Shown here: positions 1 to 64,000 of the stretch, one piece after another
Position numbering within the stretch: position 1 is the stretch's first letter
How the letters are laid out: every line of letters starts with the position of its first letter
NCBI RefSeq assembly: GCF_002335445.1
Contig: NZ_BDME01000002.1
Coordinates: 310,001 to 374,000, forward strand
From: Lebetimonas natsushimae
GTDB taxonomy: Bacteria; Campylobacterota; Campylobacteria; Campylobacterales; Nautiliaceae
DNA: 64,000 nucleotides
Direction: 5' to 3'
Translations under genes and position numbers: made by a program
The notes under the pieces: model-generated
What the model was told of the DNA's origin: nothing
What the model saw: only the letters and a program-made list of their open reading frames with translations
Databases searched by the model: none

Positions 1-371
1 TAAGGCATAATGAATACATATTGATTGATACTGTAGGAAGCTCTCAGCATGATAAGGAAAAAATTGAAAAACTTTCACAGTTTTTAAAAGTTGACACATT
101 TGCAGAAATTAATATAAATCTGGTTCTCTCAGCTGTAACAAAATATGAAGATTTAATGGATATTTATAAAAATTTTTCCATTTTACCTATTGATACGTTT
201 GTGTTTACTAAACTTGATGAAACTAAAAATTACGGTAATATATTTTCTTTACTGCTTGAGACTAAAAAGCCTGTCAGTTATTTTTCAATAGGCCAGGAAG
301 TTCCGGATGATTTAATAGAGGCGGGGGCGGATTATTTATTAAAAGGTATCCTACACAAGGAGATTCATTGA
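1..371 (+). CDS. flhF: FlhF, flagellar SRP-type GTPase, 3' part only
   Basis: The gene enters from the left edge. Its reading frame is open from base 3 and about 122 codons are visible, so the start lies outside the window. The visible part is the end of an SRP-family GTPase (NG) domain: [11 protein letters not shown] corresponds to the G3 motif (DTxG) and [11 protein letters not shown] to the G4 motif (TKLD). FlhF places the flagellum at the pole, and in Campylobacter its GTPase activity also feeds into sigma-54-dependent flagellar transcription. The stop overlaps the TTG start of flhG by two bases, which implies translational coupling. Identification rests on the GTPase motifs and on the flhG neighbour, and is firm. 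Confidence 0.9.
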
Positions 372-1234
372 AAACCCAGGCAGATAAATTAAAGGAACTC
401 GTTAAAACTGAAACAACTAAATCAAAAAACATCCATTTTATTGCTATTACCAGCGGTAAAGGTGGAGTTGGTAAAACGACAATAACGGCCAATTTAGGGT
501 ATGCCCTCCATAAACTCGGTTTTAAGGTAGCGCTTTTTGATGCTGATATCGGTCTTGCCAATCTTGATGTAATATTAAAAGTAAAAACAGATAAAAATAT
601 TTATAATGTATTAAAAAACGAATGTAGTTTGAAAGATATTTTAGTGGAGATAGAAAAAGATTTTGTTTTAATACCCGGTAAAAGCGGTGATGAAATAATT
701 GATTTTGCCGATGAAGTGGCTCTTAGTAAATTTTTTTCAGAATTCGATATTTTGGAAGATTATGATTTTTTTATTATAGATACAGGTGCCGGAATAGATA
801 AAAGGGTTCAACTGTTTCTTGAAGCAAGTGATGATATTGTAGTGGTAACGGTCCCGGAACCTGCAGCAATAACTGATGCATATGCAATGGTTAAATTAAT
901 AAGTGAAAAAAAAGATAAAGCTTTTATGGTTTTAAATGAAGTAAATTCTGAAAAAGAGGCTTTAAATATATTTTCCAAAATTAACAATGTAGCAAGACAA
1001 AACTTAAAGAATGAATTCAGACTTCAAATGATAGGATTTTTGAAAAAAGACAGATTAATTACAAATTCTTCGATAAATAGGGAATTGTTTGTAAAAAAAG
1101 ACCCTTATTCAGCTTCTGCGGAGCAAATTTTCAATATTGCAAAAAAACTGGCAAAAATTTCGGAACGAAAAGTGCTTGAACCTGAAAATAGAGGAATTAG
1201 CAGATTTTTCAAAAAAATATTTTCAGGTTTTTAA
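368..1234 (+). CDS. flhG: FlhG/YlxH, MinD-like ATPase controlling flagellar number
   Basis: This is a 288-residue MinD/ParA-family ATPase. The deviant Walker A motif [10 protein letters not shown] spans residues 29-38, and the MinD-type motif [10 protein letters not shown] is at residues 58-67. The protein ends in a basic, aromatic tail ([10 protein letters not shown]) that could be amphipathic. The start is TTG at 368, supported by AAGGAGA at 357-363 and by overlap with the flhF stop. FlhG acts with FlhF to limit flagellar number, and in this phylum it also marks the poles. It is followed after 10 bases by a small membrane protein and then fliA, the order found in Helicobacter pylori. Confidence 0.93.
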
Positions 1235-1244
1235 AGGGAATTGA

Positions 1245-1583
1245 ATGAGGGCAGAAAATTTTATTTATTTTTCCACTGTTAGCGGTTTTTTTATTTCAAT
1301 AATTTTTGGAATTTTAAAAGGATTTGATGCTTTTAATTTTCTGTGGTTCGTTTTTATAATCACTTCTATCTTTTATATTATATCTCTTGGCAGTGTCGCT
1401 TTTTTTATAAAATATTCTTCTATTTCTAAATTTATATTATTAAATAAACATGAAATTGAAGAAATAGCTGATTCTCAGATAAAAGAGCTTGAAAAAAAAG
1501 AAAATGTTATTTATGAAAATTATGAATTTATCAAACAATTTGAAGAAGAAGAATTAAAAATAATAAAGAATAAAAATGTGTAA
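1245..1583 (+). CDS. Small membrane protein of the flagellar cluster (HP1033-like position)
   Basis: A 112-residue protein with two predicted membrane helices (about residues 6-24 and 32-55), followed by a charged, probably coiled-coil C-terminus rich in Glu and Lys. It lies between flhG and fliA and its last codons overlap the fliA start (1576-1583). A small uncharacterised gene occupies the same slot in Helicobacter pylori (HP1033), so the position is conserved even where sequence is poorly conserved. No catalytic motif is visible. The function is unknown; a role in flagellar regulation or in anchoring FlhG or FliA is only a guess from context. Confidence 0.75.
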   Translation: MRAENFIYFSTVSGFFISIIFGILKGFDAFNFLWFVFIITSIFYIISLGSVAFFIKYSSISKFILLNKHEIEEIADSQIKELEKKENVIYENYEFIKQFEEEELKIIKNKNV

Positions 1584-2253
1584 TCCATATGAGCAAACTT
1601 TAAAAGAATATAGAAATTCTTTAGCTGTTGATTATATGCCGGCAGTCAAAGCAATGGCTGCAAGGCTCAAAGAAAGACTTCCTAGCAGTATAGATTTTAA
1701 TGACTTAGTCTCAATTGGATTAGAAGAACTTGTAAAACTTTCCAAAAGATACGATCCAAAACAAAATGATAATTTTTGGGGATATGCCCAAAAAAGAGTA
1801 TACGGGGCAATGTTAGATTTCTTAAGGAGCCTTGATACAATAAGCAGGGCAGATAGAAAACTTGTAAAAGAAATAGATAAAATAACAGAAGAATATATGG
1901 TAACAAACGGGGTTGCTCCTAGTGATGAATATTTAGCTAAAATGCTGGATGAAGATATTGAAAAAATAAAAAAAGCAAAAACTGCGGGAGAAATATATAA
2001 TGTTATGCCAATTGAAGATCAAATGAATTATTTTGAAAATATTTCTAAAAAAGTGGAAATGGAAGAATTAATTGATATAATTAAAAAAGTTTTAAAACAA
2101 ATGAACGAAAAAGAGCAGTTAGTTATTCAACTATATTATTTTGAAGAACTTTCTTTAAAGGAAATTAGTGAAATTTTAAATGTGAGTGAAAGTAGAATAT
2201 CTCAAATTCATTCGAATGCAATAAGAAAAATAAGGAAAATGTTAAATGGCTGA
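1576..2253 (+). CDS. fliA: FliA, sigma-28 factor for late flagellar genes
   Basis: A 225-residue sigma-70-family factor of FliA size. Region 2 is visible around residues 45-90 (FWGYAQKRVYGAMLDFLRS), matching the FliA core-binding and -10 recognition segment. Region 4 lies at the C-terminus (LKEISEILNVSESRISQIH), the helix-turn-helix for -35 recognition. FliA directs RNA polymerase to late flagellar genes such as flagellin and is held inactive by FlgM until the hook is complete. The start overlaps the preceding gene by 8 bases and the stop overlaps fliM by 8 bases, so the cluster appears to be one translationally coupled transcript. Confidence 0.93.
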   Translation: MCNPYEQTLKEYRNSLAVDYMPAVKAMAARLKERLPSSIDFNDLVSIGLEELVKLSKRYDPKQNDNFWGYAQKRVYGAMLDFLRSLDTISRADRKLVKEIDKITEEYMVTNGVAPSDEYLAKMLDEDIEKIKKAKTAGEIYNVMPIEDQMNYFENISKKVEMEELIDIIKKVLKQMNEKEQLVIQLYYFEELSLKEISEILNVSESRISQIHSNAIRKIRKMLNG

Positions 2254-3331
2254 ATTACTGTCTCAAGAAGAAATAGACGCACTGCTTGAGGTTGTTCAGG
2301 AAGAAAATGTAGCACCTGAGGAGCTTGAAAAAGCTCCCGATATATTAGAACAACGCCAAATTACTCTTTATGATTTTAAAAGACCAAACAGGGTAAGTAA
2401 AGAGCAGTTGCGTTCACTCAGGGCAATTCACGATAAAATGGCAAGGGGTCTTGCTAGTGATATTTCGGCCCTTATGAGAAGTATTGTAGAAATCCAGCTG
2501 CATTCAGTTGACCAGATGACATACGGTGAATTTTTAATGTCACTGCCAAGCCCTACTTCATTTAATGTATTTTCACTAAAACCTCTTGATGGAAAAGGTG
2601 TAATAGAAATTAACCCTTCAATAGTATTTCCAATGATAGACAGACTGTTAGGAGGGGAAGGCGCACCATATGAAACAAACAGGGAGTTTACAGATATTGA
2701 ATTAAATCTTTTAGATCAAATTTTAAAAGTTATTACTCAAAATATGAAAGAAGCATGGTCTCCTATAATGGAGCTTTTTCCCGTTATTGAAGCAAAAGAA
2801 TCAAGTCCTAATGTTGTTCAGATTGTTGCACAGAATGAGATAGTAGTAATGGTTGTTATGGAGATTGTAATAGGACACACAAGTGGAATGATGAATATCT
2901 GTTATCCTGTAATTTCCATTGAATCACTTCTGCCTAAACTTGCAAACCGGGATTTAATGTTAAGCGGTACAAGCGGCAGAAAAAGTAGAAATAAAGAATT
3001 AAGGGCCCTTATCAGAGGAGCTAAAATAGAGCTTGAAGCGGTTCTTGGATATGCACAAATGAGTATGAAAGAAATTATAGATTTAGAAGTGGGAGATATA
3101 ATAAAATTAGACAGACCCGCAGATGATACTGTGCTTGTAAAAGTTGACGGACGTGAAAAATTTATAGCGGATTTTGGTGTTAAAAGATACAGAAGAAGTA
3201 TAAAAATTAAAGAAATATTAAGAACTGAACATGATGAAGTTAAAGAAATTTTGGAAAAACTAGAACAGGCAAGGAAAGAAAGAATAGAAAAAATAACTTC
3301 TGAAGGATCTGAGGAGAGTAAAAGTGAATAA
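2246..3331 (+). CDS. fliM: FliM, flagellar motor switch protein
   Basis: A 361-residue FliM. The N-terminal peptide LLSQEEIDALLEVV (residues 4-17) is the conserved CheY-P-binding segment. The middle domain contains the FliG-contacting core, and the C-terminus has a SPOA (FliN-like) domain, with LEVGDIIKLDRPADDTVLVK as its recognisable part. It forms the C-ring with FliG and FliN/FliY at the cytoplasmic base of the motor and reverses rotation when CheY-P binds. A charged tail of about 35 residues rich in Lys and Glu follows the SPOA domain. Its stop overlaps the fliY start by 8 bases. Confidence 0.95.
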   Translation: MAELLSQEEIDALLEVVQEENVAPEELEKAPDILEQRQITLYDFKRPNRVSKEQLRSLRAIHDKMARGLASDISALMRSIVEIQLHSVDQMTYGEFLMSLPSPTSFNVFSLKPLDGKGVIEINPSIVFPMIDRLLGGEGAPYETNREFTDIELNLLDQILKVITQNMKEAWSPIMELFPVIEAKESSPNVVQIVAQNEIVVMVVMEIVIGHTSGMMNICYPVISIESLLPKLANRDLMLSGTSGRKSRNKELRALIRGAKIELEAVLGYAQMSMKEIIDLEVGDIIKLDRPADDTVLVKVDGREKFIADFGVKRYRRSIKIKEILRTEHDEVKEILEKLEQARKERIEKITSEGSEESKSE

Positions 3332-4127
3332 TTTTGTAAATATTTTAATAAATGAAATAAAATCTGTAATAGAAGGTTTAATTGGTTTAGCACCGGAAGT
3401 GAGTTTTAAAGAGGAAAAGCAAATTATTGATATAGAACCTCCTTATGCTAAAATAGAATTAACTGCAGATCAAGGCGAAGCAGCGGTTATAATTCCTCCG
3501 GAACTTGCCACAGCGCTTGGTGATTTGATGCTGGCTGGTGAGGGTGAGGCCAAAAGTGAAATGAATGAAGACGACTTAGATGCCATAAAAGAAATAGTGT
3601 CCAATGTTTTCGGTTCGCTTTCAACGACTCTTGAAGCTCAGGAAGATTTGCCAAAACTTAAATTTCAGATAAAAAATGTTATTTTTATTCAGGAAAAAGA
3701 ACAGTTAAATTATGCTGATGATATTGTTTTGGAATGTTCAATTAAAGAACAAAAAAAAGATTGTCATATACTTTTGGATAATAATTTATATTCTTTAATC
3801 AGCGGCGGATTATTACCAGCTTCAAATGAAACAATGCATAAAGAGAGTAAGGAGCTGCCTGAAGTTAAAAATTTGGAAATGCTGCTTGACATAAAACTTC
3901 AGTTAAGAGTTAGAATCGGTACCAAAGTTATGCTTTTAAAAGATGTTGTTTCTATGGATATAGGTTCTATTATAGAACTTAACCAACTTGCCAATGAGCC
4001 TCTTGAAATTTTAATTGACGATAAAAAAATAGGTGAAGGTGAAGTTGTTATTGTAGATGGAAACTTTGGAATTCAAATTACCTCAATCGGAACCAAAGAA
4101 GAGAGGCTGAATACCCTTAAAAAATAA
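3324..4127 (+). CDS. fliY: FliY, FliN-family motor switch protein
   Basis: A 267-residue protein whose last 80 residues (from about 185: LEMLLDIKLQLRVRIG) form a FliN-type SPOA domain, with the conserved core LKDVVSMDIGSIIELNQLAN. The N-terminal region (about 1-170) has the CheC-like two-half appearance that separates FliY from the shorter FliN. FliY in this phylum is a C-ring component downstream of fliM (HP1031-HP1030 in H. pylori). The H. pylori FliY is also related to CheC-type phosphatases; whether this one has activity cannot be told from sequence. This is the last gene of the flagellar block: a new promoter follows. Confidence 0.92.
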   Translation: MNNFVNILINEIKSVIEGLIGLAPEVSFKEEKQIIDIEPPYAKIELTADQGEAAVIIPPELATALGDLMLAGEGEAKSEMNEDDLDAIKEIVSNVFGSLSTTLEAQEDLPKLKFQIKNVIFIQEKEQLNYADDIVLECSIKEQKKDCHILLDNNLYSLISGGLLPASNETMHKESKELPEVKNLEMLLDIKLQLRVRIGTKVMLLKDVVSMDIGSIIELNQLANEPLEILIDDKKIGEGEVVIVDGNFGIQITSIGTKEERLNTLKK

Positions 4128-4146
4128 ATATTTGTATATTTTTAAA

Positions 4147-4175
4147 TTGACAAAATCATTTTGTTTTGATATTTT
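4147..4175 (+). promoter_or_regulatory. Sigma-70 promoter upstream of the Fe-S protein gene
   Basis: A consensus -35 hexamer TTGACA (4147-4152) is followed by a 17-base spacer and TATTTT (4170-4175, four of six matches to TATAAT). It sits in the gap after fliY, 22 bases before the GTG start at 4197, so it probably starts a separate operon beginning with the Fe-S reductase subunit and lgt. Confidence 0.6.
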
Positions 4176-4196
4176 GCGAATAAAAAAAGGAATACA

Positions 4197-5486
4197 GTGT
4201 TTAAATTTAATGAATTTTCTGATATGTGTATTAAATGCGGTAAGTGTATTCCGGGATGTACAATTCACAGGGTAAATCCTGATGAAGCTACATCTCCAAG
4301 GGGATTTTTGGATTTATTAAAAGGTGTTGAAGAGGGCGATATTCCTCTTGATAAAAATGCAAAAGATATATTTGAAAGCTGTTTTTTATGCAATCAGTGT
4401 GTTGAAATTTGTCCTAATTCCCTGCCTACAGATTTTATGATAGAAAATATAAGAGCGGAAATTGCTAAAAAATATGGTATTGCATGGTGGAAAAGAGCAT
4501 TTTTTTATCTGCTTAAACACAGATGGGCATATGATTTGGTAAGTAAACTAGGATTTTATTTTCAAACATGCGGATTTAAAATAGAAGAAGAAAAAAAAGC
4601 TATGCGCAGTCGTTTTTCACTTCCAATGCTTCATAAAGGAAGACTACTTCCTTATTTTAGACAAAAAACATTTTTAAAAAAATATCCCCAAAGGATTGAA
4701 GCTAAAAATCCACAAAAAAGAGTTGCGATATTTATCGGCTGTATGGCTAATTATAACTATACCGAGGTTGGGGATGCATTAATTAAAGTCCTTAAATTTT
4801 TAGATATTGATATTTTTATTCCGAAAAAACAGCTATGCTGCGGAGCACCGGCTTATTTTACGGGAGATTTTAAAACAGTAAGAGAGCTTGTGGAATATAA
4901 TATCACATATTTTGAAAGTTTTATTGATGAGGTTGATGCAATTATAGTACCTGAGGCGACTTGTACTGCAATGCTTAAAAAAGATTATGAAGAATTTATA
5001 ACATATCATATGCCCGAGTGGCTTGAAAGACATAAAAAAATTAAATCAAAAATATTTGGAACAACCGAATGGCTTTATAAATATACAGATCTAAAAGAAA
5101 GACTTGCAAACTTGCCAAGACAAAAAGAAAGAATAACATATCACGATGCCTGCCATTTTGGAAAAGTGTTTAATATTAGAAAAGAGCCAAGAAGTCTGAT
5201 AACCCAAAATTACCAAATAAATGAAATGGAAGACCCTGATATGTGCTGTGGGTTTGGCGGAATTACAATTCAAAGCGAAAAATTTCATTTGGCAAGAAAA
5301 GAAGGGTTAATAAAAGCTGAAATGATTAAAAAAGTGGATGCTGAAATTGTAAGTGCGGAATGCAGCGCCTGCAGAATGCAGATAACCGAACATCTTGATA
5401 AAGTAGGGGATAATAAAAAATTTATGCACCCGCTTGAACTGATTGCAAAAGCGATTGATTCAATTGAAAATAGGGAAAATGGATAA
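4197..5486 (+). CDS. GlpC/GlcF/HdrD-like (Fe-S)-binding oxidoreductase subunit
   Basis: A 429-residue protein with two N-terminal [4Fe-4S] motifs (C11, C14, C17, C21 in CIKCGKCIPGC and C62, C65, C68, C72 in CFLCNQCVEICP) and two C-terminal cysteine-rich CCG domains (LCCGAPAYFTGD and MCCGFGGITIQ). This layout is that of the electron-transfer subunits GlpC, GlcF and heterodisulfide reductase HdrD, which pass electrons between a flavoprotein or quinone and a partner. No flavin partner is encoded next to it, so the substrate is unknown. The start is GTG at 4197 behind AAAAAAGG. The stop overlaps the probable lgt start, and the C-terminal residues SIENRENG come from an intergenic-type repeat. Confidence 0.8.
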   Translation: MFKFNEFSDMCIKCGKCIPGCTIHRVNPDEATSPRGFLDLLKGVEEGDIPLDKNAKDIFESCFLCNQCVEICPNSLPTDFMIENIRAEIAKKYGIAWWKRAFFYLLKHRWAYDLVSKLGFYFQTCGFKIEEEKKAMRSRFSLPMLHKGRLLPYFRQKTFLKKYPQRIEAKNPQKRVAIFIGCMANYNYTEVGDALIKVLKFLDIDIFIPKKQLCCGAPAYFTGDFKTVRELVEYNITYFESFIDEVDAIIVPEATCTAMLKKDYEEFITYHMPEWLERHKKIKSKIFGTTEWLYKYTDLKERLANLPRQKERITYHDACHFGKVFNIRKEPRSLITQNYQINEMEDPDMCCGFGGITIQSEKFHLARKEGLIKAEMIKKVDAEIVSAECSACRMQITEHLDKVGDNKKFMHPLELIAKAIDSIENRENG

Positions 5487-5487
5487 T
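5464..5487 (+). repeat. Junction repeat at the Fe-S protein/lgt boundary
   Basis: GAAAATAGGGAAAATGGATA (5466-5485) forms the end of the Fe-S protein gene and the start codon of lgt. It is one member of the degenerate repeat family described in the findings. Confidence 0.5.
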
Positions 5488-6300
5488 TTAATTAATTTTT
5501 GGCAGCATGTTTATTCTCATATAAATCCTGTAGCCATAAATTTAGGCCCTTTTCATATACACTGGTATGCCATTATGTATATCACTGCATTGGTATTGGG
5601 GTATTATTTGGGGGTTAAATTTGGAGAAAAATTCGGATTTAGCAAAAAAATTATAGATGAATATTTTATATGGACTGAGATTGGAATAATTCTTGGGGCC
5701 AGGTTTGGATATATCCTTTTTTATATGCCAAATAACAGTTATTATTTATCCCATCCATGGGAAGCTTTCAATCCTTTTGTAAACGGTAAATTTGTAGGTA
5801 TTGCAGGTATGAGTTATCATGGAGCTGTAATAGGATTTATTATAGCTACCCTTCTTTTTTATAAAATTAAAAAAGTTGATTTGTGGAAACTGGTTGATGT
5901 GGTGGCATTGGCAGTTCCTCTTGCGTATGTTTTTGGAAGAATCGGTAATTTTTTAAATGAGAGAATTGTGGGTAGAATTACCGATATTCCTTGGGGAGTG
6001 TACATTGACGGGGCTTTAAGGCATCCTATAGGACTTTATGAAGCTTTTTTTGAAGGGTTTGTTAGTTTTTTAATTATTTATTTTTATTATAAAAAATTTT
6101 ACAAGTGCAGGGGTGAGTTGATTTCATTATATCTTATAACTTATGGTATTTTTAGAAGTATATGTGAACTTTGGCGCGAGCCTGATCCTCAGCTTGGATT
6201 TATTATAAGTAATTTTACAATGGGACAAATACTCAGTCTATTTTTAATAATAGGGGGTATTGGATTATTTTATTATAGGAGGAAAAAATGCAGAAATTAG
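5479..6300 (+). CDS. lgt: Lgt, prolipoprotein diacylglyceryl transferase
   Basis: A polytopic inner-membrane enzyme that moves diacylglyceryl from phosphatidylglycerol to the lipobox cysteine of prolipoproteins. The Lgt signature GRIGNFLNERIVG is present, together with the N-terminal HIHWYAIMY segment and the HPIGLYEAFFEG segment. About seven membrane helices are apparent. An upstream in-frame ATG exists at 5443, but 5479 (MDNLINFW) gives the normal length (273 residues), has AGGGAA just upstream, and produces the usual short overlap with the upstream stop. Several likely lipoprotein substrates lie in this window (at 43.5, 58.5 and 61.9 kb). Confidence 0.94.
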   Translation: MDNLINFWQHVYSHINPVAINLGPFHIHWYAIMYITALVLGYYLGVKFGEKFGFSKKIIDEYFIWTEIGIILGARFGYILFYMPNNSYYLSHPWEAFNPFVNGKFVGIAGMSYHGAVIGFIIATLLFYKIKKVDLWKLVDVVALAVPLAYVFGRIGNFLNERIVGRITDIPWGVYIDGALRHPIGLYEAFFEGFVSFLIIYFYYKKFYKCRGELISLYLITYGIFRSICELWREPDPQLGFIISNFTMGQILSLFLIIGGIGLFYYRRKKCRN

Positions 6301-7514
6301 CAATAGTAGGTGGAGGAATAAGTGGATTAAGTTTAGCTTATTATTTGCAAAATGATTATGAAATTACTGTCTTTGAAAAAGATAAATGGGGTGGAAAAGC
6401 TTATACTCAAAAGGTGGATAACTATCTTTTTGAAGAGGGGGTAAATGGATTTTTAAGCAATTCCCCTAAAACATTGGAATTATGTGATGAGATAGGGATA
6501 AAGCCTTTAAAAGCAAACGAAAATGCAAAAATAAGGTATATTTATGATGATAAGTTAATTAAACTTCCATCATCCCCTATTGAATTTTTAACAAGCGATA
6601 TAATGAGTTTGAAAGGTAAAATAAGAATTTTAAAGGAATTTTTTGTAAAACCTGTCTGTGAGAAGGAGGAGAGTGTAAAAGAATTTGCAATTAGAAGATT
6701 AGGATATGAGTTTTATGAAAAAATGATGATACCGATGCTGGCTGGCATATACGCTTCAACTCCTGAAATTACTTCAATGAATGCTGCTTTTCCTAAACTT
6801 AAAAAAGTAGAATGTGAATATGGAAGCCTTTTTAAAGGAATGATTAAATTAAAAAGAGGGGGAGAACCTACAGGAGAGCTTCATTCATTTGAATATGGAA
6901 TGAGCGAATTTATAAATAAACTAAAAGAAAAAACAAAAGCTAAATTTATAAATAGAGAAATTAAAGATATAGACGAACTTAAAGATTTTGATAAAGTAGT
7001 AATTGCCACTGAGGCTTTTGTTGCTGCTGAAATATTAAAAAAATATGAAAAACTCTCTAATCTCCTTAAACAAATCAAATATAATCCTGTGGCGATTGTA
7101 GGGTTGGATTTTGACAGTATTACCCCTAAATCTTTCGGTATTTTAACAATAAGAAATAAAACACTTGGTATTTTAATGGATAAATATATCTTCCCAAACA
7201 GAAACGGAATAAGAGTAATGGTGGGAGGAGCCAGATATCCTGAAATTAAAGATATGGATGAAAAAGATATTATTGATATTGCCCTTAAAGATGTATACGA
7301 AATAATTAAAAATACAAATCCTAAAATAACCTGGATAAAACTTCATAAAAACGCTATTCCGAATTATTCATTAGGTCACCAAAAATTAGTTGAAGATATT
7401 TTCAATGAAGCTGAAAAAAATGATATTTATTTAGTAGGTAATGCATATAATGGGGTTAGTTTCAATGACTGTATTAAAAATTCTTATGAACTTGCTCAAA
7501 GGTTGAAAAAATGA
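6288..7514 (+). CDS. HemY-like FAD-dependent (copro)protoporphyrinogen oxidase family protein
   Basis: A 408-residue flavoprotein. The N-terminus has the dinucleotide-binding motif VGGGISGLSLAYYL (residues 7-20), then FEKDKWGGKAYT, the usual arrangement in HemY/PPOX and related amine-oxidase-fold enzymes. The C-terminal FAD-contact motif is also present (YLVGNAYNGVSFNDCI). HemY-type enzymes oxidise protoporphyrinogen IX or coproporphyrinogen III, normally using O2. Haem genes lie about 16 kb downstream, which supports a haem role. A different substrate remains possible, because this superfamily also includes carotenoid and amine oxidases. The start overlaps lgt by 13 bases and is preceded by AGGAGG. 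Confidence 0.72.
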   Translation: MQKLAIVGGGISGLSLAYYLQNDYEITVFEKDKWGGKAYTQKVDNYLFEEGVNGFLSNSPKTLELCDEIGIKPLKANENAKIRYIYDDKLIKLPSSPIEFLTSDIMSLKGKIRILKEFFVKPVCEKEESVKEFAIRRLGYEFYEKMMIPMLAGIYASTPEITSMNAAFPKLKKVECEYGSLFKGMIKLKRGGEPTGELHSFEYGMSEFINKLKEKTKAKFINREIKDIDELKDFDKVVIATEAFVAAEILKKYEKLSNLLKQIKYNPVAIVGLDFDSITPKSFGILTIRNKTLGILMDKYIFPNRNGIRVMVGGARYPEIKDMDEKDIIDIALKDVYEIIKNTNPKITWIKLHKNAIPNYSLGHQKLVEDIFNEAEKNDIYLVGNAYNGVSFNDCIKNSYELAQRLKK

Positions 7515-7921
7515 AAAGATTTTTTTTAATTTTTTTATTTTTGACTTCACTTTTTTCAGATGGTATTCACTGGATTAAAGATTATAAAAAAGCTTTTGAA
7601 ATAGCTAAAAAAGAACATAAACTTCTGATGGTTGACATTTCTGTTCACCATTGTCCTCCATGCTGGTATATGGCAAATATTGTATATAAATATAAACCTG
7701 TAATTGATTATGTAAATAGAAATTTTGTTCCTATTTTTATATATGCAGATACAGATAAAGTTCCTATTGAATTTTCTATTTATTTTACAGGTGAAGCTCC
7801 TAATGTATTGTTGATTACTCCTGATGATAAGCTTTATTATAGAATTTTTGGTTCTAGACCTGCGAAAGTGTTTCTTCAGATTTTAAAACAGTATAATGAA
7901 AAATATCAAAAAGGGATATAA
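7511..7921 (+). CDS. Periplasmic thioredoxin-like protein (CPPC), partner of CcdA
   Basis: A 136-residue protein with a hydrophobic signal sequence (about residues 1-17) and a thioredoxin fold of the DsbD-gamma/thioredoxin_7 type. The active site is C48-P-P-C51 in VHHCPPCWYM. A conserved cis-Pro-like segment follows (FTGEAPNVLLITPDDKLYYR). It overlaps the HemY-like gene by 4 bases and abuts ccdA by one base, so it probably receives electrons from CcdA. Its likely job is to reduce apocytochrome CxxCH cysteines, or to reduce other periplasmic disulfides. A clear paralogue sits at 20781-21200 next to ccsBA. Confidence 0.8.
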   Translation: MKRFFLIFLFLTSLFSDGIHWIKDYKKAFEIAKKEHKLLMVDISVHHCPPCWYMANIVYKYKPVIDYVNRNFVPIFIYADTDKVPIEFSIYFTGEAPNVLLITPDDKLYYRIFGSRPAKVFLQILKQYNEKYQKGI

Positions 7922-8610
7922 TGGAAAACTTAGTTTATTCTTTGTTTGATTATTTTGACAAAATGCCTTTTATTGTAAGTTTTATTGCAGGTATTCTTTC
8001 TTTTTTATCTCCATGTGTATTGCCACTTGTGCCTATTTATTTTTTTTATATAACAGGAATTAGTGCAAAAGAACTTGAAGAAAGAAATTTAGATAAAAAA
8101 GAGAGAATTAAAATATTAATAAATTCTTTACTTTTTATTTTAGGTTTTGGGATTGTTTTTGTACTCATCGGTGCTGCCGCTGCTAATTTAATAGGAAATA
8201 TCTTTGCAAACAAATGGTTAAATATAATTGCCGGCATAATAATTGTTATTTTTGGTTTAAATATAGGAGGGTTTATCAAATTTAAAATTTTTCAATATGA
8301 AAAAAGACTTAATTTACAAAATGCCGGAAGTTTTTTGCTGGGAGTTTCTTTTGCATTTGGATGGACACCTTGTATAGGACCGATATTTGGCACAATTGTA
8401 GGGATGGCGGCGACTGAACCTGCAAAATCAGTTATTATGATGATAATTTATTCACTGGGGCTGGCATTTCCTTTTTTATTAATGGCGATTTTTACAGTGT
8501 GGAGTATCAAATTTATACAAAAAGCTAAAAAATACATGTATATAATTGAAAAATTTAGCGGAATTTTGTTAATATTAGTAGGAGTTTATTTTATATTTAA
8601 AGGTATATAA
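7921..8610 (+). CDS. ccdA: CcdA, cytochrome c biogenesis thiol-disulfide transporter
   Basis: A 229-residue membrane protein with about six transmembrane helices. It carries the paired cysteines of the CcdA/DsbD-beta family: LSPCVLPLVPIYF in the first helix and GWTPCIGPIFGTI in the fourth. CcdA carries reducing equivalents from cytoplasmic thioredoxin across the membrane to periplasmic thioredoxin-like proteins, which keep haem-binding cysteines reduced for CcsBA. The start is ATG at 7921, overlapping the stop of the CPPC thioredoxin gene. This placement supports the two proteins working as a pair in a region full of multihaem cytochromes. Confidence 0.9.
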   Translation: MENLVYSLFDYFDKMPFIVSFIAGILSFLSPCVLPLVPIYFFYITGISAKELEERNLDKKERIKILINSLLFILGFGIVFVLIGAAAANLIGNIFANKWLNIIAGIIIVIFGLNIGGFIKFKIFQYEKRLNLQNAGSFLLGVSFAFGWTPCIGPIFGTIVGMAATEPAKSVIMMIIYSLGLAFPFLLMAIFTVWSIKFIQKAKKYMYIIEKFSGILLILVGVYFIFKGI

Positions 8611-8619
8611 GGAGCATTT

Positions 8620-8805
8620 ATGGATGCAGTAAAAGAATATTGGAGTGATAAAACATTTTTGCTTGGAATGTTTTTTTGTGTAATAGGAACAATTTTAGGC
8701 GCAATCGGTGTTGTGACGCCTGCCGTATTAATTGAGGTAATCGGAATTTTATTAATGATGTATGTAATTTATAAAATAGATAAAAAAAGTGCGACTTCTC
8801 ATTAA
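8620..8805 (+). CDS. Small two-helix membrane protein
   Basis: A 61-residue protein that is almost entirely two hydrophobic helices (about residues 13-32 and 35-52) and ends in a charged tail (KIDKKSATSH). It has a good ribosome-binding site (AAGGAG, 8609-8614) 5 bases before ATG and follows ccdA by 9 bases, so it is very likely real and in the same operon. No family was recognised. A role as accessory subunit for cytochrome maturation is suggested by position only. Confidence 0.65.
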   Translation: MDAVKEYWSDKTFLLGMFFCVIGTILGAIGVVTPAVLIEVIGILLMMYVIYKIDKKSATSH

Positions 8806-9022
8806 TTTTTTTGTTGTTTTGTTTTTAAACGCAAATTCTTTTTCATACTGTATGATGTGTCATAACGGAAAAAAAGAAATAAATTTAAACAGTTTGACAA
8901 AAAAGGAAATAAAAGAAAAATTATTTTATTTTAAACATCAAAATAAAGGGTTAATGTCTTCAATTGCAAAAAAATTGACAAAAAAAGATATAAAAAGTAT
9001 TTTAAAATATTATGGAAAATGA
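8789..9022 (+). CDS. Small monohaem cytochrome c (c553-like)
   Basis: A 77-residue secreted protein with an N-terminal hydrophobic signal sequence ending near SFSYC, one haem-binding motif C-M-M-C-H (residues 21-25), and a downstream Met (GLMSSIAKKLTKKDI) that could be the distal haem ligand, as in class I c553 cytochromes. The GTG start overlaps the previous gene and lacks a strong ribosome-binding site, so the exact start is uncertain. It is a tandem paralogue of the next gene but is more basic and more diverged. Likely a periplasmic electron carrier; its partner is unknown. Confidence 0.75.
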   Translation: MRLLINFFVVLFLNANSFSYCMMCHNGKKEINLNSLTKKEIKEKLFYFKHQNKGLMSSIAKKLTKKDIKSILKYYGK

Positions 9023-9028
9023 TATAAT
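9020..9028 (+). promoter_or_regulatory. Extended -10 promoter for the second small cytochrome
   Basis: The sequence TGATATAAT is a perfect extended -10 element. It overlaps the stop region of the previous cytochrome gene and lies 20 bases before the ATG at 9049, which has its own AAGGAG. The second cytochrome can therefore be transcribed independently of the ccdA operon, and probably at a higher level. Confidence 0.6.
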
Positions 9029-9048
9029 ATTATAAAAAAGGAGAAAAT

Positions 9049-9285
9049 ATGAAAAAATTATTAATAATTGCTGGAATTGCAGGATTTTTATTTGCAGGTG
9101 ATAACTGTGCAATGTGTCATAACGGAGGTATGGCTAAAAAACTTGATAATTTCACTCCTGCTCAAATTGAAGCTGCTATGAAAGAATTTAAAGCAGGAAA
9201 AGGTAATTCTATGATGGTTAATGTTGCAAAAGGCTTAAGTGACGCAGACATTAAAAGAGTTGCAAAAGAATTTGGTAAAAAATAA
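9049..9285 (+). CDS. Small monohaem cytochrome c553-type electron carrier
   Basis: A 78-residue periplasmic cytochrome. It has a cleavable signal sequence (residues 1-16, ending LFAG), haem motif C-A-M-C-H (residues 20-24), and a distal Met in NSMMVNVAKGLSDADIK, the usual c553 ending. The mature protein would be only about 60 residues. It matches the previous gene along its length, so the pair arose by tandem duplication. It has its own extended -10 promoter and a strong ribosome-binding site, and is followed by a hairpin terminator. It may shuttle electrons among periplasmic reductases; the specific partner cannot be read from sequence. Confidence 0.85.
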   Translation: MKKLLIIAGIAGFLFAGDNCAMCHNGGMAKKLDNFTPAQIEAAMKEFKAGKGNSMMVNVAKGLSDADIKRVAKEFGKK

Positions 9286-9296
9286 AACATTATAAA

Positions 9297-9329
9297 ATCC
9301 CAAAACAAATTATTTTTTTGTTTTGGGAT
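9297..9329. terminator. Perfect 13-bp hairpin between convergent genes
   Basis: ATCCCAAAACAAA (9297-9309) is exactly complementary to TTTGTTTTGGGAT (9317-9329), with a 7-base loop. It lies just past the small cytochrome gene and faces the convergent haoA transcript. The A/T-rich stem carries its own U-run on both strands, so it could act as a bidirectional terminator or an RNA 3' end stabiliser. Confidence 0.65.
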
Positions 9330-9385
9330 AAGTAAATAAAAATTTTAATTTACCAATTAGTGACAGACACCTATTACTATCTTTT

Positions 9386-9419
9386 GAATAAAAGCCCAAA
9401 AAGGGCAAGAATATTATTC
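9386..9419 (-). terminator. Probable terminator of the nap-hao transcript
   Basis: On the minus strand a GCCC/GGGC stem with a TTTTT loop (9394-9406) is followed by TTTTATTC, and flanked by a further pairing arm (GAATAA at 9386-9391 with TTATTC at 9414-9419, which overlaps the haoA stop). The GC stem is only 4 bp, so this is a modest prediction. Confidence 0.4.
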
Positions 9420-10937
9420 GTGAGTAACAACTGGCATTGGAGGTTCGTTTTCAAGAACTTTTTTAGCATTATGATATTTATTGTACATTTTCATTCTGTA
9501 ATTATAAATATCTTTCATTTCTCTGATATCTTGCATTACTTGGAAAACACCATGCCAGTGAGCGTAATCTGGGCTACCCATTGCAGCACCTTGTCTCATT
9601 CTTCTACCTTCATGATGCCATAGGTAGTAATATAATTTGAAGAATGGATCACTCCATACATCAGATTTGATAAGTCCTTTTGCTTTAAGGTCTTTTAACA
9701 TTTTGTTTGCTGCATTGAAATAATTATTGTAATTTTTAACTTGTGCATCTACTCTTTGGAAGTAGTTGTTTACAAATGTTGCTTCGTGACATGCTGCACA
9801 AACTTGTTTCATTTGAGCTCTACCTGCTTCGGCTCCTGCTGGGTTACCAGCTTTTGCGTTTCCTCTTAAAATAGTTTTACCAGCTTCAACTTTTCCTGCA
9901 CCTTTCCAGAATGCCCAACCGGCTGTTTCAGCCCCACCTGTTCTTAGCATACTTTTTGGTGCCCATAGATTCCATTTAAGTCTTAATGATACGTTGTGAG
10001 TTGCTTTAACACCGTTAATTGCACCCATATGACAAGTAAAACATGTACCTGCTCTAACTTTGCCTGTTTCGAAATTGTAATCTTCTTCATTTGTATCGAA
10101 AATATGTCCGTGAACACTTGATTCAAATACTTCTTTATCAGGATGGTCTGGTCCCAAGTGACAGTTTGTACATGCTGCAGGGTGTCTTGCTTCTGCTGCT
10201 GAGAATTTATGTCTGCTGTGACATGCTAAACAGTTTCCAACACCACCGTCTGGATAAAGCGCAGCTATACCGTCACTTGGCCAAGTTGCAGCATCAGGTC
10301 TACCTTGAGCGTCAAGTTTTACTGTAGTACCGTGACATTGGATACAAATATTTGCAACACCTAAGTCTGCTTGTCTTGGATTTTTTTCATTAGAAGTAAA
10401 TACAGCACCGTCTGTTCTGATACCTGCTGCCATTTTTTTAGCACTGTATCCGTTTAATGAAGGATGTTTTCCTTTCATGTTTTCATAATTGTATGCCAAT
10501 TTACTCATTAAGAAACCATGTTTGCTCATGTTAGATGCTAACCATTGAGCTGCACCTCTTGCGTGTCCAGAATTTAGATATTCAGTAACTTCTTTTGCGT
10601 GACATTTTGCACAAGTTACAGATGATACTGCAATTTGAACAGTCCAATTGTTCCCTTGCATTGGGTGAGCTTTGAATGCTGTTGGATAATTTTTTGGAAC
10701 CACGTGACATTGCACACATCCAACTCCGGCTTTTGCGTGTTTTGAATGTTGCCAATCAGCTACAATTCCAGGATCTTGAGCTTTGTGACACATTAAACAC
10801 TGTTCATTTGTTACCGCTGGATTAGGTTTGAAATTTTTAAGTTTTACATAATTTGGATTTGAATCCAAACTATTAGCCGCAAATGCCGCACTAGTTAATG
10901 CTGCAATGCTAACTCCCGCACTTAGTATTTTTTTCAT
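9414..10937 (-). CDS. haoA: HaoA/epsilon-Hao, octahaem hydroxylamine-oxidoreductase-family cytochrome c
   Basis: A 507-residue periplasmic multihaem protein with a Sec signal (residues 1-21, ending AAFAA). Eight CxxCH motifs are present in order: CLMCH (first Cys at residue 47), CVQCH (74), CAKCH, CIQCH, CLACH, CTNCH, CFTCH and CAACH. The C-terminal helical region contains YLWHHEGRRMRQGAAMG and DYAHWHG, typical of the HAO family. Known Campylobacterota homologues lack the Tyr cross-link to the active haem and act reductively on nitrite or hydroxylamine; I could not place that Tyr position confidently here. In Nautilia profundicola this enzyme is proposed to act in nitrate ammonification through hydroxylamine. 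It lies 78 bases downstream of napD with its own promoter and repeat operator. HaoC (20149-20718) is its probable quinol-side partner. Confidence 0.92.
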   Translation of the reverse strand: MKKILSAGVSIAALTSAAFAANSLDSNPNYVKLKNFKPNPAVTNEQCLMCHKAQDPGIVADWQHSKHAKAGVGCVQCHVVPKNYPTAFKAHPMQGNNWTVQIAVSSVTCAKCHAKEVTEYLNSGHARGAAQWLASNMSKHGFLMSKLAYNYENMKGKHPSLNGYSAKKMAAGIRTDGAVFTSNEKNPRQADLGVANICIQCHGTTVKLDAQGRPDAATWPSDGIAALYPDGGVGNCLACHSRHKFSAAEARHPAACTNCHLGPDHPDKEVFESSVHGHIFDTNEEDYNFETGKVRAGTCFTCHMGAINGVKATHNVSLRLKWNLWAPKSMLRTGGAETAGWAFWKGAGKVEAGKTILRGNAKAGNPAGAEAGRAQMKQVCAACHEATFVNNYFQRVDAQVKNYNNYFNAANKMLKDLKAKGLIKSDVWSDPFFKLYYYLWHHEGRRMRQGAAMGSPDYAHWHGVFQVMQDIREMKDIYNYRMKMYNKYHNAKKVLENEPPMPVVTHE

Positions 10938-10962
10938 GTTATCTCCTTTGAGTTTTTTACTC

Positions 10963-11000
10963 TTTATAATTGTAAGAAATTAAAGTGTCTAAAAAGTGCC
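10963..11000 (-). promoter_or_regulatory. haoA promoter with 11-bp-period direct-repeat operator
   Basis: Reading the minus strand, GCACTTT (10999-10993) and ACACTTT (10988-10982) are spaced exactly 11 bp apart. Seven bases after the second unit comes TACAAT (10974-10969), overlapped by TATAAA (10968-10963). The haoA ATG is at 10937 behind AAAGGAG. No good -35 hexamer is present; the repeat occupies that position. The layout resembles PhoB/OmpR-family boxes and is repeated at 17838-17866 and 20098-20128. Confidence 0.65.
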
Positions 11001-11015
11001 AATATTAATACTTTA

Positions 11016-11360
11016 TTAATATTTCTTTTTAAGTGAGCCTTTATAGTCTATTTCTTCTGCTTTTTTTTCAGTATTTAGTTCCTCTACTGTTTTATTTAAA
11101 TCAATTCCTTCTCTTAATTTATCAAGTTCCTCTTCGTTGTAGCTCATATGCATATTAGCGCTTATAATATACGGCATATCTTCAATTGCTGTAACTTTTT
11201 TAATTTCTTCTTCTACACTCTCTCCTTCAATTGTGACTATGATAATTCCTTTTTCTTTCTCACCAAAATGAACATCGCACAAATCACTTTCCAATAAATT
11301 CATGTATACTGCATCATAATGTTCAGGTTTAGTTTTTACTATTACGCTTGAAATATTCAT
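11016..11360 (-). CDS. napD: NapD, chaperone for NapA maturation
   Basis: A 114-residue protein. The first ~80 residues fit the small ferredoxin-like NapD fold (MNISSVIVKTKPEHYDAVYM, then GIIIVTIEGESVEEEIKK and the IISANMHMSYN ending). NapD binds the twin-arginine signal of NapA in the cytoplasm and holds back export until the Mo cofactor is inserted. A charged tail of about 35 residues follows the core. The start overlaps napL by 4 bases. It is the last gene of napAGHBFLD, the gene order described for nap clusters of Wolinella and Campylobacter. Confidence 0.9.
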   Translation of the reverse strand: MNISSVIVKTKPEHYDAVYMNLLESDLCDVHFGEKEKGIIIVTIEGESVEEEIKKVTAIEDMPYIISANMHMSYNEEELDKLREGIDLNKTVEELNTEKKAEEIDYKGSLKKKY

Positions 11361-12301
11361 TTATTCTCCTTTAAATTCCAAATTATTACTTCTGCCGGTG
11401 AAAAACTTATAATTTCTTGATTACTTATAAATTTTAACCCATTTAAAGCCATTGTATGACCTTTTAGTAATTTTATTAATTTATTATTCATATCAAATAC
11501 TGCTATATCATTTTTTTCGTCGTATTGAATTGCAAAAAGTTTCAAATCAGGAGATATTCCTGCTGCATAAGGTAAAAATTTAACTTCATTTTTAATGGAA
11601 AATGAATCAAATTTTAAATTATAAATACTTACTTTCCTGTCTTCACTTGCATTTAAAATTAAATATTTTTTAAAATCCAGACTTAAAGTTTTTCCTTTAT
11701 TAAATCCTTGAATAGTTTTTATTTTGTTTCCTGATTTAATTTCGATAATATTTATTTTACCGCTTTCATCTCCGAAAGCTGCCAGGGTTTTATTGTTATT
11801 TAATTCAAAAGTTGAAAAAACATAATTTCCTATTTGTTTATGATAAATTTCTTTTTTTGATTTTAAATCGAATAAAACTGCTTCATCTGCAAGAGTTGCA
11901 ATTAATATTTTATCATTAGTGATATAATTGGCTTTTATTAAATTCTCATTTGTTTTATAAATTATTTTTAATTTTTTTGATGTTAAATTATACAAATAAA
12001 TGATTTTTACATTATTTTCCCCCTGTCCCAAAATTAATAAATTTTTATTATCAGGTGAAATATCCAGAGAAAAAATTGGCATTGGGGTTAGTTCGTCCAT
12101 AAAATCATGTATTTTAGGAAGAGTAATTTTATCAATATCTTTTAATGTGTGAAAATTTTTGATAATAATATCTCCATTTTCAAGTCCGGCAATTAAAAAA
12201 TTTTGATTAAAAGTAAGTTTTGAAATATAACTTGGATAGATAATTTTTTGATAAGCAAGTAAATTTATTATTAATACAAACAATATTATTAATTTTTTCA
12301 T
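11357..12301 (-). CDS. napL: NapL, WD40-like beta-propeller protein of the nap cluster
   Basis: A 314-residue protein with an N-terminal hydrophobic signal (residues 1-17, ending LLAYQ) followed by repeated beta-strand blades such as LISPDNKNLLILG-like, EDRKVSIYNLKFD and LLKGHTMALNGLKFIS. These point to a periplasmic propeller. NapL occurs only in nap clusters of this phylum and its biochemical role is unsettled; deletion in Wolinella had limited effect, as far as I recall. It lies between napF and napD and overlaps napD. Identification combines the beta-propeller pattern and the conserved slot. Confidence 0.82.
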   Translation of the reverse strand: MKKLIILFVLIINLLAYQKIIYPSYISKLTFNQNFLIAGLENGDIIIKNFHTLKDIDKITLPKIHDFMDELTPMPIFSLDISPDNKNLLILGQGENNVKIIYLYNLTSKKLKIIYKTNENLIKANYITNDKILIATLADEAVLFDLKSKKEIYHKQIGNYVFSTFELNNNKTLAAFGDESGKINIIEIKSGNKIKTIQGFNKGKTLSLDFKKYLILNASEDRKVSIYNLKFDSFSIKNEVKFLPYAAGISPDLKLFAIQYDEKNDIAVFDMNNKLIKLLKGHTMALNGLKFISNQEIISFSPAEVIIWNLKENK

Positions 12302-12335
12302 TTTTTTCCTTTAAATAAATTTTTTGGAAAATATT

Positions 12336-12806
12336 TTACTTAATTATAATTTCTATTGAATCATTTGGGCAAACACTTATGCAAAATCCGCATGCTGTAC
12401 ATTTTTCCAGGTCTATTATTGGATTAAACATTCCTTTAAAATTAACAGCATTTTCCTCACAAATATCTTGACAAGAATAACATATTGTATTATTCCAGGC
12501 AAGACATTTTTTATAATTTATTAAAAATTCTGCATTTAATTTATCTTTTTTATTTTCTAATTTTAAAACTTTGTCACACACTTTTGCACATTCGTCGCAA
12601 AAAGTACATCCACTAATTTCAAAATTAAGTGTAGGTATATTGTCTATTATTTGAATTATTTTTTCAGGACATGCTGTGATACATGCTTTGTCATTGCATT
12701 CCAGGCAGTTTATAAAATCTTCTTTTTTTTTATAATAGGGAGGATAAATAAACGATTTAGGAGAAGAAATTCTCCTAAAAAAATTTCTTTTTGATTTATC
12801 TGTCAT
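12336..12806 (-). CDS. napF: NapF, cytoplasmic polyferredoxin of the Nap system
   Basis: A 156-residue protein without a signal peptide and with four cysteine clusters: CLECNDKACITACPE, CTFCDECAKVCDK, an irregular cluster with C-x7-C-x2-C-x3-C (CLAWNNTICYSCQDIC), and CTACGFCISVCPN. This matches NapF, a cytoplasmic iron-sulfur protein implicated in NapA maturation. The N-terminus is basic with a double-Arg segment (RNFFRRISSPKS), as is common in NapF. It overlaps napB by 4 bases. A 34-base gap separates it from napL. Confidence 0.9.
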   Translation of the reverse strand: MTDKSKRNFFRRISSPKSFIYPPYYKKKEDFINCLECNDKACITACPEKIIQIIDNIPTLNFEISGCTFCDECAKVCDKVLKLENKKDKLNAEFLINYKKCLAWNNTICYSCQDICEENAVNFKGMFNPIIDLEKCTACGFCISVCPNDSIEIIIK

Positions 12807-13288
12807 TTTCCTCTTAAACTTTCGAATTTGTTTTCAATAACCGGATTTACTTTTGCTTGAGGAGCATGGCATAATGTACAGTTGAATCTGCTTCCCGCTA
12901 CTCTTTGTATATGTTTTCCGCCTTCAAAATTATCAACAAAGTGATCTTTTGGCATAGGTGTCACGCCCATTGCTTTTGCACTTGCCGGCATATGGCAGTT
13001 TAGACACATATTGCTTTTTATTGTAATAGGTACCATTCCTTCAACACTATGAGGGATCATAGGAGGTGCTGTTACAAATGATTTTTTAAAAGGTTTAACT
13101 TGCCCCGGTACCGGTGCTTGGTTAGTATATTTCACAACCGGTAAATTTTCGCTTCCAGCATTTACATTGCTTTTTCTAACTCCGGTTACTTCTACTGTTT
13201 TAGAAACAGAATTATTTGTTGTAGTAGCTTGATTACAACCTGTAAAAATTGCAGCTACCGCTAATGTACTAATTATTAGCTTTTTCAT
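12803..13288 (-). CDS. napB: NapB, dihaem electron-transfer subunit of periplasmic nitrate reductase
   Basis: A 161-residue periplasmic cytochrome with two haem motifs, CLNCHMP and CTLCHAP, spaced as in NapB. NapB passes electrons from the NapGH quinol dehydrogenase to NapA. The N-terminus is a signal peptide that ends in IFTGC with Cys at residue 18, resembling a lipobox, whereas NapB is usually described as a soluble periplasmic subunit. A Thr/Asn/Ser-rich linker follows. If lipidated, this NapB would be membrane-tethered. The gene overlaps napH by 20 bases and napF by 4. Confidence 0.92.
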   Translation of the reverse strand: MKKLIISTLAVAAIFTGCNQATTTNNSVSKTVEVTGVRKSNVNAGSENLPVVKYTNQAPVPGQVKPFKKSFVTAPPMIPHSVEGMVPITIKSNMCLNCHMPASAKAMGVTPMPKDHFVDNFEGGKHIQRVAGSRFNCTLCHAPQAKVNPVIENKFESLRGK

Positions 13289-14108
13289 TTTTTTCTCCTT
13301 TTATATAATTTCTGATAGAAAAATTTAAAGCATTGTCATTACATACTTCAATACATCTTCCGCAATTTGTGCATTCGATTCCTGAAATGAAATCACTTTT
13401 TTTATTTATAATTTGAGTTAAAACTTGCGGTTCCGGACAAATCATTAAACAATTACCACAATTTGTACAATTATCTTTATTGTGTTTTACTCTGATTAAG
13501 TTTTTAGCCCCGATTATAGAATAGGTTGCTCCTAATGGACAAACATGCCCGCACCATCCGTTTTTTAAAACAAACGTATCAAATAAAAATATTGCAAGCA
13601 GCCATACCCATCCAAATCCGAGTCCAAATGCAATACCTCTTGTAAAAATCCCGATAGGGCTTATAAATTCAAATGCAGCTGCACCTGTTAAAGCAGAAAT
13701 AATAAGTAAAATTCCTGCAAACCAATATCTAAATTGCTTAATTTTCATAGCACTGATTAAATTGTCTTTTTCATGATGAGTTTTTCTTCTAAGCCATGCA
13801 GCCAAATCAGTAATCATATTTACAGGGCAAACCCAGCTACAAAATGCTCTTCCTCCAATTAGTCCATAAAATAAAACAATAATTATAAATCCTACTAACA
13901 TATCTGTACTGATAACTGCACCTGCAAACAGCATCTGTAAAAATGCAAATGGGTCAGTCAAAGGAATCTTATCAAAAATTTTAGATAAGCTTAAATTTCC
14001 AACGAGTATTTTCCAACCGTAAGCATTTGCACCAAAATACAAAAATAAAATGGTAAGCTGGGATATACGTCTTAAAATTAAATATTTATTTTTAATTATT
14101 GATCCCAT
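13269..14108 (-). CDS. napH: NapH, membrane quinol dehydrogenase subunit with polyferredoxin tail
   Basis: A 279-residue protein with four transmembrane helices. It has the two CxxxCP motifs of NapH/NosR-type proteins (FCSWVCPVNM and GWCGHVCPLGA) and two [4Fe-4S] clusters near the C-terminus (CTNCGNCLMICPE and CTNCGRCIEVCND). NapH with NapG oxidises menaquinol and replaces NapC, which is absent from the cluster. The C-terminal clusters face the cytoplasm in the accepted model. It overlaps napG by 13 bases and napB by 20. Confidence 0.93.
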   Translation of the reverse strand: MGSIIKNKYLILRRISQLTILFLYFGANAYGWKILVGNLSLSKIFDKIPLTDPFAFLQMLFAGAVISTDMLVGFIIIVLFYGLIGGRAFCSWVCPVNMITDLAAWLRRKTHHEKDNLISAMKIKQFRYWFAGILLIISALTGAAAFEFISPIGIFTRGIAFGLGFGWVWLLAIFLFDTFVLKNGWCGHVCPLGATYSIIGAKNLIRVKHNKDNCTNCGNCLMICPEPQVLTQIINKKSDFISGIECTNCGRCIEVCNDNALNFSIRNYIKGEKNEKANN

Positions 14109-14911
14109 TGTACGCCTTGATTAAGATTTTGAACAGGATTTAATTTGCTTCTACCTGTTTTAGTTGTTGTTTTAGTAGAAGCGTTTTTAACTCTTTGTTG
14201 ATCTTTAATATCCCAGCCTTTAACATATCTATCACCAGCTTTTCCAAGGAATACTTCCCTTGGGAAGATTTTAATGGCTGCTTTTTCAGTTACACATGCC
14301 ATTTCACACATTCCGCAACCTGTGCAGTATTCTTCATGAACCACAGGAATTCTATAAGCATGTTTTCCTGTTCTTTTATTTTGCTTCCATTCAATTGTTA
14401 TAGCTTTATCAATTTCCGGACATGCTCTGTAACACGCGGTACATTGAAGACCCCAAAAAGCTATACAGCTACTAGGGTCTATTACCGCAACACCCATTTT
14501 GGCCGAGTCTATTGTTACTTCACCTTTGTCATTTTTGCATTTTTCTGGTGTTAATGCACCGGTTGGACATGCATACATACAAGGAATGTCATCACACATA
14601 AAACAAGGCCCCGTTCTTGCTATGAAAAAAGGTGTTCCGATTGGAGCATTATCTCCAGGTGCCGCCAGTTTTAATGTATCAATTTCTTTTCCATCAACAA
14701 TCACTTTATTTTCTCTGTTTTTACATGCTTCAACGCATTGACCGCATCTTATGCATGTTTTTATAAACTCTTTTTCATCTAATGCCCCAGGAGGCCTTAG
14801 AGTTAATTGTTTTGCTTTGTTTTCTTCCACAAATGCTCCGACAACAGTACCGGCGACAGCAGACGCAGCTGCTGCCTGGGCCATTTGAGTTAAAAAATGT
14901 CTTCTATCCAA
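14096..14911 (-). CDS. napG: NapG, periplasmic ferredoxin-like subunit of NapGH
   Basis: A 271-residue iron-sulfur protein with a twin-arginine-type N-terminus (MDRRHFLTQMAQ, then an Ala-rich hydrophobic stretch), so it is probably exported folded. Four cluster motifs are visible: CIRCGQCVEACKN, CFMCDDIPCMYACPTG, CTACYRACPE and CTGCGMCEMACV. It transfers electrons from NapH to NapB. The C-terminal tail is Thr/Lys-rich and appears disordered. It lies 12 bases downstream of napA. Confidence 0.93.
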   Translation of the reverse strand: MDRRHFLTQMAQAAAASAVAGTVVGAFVEENKAKQLTLRPPGALDEKEFIKTCIRCGQCVEACKNRENKVIVDGKEIDTLKLAAPGDNAPIGTPFFIARTGPCFMCDDIPCMYACPTGALTPEKCKNDKGEVTIDSAKMGVAVIDPSSCIAFWGLQCTACYRACPEIDKAITIEWKQNKRTGKHAYRIPVVHEEYCTGCGMCEMACVTEKAAIKIFPREVFLGKAGDRYVKGWDIKDQQRVKNASTKTTTKTGRSKLNPVQNLNQGVQWDQ

Positions 14912-14923
14912 TATATATTACCT

Positions 14924-17749
14924 TTACGCTTTATAAATTTTGACTGCCGCTTTTTTATAGTCAGTCTCTTTACTCATTGGACATGTTGCATCAAGAGTCA
15001 CTTTATTAATTAATACTTTTTCATCAAACCATGGTACGAATACTAATCCTCTTGGTGGTTTGTTTCTACCTCTTGTTTCAACTCTTGCTTTAACTTTACC
15101 ACGTCTGCTTTCAATTACTACTAAATCAAATCTGTTAAGTCCAAGAGCTTTAGCGTCTTTTGGATTCATATAACATAGAGCTTCTGGCATTGCTCTGTAA
15201 AGTTCAGGTACTCTCATAGTCATTGTACCACTGTGCCAATGTTCAAGAACCCTACCAGTACATAGCCAGAAGTTGTATCCGTCTTTATCATATTTAGGAT
15301 CTTCTGGGTGAACCATAAATGGTCTGAAGAATATTTTTGCTTTATTTGCCAAATGAACTTTACCCATTGATTTAATAGGATGAGCTAAGTTACCTCTTTT
15401 AATTGTTTTTAAAAGCGGTCCGTAGAATGCAAATTTTTCACCAGGTTTTGCAAATTTTCTTGCATATGGATCATATTCAGTGTTAAATCTCCATTTAGTT
15501 TCTTTTCCGTTAACTACTGGCCATCTAAGTCCTCTTACTTTATGATAAGTATCAAAGTCTGCTAAGTCGTGACCGTGACCAACACCGAATTTTCTATATT
15601 CTTCCCATAATGCTTTTTGGATAAAGAATCCGTAACCTTTAAATGGTTTACCGTCACTTCCTATAATTTCTCTGCCGTCTCCAGCTGCTTCAGTGTTTGG
15701 ATGAAGTTTTCCTGTTTGAGGATTTTTAGCAATTGGATCTGGCCATGGGAAATTTTTGCGATATTCTGGTCTGTTGAATAATACATCAAATAATGTGTCA
15801 TCAGGTGAATATCCCATTTTTTTTGCTTCTTCTAATACATTTGGAAGTTTTTGTTTTGGCCATTCTTTCCATACTTCTTTTAGTTTAAATCTTTTTGAAA
15901 ATTCTACTATTGTCCAGATATCAGTCATTGCTTCACCTGGGGCTACAACTTGTTGTCTCCAATGTTGGGTTCTTCTTTCCGCATTACCATAAGCACCCCA
16001 TTTTTCATAAATCATAGCTACTGGTAAAATTAAGTCTGCTACTCTTGCACTAATTCCTGGATAACATTCATTTACAACGATAAAGTTATCCATTTTTCTT
16101 GCAGCTTTTAGCCAGTGGTTAGCGTTAGCTGTATTTTGCCAAGGGTTATTTACATGAACCCAAGCCCATTTAATTTTACCTTGTTCCAAATCTCTCATAA
16201 TTTTTACAAAATGGCTTCCAACTTTTGGATTAAGAGTTCCATGTGGAATTTTCCAAAGTTTTTCAGTAATTTTTCTATGTTTTGGATTGGCTACAAGCAT
16301 ATCTGCTGGAAGTCTGTGTGCAAATGTACCAACTTCCCTTGCTGTACCACAAGCACTTGGTTGTCCTGTTAGTGAAAATGCTCCGCTTCCTGGTACTGAT
16401 TGTTTTCCAAGAAGTAAATGTACCATATAAACTATTTCGTTAATCCAGCTACCTCTTACATGTTGGTTGAATCCCATTGTCCAGAAAGATACTACTTTTC
16501 TGTTTGGATCGCAGTATAAATCAGCTAATTTTTTAAGTTTTGCTTTAAAGCTTTCAATACTTTCATCTGGGTCACCTTTTGCAACACTTGCCACATAATC
16601 AAGTGTATAAGGCTCAACCGCTTTTTTGAAATCTTCAAAACTGATTTCCCAGTGGAAGAACGGTGCATGACCTTTTCTATGGGTCATTTCCATTGTGTCA
16701 CCGGCTTTCCATTTACCGATTGCACTTAATGCTTTTGCTTCTTCATCAGTTACTACTTTTGCGGCCTGTTTTTTAATTGTTTGCATTTCTTTTTCAGAAT
16801 ATCCAAGTTTTTTAGCAACACTTGGTTCCCTCATACCGTAACCGGTATCTACTGTACCTGTTGCAAAAATTGTATGTTTTTTAACAAAATCCCAGTTTAC
16901 CGCATTTCTTTTTAAAATTTCTCTACCAATATAGTTCATAATAGCAAGGTCTGTATTTGGTCTAAAGATTATTTCCATATCAGCTAAGTTTGAACATCTA
17001 TTTCTGTAAGTTGAAAGGTTAACAACTACATATTTATCAGGATTGTTTAGTTTTGCATCAGATACCCTTGACCAAAGAATTGGGTGCATTTCCGCCATAT
17101 TGGCACCCCATGTTATAACAGTGTCAGTAAGTTCTATATCGTCATAACAACCTGCCGGCTCGTCAATACCGAATGTTTGATAAAATCCAACAACGGCACT
17201 TGCCATACAGTGTCTTGCATTTGGGTCGATATTATTACTTCTCCAACCAGCTTTAATAAGTTTTACTGCTGCATAACCTTCTTGAATTGTATATTGACCT
17301 GAACCGAATATTGCTACACCAGTTGGTCCTAATTCATTATAATATTTTTTAAATTGTTTCTCCATTTCATCAAAAGCTCTTTTCCAGCTTACCGGTCTAA
17401 ATGGTGCATTTTTATCAAATTCACCATTTTCATTAAGTCTTAAAAGAGGTTGTGTTAATCTGTCAGCTCCGTACATAATTTTTGCATTAAAATAACCTTT
17501 AATACAGTTAATTCCTCTGTTTACAGGAGCTTCAGGATCCCCTTTTACCGCTACGATTTTTCCGTTTTTTGTAGCAACCATAATACCGCATCCAGTACCA
17601 CAGAAACGGCAAACAGCTTTATCCCATTGCCATCCAGCTTCACCAGCTTCTGCTGCCGCTTTAGCTTCTTCTGGAACAGTTATTCCAGCTGCGCTTGCTG
17701 CTGCTACGGCTGCAGTTGTTTTTAAAAAATCTCTTCTTGTCATTGACAT
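14924..17749 (-). CDS. napA: NapA, catalytic subunit of periplasmic nitrate reductase
   Basis: A 941-residue molybdoenzyme. The start at 17749 is chosen because AAGGAGT lies just upstream and because it places the Tat signal ([13 protein letters not shown]) at the very N-terminus; a further upstream in-frame start at 17776 is less likely. The [4Fe-4S] motif [17 protein letters not shown] is followed by GINCIKGYF. The Mo-ligand Cys lies in [12 protein letters not shown]. The bis-MGD-binding domains and the C-terminal molybdopterin domain ([16 protein letters not shown]) are recognisable. NapA reduces nitrate to nitrite in the periplasm. It heads napAGHBFLD, and it and the nearby regulator gene are divergently transcribed. 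Confidence 0.96.
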
Positions 17750-17777
17750 AAGCACTCCTTTTTTGCTTTTTAACACT

Positions 17778-17811
17778 ATTATGATACTACTTTAAAATAA
17801 AAATGTGGCAA
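17778..17811 (-). promoter_or_regulatory. Candidate napA promoter
   Basis: On the minus strand TTGCCA (17811-17806) and TATCAT (17786-17781), overlapped by CATAAT (17783-17778), lie upstream of the napA ATG at 17749. The spacer is 19 bases, longer than ideal, which suggests activator dependence. The direct repeat at 17838-17855 would lie around -70 relative to this start. Confidence 0.4.
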
Positions 17812-17837
17812 TTTTTAAACAAAAATTAATATTTTAA

Positions 17838-17866
17838 GCACTTTAAAGGCACTTTTATGGTACAAT
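17838..17866 (+). promoter_or_regulatory. Direct-repeat operator and promoter before the response regulator gene
   Basis: Two identical units GCACTTT (17838-17844 and 17849-17855) repeat with an 11-bp period. TACAAT (17861-17866) follows after 5 bases, and the regulator ATG is at 17889. The same element precedes haoA and haoC. This suggests autoregulation, and the site lies within reach of the divergent napA promoter. Confidence 0.65.
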
Positions 17867-17888
17867 TTTTTTTAAAAAAAGGTTATTT

Positions 17889-18536
17889 ATGAAAATATTG
17901 CTTGTGGAAGATGATGAATTTATAGGTGAGAGTATCAAAGAATATTTTGAAATGAACGGAAGTAAAGTTGATTATTATTCTTCACCGAAAAAGGCACTTG
18001 AAGAAATTTATCCGGATCATTACGATATTTTTTTAATAGATATCAATATGCCTGAAATGAACGGGTATGAGTTTTATAATGAATTAAAAAATTACTCTTC
18101 TTCACCTGTAATATTTATTACGGCTTATTCGGATGTAGACCATGTTGAAAAGGCTTTTAATATAGGAGCTGCCGATTACATAAAAAAACCATTTGAACTT
18201 AAAGAACTTGAACTCAGGGTTAAAAGACTAGTTTTTAAAAAAACTGACAGAATAAAAATAACAGATGATTATTCTTTTGATATTAAAAAATTAAAACTTT
18301 TTTATAAAAATGAAGAAGTGGAATTGACTCCTAATGAGAAATATTTTTTGGAAATTTTAGTTAAAAACATAAACAATGTAGTAGACAGTGAAACGATTAA
18401 AAATTATGTATGGGAGGAAAAATCAATCTGTGATAATACATTAAGGACTCAGGTAAAGAAACTTAGGAATAAATTAAAAGAAAACTTTATAAAAAATGTA
18501 AGAGGGTGTGGATATAAAATTGAAAAGAAACAGTGA
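17889..18536 (+). CDS. OmpR/PhoB-family response regulator
   Basis: A 215-residue regulator with an N-terminal receiver domain (acidic pair E7-D8-D9, phospho-acceptor D51 in IFLIDINMPEMNG, T78 in VIFITAYSD, K100 in IKKPF). The C-terminal OmpR-type winged helix (about residues 125-213) includes ELTPNEKYFLEILVKN and the typical LRTQVKKLRNKL and VRGCGYKIE segments. The gene is the first of a pair with the histidine kinase, and it sits between napA and haoC. The repeats upstream of its own promoter, haoA and haoC fit the way this class binds DNA. It is the best candidate for controlling nitrate/hydroxylamine reduction genes; the stimulus is unknown. Confidence 0.9.
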   Translation: MKILLVEDDEFIGESIKEYFEMNGSKVDYYSSPKKALEEIYPDHYDIFLIDINMPEMNGYEFYNELKNYSSSPVIFITAYSDVDHVEKAFNIGAADYIKKPFELKELELRVKRLVFKKTDRIKITDDYSFDIKKLKLFYKNEEVELTPNEKYFLEILVKNINNVVDSETIKNYVWEEKSICDNTLRTQVKKLRNKLKENFIKNVRGCGYKIEKKQ

Positions 18537-20094
18537 ATTTAAATTTGATTTAATCATAGCATTTTTTTTATTTGCTTTCTTAATTATTGTAATTGTAATA
18601 TATGTTAGTATTTTTTTCTTTAATAATATTGCAACTCAGAATTTCCAACAAAATATTATTTTATATTCTAAAAATTTAATTAAAGATTACAATAAGAAGA
18701 AAAACCAGGTTTTACAAAAAACTGTTTCAATTTCCAAAAGTCCTTTAATCTCAAGTGAATTTAATGTAAATGAAAATTTAATTTTTTCTGTGTTTAAATT
18801 AATACTTTCAAGTGAAGACAGTATTAAAAAAATTTCTTTGACCAAAAATAGACGAAATATTTATTGTAAAAAAACAAACAATGAAATAACCTGTAACATA
18901 AATACATCTAAATTGAAGAAAATTAAAAATATCTTAATTAAAGAAAAAATTGAAAAAAACAGTTTAATTTTTAATGTTTTTTTACCTATTAAAAGTAATA
19001 AAATACTACATATTATATATAAATATCCTAATTTTTTTGAAAAATACAGTGATATGTTTAATATTTTGGTAATCGATACAAACGGCAAAATATTATACAG
19101 TGATTTCAGTCAGGCAAAAACAATTTATGACATTTACGGCTATCCTGTTGTTGATTTAATAAAAAAAGACCACGGATTTATCAGTGATGACATTTATGTT
19201 ATGAATATTAACAATAATTATAAAATTGTATTTTTACAAAATAAAAAATTGATTAAAGAAACAAGTAACATTTCTAAAAAATTGGCAATTATAATGATAA
19301 TTCTATCGGTTTTTGTTGCAGTCCCTCTTGGTGTTTTTTTCTCAAAGCCATTGTATAATTATTACAGTGAACTTGATAAAAAAATTAATGAAGAAGTTCA
19401 AAAAGTAAAAGAAAACGAACAACTTTTAATGCAACAATCAAAACTGGCTGCACTTGGAGAAATGCTTGGAAACATCGCTCATCAATGGAGACATCCTTTA
19501 ACACATTTATCCTTGCTTATACAAAATCTTGAAATTGCATATAAAAAAAACAGAATTGATGAAAAATATATTGAAAATTTTAAACATAAAGCAATGAAAC
19601 AGATAGAGTATATGTCTAAAACAATAGATGATTTTAGGAATTTTTTTAAAGAGGACAAAGAAAAAACGGATTTCATCGTAAATGAATCTGTAAAAGAGGT
19701 ATTATTTTTACTTGACGGACGACTTAAAAATTATAATATTGATGTTGAAATAATTGAAGAGGGGGAGAAGACCATTTATGGTTTTAAGAACGAATTTTTG
19801 CAAGTAATTATGAATATAATAAACAATGCAATTGATGTTTTGAATGAAAGAAATATAAAAAATAAAAAAATCTGGATTAAAATCGGTAATGTTATTGAAA
19901 TAGAAGATAATGCCGGAGGTATTAGAAAAGAAATTATTGATAAAATATTTGAACCGTATTTTACAACTAAATTTCAATCTCAAGGAACGGGAATCGGTCT
20001 TTATATGAGCAAAATTATTATTACAAAACATTTTAACGGTAATTTGTATGCCTATAATTCAAAAAATGGAGCTGTTTTTGTAATAAAAGTTTAA
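18508..20094 (+). CDS. Sensor histidine kinase with periplasmic sensor domain
   Basis: A 528-residue kinase. TM1 spans about residues 13-38, a periplasmic sensor about 40-255 (Cache-like, judged only by size and position), and TM2 about 258-278. A short coiled linker leads to the H-box LGEMLGNIAHQWRHPLTH with H325. The HATPase domain has N-box IMNIINNAIDVL, G1 IEDNAGGI and G2 GTGIGLYM. The start may be GTG 18508 or TTG 18520; GGA at 18510-18512 suits the TTG. It overlaps the regulator gene. The sensor carries two cysteines (about residues 120 and 129), which could form a disulfide. The sensed signal is probably a nitrogen oxide or redox cue, by context only. Confidence 0.9.
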   Translation: MDIKLKRNSEFKFDLIIAFFLFAFLIIVIVIYVSIFFFNNIATQNFQQNIILYSKNLIKDYNKKKNQVLQKTVSISKSPLISSEFNVNENLIFSVFKLILSSEDSIKKISLTKNRRNIYCKKTNNEITCNINTSKLKKIKNILIKEKIEKNSLIFNVFLPIKSNKILHIIYKYPNFFEKYSDMFNILVIDTNGKILYSDFSQAKTIYDIYGYPVVDLIKKDHGFISDDIYVMNINNNYKIVFLQNKKLIKETSNISKKLAIIMIILSVFVAVPLGVFFSKPLYNYYSELDKKINEEVQKVKENEQLLMQQSKLAALGEMLGNIAHQWRHPLTHLSLLIQNLEIAYKKNRIDEKYIENFKHKAMKQIEYMSKTIDDFRNFFKEDKEKTDFIVNESVKEVLFLLDGRLKNYNIDVEIIEEGEKTIYGFKNEFLQVIMNIINNAIDVLNERNIKNKKIWIKIGNVIEIEDNAGGIRKEIIDKIFEPYFTTKFQSQGTGIGLYMSKIIITKHFNGNLYAYNSKNGAVFVIKV

Positions 20095-20097
20095 AAA

Positions 20098-20128
20098 GCA
20101 CTTTTTTAGCACATAAAAAAAATATAAT
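20098..20128 (+). promoter_or_regulatory. haoC promoter with direct-repeat operator
   Basis: Units GCACTTT (20098-20104) and GCACATA (20109-20115) repeat with an 11-bp period. Consensus TATAAT (20123-20128) follows after 7 bases, the same distance as at haoA. The ATG is at 20149 behind AAAAAAGGA. The element begins 4 bases after the kinase stop codon. Confidence 0.65.
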
Positions 20129-20148
20129 TCAAATAAAAAAGGATTTTT

Positions 20149-20718
20149 ATGAAAAAAACAACACTTGGTGCATTAATTATAGGTGCGATTATAGGTCTTG
20201 GAATTTCTTATTTTGCAGCGGTAATGGTAGATGTTACAGGTAAACCTCAGTTTTGTGGAAGCTGTCATGAAATGAAACCGATGGTTGAGAGTTTTGAATT
20301 CAGTGTACATGGTGGAAACAATCCTCACGGATTTGCAGCGCATCATTGTACTGATTGTCATTTAGACCATTCAAGCTTGATTTCATATTTGATAACCAAA
20401 GGAATAAGTGGTACAAGAGATGCAATGGCTCATATCGGTCTTATTAAAAGAGTGGATTTTAAAGAAAATTTCTGGGAAATGAAACATTATGTATATGATA
20501 ATGCGTGTTTACATTGTCATAAAGGAATTGAAGAGCTTAAAGACAAAGATCATGTTTTAGGACTTGATGAAAATATCCAAAAATTACATAAACAGTATTA
20601 TTGGGAACCTAAAGAAAAAGGTGAAAAAGTAAGCTGTACAAAATGTCATAATGATTATACAATGCCGAGTTTTGCGCATCCAAATCTTTTAGAAACACTT
20701 TCTTCCGAAGAAAAATAA
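20149..20718 (+). CDS. haoC: HaoC-type tetrahaem cytochrome c (NapC/NrfH family quinol dehydrogenase)
   Basis: A 189-residue NapC/NrfH/CymA-family protein. An uncleaved N-terminal helix (about residues 5-27) anchors it to the inner membrane. Four haem motifs follow: CGSCHEM (with a Met just behind the His, as in NrfH haem 1), CTDCHLDH, CLHCHKG and CTKCHND. Such proteins oxidise menaquinol and feed periplasmic multihaem reductases. In this phylum the version paired with the octahaem Hao is called HaoC. Here it is separated from haoA by the nap operon and the two-component genes but shares their promoter repeat. Pairing with another reductase cannot be excluded. Confidence 0.85.
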   Translation: MKKTTLGALIIGAIIGLGISYFAAVMVDVTGKPQFCGSCHEMKPMVESFEFSVHGGNNPHGFAAHHCTDCHLDHSSLISYLITKGISGTRDAMAHIGLIKRVDFKENFWEMKHYVYDNACLHCHKGIEELKDKDHVLGLDENIQKLHKQYYWEPKEKGEKVSCTKCHNDYTMPSFAHPNLLETLSSEEK

Positions 20719-20753
20719 TATAATAGATTTTTCTTTTTTCTTTCATTTTTTTT

Positions 20754-20762
20754 TGTTACAAT
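20754..20762 (+). promoter_or_regulatory. Extended -10 promoter of the thioredoxin-ccsBA operon
   Basis: TGTTACAAT is an extended -10 element (TGnTACAAT) 18 bases before the ATG at 20781, with AAAAGG as ribosome-binding site. A second TATAAT occurs at 20719-20724. Confidence 0.45.
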
Positions 20763-20780
20763 ACCAAAAAAAGGTCAAGT

Positions 20781-21200
20781 ATGAAAAAATTGCTTTTTAT
20801 AATGATAGCTGTATTTGCATTTGCAATTGATTGGAGTGGTAAAATCAATTGGGCGATGGGTTTTAACACGGCACAGAATCTGGCTGCAAAAGAAAACAAA
20901 CTGATAATGGTGGATATTTCTCTCTCACATTGTCCCCCGTGTCAATATTTGGCAACAAAAGTTTACACAGATGATAAAATAGCAGGATATATTAATAAAA
21001 ATTTCATATCGGTATTTTATTTAGCGGATCAAGATAATTTGCCTTTAATAATTCAAAATTATTTTACAGGATTTACTCCCACAATTTTATTTGTAAAACC
21101 TAATGGTGAACTTTATTTTAGAATGATCGGAGCCAGACCTCCCCAAACATTTTTAAAAATTCTGCAAGAAGTAAACCAAAATTATAAGGCTGGTAAATGA
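20781..21200 (+). CDS. Periplasmic thioredoxin-like protein (CPPC) linked to CcsBA
   Basis: A 139-residue paralogue of the protein at 7511-7921. Both have a short signal sequence, the segment LIMVDISLSHCPPCQYL (active site C51-P-P-C54), and a shared ending around FTGFTPTILFVKPNGELYFR and IGARPPQTFLKIL. Its stop overlaps the ccsBA start by 4 bases, so the two are translationally coupled. By analogy with ResA/CcsX it probably keeps apocytochrome cysteines reduced for haem attachment by CcsBA. The division of labour with the CcdA-linked copy is unknown. Confidence 0.82.
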   Translation: MKKLLFIMIAVFAFAIDWSGKINWAMGFNTAQNLAAKENKLIMVDISLSHCPPCQYLATKVYTDDKIAGYINKNFISVFYLADQDNLPLIIQNYFTGFTPTILFVKPNGELYFRMIGARPPQTFLKILQEVNQNYKAGK

Positions 21201-23635
21201 TAAAGAAAATATATAATTTTTTCTTCTCTTTGGAACTTGCTTTAATTCTTTCTTTATTTTTTATAATTGCAATGGGAACTGCAACTTTATTAAAAACTGA
21301 TTTACAGGCTTGGCAATATGTTTATGGAACAAAATGGTTTGAATTTATTATGTGGCTTTTGGGTATTAATTTAGTTGGTGTTATGTTTAGATATAAAACA
21401 TATAAAAAAGCACCTGTTTTTCTTCTTCATCTCTCAGTAATTATTATTTTGCTTGGTGCTGCAATTACAAGATATTTCGGGTATGAGGGAAATTTACATT
21501 TAAGAAACGGAGAGAGTGCAAATAAGATTACTGTAATTAAAAACAGAGCCAGACCTACGGATATAGAAGTGAAAAATTTAGGTTTTACGGTAAGACTTGA
21601 TAAATTTGTACTTAAACATTATCCAGGCAGTATGCAGCCAAGCAGTTATGACAGTTACGTAACAATTATAGACGGAGATAAAAAATTCAAATATCATATT
21701 TATATGAATCATATTTTGGTTTATAAAGGCTATAGGTTTTATCAGGCAAGTTACGATCCGGATGGTCAGGGAAGTATTCTGGCTGTAAACCACGATCCCG
21801 GAATGTATGTTACGTATCTCGGATATTTGTTAATGGCAATAGGATTTTTTGCAAGTATGTTTTATAAAAAAAGCAGATTTATGATTACGGTTAAAAAACT
21901 AAAAACAAGCGGGCTTTTTGCTTTGTTTTTATTTATAATGTTGCCTTATAATTTAAAGGCTTTTGATATTAATACTTTTGCTCAAAAATCAAAACCTCTT
22001 GAAAATGCATTTGAAAGAATTTTAGTGCAAAAAAGCGGAAGAGTGGAGCCTGTTGACACACTTGATTTGGATTTAATACATAAAATAACCAAGAAATATA
22101 AACTACTTGGAATGGATTATAATCAAATTGTTATGGGTATGCTAGCATTTCCGGCGGAATTTCAAAAACTTCCTTTAATTTATGTGGGACACCCGTTAAT
22201 CAGAAAAAAATTAAATTTAAGAGGAAAATATGCTCCGTACACTGCATTTTTTAATGAAAACGGTGATTTTAAATTTTCAAAAGAAGTAGATGCAGCATTT
22301 AATAAACCTGATGCCGAGAAGTCTCAGATAGATAGGGAATGGATAAAACTTAATGAAAGGGTTTATGTTTCATTTATGATTTATACCGCCCAGATTTTTA
22401 AAATTTATCCGACACCAAGTTCTAAAAAAATGAATTATATGTGGTTTTCCCCTTATCAGATTCAGGAGAGTGTAACAAAAGGAATGATAGACCCATTCAG
22501 TGCTAGGGCATATTTAAACAGTTTTAATTTATTGGTTGATTCAATTAAAACATATAATCTTGAAAAATTAAAAAAAGCTGCAAATGAAATATATGATTTT
22601 CAGAAAACTTATACTCCGGAAATACTGCCTAGCAAAAATAAAATTGAATGGGAAATAAAATATAATCACTGGCAAATTTTCCCTAAACTGATAGGGATAT
22701 ATTCTACTCTTGGACTTTTAGTTATTATTTTAGGATTTATTGAAGTTTTAAGACTGAAAAAATATCCAAAAATTGAAACAGTTTTTGTTATTTTAGGAGC
22801 TCTGGCTTTATTACTTCATACATTTAACATGGGTCTTAGATGGTATGTTGCTGGTCATGCCCCTTGGTCTGATGCTTATGAATCCATTATATTTATAGCG
22901 TGGGGTGCCGCTTTTGCATCGCTTGTATTTTTCAGAAAATCAATGCTTGCCCTTGGTGCCGGGTTATTTGTGGCCGGTATGTTTATGATGGTTGCGCACT
23001 TAAACAACATTGATCCTCAGATTACCAATTTGGTACCGGTGCTTAAATCTTACTGGCTTTTGGTTCATGTTGCAGTAATTACATCAAGTTACGGATTTTT
23101 GGCTGTCGGTGCGATGTTAGGTTTTCTTAATTTAATTTTATTTGCTGTAAATAAAGAAAAATTACACAAACAAATTATTGAATTTAACAATATTATTTAT
23201 ATTGCCTTATATATAGGACTCGCACTTCTTAGTATTGGTACATTTTTAGGTGGAGTTTGGGCAAATGAAAGCTGGGGTAGATATTGGTCTTGGGACCCGA
23301 AAGAGACTTGGAGTTTAATTTCAATGGTAGTTTATGCAGTAGTGATTCATGCTAAAATGATGCCAAAATTAAGAAGTGAATTTATCTTTTCACTGTTGGC
23401 ATTTTTAAGTTTCTTTTTTATATTAATGACATATTTTGGAGTAAATTTCTATATTGCCCAGGGTCTTCACAGTTATGGTCAGGGTGTAACTGAGGGATAC
23501 GGCTGGATTAATATTATTTTTGCCGGAATGGGTGCCTGGTTTGCTGTTGTTATTGCGGGTCTTGTTTCATATTTTTATCAAAAAATTAATAAGCCTATAG
23601 AAATTAAACAAAACGAATATTCACCAAAGGCTTAA
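21197..23635 (+). CDS. ccsA/ccsB fusion: CcsBA, fused cytochrome c synthase (haem exporter and lyase)
   Basis: An 812-residue fusion of CcsB/ResB (about residues 1-230, four helices and a periplasmic domain) and CcsA/ResC (about 490-800, with multiple helices). The tryptophan-rich WWD haem-handling motif is WGRYWSWDPKETWS. Flanking His residues (HTFNMGLRW and HSYGQG) fit the conserved haem ligands. The fused form is typical of Campylobacterota and Bacteroidota. It exports haem and attaches it to CxxCH motifs. It would be needed for the octahaem, tetrahaem, dihaem and monohaem cytochromes in this window. Confidence 0.94.
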   Translation: MIKKIYNFFFSLELALILSLFFIIAMGTATLLKTDLQAWQYVYGTKWFEFIMWLLGINLVGVMFRYKTYKKAPVFLLHLSVIIILLGAAITRYFGYEGNLHLRNGESANKITVIKNRARPTDIEVKNLGFTVRLDKFVLKHYPGSMQPSSYDSYVTIIDGDKKFKYHIYMNHILVYKGYRFYQASYDPDGQGSILAVNHDPGMYVTYLGYLLMAIGFFASMFYKKSRFMITVKKLKTSGLFALFLFIMLPYNLKAFDINTFAQKSKPLENAFERILVQKSGRVEPVDTLDLDLIHKITKKYKLLGMDYNQIVMGMLAFPAEFQKLPLIYVGHPLIRKKLNLRGKYAPYTAFFNENGDFKFSKEVDAAFNKPDAEKSQIDREWIKLNERVYVSFMIYTAQIFKIYPTPSSKKMNYMWFSPYQIQESVTKGMIDPFSARAYLNSFNLLVDSIKTYNLEKLKKAANEIYDFQKTYTPEILPSKNKIEWEIKYNHWQIFPKLIGIYSTLGLLVIILGFIEVLRLKKYPKIETVFVILGALALLLHTFNMGLRWYVAGHAPWSDAYESIIFIAWGAAFASLVFFRKSMLALGAGLFVAGMFMMVAHLNNIDPQITNLVPVLKSYWLLVHVAVITSSYGFLAVGAMLGFLNLILFAVNKEKLHKQIIEFNNIIYIALYIGLALLSIGTFLGGVWANESWGRYWSWDPKETWSLISMVVYAVVIHAKMMPKLRSEFIFSLLAFLSFFFILMTYFGVNFYIAQGLHSYGQGVTEGYGWINIIFAGMGAWFAVVIAGLVSYFYQKINKPIEIKQNEYSPKA

Positions 23636-23636
23636 A

Positions 23637-24896
23637 ATGTATTTTATAATTAGTTTTAACTATAGAAATTCAGATATAACTCTTAGGGGAAAGTTAGCAA
23701 AACTTAAATTAGAAGATTTTAAAAATTATAAAGAGGTTATGGTTTTAAGTACATGTAACAGATTTGAAGTTTATTTTGATAAAAAATATGATTTAAACGA
23801 ACTGTATAAAAATATTTTTTCTAAAGTTATAGATGAAGAAGAATTTAAAAAAGCAGAAATTTATGAAGGAAAAGATGCGATAAGGCATACTTTCAGGGTT
23901 GCTGCAAGTCTTGATTCAATGGTGGTGGGTGAGGCTCAGATTACAGGGCAGCTAAAAGAGGCTTTTATGGAAAGTTATGAAAAACATTATATGGCTCAGG
24001 ATTTGACAAGACTTATTCATTTTTCTTTTAAATGTGCTAAGAAAGTAAGAAACCAAACACAGATTTCAAGCGAACCTGTCTCAGTAGCTTCCATCGCTGT
24101 AAAAAAAGCAAAAGAAAAATTGAATGATCTAAGCGGATATTCAGCGGTTGTTGTAGGTGTCGGTGATACGGCAAAAATTGTTTGCAAAAATTTAATAAAA
24201 GAGGGTGTTAATATAATATTGGTAAACAGAACGGTTGAAAATGCATTTGCCCTGAAAGAAGAATTAGGGGATGAAGTTAATATTGATGTTCATCCTTTGG
24301 AAAAGCTTCCAAAACTTATAAATAATTACAGACTTCTTTTTTCAGCAACAGCTTCAAAAGAACCGATTATTAAAAATGAATTTATTAAAGACACCTCTTA
24401 TAAAAGAATATGGTTTGATTTGGCAATCCCTTGTGATATAGAAAATGTCGAATGTACGAATGTAGAAATAATCAAAGTTGATGATTTAAAAAATATTTCT
24501 GAGGAAAACCTCAGAAAAAGAAAAAAAGAGCTTGTTTTTGCTAATGATTTAATAGAAAAATGTGTTGTAGAATTTTACAAATATCTTCAGTCTGTATCAA
24601 TAGAGCCGGTAATAAAATTTTTGCAAGACAAAGCGAAAGAATGTGCTACTATGTCTTTAAAAAATGCGGTGAAGAAAAAATATATTCCAGCTGAATATGA
24701 AGAAGATGTTGAAAAAATACTTCATAATGCATTTAAAAGATTTTTACACAATCCGAATTTGACTCTTAGAAAAATGGCCGATTCACCAGAAGTCGATATT
24801 TTAGTATCATCTTTAAAAAGACTTTTTGGAATAAAAGGTGATATCTTAGATATTAATAAATGTGAATATCATATGGATAAGGGAATACTCAAATAG
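23637..24896 (+). CDS. hemA: HemA, glutamyl-tRNA reductase
   Basis: A 419-residue enzyme of the C5 pathway that reduces glutamyl-tRNA(Glu) to glutamate-1-semialdehyde. The catalytic motif STCNRFEVYF places the nucleophilic cysteine at residue 40. The motif MVVGEAQITGQLKEAF and the NADPH-binding domain (YSAVVVGVGDTAKIVCKNL) follow. It begins one base after the ccsBA stop, so haem supply and haem attachment are on the same transcript. hemL is not in the window. Confidence 0.95.
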   Translation: MYFIISFNYRNSDITLRGKLAKLKLEDFKNYKEVMVLSTCNRFEVYFDKKYDLNELYKNIFSKVIDEEEFKKAEIYEGKDAIRHTFRVAASLDSMVVGEAQITGQLKEAFMESYEKHYMAQDLTRLIHFSFKCAKKVRNQTQISSEPVSVASIAVKKAKEKLNDLSGYSAVVVGVGDTAKIVCKNLIKEGVNIILVNRTVENAFALKEELGDEVNIDVHPLEKLPKLINNYRLLFSATASKEPIIKNEFIKDTSYKRIWFDLAIPCDIENVECTNVEIIKVDDLKNISEENLRKRKKELVFANDLIEKCVVEFYKYLQSVSIEPVIKFLQDKAKECATMSLKNAVKKKYIPAEYEEDVEKILHNAFKRFLHNPNLTLRKMADSPEVDILVSSLKRLFGIKGDILDINKCEYHMDKGILK

Positions 24897-24964
24897 TTAA
24901 TATTGAAAAACGTAAAATTGACAATTAATAGAAAAAGTTATAAATGAAAAATGAAAGGAAAAAT

Positions 24965-25984
24965 ATGATTTTTATTGATGCATGTTTTGGGAAAAAAACT
25001 CCTTATACTCCTGTTTGGATGATGAGACAAGCTGGAAGGTATCTGCCTGAATATATGGAAATAAGAAAAAAAGTTGGAAATTTTTTGGATATGACAAAAA
25101 ATCCTGAGATTGCAGCGGAAGTCACAATTCAGCCGGTAAGACGCCTTAACGTGGATGCCGCCATTTTATTCAGTGATATTCTCAATCTTCCAATGGAAAT
25201 GGGTCTTCCTTTAAGATTTGAAAAAGGTGTAGGCCCTGTTTTTGAAAAAACAATAGATAATGAAGAGGATATTGAAAAACTAGACAGCAATGCAGATAAA
25301 AAGATTTCATATGTTTATGAAGCTGTAAAATTAATAAGAGCAGAACTAGACAGGGAAAAAGCGTTAATAGGCTTTGCCGGAAGTCCTTGGACTATTGCCA
25401 CTTATATGGTTGAAGGAAGAGGAAGTAAACAATATGCAAAAATAAAAAAAATTGTTTATACAAATCCTATGATGCTCCACAGACTATTAGCATTTAATAC
25501 AAAAGAGACAATTGAGTATTTGTCTAGTCAAATAGAAGCCGGTGCAAATGCCGTAATGGTGTTTGACAGCTGGGGTGGTGCACTTGAGAGAGATAAATTT
25601 TTTGAATTTTCCTGGAATTATATGAAAACAATAGCAAAAGAGATAAAAGAAAAATATCCTGATGTACCTGTAATTTTATTCAGTAAAGGCGTTGGACTTT
25701 ATATGAGCGATATGGACGGGGAATTTGATGTATTAGGGGTTGACTGGAATACACCAATAGATTATGCTTTGGGAATATTTAAAGACAATTATACTCTTCA
25801 GGGGAATATGGAACCCACAAGACTATATTCAAAAAGTGCAACAAAAGAAGCTGTTGAAAAAATAGCTTCTGTTATGAAAGGACACAGGCATATTTTTAAT
25901 TTAGGACATGGAATTCTGCCTGATGTACCGGTTGAAAATGCAAAATATTTTGTTGATTTGTGTAAAGAAATAACTGCTAAATAA
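24965..25984 (+). CDS. hemE: HemE, uroporphyrinogen III decarboxylase
   Basis: A 339-residue enzyme converting uroporphyrinogen III to coproporphyrinogen III. The N-terminal signature [14 protein letters not shown] and the [16 protein letters not shown] segment are clear. The start at 24965 (MIFIDACFG) has AAAGGA 5 bases upstream and fits the family; an earlier in-frame ATG at 24944 lies within a repeat-like intergenic stretch. It is one of a run of haem genes (hemA, E, B, C, N) separated only by short A-rich repeats. Confidence 0.95.
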
Positions 25985-25990
25985 TGTATA

Positions 25991-26015
25991 ATTGAAAATG
26001 GATAATGGAAAATGT
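25991..26015 (+). repeat. Junction repeat between hemE and hemB
   Basis: Clearest copy: GAAAATGGATAATGGAAAAT (25994-26013). It consists of 6-8-base units of the type ATGGAAA/ATGGATA in tandem. Confidence 0.6.
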
Positions 26016-26026
26016 AAGGAGTGTTT

Positions 26027-27007
26027 ATGAATTTAAGAAGACTTAGACTTAATTCTAATATAAGGGATTTGGTCAGGGAAAATTTTGTAACAAAAAATGA
26101 TTTAATTATGCCTGTTTTTATAAAAGAGGGACTTGATGGTAAAAATGAAATTCCTTCAATGCCGGGAATTTATCAAAACGGAGAGAATGCTTTTTTAGAT
26201 GAAATTGCTGAATGTATAGATCTAGGAATAAAAGCGGTTATACTTTTTGGAATTCCAAAATTAAAAGATTCAGTTGGAAGTGATGCATTGGATGAAGAAG
26301 GTTTGATTGCCAGAAGTGTAAGAAAAGCTAAAGAGACTTTTGGAGATAAAATAGCAATTATTACAGATTTATGCTTTTGTGAATTTACAGAACACGGTCA
26401 CTGCGGAATAATAAATCCTAAACTAAAAACTGTTGATAATGACGCAACCCTTGAAATCAGTGCAAAGCAGGCTTTAATTCATGCCGAGGCCGGGGCTGAT
26501 ATGATAGCACCAAGCGGAATGATGGATAATATTATTGAGACTCTCAGAGAAGCCCTTGATAATAACGGATTTTCTCATATTCCTATTATGAGTTATTCTA
26601 CAAAATTTGCAAGTGCTTTTTACGGACCTTTCAGGGATGCGGCAGAGAGTGCGCCTGTGGCAAATGAATATCTGCCAAAAGACAGAAAAACATATCAGAT
26701 GGACATAGCAAATTCAAGAGAGGCTCTCTTAGAGAGTCTTATAGATGAAGCACAGGGTGCTGATATATTAATGGTAAAACCGGCACTTGCTTTTATGGAT
26801 ATAATAAAAGAAGTAAAAGAAAACACTTTAAAACCTCTTTGTGTATATAATGTAAGCGGAGAGTATTCTATGGTAAAAGCGGCAAGTATGAATGGTTGGA
26901 TGGATTATGATTCTTTGATGATGGAAATCTTAACAAGTTTTAAAAGAGCGGGAGCTGATATGATAATCAGTTACCACAGCAAAGACGCGGCAAAAATATT
27001 AGGTTAA
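26027..27007 (+). CDS. hemB: HemB, porphobilinogen synthase (delta-aminolevulinate dehydratase)
   Basis: A 326-residue enzyme condensing two 5-aminolaevulinates. Zinc-type cysteines are visible in [14 protein letters not shown] (C116, C118, C126), so this is a zinc-dependent form. The two active-site lysines are K193 ([16 protein letters not shown]) and Schiff-base K251 ([11 protein letters not shown]). ATG 26027 is preferred over GTG 26021 because the AAGGA at 26016-26020 is too close to the GTG. Confidence 0.95.
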
Positions 27008-27010
27008 AAA

Positions 27011-27045
27011 TTAAAAGTGTAAAATGAAAAATTAATGTATAATTT
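27011..27045 (+). repeat. Junction repeat between hemB and hemC
   Basis: AAGTGTAAAATGAAAAATTA (27015-27034) and following ATGTATAAT resemble the other copies, with lower similarity. The last part could also serve as a -10 element. Confidence 0.4.
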
Positions 27046-27067
27046 GCAAAAAATTTAAAGGATAAGA

Positions 27068-27943
27068 ATGAAGTTAACAATAGCAACTCGTGGTAGTAAA
27101 CTTGCTCTTTGGCAAGCGGAATGGGTAAAAGCAAGACTTGAAAGTTTAGGGCATGAAGTAGAACTTAAAATTGTAACTACAACAGGAGATAAAATTTTAG
27201 ATAAACCTTTAATTGAAATTGGTGGAAAAGGGCTTTTTATTAAAGAGGTTGAAGAGGCTCTTTTAAACGGCGAAGCCCAAATTGCAGTGCATTCACTTAA
27301 AGATTTTCCAACTCAGTATGACACAGAACATTTTACTCTTGCAGCAGTTCCAAAAAGGGAATCGGTAGAAGATGTGTTTCTATCTGAAACATTTGAAACA
27401 CTGGCGGATCTTCCTTTTAATGCAGTTGTCGGAACAAGTTCTATAAGACGTGCAATGCAGATTAAAGCGTTTAGGAATGATTTGATAATTGCGGATTTAA
27501 GAGGAAATGTTGATACAAGAATTAATAAATTAAAAAACGGTGAATATGACGCAATTATTTTAGCTCATGCAGGAGTTAAAAGACTGGGACTTAAAAAAGC
27601 GGTAAAATATCTTGAAATAATTGATACAGATGTGATAATTCCTGCTATGGGTCAAGGGGCTTTAGGGATTGAAACTATTAATGATGAAAAAATTATTGAG
27701 GCCGTAAAACCTCTTAATGATTTAAGAACTTTTGTAGAAGTCAGTATTGAAAGGGATTTTGTAGACACCTTAAATCTTGGATGTCATGCACCGGTTGGTG
27801 TAAATGCAAAAATAATGCCTGATGATTCTATTAAAATTAAAGCTGTGCTTCAAAGAGATGATGAACTTATTAAAAAAGAAGTTGTTATTGCTTTTGATGA
27901 ATGGAAAGAAGCAGGTAAGGAATTTGCCAGAGAATTTTTATAA
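27068..27943 (+). CDS. hemC: HemC, hydroxymethylbilane synthase
   Basis: A 291-residue porphobilinogen deaminase. It shows IATRGSKLALWQAEWV, the substrate-binding Arg motif GTSSIRRAMQIKAF and DLRGNVDTRINKL. C239 (LNLGCHAPVGVNA) holds the dipyrromethane cofactor. It polymerises four porphobilinogens to hydroxymethylbilane. The next enzyme, HemD (uroporphyrinogen III synthase), is not encoded beside it. Confidence 0.95.
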   Translation: MKLTIATRGSKLALWQAEWVKARLESLGHEVELKIVTTTGDKILDKPLIEIGGKGLFIKEVEEALLNGEAQIAVHSLKDFPTQYDTEHFTLAAVPKRESVEDVFLSETFETLADLPFNAVVGTSSIRRAMQIKAFRNDLIIADLRGNVDTRINKLKNGEYDAIILAHAGVKRLGLKKAVKYLEIIDTDVIIPAMGQGALGIETINDEKIIEAVKPLNDLRTFVEVSIERDFVDTLNLGCHAPVGVNAKIMPDDSIKIKAVLQRDDELIKKEVVIAFDEWKEAGKEFAREFL

Positions 27944-27947
27944 AAAC

Positions 27948-27977
27948 GGATAATGTAAAGTGGAAAAATGGATAATT
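27948..27977 (+). repeat. Junction repeat between hemC and hemN
   Basis: GGATAATGTAAAGTGGAAAA (27948-27967) followed by ATGGATAATT. Same unit pattern and same orientation as the hemE/hemB copy. Confidence 0.55.
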
Positions 27978-27989
27978 AAAAGGTAGAAA

Positions 27990-29354
27990 ATGATTAATGA
28001 AAAAATAGATTTTGAAAAACTTGCCAAATATTCAAGACACGCTCCAAGATATACTTCTTATCCTACTGCAGTTGAGTTTAAAGATTTGGCACCTGAGGAT
28101 ATAATAGATGAATTTAAAAGCGATAAACCGCTCAGTCTATATTTTCATTTGCCTTTTTGCAGGAGTGCTTGTTATTTTTGCGGCTGTAATGTGGTTTATA
28201 CAAGCAAAGCTGATAAAAGAAAGCGTTATATAGAATATTTAGCAAAAGAACTTAAAATTTTAAGCAAATATCTTGATACAAATAGAATGGTAAGACAGCT
28301 TCATTTCGGTGGAGGGACTCCAACATTTTTTACCCCGGAAGAACTTGAAGAAGTTTATGAGCTAATTTATACCTATTTTAAAAATTTTGAAAATGATGCA
28401 GAAATAAGTGTAGAGATTGATCCTAGATTTTTTAGTAAAGCTCATATGGATGTTATGAAAAAATACGGTATAAACAGGATCAGTTTCGGAGTTCAGGATT
28501 TTAATGAAGAAACACAAAAAGCGGTAAACAGAATCCAGCCTTTTGAAATAACAAAAGAAGCCGTAGATATTGCAAGAGATGCTGGAATTAAATCTATAAA
28601 CATAGATTTGATTTACGGCCTACCTTATCAAAGTTTGGATACATTTAAAAAAACGCTTGAAAAAGTAATAAAATTAAATCCTGACAGACTTGCGGTGTTC
28701 AATTACGCACATGTGCCTTGGCTTAAAAAAGGTATGAGAAAAATTGATGAGACCACTCTTCCAAGCCCGGAGGAGAATCTTAAAATTTTTAAATATACAA
28801 TAGATTTTTTTGAAAACAACGGGTATATAATGGTTGGAATGGACCATTTTGCAAAACCTGAAGATGAACTTTTTAAAGCTATAGAAAAAGGCGAACTTCA
28901 CAGAAACTTTCAGGGATATACCACAAAAGGCGGAGCTGATTTAATAGGTATAGGGCTTACTTCTATCAGTGAGACTGAAAACGCATATTTTCAAAATTAT
29001 AAAGATTTAAAAAATTATGAAAAAGCCATAGATGAAGGAAAACTTCCGGTATTCAGGGGTGTGATATTAAATGAAGAAGATAAAATCAGAAAATATGTAA
29101 TAATGGAAATGATGGCAAATTTCAGTTTTGATATTAAAAGATTTGAAGAAAAATTTGATATTAACTTTTTTGAAAAATTTGAAAATGAAATGAAAGAACT
29201 TCAGGAATTTGTGGATGCGGGACTTGTTGAAATCACACCTGAGAAAATAAAAGTGAACAGAACGGGAAGTTTATTAATTAGAAATATAGTGCTTCCTTTT
29301 GATGAATATTTTAAGAAAATGAAAAATCAAAAAGTTTTTTCAAAATCTGTATAA
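27990..29354 (+). CDS. hemN: HemN, oxygen-independent coproporphyrinogen III dehydrogenase
   Basis: A 454-residue radical SAM enzyme. The HemN motif places the cluster-binding cysteines at C57, C61 and C64 in LPFCRSACYFCGC, with the extra Cys (C66) typical of true HemN rather than HemW. GGGTPTFF and the C-terminal HemN domain (ISFGVQDFNEETQKAVNRIQ, then GIGLTSIS) are also present. It makes protoporphyrinogen IX anaerobically, which fits an anaerobic or microaerobic organism. A repeat-like stretch precedes its ATG. Confidence 0.95.
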   Translation: MINEKIDFEKLAKYSRHAPRYTSYPTAVEFKDLAPEDIIDEFKSDKPLSLYFHLPFCRSACYFCGCNVVYTSKADKRKRYIEYLAKELKILSKYLDTNRMVRQLHFGGGTPTFFTPEELEEVYELIYTYFKNFENDAEISVEIDPRFFSKAHMDVMKKYGINRISFGVQDFNEETQKAVNRIQPFEITKEAVDIARDAGIKSINIDLIYGLPYQSLDTFKKTLEKVIKLNPDRLAVFNYAHVPWLKKGMRKIDETTLPSPEENLKIFKYTIDFFENNGYIMVGMDHFAKPEDELFKAIEKGELHRNFQGYTTKGGADLIGIGLTSISETENAYFQNYKDLKNYEKAIDEGKLPVFRGVILNEEDKIRKYVIMEMMANFSFDIKRFEEKFDINFFEKFENEMKELQEFVDAGLVEITPEKIKVNRTGSLLIRNIVLPFDEYFKKMKNQKVFSKSV

Positions 29355-29363
29355 GGAAAAAAT

Positions 29364-30059
29364 ATGAAAATTTCAATAGGAAACCTGCCTTTAAAAAATA
29401 TTAAAGCCGATGTTTTTTTGCATCCAATTAAATACAAAGATTCAATTACTTACGAGCCAATGGCAGAAGAAGCAGTAATTGCCTTAATTGCTAAACATTT
29501 TACTTATGATAAGGTGCCCGAAGAGGTTAAAGATTATTTTGATGATATGGATGACGGATATTTATTTAGTGAAAGTAATTTTGATGAATTTGATTTAGAA
29601 AAACTTGAAATTGGCGAAATAATTATAGGAAAGGATATTTTGCTTCATCCGAAACTGGAAAATATTAAAAAATTTTTGGTAATTTTAAGGGATTTTGGAG
29701 GATTTAAAATAAACGGAATAAATCTTCCTAATTATTTTGAACCAAGTGATCCTATTTTAGAAGAAATTGTAGAGACGGAAAAAACGTTTGAATGTAATTT
29801 AGAAGAAATTGATGAACTGCCTAGTTTTGACGGGAGTGTCGTATATGCATGTGATGATAACTGGGTTGTTAGGGCAAATGAGTTATTGTGCTCACAACAA
29901 TTTATAATTGCTAATAAAATCAAATCTTTAAAAGTTGAGGTGGAAGGAGAAATTAAAGAAATTAAAAAACTTCCCGAACTTAAAGGAACTTTTGGAATAA
30001 TTTATAAAAAAGTGGATGTTTATCCGTTTTTGAGGGTCAATATTAAAAATTTGGTATAA
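29364..30059 (+). CDS. Uncharacterised 231-residue protein after hemN
   Basis: An acidic protein with no signal peptide or membrane segment. It has a good ribosome-binding site (AAGGAAAAA before ATG) and sits 9 bases after hemN, so it is probably a real cytoplasmic protein of the same operon. Beta-rich segments such as LEIGEIIIGKDILLHPKLE and a cluster of aspartates (YFDDMDDGYLF) are visible. Two cysteines occur in the C-terminal half. I recognise no family and no catalytic motif. A haem-pathway role would be inference from position only. Confidence 0.7.
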   Translation: MKISIGNLPLKNIKADVFLHPIKYKDSITYEPMAEEAVIALIAKHFTYDKVPEEVKDYFDDMDDGYLFSESNFDEFDLEKLEIGEIIIGKDILLHPKLENIKKFLVILRDFGGFKINGINLPNYFEPSDPILEEIVETEKTFECNLEEIDELPSFDGSVVYACDDNWVVRANELLCSQQFIIANKIKSLKVEVEGEIKEIKKLPELKGTFGIIYKKVDVYPFLRVNIKNLV

Positions 30060-30066
30060 TATATTA

Positions 30067-30156
30067 AATTGATAATGAAAAATGTAAAATGGAGAATATA
30101 GGTATTTAAATTTTATAAGATGTTATTAATTTTCCATTATTCATTATACATTAAAT
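30067..30156. repeat. Inverted pair of the dispersed junction repeat
   Basis: The gap before the DJ-1-like gene holds a forward copy (30067-30100; core GATAATGAAAAATGTAAAAT) and an opposite-strand copy (30126-30156; on the minus strand AATGTATAATGAATAATGG). The pair can form a long imperfect hairpin. It is the only place where I see the repeat in both orientations. A strong ribosome-binding site (AAAGGAGGG) follows. Confidence 0.5.
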
Positions 30157-30171
30157 TTAAAGGAGGGCGAA

Positions 30172-30723
30172 ATGGCAAAAGTATGTGTTCCTTTGGCAAA
30201 TGGTTTTGAAGAAATTGAAGCGACTTCTTTAATAGATGTTATGAGAAGAGGGGGTCTTGATGTAATCGTTGCCGGTGTAGGGGGAGATGTAATATATGGA
30301 GCTCACAATATCAGGGTAATTCCAGATACAAAAATTGAACTAGTTAATGCAGATGAACTGGATTTGATTGTTCTTCCAGGAGGACTTCCTGGGGCTATAA
30401 ACTTGGCAAATGACGAGCATGTTCAAAAACTGCTTAAAGAAATGGATGAAAAAGGTAAATATGTAGGGGCAATCTGTGCAGCTCCTTACGCATTACAAAC
30501 CGCAGGGGTATTAAAAGATAAATACACTGCATATCCTGGATGGGAAGGTAATATTAGAAAAGAAGGGTATGTAAGTGATGCGAAAGTGGTTGAAGATAAA
30601 AATGTTTTAACAAGTAAAGGTCCTGGAACTGCAATCTGTTTTGGACTTGAAATTGTCAGAAAATTTGCGGGAGAGGAAATTTATAAACAGTTAAAAGCAG
30701 GGTTGTTGGCTGATTTTTGTTAA
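30172..30723 (+). CDS. DJ-1/PfpI family protein (YajL/ThiJ-like)
   Basis: A 183-residue protein of the DJ-1 superfamily. The conserved acidic residue is E15 (GFEEIEATSL) and the nucleophilic cysteine is C102 in GAICAAPYAL, with PGGLPGA before it. The length and the GFEEIE motif fit the DJ-1/YajL branch, whose members are linked to protein or glyoxal repair and oxidative-stress protection; the exact activity is debated in the literature. AAAGGAGGG precedes the start. It is followed after 10 bases by a small unknown gene. Confidence 0.88.
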   Translation: MAKVCVPLANGFEEIEATSLIDVMRRGGLDVIVAGVGGDVIYGAHNIRVIPDTKIELVNADELDLIVLPGGLPGAINLANDEHVQKLLKEMDEKGKYVGAICAAPYALQTAGVLKDKYTAYPGWEGNIRKEGYVSDAKVVEDKNVLTSKGPGTAICFGLEIVRKFAGEEIYKQLKAGLLADFC

Positions 30724-30733
30724 GGAGCTAAAG

Positions 30734-31027
30734 ATGAGGGGAATTGAAGCATTAGAATATTTTCTTGAAAGCTGGCAGGCTAAACTTAGAGAATTTGACG
30801 AATATGATGAATTCGATGCAATGATTGAATATGTTTTCGGAAATGAAAGAAAATTTTTTGATTCAAAAGTTTTTATAGATAGATTTTTTGACAGAAAAAT
30901 TCATTTTGATTTGGAAGAAGAAATAAATGAATTTTTACCTGAAGAAATTGAATTTGACCCATTTAGCGGTAATTTATATATTAAAAGAAATTTATTTGAA
31001 ATTAAAATAGCACCGAAAATTTATTAA
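30734..31027 (+). CDS. Small acidic uncharacterised protein
   Basis: A 97-residue, strongly acidic protein without signal or membrane segments, rich in Phe, Asp and Glu (FDEYDEFDAM, FLPEEIEFDPFSGN). It has AAGGAG 8 bases before the ATG and follows the DJ-1-like gene closely. Its stop overlaps the end of the convergent EamA gene by 4 bases. No family recognised. Confidence 0.6.
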   Translation: MRGIEALEYFLESWQAKLREFDEYDEFDAMIEYVFGNERKFFDSKVFIDRFFDRKIHFDLEEEINEFLPEEIEFDPFSGNLYIKRNLFEIKIAPKIY

Positions 31028-31899
31028 TTTTTTGGGCTGAAAAATTTAATAATTTTATCTCCTATCTCACTTATTATTGTTGCCGTTATAACTAAAAGAC
31101 CGCCAATAATTTGGAGAAATGTTAATCTTTCTCCGTATATTATTCCAAAAAGCGCTGCTGTAACCGGTTCAAGTGCGAAAATAATCGCTGTTTTGGTAGG
31201 GGATGTGTATTTTTGTGCATAAGTCTGAACAAAAAAAGCAAACACTGTGGCAAAAAATGAGGTAATAAAAAGTGCAAAAATCACAACAGGGGTAATTCTT
31301 ATATTATGTGATTCAAACGGTACAAATAAAATACTTAACAGTGCAACCATTAAAAATTGAAAAGTAACAAGTGTATAAATATTATATTTTTTAGAGAAAG
31401 CATCTGTAACACTTACATGCAGACCACAAAATATTGCACACAAAAGCGGATAAATTTCATACACATTAAAAACCAGTTTTCCGCTTAGTGTTAATAAATA
31501 TAATCCAATTACAGCAATAAACACACCTATTATTGAATTTGTTTTAATTTTTCTTTTAAAAAGAATATAAGAAAACATAGGAGTAAATACAACAAAAAGT
31601 GCCGTTATAAAAGCTACTATGTTTGATGGGACATAATTTAAAGAATATGTTTGTGTTGCGTATGCTACAAAATTTATACTTCCTAAAATTGTAGCAGCTA
31701 TAATATCTTCTTTTTGAAAAGAAATTTTTTTGTAAAAAATCAAAAGCATTAATAAAAAAGCCAAAAAAAATCTTGCAAAAAGAAAAGAAAAAGTTGGCAG
31801 ATCTTCTATTGCCTTTTTCATTAAAATAAAAGTGGAGCCCCAAAAAATGGCTGTTAAAATTAATAAAACATCAGAATATTTTTTAAATATCCTATCCAC
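31024..31899 (-). CDS. EamA/DMT-superfamily transporter
   Basis: A 291-residue inner-membrane protein with about ten hydrophobic helices in two repeated halves. The first half starts with LLILTAIFWGSTFILMKKAI and the second contains FALEPVTAALFGIIYGE, both hallmarks of EamA-domain transporters. The family exports amino acids or metabolites; specificity cannot be read from sequence. It is the last gene of the amino-acid ABC cluster on this strand and its start overlaps the upstream permease stop by one base, so it could export a product of the same amino-acid group. Confidence 0.85.
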   Translation of the reverse strand: MDRIFKKYSDVLLILTAIFWGSTFILMKKAIEDLPTFSFLFARFFLAFLLMLLIFYKKISFQKEDIIAATILGSINFVAYATQTYSLNYVPSNIVAFITALFVVFTPMFSYILFKRKIKTNSIIGVFIAVIGLYLLTLSGKLVFNVYEIYPLLCAIFCGLHVSVTDAFSKKYNIYTLVTFQFLMVALLSILFVPFESHNIRITPVVIFALFITSFFATVFAFFVQTYAQKYTSPTKTAIIFALEPVTAALFGIIYGERLTFLQIIGGLLVITATIISEIGDKIIKFFSPKN

Positions 31900-32855
31900 T
31901 AAATTCCGCCTTGAGCTTTCATTCTTTTTTCAAGTTTATGACCTATAAAACTTAATATAGATGTAAGCATTAAATATAGGGCTGCGACTGTAAGCCATGT
32001 TTCAAACGGCGAAAATGTATTCGCAACAATTTCTCTACCAACTTTTGTAAGGTCTGTTATAGAAATAATAGATACAAGTGAACTGTCTTTTATTAATGAA
32101 ATAAGCTCGCCCACTAAGGCTGGAAGAGCTTTTCTAAGAGCCTGAGGCAAAATAATTAGATACATTTTTTGTATTGGTGTGAATCCAAGAGACATTGCCG
32201 CTTCATGTTGACCTTTATCAACTGCCTGAATGGCGCCTCTTAAAATTTCAGCAATATAAGCGCCGTAAAATATTGACAAACTCATAACTCCGGCCCAAAA
32301 TCTAGGGAGTGCAAAAATTGTTGCAACAATAAAATAAAAAATAAATAACTGTACAAGCAGAGGCGTACCGCGGATTACAGTTACATAAAAACTTCCGATA
32401 TAATCGAGGGCCGGTATGCCGCTAAGCCTGATAATTGCAATAATAAGTCCAATTAAAAATGCAAAAAACATGGAAATAACCGAAATTTTAATTGTTACCC
32501 AAAGCCCCATAATGAAAGGCCCCGGTTTTAATTGTTCTTTATATGCAAATTCATCATCCTGATATAAGTATTCCCCGTTTTTAAATTCAAGTTTGTATCC
32601 GTTTATATCAAATTGATATGTTTTTTTATTTTCACAGATTATTACGGCTTTGTTGTTTTTTATTTCTAATTTTCCGTCACAAGGTGAGGTAAGAGGAATT
32701 TTTGCTTTATAAACAAAATATTTCGGGATCATGTCCCATTTCCAGGCATAATTTATTTTGCTTGCAGCGTTATATAGAAAATACCCTAAAAAAATATAAA
32801 AAAGGGAGGCTAAAAGTAAGCCTATTTCCTTTTTTTTTAATAATGACTTTTTCAT
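31899..32855 (-). CDS. Polar amino-acid ABC transporter permease with periplasmic insertion
   Basis: A 318-residue permease of the His/Glu/Gln type. The conserved core is present: TVIRGTPLLVQLFIFYF and the EAA loop GQHEAAMSLGFTP. Compared with the two other permeases of this cluster, it has an extra N-terminal helix (about 10-30) followed by roughly 75 residues predicted to face the periplasm, including two cysteines (SPCDGKLEI and IICENKK) that could form a disulfide. The insertion may contact a binding protein. It overlaps the second binding protein gene by 4 bases. Confidence 0.85.
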   Translation of the reverse strand: MKKSLLKKKEIGLLLASLFYIFLGYFLYNAASKINYAWKWDMIPKYFVYKAKIPLTSPCDGKLEIKNNKAVIICENKKTYQFDINGYKLEFKNGEYLYQDDEFAYKEQLKPGPFIMGLWVTIKISVISMFFAFLIGLIIAIIRLSGIPALDYIGSFYVTVIRGTPLLVQLFIFYFIVATIFALPRFWAGVMSLSIFYGAYIAEILRGAIQAVDKGQHEAAMSLGFTPIQKMYLIILPQALRKALPALVGELISLIKDSSLVSIISITDLTKVGREIVANTFSPFETWLTVAALYLMLTSILSFIGHKLEKRMKAQGGI

Positions 32856-33652
32856 TGAACTCTTTTCAACCAGTCAGTATTTCTAAACCATTTATTATAC
32901 AATTTTTCATAAGTCCCGTCGTGTTTAATTTGTCTTAGGAAATTGTTAAGCCAGTTTAGAAAATCAGGATCGCCGTGATTTATAGCAAATCCGAGAGGTT
33001 CATAAGTTAAATCTTGGTTTAGAAAAATCAATTTACCTTTACCTTTTCCAGCCATAAATAGTTCGTTGTATGGTTTATCGTATATAAACGCATCAGCTCT
33101 GTTGTTTAATACTTCCTGAACTGCCGCACTTTCTGAATCAAATGTTTTTATAGTAGCATGTTTAAACATTCTTCTTGCAGCTATTTCTCCTGTTACTCCA
33201 AGTTTAGTGGTAATTACCATTCCTTTTTTATCTAAATCTTTATAACTTTTTACACCTTTGTGCTTTTTGTTTACTAGAAGTGTTTGACCAACCAAGAAAT
33301 AAGGATTTGTAAATGCAACTTTTAGGTTTCTTTTTTGAGTTATTGTCATACCTGAAATGATAATATCACATTTGTTTGTAATGAGTGCCGAGATGATTCC
33401 GTCCCATGCAGTAGGGACCAGTTTTAATTTAACTCCCATATCTTTTGACATTTTTTTGGCTATGTCAACATCAAATCCGATTATTCTTCCATGTTTGTCC
33501 CTCATTTCAAACGGCACGTAACCCGGTTCTAAACAAACTCTTAGTTCACCTTTTTTAAGAACCTGATTTAATGTTGATTTTTGCCAAAGATTAAAATCTG
33601 CAGCAAAAAGCATTGAAACTAAAGCTAAAACGGTAAATAGTAATTTTTTCAT
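32852..33652 (-). CDS. Amino-acid ABC transporter substrate-binding protein (second)
   Basis: A 266-residue periplasmic binding protein of the SBP_bac_3 family, with signal peptide 1-18 (ending LFAAD). Conserved parts include LRVCLEPGYVPFEMRD, GFDVDIAKKMSKDMGVK and the aspartate/glutamate-contacting region. It is similar in plan to the protein at 35972-36754. Such proteins bind polar amino acids such as Glu, Asp, Gln, Cys or His. It lies between the ATPase and the inserted permease, so it is probably the donor for that permease. Confidence 0.88.
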   Translation of the reverse strand: MKKLLFTVLALVSMLFAADFNLWQKSTLNQVLKKGELRVCLEPGYVPFEMRDKHGRIIGFDVDIAKKMSKDMGVKLKLVPTAWDGIISALITNKCDIIISGMTITQKRNLKVAFTNPYFLVGQTLLVNKKHKGVKSYKDLDKKGMVITTKLGVTGEIAARRMFKHATIKTFDSESAAVQEVLNNRADAFIYDKPYNELFMAGKGKGKLIFLNQDLTYEPLGFAINHGDPDFLNWLNNFLRQIKHDGTYEKLYNKWFRNTDWLKRVQ

Positions 33653-33664
33653 TTTCTTCTCCTT

Positions 33665-34408
33665 TTAATGATGTAAGATTTCGCTTAAGAATTTTTTAGC
33701 CCTGTCTGTTTTAGGATTATTAAAAAATTCTTCAGGTGTGTTTTCTTCAACTATCTGACCAGCATCCATAAATACAATTCTGTCACTAACTTCTCTTGCA
33801 AATCCCATTTCGTGGGTAACACATACGATTGTGTAATTTTCCCTTGCCAATTCTTTCATAACATCAAGTACTTCACCTATCATTTCAGGATCCAATGCAC
33901 TTGTAGGTTCGTCAAAAAGAATGATTTTCGGTTTCATTGCAAGTGTTCTGGCAATTGCAACTCTCTGTTTTTGTCCCCCACTCAGTTCGCTTGGATATTT
34001 ATTTGCCTGATGCGGGATTTTAACCCTCTCAAGCAGGTTCATTGCAAGCTCCTCAGCCTCTTTTTTGGGCATTTTTTTTACTTTAATTGGAGCTAATGTA
34101 ATATTTTCCAAGATTGTCAGATGCGGGAAAAGGTTAAAATGCTGAAACACCATCCCAACTTCTTGGCGTAGTTTGTTTATGTTTGTTTTTTTATCATATA
34201 AATCTTTCCCGTCAACAATCAATTTTCCGCTGTCTATATCTTCAAGTCTGTTTATACATCTGATAAGAGTAGATTTCCCACTTCCGCTTGGTCCGCAGAC
34301 CACTACAACTTCCCCTTTATTTACATCAAAATTCACACCTTTTAAGGCATGAAAGTTGCCGTAATATTTTTGAATATCTTTCATTTGAATAATTTTGTCG
34401 TTTGCCAT
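33665..34408 (-). CDS. Amino-acid ABC transporter ATP-binding protein (GlnQ-like)
   Basis: A 247-residue ABC ATPase with Walker [12 protein letters not shown]-loop [11 protein letters not shown], signature LSGGQKQRV, Walker [14 protein letters not shown] and H-loop [10 protein letters not shown]. It is of the polar amino-acid uptake class (GlnQ/HisP/PEB1C-like). It is the only ATPase among seven linked genes and probably drives both permease sets. Confidence 0.93.
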
Positions 34409-34416
34409 CTAAGCTC

Positions 34417-35235
34417 CTATGCGTTAAGCTGTTTTTCTACTTTTTTTTCCAATGTATGAGAAAATTTACTCATACTAAATGCTATACTGAAATATACCAA
34501 AGCTACAAAAGAAAATACTTCAAAACTGATATAAAGCCTGTTATTGATAATTGTTGCTGCCCTGAAAAATTCAATTACACCTATTGTATAAGCAAGAGAT
34601 GTGTCTTTAAACAAAGCAACAAACTGTGAAACAAAAGCCGGAATCATTTTTCTATATGCCTGAGGCAGAATTATATAAAAAAATGTTTTAAAATTATTCA
34701 TTCCCAGTGATTTTGCCGCTTCAAACTGTCCTTTTGGAATGGAATTTATTCCGGCTCTTACAATTTCGGCAACATAAGCGCTTGTAAAAATGGTAAAAGC
34801 TATTATTGCCGCAACGGTAGGGGATACATGCGCCTGGGTGTGAAAAAAACTCATTGAAAAAACCGGTATTGCAAAAAATACCCAGAATATCACCATTAGT
34901 AACGGGGTTGCCCTTACAATTTCTATATATAAAATTGCAGGTATTTTAATTATTTTTACACTCGACCATCTTGCAATTCCTAAAATTGATCCAAGTACAA
35001 AACTTAAGATTATTGAAACAATGGCCAAAATAAAAGTTAAAGCGAGCCCTCCGATTTCCCCCGGTCTTCCAAAGAATAAAAACCTTAAATTGTCTTTAGT
35101 AAACAGTTCTTCATAATGGGTTTCGGGATATGCAATCATCTGAAATATTTTTAATAAAACAGCAATTACAACAATATTAAAAATCCAAAATATTAATTTG
35201 TGTGTTTTAAAATAATTTTCAATTTTTTTAAGCAT
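34417..35235 (-). CDS. Amino-acid ABC transporter permease
   Basis: A 272-residue membrane protein of the HisM/GltK type. It has the RATPLLMVIFWVFF segment and EAA loop GQFEAAKSLGMNNF. An N-terminal helix precedes a short extracytoplasmic segment containing FLFFGRPGEIGG. It probably forms a heterodimer with the permease encoded immediately upstream, whose stop it overlaps by 8 bases. Confidence 0.88.
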   Translation of the reverse strand: MLKKIENYFKTHKLIFWIFNIVVIAVLLKIFQMIAYPETHYEELFTKDNLRFLFFGRPGEIGGLALTFILAIVSIILSFVLGSILGIARWSSVKIIKIPAILYIEIVRATPLLMVIFWVFFAIPVFSMSFFHTQAHVSPTVAAIIAFTIFTSAYVAEIVRAGINSIPKGQFEAAKSLGMNNFKTFFYIILPQAYRKMIPAFVSQFVALFKDTSLAYTIGVIEFFRAATIINNRLYISFEVFSFVALVYFSIAFSMSKFSHTLEKKVEKQLNA

Positions 35236-35941
35236 TTTTTACGCCTTTTGAAAACTTAATTTCAATTAAATTCATAATAAAAGATGTTGTAAGTGTTAAA
35301 ATTATATAAAGTATTGTAACTGCTGTTGCCGCCTCAAAACCTCTAAATGTAAGTGCATCAATTTGCTGAGTTGCAAAAGTCAGTTCTGCCACACCTATTG
35401 TCATTGCCAGTGAAGAGTTTTTAATAAGATTTAAAAACTGGCTTGTAAGCGGAGGAATGATAATTCTTACTGCCTGGGGATAAATTATATACCACATTAC
35501 TTGAAATTTATTCATTCCAAGTGACATTGCCGCTTCAAACTGTCCTTTTGGAATTGAGCGAATTCCTGCTTTTACAACTTCTCCAATATATGCACCAGTA
35601 TAGAGTATAAGTGCTAAAAGAGCCGAAAAAAATGCATCAACATCATTTATATGTAAAAATTCTCCCCATGAATTTAAAAACGGAAATATTTGGGATAATG
35701 TAAAAGTAAAATAAATAAAAAACATCTGAACAATTAGTGGAATGTTTCTAAAACTTTCAACATAATAACTTGCAAAAAGGCTTATCCAAAAATTTTTTGA
35801 AGCCCTTCCTATTCCTACAATTGAGCCAATTATAAAACTGAAAAATATTCCCAAAACCGAAAGCTTTATTGTAGTAATGAAACCATCTATTAGCAGTTGT
35901 TTATACTCTATCAGCACATGCCAGTCAAATTCATAACCCAT
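35228..35941 (-). CDS. Amino-acid ABC transporter permease
   Basis: A 237-residue permease of the HisQ/GltJ type with about five helices. It contains ESFRNIPLIVQMFFIYF and EAA loop GQFEAAMSLGMNKF. It is shorter than its partner and follows the first binding-protein gene by 30 bases. Together with the 272-residue permease and the GlnQ-like ATPase it would make a complete importer. Confidence 0.88.
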   Translation of the reverse strand: MGYEFDWHVLIEYKQLLIDGFITTIKLSVLGIFFSFIIGSIVGIGRASKNFWISLFASYYVESFRNIPLIVQMFFIYFTFTLSQIFPFLNSWGEFLHINDVDAFFSALLALILYTGAYIGEVVKAGIRSIPKGQFEAAMSLGMNKFQVMWYIIYPQAVRIIIPPLTSQFLNLIKNSSLAMTIGVAELTFATQQIDALTFRGFEAATAVTILYIILTLTTSFIMNLIEIKFSKGVKNA

Positions 35942-35971
35942 TATTTACCTTTGTCCCCAAAAGGGGAGAAA

Positions 35972-36754
35972 TTATTTAGGCCAAACTTCAGGAAGTCTGT
36001 TTGGTTTAGTACCGAACCATTTTATATACAATTTTTCATAAGTACCGTCTCTTACAGCATCTTGAATTGCAAAGTTAACCGCATCCCTAAAATTGGATTC
36101 GTTTTCTCTAACGCCCATACCGTAAGGTTCAAAAGTAAATGTACCGCCTACAACTTTAAATGCTCCATGAGAATTTTTTGCCTGAGTTACACACCAAGTA
36201 TAATCAGTTGAAACAGCATCAATTTTCCCTCTTTTAAGAGCCATTATTGCCTGTGGATATTCTTGGAAATATACTAATTTAACTTTTGGATTTACTTTTA
36301 ATAAGTTTTGTCCGCTTGTGGCACCTTGGATTACACCAACTTTTTTACCGCTTAAATCATGATAATTTTTAACGGTAGAATCTTTTCTAACTAAAATTGA
36401 CTGACCGTCAAAATAATAACTGATTGTAAAGTCAATTGGTAAATCTCTTTGAACTTTATGAGTCATACTTGCTGCCGCAATATCAACAGTACCGCTTTGA
36501 ACCATAGGGATTCTTGTTTTTGAAGTAACCTGAGTAAATACAGGTTTTACACCAAGTTTTTTGGCAATATATTTAACTAAATCAATATCAAAACCTACAA
36601 CCTGACCTTTTTCGTTTACAAATCCAAACGGAGGAAAATCATATTTTACCCCTGCCTTTAATACACCTCTTTTTTGCACATCCTGAAGAAGATCTGCATT
36701 TAAACCGCTGAAAAGAACTCCTAAAAGGATAAACAGTGCAAACAGTTTTTTCAT
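35972..36754 (-). CDS. Amino-acid ABC transporter substrate-binding protein (first)
   Basis: A 260-residue SBP_bac_3 protein with signal peptide 1-20 (SGLNAD). It shows LKAGVKYDFPPFGFVN, VGFDIDLVKYIAKKLG and KVGVIQGATSGQNL. This is the family of PEB1 of Campylobacter jejuni (Asp/Glu binding); the actual ligand here is not determined. It is the first gene of the minus-strand transport operon, with AGGAG before the ATG. Confidence 0.9.
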   Translation of the reverse strand: MKKLFALFILLGVLFSGLNADLLQDVQKRGVLKAGVKYDFPPFGFVNEKGQVVGFDIDLVKYIAKKLGVKPVFTQVTSKTRIPMVQSGTVDIAAASMTHKVQRDLPIDFTISYYFDGQSILVRKDSTVKNYHDLSGKKVGVIQGATSGQNLLKVNPKVKLVYFQEYPQAIMALKRGKIDAVSTDYTWCVTQAKNSHGAFKVVGGTFTFEPYGMGVRENESNFRDAVNFAIQDAVRDGTYEKLYIKWFGTKPNRLPEVWPK

Positions 36755-36854
36755 TTTTTACTCCTTTATTTTTTTTCAATTTCGATTATAACAAAAAAAT
36801 AATAAAATCAAATAGATTTTTTAAAGATATTTTAATAGAAAGAAAAAAGTAAAA

Positions 36855-37553
36855 TCAGTCCCTAAGAAGGGAAGTGATATATTCTATATTTAAGCTGGTT
36901 TGATGGGCATGGGCTAGAAGTGAAGAATTGAGTTTTATTTTTTCATTTTGCATATCAATAATTTTTTTTGCCATATCAGGTTCGTTTTGGGACTTTGCCG
37001 CTGATTTGGCAACTATATTTTGAGATAATGTGTCAACTTTGTTTGTCAATGTGTTTTGTGCCGCCCCAATATTTGAGAACGCTTCATTTAAAGATTTTTC
37101 AAAATTATCCATGTTATCAATATTAAAATCCGGCATAGAGGTATTTATATTAATATCATTAAACTGAAAATTTCCAAATACGTTTTTATTGTTATATGTT
37201 GTATTTTCAAGTGTTTTATTTATATTCTCGGCGTATTTTTGAATTTGGGAGTTAATTGCATTTAAATTATCATTGCTTAATGCGGCGTTATTTGACGCTA
37301 CCTGAAGTGTTTTTATATTATGTAAATTATCCCTTATTGAATTTAAGGCGCTATTTGCAATTTGGGTAAAACCTATTGCATCATTATAATTATTGATTTC
37401 CTGTAAATTTGTGTCAATATCATTTTGCAGTACATCATTTACAAACTGATTAACTAATTCCTCAGTTTTTGGATTTGCGATTTTGTCTATGTCTTTTTGG
37501 ATTTTTTGTAAATGGTTGTTTATGTGGTTTTGTGTGAGGTTTTGAACTTTCAT
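36855..37553 (-). CDS. Short flagellin-family protein (FlaC-like)
   Basis: A 232-residue protein with flagellin-like ends and no variable D2/D3 domains. The region NDAIGFTQIANSALNSI, then NNAALSNDNLNAINSQIQ and NTTYNNKNVFGNFQF, matches the pattern of short flagellin FlaC of Campylobacter (about 249 residues), as far as I remember it. There is no Sec signal, as expected for a flagellar export substrate. FlaC in Campylobacter is secreted rather than used as a major filament subunit. The promoter looks sigma-70-like rather than sigma-28 or sigma-54, so control may differ from that of ordinary flagellins. Confidence 0.72.
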   Translation of the reverse strand: MKVQNLTQNHINNHLQKIQKDIDKIANPKTEELVNQFVNDVLQNDIDTNLQEINNYNDAIGFTQIANSALNSIRDNLHNIKTLQVASNNAALSNDNLNAINSQIQKYAENINKTLENTTYNNKNVFGNFQFNDININTSMPDFNIDNMDNFEKSLNEAFSNIGAAQNTLTNKVDTLSQNIVAKSAAKSQNEPDMAKKIIDMQNEKIKLNSSLLAHAHQTSLNIEYITSLLRD

Positions 37554-37575
37554 TTTCCCCTCCTTTATTTGATAA

Positions 37576-37604
37576 ATTATATCATAATTTTGATAAAATG
37601 TTGA
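37576..37604 (-). promoter_or_regulatory. Sigma-70-type promoter of the short flagellin gene
   Basis: On the minus strand TCAACA (37604-37599), a 17-base spacer and TATAAT (37581-37576) precede the ATG at 37553 with AAAGGAGGGG. No sigma-28 or sigma-54 consensus is seen here. Confidence 0.5.
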
Positions 37605-37623
37605 ATAATTTTAAAGGATGGAA

Positions 37624-38385
37624 ATGATCCAGATCAGGCATTTAAGAAAAGTTTTTGGAAAAAAAGAGGTTTTAAAAGATATAAATTTGGATATTGTTGA
37701 TAAAAAAATAACATATATTTTAGGAATGTCGGGGCAGGGTAAATCAACTATTATAAAACATATAGTCGGACTTCTCAAACCTACAAGCGGGAATGTTTTA
37801 GTTGACGGTGTTGATGTTGCAAAAGCAGATATAAAAACTCTTTATGAAATTAGAAAAAAAGTGGGTTTTACCTTTCAGGAAGGTGCCCTTTTTGACAGTA
37901 TGACCATATTTGACAACGTTGCATTTCCACTCGTAGAGCATACAAACTTATCAAAAAAAGAGATAGAGAAAAAAGTTTTTGAAACACTTGAAATGGTGGG
38001 GCTCGAGGCAAAAAGGGTGGCATATCTTTATCCGCATGAATTAAGCGGAGGTATGAGAAAAAGGGCTGCAACCGCCAGGTCTATTATAATGACACCCAAA
38101 TACATTCTTTATGATGAACCTACAAGCGGGCTTGACCCGATTATCAGTGATAAAATTACAAGAATGATAATGCAATTAAATAAAAATTACAATATGACAA
38201 GCGTTGTAATTTCCCATGATTTGAAAGAAACATTTAAAAGTGCTGATTTCGTTGCATTACTTTTTAACGGGAAAATCATTGAGTATGGAGATGTTGAAAG
38301 CTTTAAAAATTCCCAAAATCCCATAGTCAGGGCATTTATTGAAGGAAACGCAGAAAAATATGAAAAATTAGCTGATGGTATATAA
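37624..38385 (+). CDS. MlaF-like ABC transporter ATP-binding protein
   Basis: An ABC ATPase of about 253 residues. Walker A is LGMSGQGKST, the signature is LSGGMRKRAA (the GGMxKR form characteristic of MlaF/Ttg2A lipid transporters), and Walker B is YILYDEPTSGLDP. ATG 37624 is preferred to 37618 because AAAGGA at 37613-37618 would overlap the earlier start. No MlaE-type permease or MCE-domain gene is adjacent; instead a periplasmic adaptor-like gene follows after 8 bases. The role could be lipid transport with distantly encoded partners. Confidence 0.8.
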   Translation: MIQIRHLRKVFGKKEVLKDINLDIVDKKITYILGMSGQGKSTIIKHIVGLLKPTSGNVLVDGVDVAKADIKTLYEIRKKVGFTFQEGALFDSMTIFDNVAFPLVEHTNLSKKEIEKKVFETLEMVGLEAKRVAYLYPHELSGGMRKRAATARSIIMTPKYILYDEPTSGLDPIISDKITRMIMQLNKNYNMTSVVISHDLKETFKSADFVALLFNGKIIEYGDVESFKNSQNPIVRAFIEGNAEKYEKLADGI

Positions 38386-38393
38386 GGAGAAAA

Positions 38394-39131
38394 ATGAAAA
38401 AGATAATAATTTTTATATCCGCTTTACTTTTTGCATATGATGCGAAAGTTGTTCCGTTTGATGAATATGATGTAAAAGCAGCGGTAAGCGGTAAAGTAAT
38501 ATATGCAAATAAAAATTTAGAAGCTAAAACTTTAAAAAATAGAACCATTGTAAAATTAGATGATTATCAGGAAAAAGCGGATATTAATAATACTATAACT
38601 CAAATTGATTTTTTAAAACAGGAAATTTTAAATCAGGAAAAAACAGTTAAAAGAAAAAAAGAGACATATTTAAAATATAAAAATTTAAAAACAAAATCAC
38701 AAATTGAAAAAGATTTGAAATTTTATGATTATATGAATTCTTACAATCAGCTTTTGAATTTAAAACAGCAGTTATCTAATTCAATAAGCAGTTTAAAAAA
38801 ATTAAAAGATATTGTAAATAAAAAAAATATAAAAATAAGCGGATATCTTTATAAGATTTATATTAACAAAGGTGATTATGCAACTCCCGGAAGACTGATT
38901 GCCAAAGTTTATGATGTTTCAAAACAGAAACTTTATGTTTATGTACCGATTGATAAAATTGAAACTATCAAGAATAAAAAAATATATATTAACAATAAAC
39001 TAAGTAATTTTAAAATATCAAAAATTTGGAAAATTTCCGATGAACAATATATTACAAGTTACAAAGTGGAATTGACTGGAAACGGTTTGAAATTTGGAGA
39101 TATTGTAGATGTAGAATTTAAAAAAGAGTAG
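38394..39131 (+). CDS. HlyD/MFP-like periplasmic adaptor protein
   Basis: A 245-residue exported protein (signal about 1-15). A beta-type segment AAVSGKVIYANKNLEA resembles the lipoyl half-domain of membrane fusion proteins. A long coiled coil (about residues 60-145, Lys/Gln/Leu-rich) follows, then the second half-motif GYLYKIYINKGDYATPGRLI and a beta-barrel ending. It is short for an MFP. It lies 8 bases after the MlaF-like gene in the same direction, so the ATPase and adaptor may work together. Its last 14 bases overlap the convergent gene. Confidence 0.65.
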   Translation: MKKIIIFISALLFAYDAKVVPFDEYDVKAAVSGKVIYANKNLEAKTLKNRTIVKLDDYQEKADINNTITQIDFLKQEILNQEKTVKRKKETYLKYKNLKTKSQIEKDLKFYDYMNSYNQLLNLKQQLSNSISSLKKLKDIVNKKNIKISGYLYKIYINKGDYATPGRLIAKVYDVSKQKLYVYVPIDKIETIKNKKIYINNKLSNFKISKIWKISDEQYITSYKVELTGNGLKFGDIVDVEFKKE

Positions 39132-39342
39132 GGGAAGAATAATTATAAGAATCAGAGTTTTTTTGATTGATTAATTCTCCAATTTCATCAATGTCGATAA
39201 AATCGGGGTATTCAATTTCTATTCCCCATTCGTTATAAAAAATAGCTTTATCTCCCCTGATTTCCTCAAATTCAATAATATCCCCGTTTTCAAGTTTTAT
39301 AAGTGAGCCTTTTTTAAGTTCATAAACTTTTCTCAATTCCAT
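39118..39342 (-). CDS. Small acidic uncharacterised protein next to dapE
   Basis: A 74-residue protein without signal or membrane segments. It looks like a small beta-barrel ([20 protein letters not shown], then [15 protein letters not shown]). Its start overlaps the end of dapE by 10 bases, and its end overlaps the convergent adaptor gene by 14 bases. Overlap with dapE supports translational coupling and thus a real gene. No family recognised. Confidence 0.55.
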
Positions 39343-40430
39343 TCCTTGATTACATTTTCAAAAACTTGAGAAAGTTTAATAACCTCATCTTTGCTTGTTC
39401 TTTCATTTGGAGCGTGAATTGTATCGTTTTTAACTCCAAATTCTACCACCTTCACCCCGTATTCCGCAAAAAATCTGGCATCGCTTGTGCCTCCTGCTGT
39501 GGAATGTTTTGGAATTAGGCCGGTTATTTTTTGAATGGATTTATCTAAATTTTTAACTACTTTTGTATTTGGGGATGTGATAAAAGGTTTTGCACTCTGT
39601 TTGAGTTCGAGTGTATAATTCATATCTTTAAAATATTTATGAATAAATTTTTCTATGTCTTCTTTTGTTGTGTGGGTGTTGTTTCTTACATTAAACATCA
39701 TTTTAAGCTCACCCGGCGTTACATTCGTAACCTCCATACCGGCGCGGATATCAGTCACCACAAATTTGCTCGGCGCAAAATATTCATCGCCGCTGTCTAA
39801 ATCAACCCCTGCAATTTTATGAAGAACCTGGGCAACTTTATGAATCGGATTGATGGATTTTTCTGGATATGCGGCATGTCCTTGAAGTCCAATTTTTTTA
39901 AGTACTCCGTTTATACTTCCACGCCTTCCTATTTTTATGGTATCACCGAATTCTTTTTCACATGTTGGTTCTGCCACTATTGCAAAATCTGGCAGCATAT
40001 TTTTTTCTTTTAAAATTTCAAGCATATATTTGGTTCCATATATTGCATCACCTTCTTCATCGCTTGTGATAAGCGTACTAAGGGTTCCGTTGAAATTTTT
40101 GGCATTTTTAAGGGCATATAAAAATGCAGCAACACCGCTTTTCATATCCTGAGCGCCTCTTGCATAAATAAACCCGTCTTTTTCAGTGGGGGTAAACGGG
40201 TCTGTTTTCCAGCCGTCCCCTGGTGGGACAACATCTATATGACCAGCAAAACATAAATGATCTCCATCTGCGAACTTTTTATATAAAAAAAGATTTTTAA
40301 CCCCTTCTTTTTCAATTTCTATTACTTTAAAATCATTTAAATAATTTTTTATAAATTCCATAGCCCCATCATCATTAGGTGTTATGGATTTAAAACTGAG
40401 CAGTTTTTTAAAAAGATTTATTAAATCCAC
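39333..40430 (-). CDS. dapE: DapE, succinyl-diaminopimelate desuccinylase
   Basis: A 365-residue M20-family zinc enzyme of lysine/diaminopimelate biosynthesis that hydrolyses N-succinyl-LL-DAP. Metal-site motifs are [32 protein letters not shown] and [11 protein letters not shown], and HAPNERTS lies near the C-terminus. [20 protein letters not shown] marks the dimerisation domain. The length and motif wording fit DapE rather than ArgE. Confidence 0.92.
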
Positions 40431-40537
40431 ATTTTTCCTTTTTGTTTTAATAATAGCAAATTTTAGATAAAAATAAAACTAAATTATTTTAATAAAGGAT
40501 TTTTAGTAAAATAATTTATAAAAGTTTAAAAAAATGT

Positions 40538-40543
40538 TATAAT
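40538..40543 (+). promoter_or_regulatory. -10 element upstream of the M20 amidohydrolase gene
   Basis: Consensus TATAAT, preceded by TGT (TGTTATAAT, an off-by-one extended -10), lies 33 bases before the ATG at 40576 with AAAAGGAG. The -35 region (TTTATA) is poor. Confidence 0.4.
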
Positions 40544-40575
40544 ATATTAATAGAATATTAAAAAAGGAGCTCCTC

Positions 40576-41751
40576 ATGCAGTCTGTTTTAAATGAAATTG
40601 ATTCCTTAAAAGACAAGATTATTGAAATAAGACGTCATATTCATATGTATCCGGATCTTTCACATGAAGAAAAACCGACCAGAGATTATGTGAAAAATAT
40701 TTTAGAAAAAGAGGGTATTAAATGCAAAACTTTTAAAAATCATTATGGAATGGTATGTGATATTGTAGTAGATGAAAACAAACCTTTTTTGGCATTTAGG
40801 GCAGATATGGACGCACTTCCTATACAAGAAGAAAATGATGTAGAGTATAAATCAAGAAAAAAAGGGATTATGCATGCCTGCGGACATGATGCGCATACTG
40901 CGATTTTAACAGGGCTTTTAATTGCTTTAAATAGACACAAAGATAAACTTGCGGTAAATATTAGAGGGATTTTCCAACACAGCGAAGAAGATACAGAAGG
41001 TGGAAGTGAAGATTTAATAAAAGACGGAGCACTGGAAAATGTAGTGGCTATTTTTGGACTTCATATGTATCCGTATTTAAATATAGGTGAGATTGGATAT
41101 AAATTCGGAGAAATGATGGCAAGTGCGGATACGTTTGAGATAGAAATTTTTGGGAAAAGTTCTCACGGTGCAAGACCTCATGAAGGGGTTGATGCTCTTT
41201 TAACGGGTGCTCTTGTAATTAATTCAATAAATCATATCATCTCAAGAAGAATAGATCCGCTTCACCCTGCTGTTATTACAATGGGAACGGTTGAGGGAGG
41301 TAAAGCCCCTAATGTAATATGTGATCATGTGAAAATGACAGGAACTGTAAGAACACTTAATGATAAAGTCAGAAAAAGAATTAAAGAAATGATGGAAGAT
41401 GCAATGAAAGGGATTTGTCATACAATGGGGGCTGAATATAAATTTCATTATTTTTTTGGGAATCCAGAGCTTGTAAATGACGATGAAATGTTAAAGCTTG
41501 TTATAAAATCTGCAAAAGAAGTGGGAGCAAAACCCGTTGATTTAAAACTTCCCGTAATGGGCGGAGAAGATTTTGCAAATTATTTAAAACTGGTAAAGGG
41601 GGCATTTTTCAGACTTGGCAGCTGTAACAGAAAAAAAGAAATAGGCTGCATTGCCCAACATAATCCAAAATTTGATATAGATGAAAATTCATTGGTAATA
41701 GGAGCAAAAGTTATGGCAAATTTAGTTAAAGAGTTTAAAAATGAGGGTTAG
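40576..41751 (+). CDS. M20D-type amidohydrolase (HipO/AmhX/aminoacylase-like)
   Basis: A 391-residue zinc peptidase-family protein. Motifs are IRRHIHMYPDLSHEE (start), FRADMDALPIQEE, MHACGHDAHTAIL, HSEEDTEGGSEDLI, FGKSSHGARPHEGVDAL and MGGEDFANYL. This is the family of hippurate hydrolase, N-acyl-amino-acid amidohydrolases and IAA-amino-acid hydrolases. The natural substrate is unknown. The GNAT gene starts inside its last codons (overlap 41741-41751), hinting at opposing acylation and deacylation chemistry. Confidence 0.88.
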   Translation: MQSVLNEIDSLKDKIIEIRRHIHMYPDLSHEEKPTRDYVKNILEKEGIKCKTFKNHYGMVCDIVVDENKPFLAFRADMDALPIQEENDVEYKSRKKGIMHACGHDAHTAILTGLLIALNRHKDKLAVNIRGIFQHSEEDTEGGSEDLIKDGALENVVAIFGLHMYPYLNIGEIGYKFGEMMASADTFEIEIFGKSSHGARPHEGVDALLTGALVINSINHIISRRIDPLHPAVITMGTVEGGKAPNVICDHVKMTGTVRTLNDKVRKRIKEMMEDAMKGICHTMGAEYKFHYFFGNPELVNDDEMLKLVIKSAKEVGAKPVDLKLPVMGGEDFANYLKLVKGAFFRLGSCNRKKEIGCIAQHNPKFDIDENSLVIGAKVMANLVKEFKNEG

Positions 41752-42763
41752 TAATATTTTTTCTCCTTTAATAGTTAAAAAGGAGAAATTTAAAGTAAAT
41801 GTAAGGGATTTTAAAGAGAGTGATGCTACAGGTATTATAAATTTGATAGAAGCAAATTACGGGGATACATATTACAGAAAGGATTTTTATAATCCAAACA
41901 TGTGGATAAAAGCAAACAGGGAAAAAAAGATAGTGCCAATAATTGCTGAATATGAAGGAAAAATTGTAGGTCAGTTTTCTTTGATTATCAATGATAAATA
42001 TAATGCGGAAATTGGTATAGCGGTGGTTCACCCGGATTTCAAAGGAAGAGGGATAATGAATCAAATGTTTGATTATCTTATAGAAAAAGCCAAGAATTTA
42101 GGATTATATGCTATATATGGTGAAGCCATAATGTTTCATCCGTTTTCGCAAAAAGCGAATCTAACTCACGGAATGGTGGAAACTGCACTGCAATTGGGGG
42201 AAGTAGCCCACTGGATAAATCAGAAAGATATAAAGTTTGAAAAAAGAAGCGGTGTTTTGATTTCTTATCTTGTTTTTAAGAAGGAAAAGAAAAATTATCA
42301 TATACCAGAAATTTATAAAAAAATAATTTTAGACAGGGTTAAAAAATTAAAAATTCCTTTAACAAATACCAAGATAAAAAGAATAAAACCAAAGCTGGAA
42401 TTGGTATTAAAAAATACTTTAAAAATTGCAATAATAAGAAGCGACAGTAAAATAAAAAATTTTAAAAACAGGTTTAATATGCTTTTTTCAAAAGCAAAAA
42501 TCAAAGCAGATATGATATATCTTGATATTAATCTTGAATCCCATTATGCACCGGAATTGGTAGAATTTGCAAATAAAAAAGGATTTTTTTACAGCGGACT
42601 TTTATTATACAGATATGACGGAATGGATTATCTGAGGCTTCAGTTTGAAAACAGGCATAAAATAGAAGAGAGATTAAATGTCTGTTTTAGCGATTACTGC
42701 AAAAAACTTACAAAAATTATCCTAAAAGACAAAAAAAGGGTATTAAGAAAAAATTATGACTGA
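41741..42763 (+). CDS. GNAT acetyltransferase with extra C-terminal domain
   Basis: A 340-residue protein. Residues about 18-130 form a GNAT domain, with the acetyl-CoA-binding segment VVHPDFKGRGIMNQMFDYL. The remaining roughly 180 residues are unusual: a basic stretch, then MIYLDINLESHYAPELVEFA, FYSGLLLYRYDGMDYLRLQFE and a basic end. I do not recognise this second domain confidently; it could be a second, degenerate GNAT-like fold. It overlaps the M20 amidohydrolase gene by 11 bases. The 139 bases after it contain no gene. Confidence 0.75.
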   Translation: MRVSNIFSPLIVKKEKFKVNVRDFKESDATGIINLIEANYGDTYYRKDFYNPNMWIKANREKKIVPIIAEYEGKIVGQFSLIINDKYNAEIGIAVVHPDFKGRGIMNQMFDYLIEKAKNLGLYAIYGEAIMFHPFSQKANLTHGMVETALQLGEVAHWINQKDIKFEKRSGVLISYLVFKKEKKNYHIPEIYKKIILDRVKKLKIPLTNTKIKRIKPKLELVLKNTLKIAIIRSDSKIKNFKNRFNMLFSKAKIKADMIYLDINLESHYAPELVEFANKKGFFYSGLLLYRYDGMDYLRLQFENRHKIEERLNVCFSDYCKKLTKIILKDKKRVLRKNYD

Positions 42764-42902
42764 AATTTAGATAAAAGTATTGCCAAAGCCGAAGCTGCGA
42801 TACAGTTGAAAAAAAAGAAGCTAAATGTAAAAAATCCTCTTAAAACCTAAATTATTATAAAAATTTGAAATTTGTAAGATTCAAAAAATTTTCGACATAC
42901 AA
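42764..42902. other. Intergenic stretch with possible coding remnant
   Basis: About 140 bases between convergent genes. A short open frame (about 42773-42850) could read DKSIAKAEAAIQLKKKKLNV but has no credible start or ribosome-binding site. It may be a decayed gene end or chance. No clear terminator is visible. Confidence 0.25.
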
Positions 42903-43442
42903 TTATTTTATAAAATTATTAATTAGACTGAGATAATCATATAAATTTTCAAACCGGTGATTGCCGCCGTATTCAACTATTACTTTTGCATTTGGTTTAT
43001 TTTTAAATTTTTTAAGGGTTTTTTTATAATTCAATATTTCATCCTTGCTTTGAAGCAAGACCAAATATTTTGCTCTTTTTGGTTTTGTTTTGAAATTTTT
43101 CAGTTCTTTTAAATACTCTTTTTGCCAGTAAAAAGGTTTTTTATCACAAAATCTGAATTGAAGTCCAGTGTATTGTTTTAATGTTTTATATGGTTTTAGC
43201 GAAGGGTTGATTAAGATGGCTTTTAAAAAATATCTCTCAGCTAAATAAATGGCATAATATCCTCCAAGGGAACTGCCTATTACAATATCATCTGGTTTTA
43301 TTACTGCATCAAGTGTGTTTATAGCATCTTTTGGGGATGGGGGAAGGTCTGGAGCTAAAATGGGAATATAGAGATTTTTTAATATATTATATTTGTTACC
43401 TTTTCCACAGCTTCCAAACCCGTGAATATAGATAAGTCTCAT
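42903..43442 (-). CDS. YqiA/UPF0227-like alpha/beta-hydrolase esterase
   Basis: A 179-residue protein with the YqiA layout: MRLIYIHGFGSCGKGNK at the N-terminus, nucleophile Ser in VIGSSLGGYYAIYLAE, and catalytic His in EYGGNHRFENL near the C-terminus. It is a small single-domain alpha/beta hydrolase; YqiA homologues hydrolyse acyl-CoA or short esters in vitro. The start overlaps the stop of the lipoprotein gene by 4 bases. Confidence 0.85.
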   Translation of the reverse strand: MRLIYIHGFGSCGKGNKYNILKNLYIPILAPDLPPSPKDAINTLDAVIKPDDIVIGSSLGGYYAIYLAERYFLKAILINPSLKPYKTLKQYTGLQFRFCDKKPFYWQKEYLKELKNFKTKPKRAKYLVLLQSKDEILNYKKTLKKFKNKPNAKVIVEYGGNHRFENLYDYLSLINNFIK

Positions 43443-43774
43443 TTTAAAGGATTTTCATAAAAAATATATGTTTCATAATTTGTAACTTCAAAATATACTT
43501 TTTTTTCGTCTTTATCCACTTTATAATTAAAGTTTTTATCTATATACCCGTATCCGTATCTGTAAGGTCTTGGTTTGTTATCATCAGTCCCGTGTGCAGT
43601 TGTCAGTTTATCAACTTTTAAAAATCTCATCACAAGTTTTCCGCCGGAATATATATCCACAACCCCGTTTACCCCTGTGATGTTTTGAAGTGAATGTCCT
43701 ATTTTGTTTTGCTGTTCCTGAGTGCAGCCTGTAATGATAAACAGTGCTATAATAAAAGCAGTTATTTTTTTCAT
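43439..43774 (-). CDS. Small putative lipoprotein
   Basis: A 111-residue protein with a lipoprotein-type signal (MKKITAFIIALFIITGC, Cys at residue 17). The mature part includes VVDIYSGGKLVMRFLKVDKL and a Tyr-rich segment (YRYGYGYIDKNFNYKV), with beta-strand character. No family recognised. It is co-transcribed with the YqiA-like esterase. Confidence 0.7.
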   Translation of the reverse strand: MKKITAFIIALFIITGCTQEQQNKIGHSLQNITGVNGVVDIYSGGKLVMRFLKVDKLTTAHGTDDNKPRPYRYGYGYIDKNFNYKVDKDEKKVYFEVTNYETYIFYENPLK

Positions 43775-43802
43775 ATAAATCCTTTTTAAAAATTATATCA
43801 TA

Positions 43803-43839
43803 TTTCAAGTTTAGTTAAATAGACTAAAGAAACTTGAAA
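43803..43839. repeat. 10-bp inverted repeat in the divergent lipoprotein/ligA region
   Basis: TTTCAAGTTT (43803-43812) and AAACTTGAAA (43830-43839) are perfect inverted arms 17 bases apart. The right arm contains the ligA -35 hexamer (TTGAAA, 43834-43839). It could be an operator for a dimeric regulator. Confidence 0.45.
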
Positions 43840-43862
43840 AATAAAATAAATTTTGCTATAAT
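43834..43862 (+). promoter_or_regulatory. Sigma-70 promoter of ligA
   Basis: TTGAAA (43834-43839), a 17-base spacer and consensus TATAAT (43857-43862). A second TATAAT lies at 43885-43890, 19 bases before the ATG at 43910. The first is the better-matched full promoter. Confidence 0.6.
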
Positions 43863-43864
43863 GA

Positions 43865-46235
<2,371 letters not shown>

Positions 46236-48395
46236 ATGCAGATAACTGAAAATTTAAGAAATATATTAAATGAAATAATTAATGAAGCTAAAAGAAGACA
46301 TAATGAATATATTACAGTAGACCATGCTTTTTATATTTTATTGAAAGACCAAAACATACGCAATTTACTTGAAGATGTGGGGGTTGATGTAGATTATATA
46401 AGAAGGGGGCTTGATTATTATCTTGACAGATATATAGAAAAAGTCCCTGTAAGCGTAACTCCTACAGAAACACTGTCTTTTCACAAAGCAACTGAAAGAA
46501 TGATAAAACATATTCAGGGAATCAGAAAAAATGTAGCTGATGAAATTGACTTTTTTATAGCTCTTTTGGAAGATGAGACAAGCTATGCAGCTCAGCTTCT
46601 TAAAGAATTCGGAATTGAAAAAGTGGAAATTGTCGAATATGTGACAGAAAATAAAGAAGAAGCTAAAGAAGAAAAATCAAAAGTTTTAGAAGAATTTACA
46701 ACGGAACTTACTTCCATTGCAAAAGAATTTGACGATGTTATAGGACGTGAAAAAGAAATTAACAGAATTATGCAAATTCTTGTCAGACGCAAAAAAAATA
46801 ATCCTGTTTTAGTAGGAGAACCTGGAGTTGGAAAAAGTGCGATAGTTGAAGGGCTAGCCAAAAAAATTGCCCTAAATGAGGTGCCAAAAGAACTGAAAGG
46901 CAAAAAAATTTATTCTCTTGATATGGGAAGTCTGATTGCAGGTACCAAATACAGGGGTGAATTTGAAAAAAGAATGAAAGCAATACTTAAAGAGCTTAAA
47001 AAAGAAGATGAGCCTATTTTATTTATAGATGAAATTCATATGATTGTGGGAGCCGGTGCCGCGGGCGGCAGTAATATGGATGTGGCAAACCTATTAAAAC
47101 CGGCCCTTGCTAGGGGTGAAATCAGATGTATAGGTGCCACAACTTATGAAGAATATAAAAACTATTTTGAAAAAGACAGAGCCCTAAATAGAAGATTTCA
47201 AAAAATTGATATAAAAGAACCAAGCATTGAAGATACTATTAAAATCCTTGAAGGGTTAAAACCTAAATATGAAGAGTTTCATAAAGTAAGATATTCAAAA
47301 GAGGCTCTAAAATCAGCGGCAAATTTAGCTAAAAAATATTTAAGGGAAAAATTTTTGCCTGACAGTGCAATTGACTTAATAGATGAAGCAGGGGCTAAAT
47401 ATAAACTAAAAGGTAAAAAACTTATCACAAAAAGTGATATAGAAACAATTGTGGCATCTATTGCAAACATTCCAAAAGAGAGTGCAAGCAATAACGAAAT
47501 AGAAAAATTAAAAAACCTTGAAGATAATCTAAAATCAAAAGTTTTTGGTCAGGATAAGGCTATAAAAGAGCTTGTAAAAGTTATAAAAAGAAAAAAAGCG
47601 GGATTAACCCGTGAAGATAAACCGATAGGAAGCTTTTTATTTGTGGGACCTACAGGTGTGGGTAAAACAGAAGTTGCAAAACAGCTGGCAAATGTTTTGG
47701 GAGTAAATTTCATAAGATTTGATATGAGTGAATATCAGGAAAAACACTCAGTTGCAAAACTTATCGGTTCGCCTCCCGGATATGTGGGATATGAAAAAGG
47801 AGGGATGTTGACTGAGACAATCAGAAAACATCCTCACAGTGTGTTGTTACTTGATGAAATAGAAAAAGCGCATCCTGACATTGTGCAAATACTTTTGCAA
47901 GTAATGGACAGTGCAACTTTAACAGACAATGACGGAAGAAAAGCCGATTTTAGAAATGTGATTTTGATTATGACAAGTAACCTCGGGGTTGGTGAAGGAA
48001 ACAATCTTGGATTTATGCAGGAATTCAGCGAATTTAAAGAAGAGGCAATCAGCAGATTTTTTGCACCTGAATTTTTAAACAGACTTGATGCAGTGGTTAG
48101 ATTTAAACCATTAAGCAAAGAAAATGTGGTAATGGTTGTGGATAAATTTATAAATGAACTTCAGGATAAATTAAATGCTAAGAGAGTAAAATTAAGCCTT
48201 ACTAAAAGAGCTAAAGTTGCCCTTGCTAAAAAAGGATATTCTCCTAAAATGGGAGCAAGACCACTTGCCAGGGTGATTGAAGAAAATATCGTAGAGCCAC
48301 TCAGTGATGAAATTTTATTCGGAGAACTTAAAAACGGAGGAGAAGTAAGGTTTGATTACACTAAAGATAAATTTAATTTTAAAGTTAAAAAATGA
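46236..48395 (+). CDS. clpA: ClpA, AAA+ unfoldase of ClpAP
   Basis: A 719-residue two-AAA+ protein with an N-domain (about 1-145), D1 with Walker A GEPGVGKSAIVEG and Walker B LFIDEIHMIVGAG, and D2 with Walker A GPTGVGKTEVAKQ and LLLDEIEKAHPD. The segment NNLGFMQEF in D2 is at the place of the ClpP-docking loop (IGL/IGF in other species). No middle (ClpB-type) coiled coil is present, consistent with ClpA. It works with ClpS. Confidence 0.95.
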   Translation: MQITENLRNILNEIINEAKRRHNEYITVDHAFYILLKDQNIRNLLEDVGVDVDYIRRGLDYYLDRYIEKVPVSVTPTETLSFHKATERMIKHIQGIRKNVADEIDFFIALLEDETSYAAQLLKEFGIEKVEIVEYVTENKEEAKEEKSKVLEEFTTELTSIAKEFDDVIGREKEINRIMQILVRRKKNNPVLVGEPGVGKSAIVEGLAKKIALNEVPKELKGKKIYSLDMGSLIAGTKYRGEFEKRMKAILKELKKEDEPILFIDEIHMIVGAGAAGGSNMDVANLLKPALARGEIRCIGATTYEEYKNYFEKDRALNRRFQKIDIKEPSIEDTIKILEGLKPKYEEFHKVRYSKEALKSAANLAKKYLREKFLPDSAIDLIDEAGAKYKLKGKKLITKSDIETIVASIANIPKESASNNEIEKLKNLEDNLKSKVFGQDKAIKELVKVIKRKKAGLTREDKPIGSFLFVGPTGVGKTEVAKQLANVLGVNFIRFDMSEYQEKHSVAKLIGSPPGYVGYEKGGMLTETIRKHPHSVLLLDEIEKAHPDIVQILLQVMDSATLTDNDGRKADFRNVILIMTSNLGVGEGNNLGFMQEFSEFKEEAISRFFAPEFLNRLDAVVRFKPLSKENVVMVVDKFINELQDKLNAKRVKLSLTKRAKVALAKKGYSPKMGARPLARVIEENIVEPLSDEILFGELKNGGEVRFDYTKDKFNFKVKK

Positions 48396-49072
48396 TAAAG
48401 GTCAGAGAAACCCCTCCGCTTTATCTTCTTGATGATTTTGAATTTCCAAGTCCATATGAAGAATTCGATGACGGATTTGTAGGTGCCAGTTATGATTTGC
48501 ATCCAAAAAGACTGCTTGAAGGATATTCAAGGGGATTTTTTCCGTGGTATCAGGATGATGACGGGCTTTTTCACTGGTTTGTACTTGATAGAAGACTTAT
48601 TTTAAAAGTTGATGAGGTAAAGGTTACAAAAAAACTTGCCCAAAAACTAAGAAGCTCCAAATGGGAATTTAAAATAAACACCCGTTTTAACGATGTAATA
48701 AACTACTGCTCAAATATAAAAAGAAAAGACAGCGGTACCTGGATAAATGACGCTTTTAAAGAGGCTTATACAAAACTCTATGAGCTTGGATTTGCCATGT
48801 CCGTTGAGAGTTATTATGAAGGGGAATTAGTCGGCGGATTTTACGGAGTGGCGATTAATAAATATTTCAGCGGTGAGAGTATGTTTCATATAAAACCGGA
48901 TGCAAGTAAACTCGCTTTAATTTATTTTTGCAATGTTTTAAAAGAAAACGGAATTGAGTTTATTGACTGTCAGGTTCCAAGCGCACATCTTCAAAGAATG
49001 GGTGCAAAAATATATGAAAAAAAAGATTTTATTCCAATGATTCAAAAAGCGAGCGGTGTTTTGAAAGATTAA
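48392..49072 (+). CDS. aat: Aat, leucyl/phenylalanyl-tRNA-protein transferase
   Basis: A 226-residue enzyme that adds Leu or Phe to N-terminal Lys or Arg of proteins, creating N-degrons. It contains the family landmarks LLEGYSRGFFPWYQDD, HWFVLDRRLIL, GTWINDAFKEAY and GGFYGVAINKYFSGESMF. It overlaps clpA by 4 bases, and the operon ends here. A promoter for the next gene lies 60-80 bases downstream. Confidence 0.94.
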   Translation: MIKVRETPPLYLLDDFEFPSPYEEFDDGFVGASYDLHPKRLLEGYSRGFFPWYQDDDGLFHWFVLDRRLILKVDEVKVTKKLAQKLRSSKWEFKINTRFNDVINYCSNIKRKDSGTWINDAFKEAYTKLYELGFAMSVESYYEGELVGGFYGVAINKYFSGESMFHIKPDASKLALIYFCNVLKENGIEFIDCQVPSAHLQRMGAKIYEKKDFIPMIQKASGVLKD

Positions 49073-49130
49073 AAAATTAAAGATATTTTAAACAAAATTA
49101 TGTCGAAAGTTTAATAAATTTAATTTTTGG

Positions 49131-49159
49131 TTAACATGTTCTAAATTTTGTGATATAAT
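49131..49159 (+). promoter_or_regulatory. Sigma-70 promoter of the diguanylate cyclase gene
   Basis: TTAACA (49131-49136, five of six matches to TTGACA), 17-base spacer and TATAAT (49154-49159). A short palindrome, AACATGTT (49133-49140), overlaps the -35. Confidence 0.6.
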
Positions 49160-49190
49160 ACAATAATTAAATTTTTATTAAAAGAAAGAA

Positions 49191-50741
49191 ATGCAGATAA
49201 AAAAATATAAAAAAGAATTAATAAATGCGGTTTTGCTTTACGTTATTTTAATGATAACGGGTATTATGTATTTTTCTTATCAAAACCATAAAAAAATTCA
49301 AACTTTTGAAAAAAATGTTTTTACCTATAATTCCAATTTATTACATACAGCTATTAAAATGTTAAATCAAACTGCAGATATTATTTTTCTTTTAAAAATC
49401 AATAATCCTGAAATTTTATCCATTATGGCAGAGGCTAATGAAAATTCCAAAAAGCGAGACGCTCTTAGAAAAAATCTTTTTAAAAAACTGGCGCCCGCAT
49501 ATAAATTGCTTAAAAAATATGGAATCAGACAGCTTCATTTTCATCTCGTTGGGAATATAAGTTTTTTGCGTTTTCACAAACCTGATAAATTTGGAGATTT
49601 GTTACATGGTATTCGTTATTCTGTTGATTTGGTAAATAAAACAAAAAAGATTTTAAGAGGATTTGAAGAAGGAAGAGTTTTTAACGGATTTCGTAATATT
49701 TACCCTCTTTTTTATCATAAAAAATTTGTGGGTACTGTAGAAATATCATATTCTATAAAGGCTATCGCGGAAATTTTACAAAGAAATAAGAGCAATTTTT
49801 ACGGGATATTGTTGAATAAAAAAATTATTGATAAAAAAGTCTGGAAAGAACATTTGAAAAATTACAGGAGATCAATTATAAATCCTGACTATTTCTGGGA
49901 TCAAAAGGCATTAAATTCCATATATGCTAAAAATTCAGAATATCTGAAAGAATTTGAACAAATTGAAAAAATTATAAGAAGAAATCTTGGTAATAAATTA
50001 TTTAACCACCATGCGTTTATAATTCCTTTTTATTTAAAACATAAATATTTTATTGCAATTTTTCATCCGTTACAAAATATAGAGGGGAAATTTGTTGGTT
50101 ATATTGTATCTATTCAAAAAAATGATTTTTATGCACAATTGAAAAAAGATTATATTTTGACTATCAGTATTTTTATAATTATTACATTTTTTATATCAAT
50201 TTTATTTTTTCTTTTTTTAAAACAGGAAAGAATAATAAAAGAAAATTTGTCTTTTTATTCTAATCATGATTCACTTACAAAGCTTCTTAACAGAAGAGGA
50301 TTTGATACATCTGTTGCTGCTTTGGAAGAAATTCATAAACGTAATAAATTACCTTTTAGTATTCTTTTTATAGATATTGACCATTTTAAAAAAATTAACG
50401 ATAAATATGGACATGACATAGGAGACAAAGTATTATCCGAACTGGCAAATATTTTAAAATCAAATTTGCGTAAATCAGATTTGATTGCAAGATGGGGCGG
50501 GGAAGAATTTATTGTTATTCTTGCAAACACAGATAAAGAAACCGCTGAAAAAATAGCAGAAAAATTACGTTTAGCAATTGAACAATATCATCAAAAAAAT
50601 TTACCTCATTTTACTGTCAGTATAGGCATTGCAACTGCAGATAAAGAAAATTTTAATATTGATAATTTGCTTAAAAAAGCTGACGAGGCACTTTATGCAG
50701 CAAAAAAAAGCGGACGTAACAGAGTAGTTTTTAAAGACTAA
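49191..50741 (+). CDS. Diguanylate cyclase with periplasmic sensor domain
   Basis: A 516-residue membrane protein: TM1 about residues 10-28, a periplasmic domain about 30-320 (probable Cache-type sensor; VEISYSIKAIAEIL fits such folds), TM2 about 322-344, then a GGDEF domain (DSLTKLLNRRGFD, FSILFIDIDHFKKINDKYG). The catalytic site is GGEEF (RWGGEEFIVIL), so it should be active. The RxxD inhibitory I-site (RKSD) lies five residues before it, so feedback by cyclic-di-GMP is likely. No EAL domain is present. Confidence 0.92.
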   Translation: MQIKKYKKELINAVLLYVILMITGIMYFSYQNHKKIQTFEKNVFTYNSNLLHTAIKMLNQTADIIFLLKINNPEILSIMAEANENSKKRDALRKNLFKKLAPAYKLLKKYGIRQLHFHLVGNISFLRFHKPDKFGDLLHGIRYSVDLVNKTKKILRGFEEGRVFNGFRNIYPLFYHKKFVGTVEISYSIKAIAEILQRNKSNFYGILLNKKIIDKKVWKEHLKNYRRSIINPDYFWDQKALNSIYAKNSEYLKEFEQIEKIIRRNLGNKLFNHHAFIIPFYLKHKYFIAIFHPLQNIEGKFVGYIVSIQKNDFYAQLKKDYILTISIFIIITFFISILFFLFLKQERIIKENLSFYSNHDSLTKLLNRRGFDTSVAALEEIHKRNKLPFSILFIDIDHFKKINDKYGHDIGDKVLSELANILKSNLRKSDLIARWGGEEFIVILANTDKETAEKIAEKLRLAIEQYHQKNLPHFTVSIGIATADKENFNIDNLLKKADEALYAAKKSGRNRVVFKD

Positions 50742-50756
50742 AAAAATTGTTAATTT

Positions 50757-51383
50757 TTAAATCTCCAGTTTTCCCACTACTTTTCCTATAACATTTATTT
50801 CTTCCGGTTTTACCCTCTCTTTTGGGTATATTGAATTATCTGAAATTATTTCAATTTCCCCATTGCTTTTTAGATTTAATCTTTTTACGAACACACCCGC
50901 ATTTGTGGAAATTACAAAAATTCCTCCGTTTATTATGTTTTTGTCATTTCTGTCTATGAAAATTATATTTCCGTCTTTTAATGTTGGTTCCATTGAATCG
51001 CCTATTACATTAATGGCATCTAGATTTTTGTCTATTATTTTTTTATCAATATATAAAATTTCATAATTTTCATCAAAATTAATAGCTCCACCTCCGGCGC
51101 TTGCATTTATGTCTTTAAAATATCTGATTTGAGAAAATTTTTCGGTTTCATCTGCTATCGAATCGATAGTCTGGTCAAATAGAAGCCAATTTATTGATAT
51201 TTTTCTTTTTGCGCAAAAGAATGCTATTTCTTTGAAAGGAATTTTATTTCTTTTTTTTAGTATAGATAAATTCTCAGGTGTAAGATTCAGGGCATTTGCA
51301 ACATCTTTGTTTAATACTTTTCTGTCGCCTATTTCATTAGAGATGATATCTTTAATTTTTTCTATTATTTTTTCAAAATCCAT
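50757..51383 (-). CDS. S24/LexA-type transcriptional repressor (phage CI-like)
   Basis: A protein of about 208 residues, with an N-terminal helix-turn-helix (LNKDVANALNLTPENLSILKK) and a C-terminal S24 peptidase domain. Catalytic Ser is in VIGDSMEPTL, catalytic Lys in GVFVKRLNL, and an Ala-Gly cleavage site is in ASAGGGA. Start 51383 is chosen from AAGGAA 7 bases upstream; a longer frame to 51401 is possible. It is divergent from the Y-family polymerase gene with palindromes in between. The HTH differs from the winged-helix LexA, so this is a CI-type regulator rather than LexA itself. Confidence 0.88.
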   Translation of the reverse strand: MDFEKIIEKIKDIISNEIGDRKVLNKDVANALNLTPENLSILKKRNKIPFKEIAFFCAKRKISINWLLFDQTIDSIADETEKFSQIRYFKDINASAGGGAINFDENYEILYIDKKIIDKNLDAINVIGDSMEPTLKDGNIIFIDRNDKNIINGGIFVISTNAGVFVKRLNLKSNGEIEIISDNSIYPKERVKPEEINVIGKVVGKLEI

Positions 51384-51394
51384 TAATACTTTCC

Positions 51395-51409
51395 TTAACA
51401 ATTTGTTAA
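51395..51409. promoter_or_regulatory. 15-bp palindrome, candidate repressor operator 1
   Basis: TTAACAA-T-TTGTTAA is a perfect palindrome that begins at the S24 repressor ribosome-binding site region. It fits a site for autorepression. Confidence 0.5.
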
Positions 51410-51418
51410 TTTATCAAA

Positions 51419-51439
51419 TAACATTTTATCAAAATGTTA
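51419..51439. promoter_or_regulatory. 9-3-9 palindrome, candidate repressor operator 2
   Basis: TAACATTTT (51419-51427) and AAAATGTTA (51431-51439) are perfect inverted arms around ATC. TTATCAAA occurs twice nearby (51411-51418 and 51426-51433, 15 bp apart). The site is 30-50 bases before the polymerase GTG. Confidence 0.5.
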
Positions 51440-51469
51440 ATATTTTGTAAATAAATTAAAGGATTAAGG

Positions 51470-52705
51470 GTGAAAATACATCTTGATTTAGATGCATTTT
51501 TTGTAGCGGCTCACAGAAGTGTTGATTCATCTTTATTAAATAAACCGTGTGTTGTGGTAAAAAGAAATGATAAAGAAATTTTTAGTGAAAAAGCCAAAAT
51601 TTACAATTTAAATAAAGGTGCTTTTACTTCGGAAATAATAGTGAGTGAAAAAAAGCCTGATAAAAGTTACTTTTTAGAGAATGGGAGAATAAGGGGAATT
51701 ATAGTAACGGCAAGTTATGAAGCCAGAAAGTTTGGAATAAAAACGGGGATGACTTTAAAAGAAGCACTCAGTATTTATCCGGATCTTGAAGTAATTTTGC
51801 CTGATTATAAACTGTATCATCTGCTTTCATATAAATTAAAACTGTTTTTAAAAAGAAAAATCCCTGTGGTTGAACAATACAGTATTGATGAATTTTTTGG
51901 GGATTTGGAAGGCTGGGTGGAAAAAAATGATATGGAAAAGTTTTTAAAAAATTTACAAAAAGATATTTATGAAAAATTTAGGCTTCCTATTTCAATAGGG
52001 GCTGCAAAAAGTAAATGGATAGCAAAACTTGCCACAAATTACGCTAAACCTTACGGAATAAAGATAGTAAGAAATATTGATGAATTTATTGAAAATATTC
52101 CTATAGAAAAATTTCCCGGGATTGGTAAAAAGATAGAAAAAAGGCTTAAAGAAAAAGGAATTATTACTTTGGGTGATGTTAAGAAGAGTAAAGAATATTT
52201 TTATTCATGGGGAAAAAACGGAGTTGTTTTATATAACAGGGTTTGCGGTAGGGACAATGAGGAGGTAAAAGAAAAAGAAACAAGAAAAAGTATAGGTATT
52301 TCAAGAAGGTTTGATCCGATTTATGACAGGAGCGAAGCTGTAAGAAGGGTGGAGATTTTGTGCAGATATTTAGCTTTTTTAATTACAAAAAACAGATTAA
52401 ATCCGACTTTGTATTATTTAAAAATAAAATACAAATATTCAAAATCCCAAAAAGCCCATGTAAGGGTTGAGAGGATTTTTAACGAATTTTTATTAAAAGA
52501 GATTATGGTTATGCTTTTTTATAGGGCTGACAGTGAAGATGATTATATTATATCTTTGTCACTCAGTGTAGCTAGATTTAAAAAAGTAAGCAATTTGTTT
52601 GATTATAAAGTGGATAAAAAACTTGAAAGTTTAAATAAAGCTATTTATAAATTAAGGAGTAAATTTGGTCTCTCGGCTATTGTTACGGGAGGGGAGAAAA
52701 TTTAG
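51470..52705 (+). CDS. Y-family DNA polymerase (DinB/UmuC-like)
   Basis: A 411-residue translesion polymerase. The start is GTG at 51470 with AAAGGA upstream. It contains KIHLDLDAFFVAAHRSVD (first catalytic Asp), ASYEARKFGIKTGMTLKEA and YSIDEFFGDLEGW (YSIDE with catalytic Asp-Glu), then the HhH thumb (FPGIGKKIEKRLKEKG). A stretch of about 40 residues (KRNDKEIFSEKAKIYNLNKG) separates the first motif from the steric-gate finger region and is larger than in many DinB proteins. No beta-clamp motif is obvious. It is divergent from an S24 repressor, suggesting damage-inducible expression. Confidence 0.9.
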   Translation: MKIHLDLDAFFVAAHRSVDSSLLNKPCVVVKRNDKEIFSEKAKIYNLNKGAFTSEIIVSEKKPDKSYFLENGRIRGIIVTASYEARKFGIKTGMTLKEALSIYPDLEVILPDYKLYHLLSYKLKLFLKRKIPVVEQYSIDEFFGDLEGWVEKNDMEKFLKNLQKDIYEKFRLPISIGAAKSKWIAKLATNYAKPYGIKIVRNIDEFIENIPIEKFPGIGKKIEKRLKEKGIITLGDVKKSKEYFYSWGKNGVVLYNRVCGRDNEEVKEKETRKSIGISRRFDPIYDRSEAVRRVEILCRYLAFLITKNRLNPTLYYLKIKYKYSKSQKAHVRVERIFNEFLLKEIMVMLFYRADSEDDYIISLSLSVARFKKVSNLFDYKVDKKLESLNKAIYKLRSKFGLSAIVTGGEKI

Positions 52706-52708
52706 TTA

Positions 52709-53497
52709 TTATCTTTTTAGATTATTTACTGTTTGTAGCATTTCATCACTTGTAATTATTGCTTTACTTGCAGCATCATATGCTCTTTGTCCCGTAATCA
52801 AATCTGTCATTTCATCTACCAGTTGAACATTGCTCATTTCTAAAAATCCCTGTCTGATTTCACCCGTTCCGTCTTCTCCCGGGGTTGTAACGATTGGGTC
52901 TCCTGAAGCAGAAGTGTTGATATATAAATTGCTCCCAAGAGAATGAAGTCCTGCAGGATTAATAAATTTTGCAAGCTGAATCTGTCCAATTTGCTGCATC
53001 TCTGTTTGTCCGGCTTCAAGAATGCTTACAGTCCCGTCAGTCCCGACTGAAACCTGAACGGTATCTGCCGGAAGGGTAATACCGGGGATTAATTTATACC
53101 CGTCACTTGTAACAATATTTCCGTCTTTATCCAGTTTGAAAGCACCGTCTCTTGTATATGCAATTCTTCCATCAGGCAGTTGAATCTGGAAGAAACCATC
53201 TCCTTGGATTGCCAAATCTAAATTATTTCCTGTTTCTTTAAAATTTCCCTGAGTGAAAATTTTGCTAACGGCTGTAGGTCTGACACCAAGTCCTACATTT
53301 ATTCCAGTCGGAGACTGGGTGTCTGCAGAAGTGGCTGTTCCTGCATATTCCATAGTTTGATAAAACAAATCCGCAAATTCAGCACGCTGTTTTTTGTATC
53401 CTATAGTATTTACATTTGAAATGTTATTTGAAACCACGTCAATTTGGGTTTGCTGAGCAATCATCCCTGTTGCAGCTGAATAAAGACTTCTTAACAT
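52709..53497 (-). CDS. flgG: FlgG, distal flagellar rod protein
   Basis: A 262-residue rod protein with the conserved N-terminus MLRSLYSAATGMIAQQTQID and rod signature VVSNNISNVNTIGYKKQ. The FlgG-specific DLFYQTMEYAGTATS segment and C-terminus VQLVDEMTDLITGQRAYDA are also present. It is exported by the flagellar type III system. A sigma-54 promoter lies directly upstream (53526-53541). Confidence 0.95.
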   Translation of the reverse strand: MLRSLYSAATGMIAQQTQIDVVSNNISNVNTIGYKKQRAEFADLFYQTMEYAGTATSADTQSPTGINVGLGVRPTAVSKIFTQGNFKETGNNLDLAIQGDGFFQIQLPDGRIAYTRDGAFKLDKDGNIVTSDGYKLIPGITLPADTVQVSVGTDGTVSILEAGQTEMQQIGQIQLAKFINPAGLHSLGSNLYINTSASGDPIVTTPGEDGTGEIRQGFLEMSNVQLVDEMTDLITGQRAYDAASKAIITSDEMLQTVNNLKR

Positions 53498-53525
53498 TTA
53501 AAATCCTTAACGTTTTTTATTTAAA

Positions 53526-53541
53526 AGCAAAAAGTGTTCCA
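53526..53541 (-). promoter_or_regulatory. Sigma-54 promoter of flgG
   Basis: On the minus strand TGGAACACTTTTTGCT has GG and GC separated by ten bases, as required for sigma-54 (-24/-12). It ends about 29 bases before the flgG ATG, in the gap after the flgF-like gene. Confidence 0.7.
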
Positions 53542-53545
53542 AATT

Positions 53546-54331
53546 TTAACCCCTTATATTTGCAAGTTTTTCAATAGCATTACGGTTTAAATCATCCATA
53601 AATGTAGTCATTACTTTTTGGTATGCTTCTACCAGTCTGTTTGTTTCGATTAAATTTGTCATTTCTTCTATTGGATTTACATTTGATTTTTCTAAAAATC
53701 CCTGTAAAACAGAGTTTTTAGAATCAATAATTTCACTTCCCGGAACAAAATCAAATAAGCTGTTCCCTATTTTTTTGAGAGTGTTTAAATTGTCAATTTT
53801 TATAATTTTTAATGTAGCAATTAAAGTGTTGTTTTGATAAATATTTCCATTTTGATTAATTGTTACTGGGTATGATGGATTAAGTACAATCGGTTTATTT
53901 TTGTCATCCAATACCTGAAATCCGTCTTTTGTGACGAGAAAACCATTTGAATCAAGCGAAAAATTACCTGCACGTGTCAATTTTTCACCATCAGGAGTTT
54001 TAATAGAAAAAAAGGCGTTTTTTTGTTTCAGGGCCAAATCAAGTGGATTTCCTGTTTTTTGAAGATTGCCTATATCAAATTTTGTATATTCTTCCACTAT
54101 TATTGGAACTTTATTAAGTGCCCTGTTTACAAATTTTGCCGCTTCTTTTGTATTGTTTTCAAGCGGCAAATTGTCTCTTTTTTCACTAAATATTCTTTCA
54201 TAATCGCCGATTATTATATCGTCCTGTTTATAGCCTGCTGTATTAACATTTGCAAGGTTGTTTGAAATTACATTTAAACGGTTAAACTGGGTAACCATAC
54301 CACCAGTTGCTGAGTAGTAGCCATTAATCAT
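53546..54331 (-). CDS. flgF: FlgF-like proximal rod protein (FlgG paralogue)
   Basis: A 261-residue rod/hook-family protein. The N-terminus is MINGYYSATGGMVTQFNRLN followed by VISNNLANVNTAGYKQDD, and the C-terminus is NPIEEMTNLIETNRLVEAY. It is related to the neighbouring FlgG but lacks the FlgG-specific insert, so it is most likely FlgF (Campylobacter annotations call the equivalent neighbour FlgF or FlgG2). It has its own sigma-54 promoter. Confidence 0.85.
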   Translation of the reverse strand: MINGYYSATGGMVTQFNRLNVISNNLANVNTAGYKQDDIIIGDYERIFSEKRDNLPLENNTKEAAKFVNRALNKVPIIVEEYTKFDIGNLQKTGNPLDLALKQKNAFFSIKTPDGEKLTRAGNFSLDSNGFLVTKDGFQVLDDKNKPIVLNPSYPVTINQNGNIYQNNTLIATLKIIKIDNLNTLKKIGNSLFDFVPGSEIIDSKNSVLQGFLEKSNVNPIEEMTNLIETNRLVEAYQKVMTTFMDDLNRNAIEKLANIRG

Positions 54332-54358
54332 TTATTAACCTTTTTTTGTTACAATAAA

Positions 54359-54374
54359 AGCAAATAGTATTCCA
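54359..54374 (-). promoter_or_regulatory. Sigma-54 promoter of the flgF-like gene
   Basis: On the minus strand TGGAATACTATTTGCT carries GG-N10-GC and ends 28 bases before the ATG at 54331. Nearly the same sequence stands before flgG. It lies between this gene and the divergent rpoD. Confidence 0.7.
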
Positions 54375-54385
54375 TTCACATATTA

Positions 54386-54391
54386 TATAAT
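54386..54391 (+). promoter_or_regulatory. -10 element of rpoD
   Basis: Consensus TATAAT lies 28 bases before the rpoD ATG (54419), which has AAGGAG. A matching -35 is not obvious. It is 12 bases from the sigma-54 site of the divergent flgF-like gene. Confidence 0.4.
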
Positions 54392-54418
54392 TGCAGATAA
54401 TTTATAAGGAGAAAATTT

Positions 54419-56233
54419 ATGGCATTACCAAAAGAACTTGAAAAGTTATTTAAAGAAAATAAAAACGGAATTATTACATATGAAAAAATCGTAAATATTT
54501 TACCAAAAGTTCCTACAAAATCGCAAACTAAAGAAATTTTACAAAAAGTTAAAGAAAATAATATTAAATTAATGACAGCAGCAGAAGTTGCCAAACTTAA
54601 AAATCTTGAAGATGTTGTTAAAAGTGAGGAAGAAAGAGAAAGAAAAAGAGAGGAACTGGCGGAAGATATTTTAAAAGATAAGGAACTTCTTGAATGGTCA
54701 AGGTCTGATTCCCCGGTTAGGATGTATTTGAGGGAAATGGGACATATCCCTCTTTTGGATAAAGATGAAGAAGTTGAAATATTTAGAAGAATACAGCTTG
54801 GGGAAGAAATTATCCTTGATGCAATTTGTTCAATTCCATTTTTAATTGATTTGGTTTTAAAATATAAAGAACCTTTACTTAACAGAGAAAGAAGGGTAAA
54901 AGAACTTTTCAAAAATTTTGTTGATGAGGAAGAGGTTGAGGATGAAGATACAAAAGAGGGTAAGAGAAATAAAAAAATATCTTTAAGAGAAAAAAGAATT
55001 AATGAGCTTTTTAAAAATTTGGAAAAAGCAAAAAAAGAATGGGAAAAAGTCCTTGATGAATATGATGAAGTTTTAAATGCCAAAAATATGGATGAACTTG
55101 AGAGACTTCATAAAATTTTAACTTTAACATTTAAAAAGAAAAAAGTAAAAGAAGCGCTTAATGAACTCGGATATACTTCAAAACTTATAAATGAAATAGT
55201 AAAAACCGTTGAAACTGCTCTAAAAGGTGATAAAGATTTTGAAAAAGAACTTAAGAAAAAAGAATATAGACTTCCATTGTTTAATGAACAATTAAGAAAA
55301 TTACATCAGGAAATTTTAAGCAAAATTACAGAACTCTCAAAAGAGGATATTGCCGCAATGGTGCCAGAACATACAATGGTAAATATCTATATGGACATTA
55401 AAAAATTGGTTGAAGCCAAAAAAGCAAGTGACAATACTTTCGGCATGGAACCTGAAAAACTTGAAGTTATTTTAGAACAATTAAAAAGAGGTAAAAAAAT
55501 AGTAACTGAAGCAAAAGAAAAAATGGCAAGGGCGAATTTAAGACTTGTTGTAAGTATTGCCAAAAAATATACAAACAGAGGCTTACCTTTTCTTGATTTG
55601 ATTCAAGAGGGAAATATAGGACTTATGAAAGCAATTGATAAATTTGAATTTGAAAAAGGTTATAAATTTTCAACTTATGCTACGTGGTGGATTAGGCAGG
55701 CAATATCACGTGCAATTGCGGATCAGGCCAGAACAGTTAGAATTCCTATCCATATGATTGAAAATATAAACCAAATCAATAAAATTATCAGAAAATATGT
55801 TCAGGAAAACGGAAAAGAACCGACACTTGAAATAATTGCAAAAGAGATGAAAATGCCTATTGAAAAGGTAAAACAGATTCTTAAAATTTCAAAAGAGCCT
55901 ATTTCCCTAGAAGCGCCTGTCGGAGAAGAGGAAGATGGAAAATTTGGAGATTTTATTGAAGATAAAAGTTTTACAAACCCATATGAAGAGGTGGTTCAGG
56001 AAGATTTGAGAAAACATATTGAAGAAATACTCTCCCAGCTTAACGAAAGGGAAAGAGAAGTTATTAAAATGAGATTTGGTTTAATGCCCGATAAAAGTGA
56101 GAGAACCCTTGAAGAGATAGGAAAAGCTCTCAATGTAACAAGGGAGAGAGTCAGACAGATTGAAAGCAGTGCTATTAAAAAACTTAGACATCCAAATATC
56201 GGTAAACTTCTTAAAAATTATATTGAAGGGTAA
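54419..56233 (+). CDS. rpoD: RpoD, primary sigma-70 factor
   Basis: A 604-residue housekeeping sigma factor. Region 1.2 ([20 protein letters not shown]), a charged non-conserved region with EDEDTKEG-type acidic stretch, region 2 ([40 protein letters not shown]) and region 4 ([20 protein letters not shown]) are all present. It recognises TTGACA/TATAAT-like promoters, which are seen throughout this window. Confidence 0.97.
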
Positions 56234-56239
56234 TTTTTA

Positions 56240-57058
56240 GTGAAAAGTGAAAAGTTAAAAGTGGAAAATAAACAATGGGAATTGATTGAGAAGTTTTTAA
56301 TTAAATTTATTTATGAGGAAATTACAAAAACTGGCATAAAAAAAGGTATTTGCGGACTTAGCGGCGGAATTGATTCAGCTGTGGTTGCAGTTTTGGCCAA
56401 AAAAGCCTTAGGTGATAATTTTAAAGCTTTTATGCTCCCTAGCCAGTTTTCTTCTCCTTCGAGTATAGAAGATGCAAAAGAATTGTGTAAAAAATTTGAC
56501 ATCGATTATGATATTATCTCGATTGCCCCGCTTCTTGAAGCTTATCCTATTAATGATAAAGTAAGACTTGGTAATTTTTCTGCAAGATTACGTATGGCTG
56601 TTCTTTATGACAAAAGTGCTGAACTTAACGCTTTAGTAATCGGGACAAGTAACAAAAGCGAATTAATGCTTGGATACGGAACATTGTGGGGAGATTTGGC
56701 AAGTGCCCTGAATCCGATAGGAGATTTATATAAAACAGAAATATTTGAATTTGCAAAATATCTGGGAGTGCCTGAATCTATTATTAATAAACCGCCAAGT
56801 GCTGATTTGTGGAAAGGCCAAAGTGATGAAAAAGAACTCGGCTACTCTTATTCCCAGATTGACCCAGTTTTAATTGAATTTGTCGATAACAGAGCAACAA
56901 AAGAAGAGTTATTAGAAAAGTTTGATAAAAATTTAGTAGAATTTGTTTTAAAGAAAATTTATCAAAATCAGTTTAAAAGAAAAATGCCTATAATTGCCAA
57001 ATTAAAATCAAGAACAGTCGGCCATGATTTCTTATACGAAAGAGATATTAAACTTTAA
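56240..57058 (+). CDS. nadE: NadE, ammonia-dependent NAD synthetase
   Basis: A 272-residue enzyme converting nicotinate adenine dinucleotide to NAD. The PP-loop GLSGGIDSAVVAVLAKKA and NKSELMLGYGTLWGDLASAL (NaAD-binding) are clear. No glutaminase domain is fused, so it should use ammonia. The first residues (MKSEKLKVENKQWE) are encoded by a member of the intergenic repeat family, so the true N-terminus may be at a later start. It is 6 bases after rpoD. Confidence 0.93.
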   Translation: MKSEKLKVENKQWELIEKFLIKFIYEEITKTGIKKGICGLSGGIDSAVVAVLAKKALGDNFKAFMLPSQFSSPSSIEDAKELCKKFDIDYDIISIAPLLEAYPINDKVRLGNFSARLRMAVLYDKSAELNALVIGTSNKSELMLGYGTLWGDLASALNPIGDLYKTEIFEFAKYLGVPESIINKPPSADLWKGQSDEKELGYSYSQIDPVLIEFVDNRATKEELLEKFDKNLVEFVLKKIYQNQFKRKMPIIAKLKSRTVGHDFLYERDIKL

Positions 57059-57086
57059 AATGGAAAATAGATAATGAAAAATGGGG
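57059..57086 (+). repeat. Junction repeat between nadE and lpxK
   Basis: AATGGAAAATAGATAATGAA (57059-57078) and AAATGGGG follow the nadE stop. The ATG of lpxK (57074) lies inside the copy. Confidence 0.55.
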
Positions 57087-57973
57087 AAATAAAAGAAAAA
57101 ATTTTCAGATTTTTCGAAGAAATGTATTATTCCCCAAAATGGTACCATTATCCAGTTATTTTAGCATTACTTCCTTTTTCTTTTATTTATCTCATTATTG
57201 CTCATTTTAAATTTCCAAGAAATTATGAAGATATGAAAATTCCTATTATTTCCATTGGGAATATAATAACTGGCGGAAGCGGGAAGACTCCTTTGGCAAT
57301 TGCTATTGCAAAACATTTAAAAGATAAAAAAATTGCGGTTGTTTTAAGAGGGTATAAAAGATTAAGTCAGGGACTTGTTGTAGTTAAAGATTTTAATGAA
57401 ATATTGGTTCCTGTTGAAATAAGCGGTGATGAGGCGATGGAAATTGCTCTCTCTTCAAACGCCGCTGTAATAGTCAGCGAAGACAGAAAAAAAGGAATTG
57501 AAAAAGCAAAAGAACTGGGTTGTGAGGTTGTTATTTTAGATGACGGGTTCGATAAACCGTTTAAAAAATTAAATATAGTTATTGATAAAAAACTTAAAAA
57601 CCCTTTTGTTTTGCCTGCAGGCGGTTACAGATACCCAAGACTTGCACTTAGATTTGCGGATATTATTTTAAGGGAAAATGTGGATTTTAAAAGGAATGTC
57701 AAAAAAACAAAGGGCGATGTTTTAATAAGTGCCATATCAAATCCAAAAAGGCTTTTAAAATATGCTGATGTGAAAGAATATAAATTTTTTCCGGATCATT
57801 ATTTTTTTAAGAAAAAAGATATAAAAGCTTACAGAAATAAAACTATAGTGACAACCGAAAAAGATTATGTAAAATTAAAACAATTCGGTCTTAATTTAAA
57901 AGTTATTGAAATGGATTTGGAAATAAACAAAGAAATTTTAGATAAAATTGATGAATATGTTAAAATTTCATAA
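57074..57973 (+). CDS. lpxK: LpxK, tetraacyldisaccharide 4'-kinase
   Basis: A 299-residue kinase of lipid A assembly. It has an N-terminal membrane-associated helix (PVILALLPFSFIYLIIAHF), P-loop SIGNIITGGSGKTPLAIAIA, then VVLRGYKRLSQG and EVVILDDGFDKPFKKL. It phosphorylates the 4' position of lipid A disaccharide at the inner membrane. Its start is inside a repeat copy (57059-57086). Confidence 0.93.
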   Translation: MKNGEIKEKIFRFFEEMYYSPKWYHYPVILALLPFSFIYLIIAHFKFPRNYEDMKIPIISIGNIITGGSGKTPLAIAIAKHLKDKKIAVVLRGYKRLSQGLVVVKDFNEILVPVEISGDEAMEIALSSNAAVIVSEDRKKGIEKAKELGCEVVILDDGFDKPFKKLNIVIDKKLKNPFVLPAGGYRYPRLALRFADIILRENVDFKRNVKKTKGDVLISAISNPKRLLKYADVKEYKFFPDHYFFKKKDIKAYRNKTIVTTEKDYVKLKQFGLNLKVIEMDLEINKEILDKIDEYVKIS

Positions 57974-57985
57974 AAAAGGTAAATA

Positions 57986-58537
57986 ATGGAGATCAAAGAA
58001 CAACTTAAGCAAGACGAGCAGTTATTAGTCCAAGTTTTTAAATTGGAAAAGTTTATAAAAAAATACAGAATTCAATTAATAGTGGCAGCTATAATTCTGA
58101 TTGTTTACATGATAGGTAAAACAACATATGATTATATAAAAACCCAGGAACTTATTAAGACCAATAACGCTTTTGATGAACTACTGGCTAATCCGAATGA
58201 TAAAAAAGCACTTGATATCGTAAAAGAAAATAAAAAACTGTATGAACTTTATCTGTTAAGAGAAGGTAAAAATTTAAATGCAATAACTTCACCCGAGCTT
58301 AAAGAATTTGCCGCATATAAACTGGCTATGCAAAAAGGGGATATAAAATCACTTGATAATTATTTATTAAATCCTGAATATAAAGTTTTAAAAGACCCTG
58401 TAAGAGTTGCTTTAATAAGAGCTTATTTAAGAAAAGGAAACAGGAAAAAGGCCCTTGAAATATTCAAAGATATGGAACCTAATTCAAAATTTGCAGATAT
58501 TGCAAAATATTTACTTCATTACGGGATAGCAAAATGA
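57986..58537 (+). CDS. Membrane-anchored TPR-like protein (YfgM-like)
   Basis: A 183-residue protein with one transmembrane helix (about residues 30-50, LIVAAIILIVYMIG) and a periplasmic helical-repeat region with TPR-like pairs (ALIRAYLRKGNRKKALEIF). It overlaps the following BamB-like gene by 4 bases, as yfgM lies beside bamB in other Proteobacteria. YfgM is a SecYEG-associated periplasmic chaperone partner there; the role here is inferred from layout. Confidence 0.72.
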   Translation: MEIKEQLKQDEQLLVQVFKLEKFIKKYRIQLIVAAIILIVYMIGKTTYDYIKTQELIKTNNAFDELLANPNDKKALDIVKENKKLYELYLLREGKNLNAITSPELKEFAAYKLAMQKGDIKSLDNYLLNPEYKVLKDPVRVALIRAYLRKGNRKKALEIFKDMEPNSKFADIAKYLLHYGIAK

Positions 58538-59499
58538 AAAAATATTTATTAATTTTAGCGTTGATTTTTGCAGGTTGTTCAACTAAACATTTCGAACCTG
58601 AAAAGGTATATGAGAAAAATTTAAATGAAACGACTCAAAATAAAAAACTAAGTGATTATACATATAAGCATTTAACTTTTGTAAAAACAAAAGGTTTTTT
58701 TAAAGAGAAAAAAGAATATTTTGATGAAAACGGTAAAAGTTTGGGCGAATTTATAAAGATTAATGATGATTTGGCTGCAAACGGTGATAAACTTTTAATA
58801 ATTTCACAAAAAAAAGTAGTTAAACTTCCTAATCTTGTTTATTCTGCAACAAAAAAGGGCAATTATATAGCGGTGGTGTTTGAAGATAACGAATACGGTA
58901 TTTACGATTTAGAAAAAAAGACTCTTGTATTCAAAAATTCAGATGACGGAATGATTGAAGGAAGATATATTCATGCAAGTCCTATCTTTTATAATGATTT
59001 GGTTTTATTTCCATTATTAACGGGAAATGTTGCCGTTGTTGATTTGAATAAAAAACAATTTATCAGAAATTTAATTATTTCTGAAAAAAATATAAACGAT
59101 AATGTTATTTTTCTAAAAATAGTAAATGACAGATTGTTTATGGCTACGCCACATGCTTTGGTTTTATTTAACCCTAATTTTTTAATACATTATGATGATG
59201 ATATAAAATATGTAATAAATAACGGCAGTTATCTGTATATTTTTACAATTGACGGAAGAGTTGTAAAACTTGATACTGATTTGAAAAAAATAAAAGAAAT
59301 AAAATTGCCCTATGCATCTTTTTCACTTCCGAGCGTGTGCAATGGCAAAATATATACTGTTGAATATGAAGACTATTTAATAGAAATTGATAAAAATTTA
59401 AATTACAAAGTGTATGAGGGTGATTTTGATACGGACGAACCTTTAAAAATTCAAAATTGTAAAATTTATAATGATAACAAGGTGTTTGTTATTGAGTAG
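58534..59499 (+). CDS. BamB-like PQQ-repeat lipoprotein
   Basis: A 321-residue lipoprotein with lipobox IFAGC (Cys at residue 15). The mature part contains propeller-type blades such as VAVVFEDNEYGIYDLEKK, GNVAVVDLNKKQFIRNL and YLYIFTIDGRVVKLDTDLK. This matches the BamB/PQQ-like beta-propeller pattern and the adjacent YfgM-like gene. BamB is part of the outer-membrane beta-barrel assembly complex; divergence from E. coli BamB is large, so the name is tentative. Confidence 0.68.
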   Translation: MKKYLLILALIFAGCSTKHFEPEKVYEKNLNETTQNKKLSDYTYKHLTFVKTKGFFKEKKEYFDENGKSLGEFIKINDDLAANGDKLLIISQKKVVKLPNLVYSATKKGNYIAVVFEDNEYGIYDLEKKTLVFKNSDDGMIEGRYIHASPIFYNDLVLFPLLTGNVAVVDLNKKQFIRNLIISEKNINDNVIFLKIVNDRLFMATPHALVLFNPNFLIHYDDDIKYVINNGSYLYIFTIDGRVVKLDTDLKKIKEIKLPYASFSLPSVCNGKIYTVEYEDYLIEIDKNLNYKVYEGDFDTDEPLKIQNCKIYNDNKVFVIE

Positions 59500-60316
59500 G
59501 TATTTAGAGGCTTTTTTAGAATATCTGCTGATAAACAAAGGCGTAAGCCAAAATACATATGAGGCATATAAAAGGGATCTGGTCCAGTTTGAAAAATTTA
59601 TTGAAAAGCCGATTATTGAAGCAGATTCTCAGGATGTAATTAAATTTCTTTCAAGTATTGAGAATAAAAGAAGTCTAAACAGAAAATTAAGCGCAATTAA
59701 TTCATTTTTTGATTTTGCATATAAAAGGAATTTTGTCGGTGAAAAATTTAAAATTAAACAGGCAAAAATACCAAAGACACTTCCAAAATATTTAACAAAA
59801 GAAGAAATTTTAAATGCAATATCGCATATAGATTCAAATGCCTCATGGTTTGAATTAAGAGACAGGGCATTGATTTTGTTTTTATATGCCACAGGTCTTA
59901 GAATAAGTGAAGCGTTGAATACAAAAACAGGTGATATAGAAAACGGATGGGTGAAAGTTGAAATGGCAAAAGGCGAAAAGCAGAGAATCGTGCCAATTGC
60001 CGATATAGCATTAAATGCCTTGAAAGAATATCTGCATAAAAGACCATGCAGCACTGAAATAATTTTTGTAAATAAAAACTGCGATAAACTTAGTCGTATT
60101 TCCGCTTTTAATATAACCAAAAAATATCTTAATGTATCTCCGCATGTACTCAGACATTCTTTTGCAACTGCACTTGTTCTGGGCGGTGCTGATTTAAGGG
60201 TGGTTCAGGAACTTTTAGGTCATGCTTCGCTGAATACTACTCAAATATATACACATATACAAAAAGAAAATCTTAAAGAAACGGTACTTAAATATCATCC
60301 TCTTGAAGAACTTTGA
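59492..60316 (+). CDS. Tyrosine recombinase of the XerC/XerD family
   Basis: A recombinase of about 274 residues. It has an N-terminal SAM-like domain (LEYLLINKGVSQNTYEAYKR) and a C-terminal catalytic domain with Arg in ATGLRISEALN, Lys in KGEKQRIVPI, HVLRHSFATALV, the LLGHASLNTTQIYTH block with catalytic Tyr. TTG 59492 matches an overlap with the upstream stop; an ATG at 59471 is also possible. Size fits XerC/D rather than the longer XerH of Campylobacter and Helicobacter. Probable role: chromosome dimer resolution at dif. No dif site was recognised here. Confidence 0.85.
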   Translation: MSRYLEAFLEYLLINKGVSQNTYEAYKRDLVQFEKFIEKPIIEADSQDVIKFLSSIENKRSLNRKLSAINSFFDFAYKRNFVGEKFKIKQAKIPKTLPKYLTKEEILNAISHIDSNASWFELRDRALILFLYATGLRISEALNTKTGDIENGWVKVEMAKGEKQRIVPIADIALNALKEYLHKRPCSTEIIFVNKNCDKLSRISAFNITKKYLNVSPHVLRHSFATALVLGGADLRVVQELLGHASLNTTQIYTHIQKENLKETVLKYHPLEEL

Positions 60317-60320
60317 ATTA

Positions 60321-60356
60321 ACGGAAAATTGATGATGGATAATGTAAAATGAAAAA
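60321..60356 (+). repeat. Junction repeat between the Xer gene and the small basic gene
   Basis: CGGAAAATTGATGATGGATA (60322-60341) then ATGTAAAATGAAAAA; the last ATG is the start of the small basic gene. Confidence 0.5.
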
Positions 60357-60657
60357 GTGTGTGGATATTTTAAGAAAAAATAATATAGTCTGTAAAAAGT
60401 TACAAAAAATTGAATTAAACACCAGGAAAAAAATAAATGCATATATGGGGGTTAATATAAAAAATGAATATTGTATCGTTTTTGAAATATTAAAAAAAAG
60501 CAGATTTTTAAATAAAGATTATGAGGAACTTTTAAAATTTTTACCAGATGTTAATTTCAGATATAAAAAAAAGATTTTAATTTTACATTCCCCGATTTGC
60601 AGCAGGGTTAAAGAAAAAATGAAAGAGTGGAAAATCATTTTAACGGATAATATATAA
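60349..60657 (+). CDS. Small basic uncharacterised protein
   Basis: A 102-residue basic protein lacking signal peptide or membrane helices, with several Cys (VDILRKNNIVCKKLQKI; LHSPICSRVKEKM). The start follows a repeat copy (60321-60356), which supplies its ATG, and its last codons (TDNI) come from another copy. It is in frame with the genes before and after and overlaps coaX by one base. No family recognised; it could be a fast-evolving nucleic-acid-binding protein, but that is a guess. Confidence 0.55.
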   Translation: MKKCVDILRKNNIVCKKLQKIELNTRKKINAYMGVNIKNEYCIVFEILKKSRFLNKDYEELLKFLPDVNFRYKKKILILHSPICSRVKEKMKEWKIILTDNI

Positions 60658-60674
60658 TGAATAATGAAAAATTA
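60646..60674 (+). repeat. Junction repeat at the small basic gene/coaX boundary
   Basis: GGATAATATATAATGAATAA (60646-60665) and TGAAAAATT. It supplies the stop of the small basic gene and the start codon of coaX. Confidence 0.45.
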
Positions 60675-61289
60675 ATACTTGTGGATATAGGCAATACCAA
60701 TTTTCATATATGGGAAAATGGATATATTTATGACTTAAAACAGGCTGACAAATTAGAAGGCAGGGTATTTTATATAAGCGTAAATGAAAAAAAAGAAAAA
60801 GAATTTTTAAGTTTAAATCCTGATGCGGTTAATTTAAAAGAATATGTAAAGTTTGATACAGATTATAAAAAACTGGGAATTGACAGAATAATGGCCTGTA
60901 AAACAGTTGAAATCGGAACAGTAATTGATGCAGGAAGTGCAGTAACAGTAGATTTTATGAAAAAAGGTAAGCACCTAGGAGGAATTATATTTCCGGGAAT
61001 TTTTGCATATAAAAAGGCTTTTGCTACAATTTCAGATAAATTAAATAAAGATTTCAGAAAACCTGATGATTTTCCAATTTCAACTGAGGAAGCCCTGTGG
61101 AGCGGGAGTATTGGTAGTATAATTTGTATGATTGAAAAATACGGCATTAAACCTGTTTATCTCACAGGCGGAGACGGTAAATATTTAAATCAGTTTATCG
61201 ACGGAATTTATATTGAGGATTTGGTTTTTAAAGGAATGAAACAGACTTTAATTGAAAATGGAAAATGGAGAATGTATAATGAAAAATAA
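60657..61289 (+). CDS. coaX: CoaX, type III pantothenate kinase
   Basis: A 210-residue kinase. It shows LVDIGNTNFHIWENG (phosphate loop), YKKLGIDRIMACKT, TVIDAGSAVTVDFM and GGIIFPGIFAYKKAFATISD. It phosphorylates pantothenate in coenzyme A synthesis. Type III kinases need a monovalent cation and are not inhibited by CoA. The final dozen residues (IENGKWRMYNEK) are encoded by the dispersed repeat, so they are probably not ancestral. Confidence 0.92.
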   Translation: MNNEKLILVDIGNTNFHIWENGYIYDLKQADKLEGRVFYISVNEKKEKEFLSLNPDAVNLKEYVKFDTDYKKLGIDRIMACKTVEIGTVIDAGSAVTVDFMKKGKHLGGIIFPGIFAYKKAFATISDKLNKDFRKPDDFPISTEEALWSGSIGSIICMIEKYGIKPVYLTGGDGKYLNQFIDGIYIEDLVFKGMKQTLIENGKWRMYNEK

Positions 61290-61292
61290 AGG
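61251..61292 (+). repeat. Junction repeat inside the 3' end of coaX
   Basis: GAAAATGGAAAATGGAGAAT (61254-61273) then GTATAATGAAAAATAAAGG. It encodes the last dozen CoaX residues, the stop codon, and the ribosome-binding site region for hisG. Confidence 0.6.
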
Positions 61293-61298
61293 AATCAT

Positions 61299-61919
61299 AT
61301 GAAAATAGCATTGCCAAAAGGCAGGATTGCCGAAGAGGTTTTGGAAATATTTGAACAGATATTTAATGAAAAGTTTGAATTTGAAAGCAGAAAACTGGTA
61401 TTTGAAAAAAGCGGATTTAAATTTATGAATGTCAGAAACTGGGATGTTGCTACATATGTTGAAAAACAGGCTGCTGATATTGGAGTTGTAGGTTTTGATG
61501 TAATAACTGAGCTTAATTCTGATGTGCTTGAACTTTTTGATCTGGGGCTTGGAAAATGCAGGGTTTCAGTTGCCGGGATAAAAGGTGATGATTCTTATAA
61601 AAACAAAACCCAGATAGTTGTAGCCACAAAGCTTGTTAATATTGCTAAAAATTATTTTAATCAAAAAGGAATTCCTGCTAAAATTATTAAGCTTAACGGT
61701 TCTATTGAATTAGCCCCTCTTGTGGGACTCAGCGATGTGATTGTAGATATTGTCCAAACTGGCGGAACTTTAAGGGAAAACGGAATGGAGGAAAAAGAAG
61801 TTATTATGTATTCATCCGCAAGACTTATTGCTAATAAAAATTCTTTTATTGAAAAGAAAAAAGAAATTTTGGATTTGCTTGATAGGATAAAGGAAGTTTA
61901 TAAAACTAGAAAGAAATGA
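61299..61919 (+). CDS. hisG: HisG, ATP phosphoribosyltransferase, short form
   Basis: A 206-residue enzyme for the first step of histidine synthesis. It contains KIALPKGRIAEEVLEIFEQI and the PRPP-binding segment DVIVDIVQTGGTLRENG. It lacks the C-terminal regulatory domain of the long form, so it should need HisZ as partner; no hisZ is visible here. It overlaps the following lipoprotein gene by 4 bases. Confidence 0.94.
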   Translation: MKIALPKGRIAEEVLEIFEQIFNEKFEFESRKLVFEKSGFKFMNVRNWDVATYVEKQAADIGVVGFDVITELNSDVLELFDLGLGKCRVSVAGIKGDDSYKNKTQIVVATKLVNIAKNYFNQKGIPAKIIKLNGSIELAPLVGLSDVIVDIVQTGGTLRENGMEEKEVIMYSSARLIANKNSFIEKKKEILDLLDRIKEVYKTRKK

Positions 61920-63091
61920 AAAAAATAGCATTAATTTTAATATCAACAATTATAAGTATAAGCTGTAATATCTATTTTCCTTCTGCTGTAAGTGTTGATT
62001 CAAAAAAGTTATTTTTAATTAATTTAAAAACATCAGATAATAAAAAAATTTTATATATAGATAAAAATACACAAATTAATTCATCAAATATAGGTGAGAT
62101 TATAGTAACTAAATCAAATGTTAAAATTACTTTTAAATTTCCTTTTACAAAAAATTCTCTGACAAACATTCAAAAAATAAAAAAAATTGAGGATAAAACG
62201 GGAAGCGTTACTTTAATATTTAAAGGTGGGGATTATTATATTGAAAATTTAATTGTAAATGACTATGATAAACAAAATTCTTTAAAAACAACTTTTAAAA
62301 TAAAAACTCCAAATAACAGCAGAATATTTGTAAAAAATTGTGAAATAAAAAATTATAAAAATACTTCTTTTAATGTTGCTTTAAATAAAAATAATTATCC
62401 AAATGCTTTATTGCTTTACAGTTTAAACAATTTTAAAATAGATATAAAAGGACAGTTGTTAGGAAATTTTTATTTTTACGGGTATAAGGATTTTTATTTA
62501 AAAGCAAATCCGAATAGTTTAGTAAAAGGAGCAATTCATATTGATGGAAAATTTATTAATGATAAAGTAAAAATAAAATATATAAAACCAAAAGATATGT
62601 ATAAACTTGTTGTATGCAATACCTTACCTCCTAGAGTGAATGAAAAAATAAATAATCAGACACTGCTTGGAATTGATGTAAATAATAACGGTATTAGGGA
62701 TGATATTGAAAGGTGGGTAGTTAAAAATTATTCAAAAGCGAAATATTCTAAAGTCAAAATTGCAATTGCTCTGCAGTATGCTAAAGCAGCCCAGATAATT
62801 ATTAAAAATCCTACATATGAGAATAGTAAATATTTGGATAATGCAATAGATTGTCAAACATACTTTGAATCTAAAAAAGCAAAAAAATTGAGGCTTAATG
62901 GATATCAATTTATTAAATTTGCTTTAAAACATGATGTTATTACTTCAAAATTTAGAGATATTATTTTTAATACCAATAAAAGACTTAAGCAGTATTTTAA
63001 ATATAATGAAGAATGCAGCGGTCATGTTTTCGAATCTAATATAGATGACCCAAATGTATGTGTTATTGATATTGATAAATTGGAAGAATAA
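61916..63091 (+). CDS. Putative lipoprotein with EF-hand-like loop
   Basis: A 391-residue exported protein with a lipoprotein-like signal (SIISISC, Cys at residue 17). The first part is rich in short beta strands (VTLIFKGGDYYIENLIVN, FYFYGYKDFYLKANP), suggesting a beta-helix or jelly-roll. A calcium-type loop follows (GIDVNNNGIRDDIERWVV, D-x-N-x-N-G-x-x-D-D), then a helical C-terminus with Cys pairs. I recognise no family. It overlaps hisG by 4 bases, so it is in the same transcript. Confidence 0.6.
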   Translation: MKKIALILISTIISISCNIYFPSAVSVDSKKLFLINLKTSDNKKILYIDKNTQINSSNIGEIIVTKSNVKITFKFPFTKNSLTNIQKIKKIEDKTGSVTLIFKGGDYYIENLIVNDYDKQNSLKTTFKIKTPNNSRIFVKNCEIKNYKNTSFNVALNKNNYPNALLLYSLNNFKIDIKGQLLGNFYFYGYKDFYLKANPNSLVKGAIHIDGKFINDKVKIKYIKPKDMYKLVVCNTLPPRVNEKINNQTLLGIDVNNNGIRDDIERWVVKNYSKAKYSKVKIAIALQYAKAAQIIIKNPTYENSKYLDNAIDCQTYFESKKAKKLRLNGYQFIKFALKHDVITSKFRDIIFNTNKRLKQYFKYNEECSGHVFESNIDDPNVCVIDIDKLEE

Positions 63092-63102
63092 AAGGATTTA
63101 AA

Positions 63103-63780
63103 ATGGCATTAGAACTTTATTCAAAAGTGGAAGAACTGTTTTTAGACAGGGAAGCGGCGGAAATTTTATGGAATAAATTTGTTGAAATTTTTAAAGATTT
63201 GGGAATAAAAGAAGTTTTAGATATTGGATGCGGAAACGGAGATTTCTGTCTGCTCTCTAAAAAAAACGGAATTGATATTAAAGGTATTGATTTAAGTAAA
63301 GCCCAGGTTAAAAAGGCAATAAAAAAAGGTTGTGACTGCGAGGCTGTGGATGTATGTAAATTGGATAAAATTTATCATTCAGCATCAGCCGTTTTTGATG
63401 TTATTAATTATTTAAATGAAAAAGAGTTAAAAAGATTTTTTGGATGTGTTGAGAAAAGAATTGAAAAATATTTTATTTTCGATATAAATACCTATTATGC
63501 CATGGAGGATTTGGCAATTGGAACCCTGAAAGCGGAATCAAATGATAAATTTTCTGTTTTATATTCTGAATTTGAGAATCATACACTTATAACAGAAATA
63601 ACATTGTTTGAAAAAGAAAAAGATGATTGTTATAAAAAATATCAGAAAAAAATTGTTCAATATTATTACAGTGTGGAGGATTTGGAAAAAAACACATCTT
63701 TGAAATTAAAAGAGATTATTCCGATTTCTCTTTATGGAAGTGAAGAAGCGGAAAAACTGATTTTGGTCTTTGAAAAATAG
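63103..63780 (+). CDS. Class I SAM-dependent methyltransferase
   Basis: A 225-residue protein with the SAM-binding motif VLDIGCGNGDFCLLSK (about residues 40-55) and motif II IKGIDLSKAQVKKA. Substrate is not apparent. The acidic residue after the second beta strand (GIDLS) should bind the ribose. It has AAAGGA before the ATG and is the last plus-strand gene, three bases from the convergent nth stop. Confidence 0.8.
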   Translation: MALELYSKVEELFLDREAAEILWNKFVEIFKDLGIKEVLDIGCGNGDFCLLSKKNGIDIKGIDLSKAQVKKAIKKGCDCEAVDVCKLDKIYHSASAVFDVINYLNEKELKRFFGCVEKRIEKYFIFDINTYYAMEDLAIGTLKAESNDKFSVLYSEFENHTLITEITLFEKEKDDCYKKYQKKIVQYYYSVEDLEKNTSLKLKEIIPISLYGSEEAEKLILVFEK

Positions 63781-63782
63781 TT

Positions 63783-64000
63783 TTATCTTGCTTTAAAATT
63801 TTCTTTTGTAATGCAAAAATCGGTAACAAAGCATTTTTCACATTTTGGATTTTTTGCAGTGCATATATATCTTCCAAATAAAACAAATGCCTGATGCAGT
63901 TCGTTTAAGTCTGTTTTAAATGCTTTGATTAAATCTTTTTCAGTTTCTTTTACCGTTTTAGCATCTGTAATTCCAAGGCGGTGGACTACTCTAAAAACAT
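63783..64000 (-). CDS. nth: Endonuclease III, 3' part only
   Basis: A minus-strand frame running off the right edge, with stop at 63783-63785. It translates to the C-terminal part of endonuclease III: RVVHRLGIT, LHQAFVLFGRYICTA, and the four iron-sulfur cysteines with the exact spacing C-x6-C-x2-C-x5-C (CTAKNPKCEKCFVTDFC). It removes oxidised pyrimidines in base excision repair. The catalytic Lys/Asp part lies mostly outside the window. Confidence 0.9.
   Translation of the reverse strand, partial: VFRVVHRLGITDAKTVKETEKDLIKAFKTDLNELHQAFVLFGRYICTAKNPKCEKCFVTDFCITKENFKAR

Follow-up and report, generated by a model that had tools for sequence, protein, structure and literature searches.

How a bacterium without LexA might place a translesion DNA polymerase under the control of DNA damage is the question raised by two divergent genes in the genome of Lebetimonas natsushimae (Nautiliaceae), one encoding a repressor with an S24 peptidase domain, the other a Y-family polymerase. 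To our knowledge, the Campylobacterota are commonly described as lacking both LexA and an SOS response. The gene pair lies in a stretch of 64,000 nucleotides (contig 2, positions 310001-374000, of the 1.64-Mb genome), referred to below as the window. A preliminary description of this DNA had proposed SOS-like control without LexA, and this proposal is well supported by the absence of a LexA domain, the presence of RecA, the intact S24 residues, a predicted fold resembling those of 186 CI and LexA, and putative operators on both promoters. In our opinion, the locus is very probably a self-contained, LexA-independent SOS switch, in which an S24 repressor acting at two operators (O1 and O2) would cleave itself when triggered by RecA and so release the polymerase.

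The repressor, the polymerase and their genomic setting

The orientation of the two genes and the 86-bp gap between them were borne out as first described (Table 1). The repressor is the only S24 protein of the genome, and the polymerase gene is present as a single copy, with no second Y-family enzyme. RecA is encoded in the same genome; as for lexA, for which the preliminary description had recommended a search, the LexA DNA-binding domain (PF01726) is absent from the genome as well as from the repressor protein. The polymerase keeps the DLD motif at positions 6-8 and the SIDE motif at 138. Among Y-polymerases, an epsilon-proteobacterial PolIV-like group has been named before (PMC6511836). 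By inspection, the neighbouring ORFs (clp, GGDEF, flagellar rod, sigma-70) look chromosomal.

Table 1. Features of the repressor-polymerase locus (positions refer to the window).
Feature	Position	Strand	Remarks
CI/LexA-like S24 repressor gene	50757..51383	-	208 aa, ATG start at 51383
Catalytic Lys167 codon (FVKR)	50883..50885	-	invariant in 91/91
Catalytic Ser130 codon (GDSMEP)	50994..50996	-	invariant in 91/91
Ala96-Gly97 self-cleavage site codons	51093..51098	-	position computed from sequence; invariant in 91/91 aligned relatives
Ribosome-binding site of repressor (AAGGA)	51392..51396	-	sequence
Putative operator O1, TTAACAATTTGTTAA	51395..51409		follows the predicted transcript start of the repressor and precedes its ribosome-binding site
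Second palindrome of the preliminary description	51419..51439		left arm 51419-51427 probably coincidental
Predicted extended -10 of repressor promoter, TTGATAAAAT (TGATATAAT in several relatives)	51423..51432	-	sequence and family conservation
Putative operator O2, TTATCAAAATGTTAA	51426..51440		over both predicted -10 elements; conserved sequence and spacing in family gaps
Predicted extended -10 of polymerase promoter, TGTTAATAT	51435..51443	+	sequence and family conservation
Ribosome-binding site of polymerase (AAGGA)	51459..51463	+	sequence
Y-family translesion DNA polymerase gene	51470..52705	+	411 aa, GTG start; Pfam IMS E=3e-38, IMS_HHH; DNA polymerase IV models

The repressor contains a Pfam Peptidase_S24 domain (E=4e-21), preceded by a weak CI-type helix-turn-helix (HTH) match that is below Pfam's cut-off (E=0.004), and matches a phage transcriptional repressor PHROG (E=1e-32). 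It is not a canonical LexA by the TIGR00498 model, against which it scores 28.6 bits (cut-off 110.95), and profile matches showed that CI-type repressor families fit it better than UmuD does. While a sequence search of the PDB gave no useful match, an AlphaFold model built from a 22-sequence alignment (mean pLDDT 85) had the lambda-186 hybrid CI repressor as its best PDB match, followed by LexA, including LexA on the RecA filament. The modelled N-terminal domain is helical, which, together with the match to the 186 CI hybrid, is consistent with an HTH of the CI type. The Ser/Lys residues and the Ala-Gly site noted earlier are indeed intact and do not vary among the aligned relatives; this catalytic dyad and the location of the cleavage site between the two domains would place the protein among the S24 self-cleaving repressors of the CI/HdiR/FddR type. 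Close relatives of it come from Nautiliaceae MAGs (74-80% identical).

Operators and the proposed switch

The gap had been described as containing two perfect palindromes. Both occur exactly as written, each once in the window. It should be noted that, because the gap is AT-rich, palindromy by itself is weak evidence: dinucleotide shuffles of the gap contained a palindrome with an arm of at least 7 in 21% of cases and of at least 9 in 3%. The case for operators rests on sequence conservation instead. The first palindrome, O1, whose 15-mer has its sole perfect copy in the genome here, is kept next to the repressor at no fewer than 13/15 positions in 9/9 gaps of the window's family (labelled f1 in our analysis, which designates families as f1, f7 and so on), with the pattern TTAACAAWWTGTTAA. 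The second palindrome, in contrast, had been wrongly delimited. Its left arm TAACATTTT reads GTATATTTT in another genome of the same genus (G088) and is not kept in other family members, so that the 21-bp element was rejected as an operator; the conserved second element is TTATCAAAATGTTAA, and there are thus two putative operators, O2 differing from O1 by one mismatch and starting 31 bp away from it. This spacing is found in 8/9 family gaps and is 32 bp in the ninth, the second copy being less perfect. The asymmetry of O2 may arise because its left half doubles as the -10 element of the repressor promoter, while its right side runs into that of the polymerase promoter. The genome of G088 has another perfect site, located inside a gene, and the gap of family f4 carries a different motif that is not cleanly palindromic.

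Much of the order retains the core CAA-W-TTG, with flanks that differ by family. A palindrome CA-n3-TG with up to two mismatches was present upstream of the repressor gene in 32 of 47 cases, most of them genomes in which the two genes are unlinked, against 1.4 expected. In the unlinked genomes, the repressor's operator was also found before the polymerase in 13/19 cases at p<0.05 (Fisher combined p-value 4e-13, calculated over genomes that, within a family, are not independent of each other). In part of f6 (G025, G041, G055, G118), the polymerase gene had no recognizable operator upstream. Judged from the sequences, the recognition helix varies together with the operator type: PE-x-[LF]-S pairs with the TTAACAA operator in f1 and most of f18, and [QH]-x-T-[LF]-ATMK with the TTTCAA operator in f7, f10 and most of f20. 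It is extremely unlikely that the palindromes are mere AT-rich promoter sequence and that the repressor acts elsewhere; such a view could draw on the shuffling frequencies given above, but the position, the sequence and the spacing of the elements are conserved, the operator is common in trans, and it is enriched genome-wide in relatives.

An operator is thus found both at the regulator gene and at a translesion polymerase, as in an SOS-like regulon, and the switch may be envisaged as follows. A repressor dimer would bind O1 and O2, which are about three helical turns apart. As O2 spans the two facing -10 elements, one dimer bound there would shut off the repressor gene and the polymerase gene together, and O1, just after the repressor start, would contribute autoregulation. 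RecA filaments formed on damaged DNA would cause the repressor to cut itself at Ala96/Gly97 by means of Ser130/Lys167, upon which both promoters would open and the polymerase would be made, until newly made repressor reset the switch. DNA binding, promoter positions, RecA-stimulated cleavage, damage induction and reset by resynthesis are all steps that we infer.

Distribution, origin and regulon in the order

Both genes are clearly present in 81/150 genomes of the order, and in 48 of these 81 they are adjacent (49 loci). The pair is divergent at 45 loci, spread across the order; the four co-directional loci (L082-L085) all belong to f15 and have the repressor first in one operon, 14-20 bp from the polymerase, like umuDC. 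In a maximum-likelihood tree of 97 repressors, from which the HdiR and FddR sequences were left out, 14 label changes were counted for 12 groups, the least possible being 11 and the shuffled mean 73. The tree therefore tracks the host families, which argues for an old locus, vertically inherited in the window's family. Phage repressors branch outside, and the closest phage homologues, from Helicobacter prophages, are at most 38% identical. On this comparison of sequences, the pair is ancestral in the order, and the capture from a phage suggested by the preliminary description is unsupported as a recent event, although an ancient phage origin of the repressor is possible.

The same data bear on the idea that the two genes are what is left of a recent prophage or plasmid, with a repressor guarding the promoter of a mobile element and the polymerase as its cargo. 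This is very unlikely: phage repressor families are matched, and pairs do occur on plasmids in Aliarcobacter, Sulfurimonas and Sulfurospirillum, but the repressor tree follows the hosts with the phage proteins outside, the plasmid copies placed in it fall in a separate repressor clade with some f9/f20 sequences, and the ORFs flanking the pair in the window look chromosomal. For the window's locus, the remnant reading can be regarded as largely refuted. The plasmid-borne pairs are L307 (Aliarcobacter cibarius pACIB), L308 (Sulfurimonas aquatica pSULFM1) and L077/L074 (an apparent Sulfurospirillum diekertiae plasmid); some of the copies are near transposase genes, and in L308 both annotated genes overlap.

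How many genes the repressor controls appears to depend on the family. A genome-wide search of L. natsushimae for further copies of the operator, as the preliminary description had advised, revealed no excess outside the gap, either for O1-like sites with up to two mismatches (96/100 vs 111/109) or with up to one (6/6 vs 10/6), and the recA promoter has no operator site. A wider regulon in this genome was consequently rejected, and the targets of the repressor would be its own gene and the polymerase only. Beyond the gap, one-mismatch sites either interrupt coding sequences or are found upstream of a pair of paralogous surface-protein genes or in the polA-divergent region. The surface-protein-like paralogues (L145 and L148; C1:816761, C3:3240) have the common upstream sequence GTAACAATTTGTTAA, one mismatch from O1, and are probably a case of duplicated promoters; TTAACATATTTTTAA, which in three genomes separates a polA-like gene from its divergent neighbour (L146, L174, L175), has one mismatch that breaks the core and is probably promoter sequence. 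A perfect TTAACAAATTGTTAA is located about 28 bp before a Cmr1-like gene (CRISPR type III, by eye) in one genome only (G015, L164:1501-1515).

The switch had been called private, and this holds for the window's family, where extra sites are missing and recA is free, but not for the order, where a multi-gene repair regulon is apparent. The operator of the genome's own repressor precedes recA (p<0.01) in 8/9 genomes of f7, 2/2 of f6, 2/3 of f9, 1/2 of f16 and 2/4 of f20, as opposed to 0/4 in f1 and 0/4 in f18. Genome-wide site counts, compared with those of the reversed control, were 5-16 vs 0-2 in f7 genomes (e.g. 15 vs 0 and 16 vs 0), 8-13 vs 0 in f6, 1-5 vs 0-1 in f9 and 0-4 vs 0 in f16; f10 showed no excess. 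Other genes behind such sites include rmuC, recQ, radC (more than once), radA, recG, YifB/ComM, a UDG-linked radical-SAM repair protein, DNA methyltransferases and, repeatedly, integron integrases, while some sites are inside genes or before genes without an obvious link. Integron integrase genes with an S24 operator upstream are found at L218:539-1384 (-), L352:372-1388 (-), L231, L243, L245, L257 and L268. Matches to the LexA domain were rare across the order and, occurring in frames of 92, 438, 447 and >600 residues, were not judged to be LexA.

In several related families, therefore, the repressor would additionally govern recA and other repair genes, that is, a real SOS regulon. On the evidence of the predicted sites, the targets have the composition of an SOS regulon, under an unrelated operator and with no LexA, and the operator before recA, radA, recG, radC, rmuC, recQ and integron integrases makes an SOS response in these LexA-less relatives very probable. 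A different trigger is conceivable: the repressor could govern the polymerase through O1 and O2 but respond to heat, proteolysis or some other stress rather than to RecA on DNA. A RecA-independent exception among LexA-like proteins has been described, namely IrvR (PMC7101444), HdiR responds to heat as well (PMC8565304), and the vent relatives are thermophilic. We nevertheless regard this as unlikely, considering that the Ala-Gly, Ser and Lys residues are invariant, and that recA belongs to the predicted regulon in five families and many of the other targets are DNA-repair genes, as a RecA-driven SOS loop predicts.

At the repressor loci of f7, f9, f16, f17 and f20, a conserved ORF of 26-34 residues lies on the other side of the operator, divergent from the repressor gene (L106:1031-1114 (+), L111:414-497, L021:1292-1396, L095:500-595, L103:1023-1118, L109, L099 and others), its product ending in [KR][LIV][FL], e.g. 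MSLIIKNAETLFERFESKMELWAEKLF. Synonymous differences exceed non-synonymous ones (pS 0.54/0.58/0.71 vs pN 0.32/0.20/0.43 in f16/f20/f7, respectively), and the ORF possibly encodes a damage-induced amphipathic microprotein. In f6 the corresponding place is taken by another, dissimilar ORF, about 36 residues long. A similar short ORF is located between operator and polymerase in f10 and at some f20 and f7 loci (L020, L025, L029, L031, L050, L055, L057, L059, L069), where its stop codon at, or a few bases from, the polymerase start suggests translational coupling.

Taken together, we consider it likely that the Campylobacterota have a widespread ancestral SOS system based on a vertically inherited CI-type repressor, whose regulon ranges from the bare pair of the Nautiliaceae to one including recA, radA, recG, radC, rmuC, recQ, the radical-SAM repair gene and integron integrases, with the 26-34-residue microprotein added in several families.

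Significance and comparison with known systems

If this is true, the view of a whole bacterial order as devoid of an SOS response is overturned, and mutagenesis and integron recombination in vent and environmental bacteria would be under the control of DNA damage. A concrete regulator, with putative operators and candidate target genes, is now available for testing. A literature search, conducted mostly without subscription journals, found no description of such a system in Campylobacterota. A single repressor lineage that spans a two-gene unit at one end and a full regulon at the other, either of which may be ancestral, also bears directly on the proposal, based on Francisella, that divergent units are the starting point from which SOS networks grow.

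LexA is not the only S24 repressor known to direct an SOS network, be it small or large (PMC8565304, PMC13148647). In its working, the unit of the window would resemble FddR-dinB or HdiR-umuC. HdiR of Lactococcus lactis, a member of the LexA-less Streptococcaceae, is a CI-like S24 repressor of itself and of a UmuC-type polymerase, and in Streptococcus thermophilus recA is also among its targets (PMC8565304). However, HdiR belongs to another phylum and to an independent lineage that clusters with streptococcal phage repressors, whereas the repressor described here is vertically inherited across an order and, in several families of that order, has a wider regulon. FddR of Francisella, a co-opted phage-type S24 repressor found in divergent units and autoregulated through a palindrome, faces dinB in some species, and canonical SOS genes are not induced (PMC13148647); it differs in its GTG-N11-CAC operator and its restriction to one genus, while the present family has recA and repair genes among its targets in some lineages. 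The non-canonical LexA of Bacteroidetes is likewise a CI-type S24 repressor of an SOS network in a LexA-less phylum (PMC8565304), but it forms a protein family of its own, said to be confined to Bacteroidetes. UmuDAb of the LexA-less Acinetobacter, a damage-responsive repressor of error-prone polymerase genes (PMC8565304), is a UmuD derivative, unlike the protein of the window, which is closer to CI-type repressor families. The operators before integron integrase genes parallel the LexA control of intI known in other bacteria (PMC3108266). With LexA itself, the repressor shares the S24 peptidase domain, the predicted RecA-triggered self-cleavage and the SOS targets, but it has a CI-type HTH in place of the LexA winged-helix domain. 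The mechanism is therefore an ordinary one; what is new is the lineage, the operator and the regulon.
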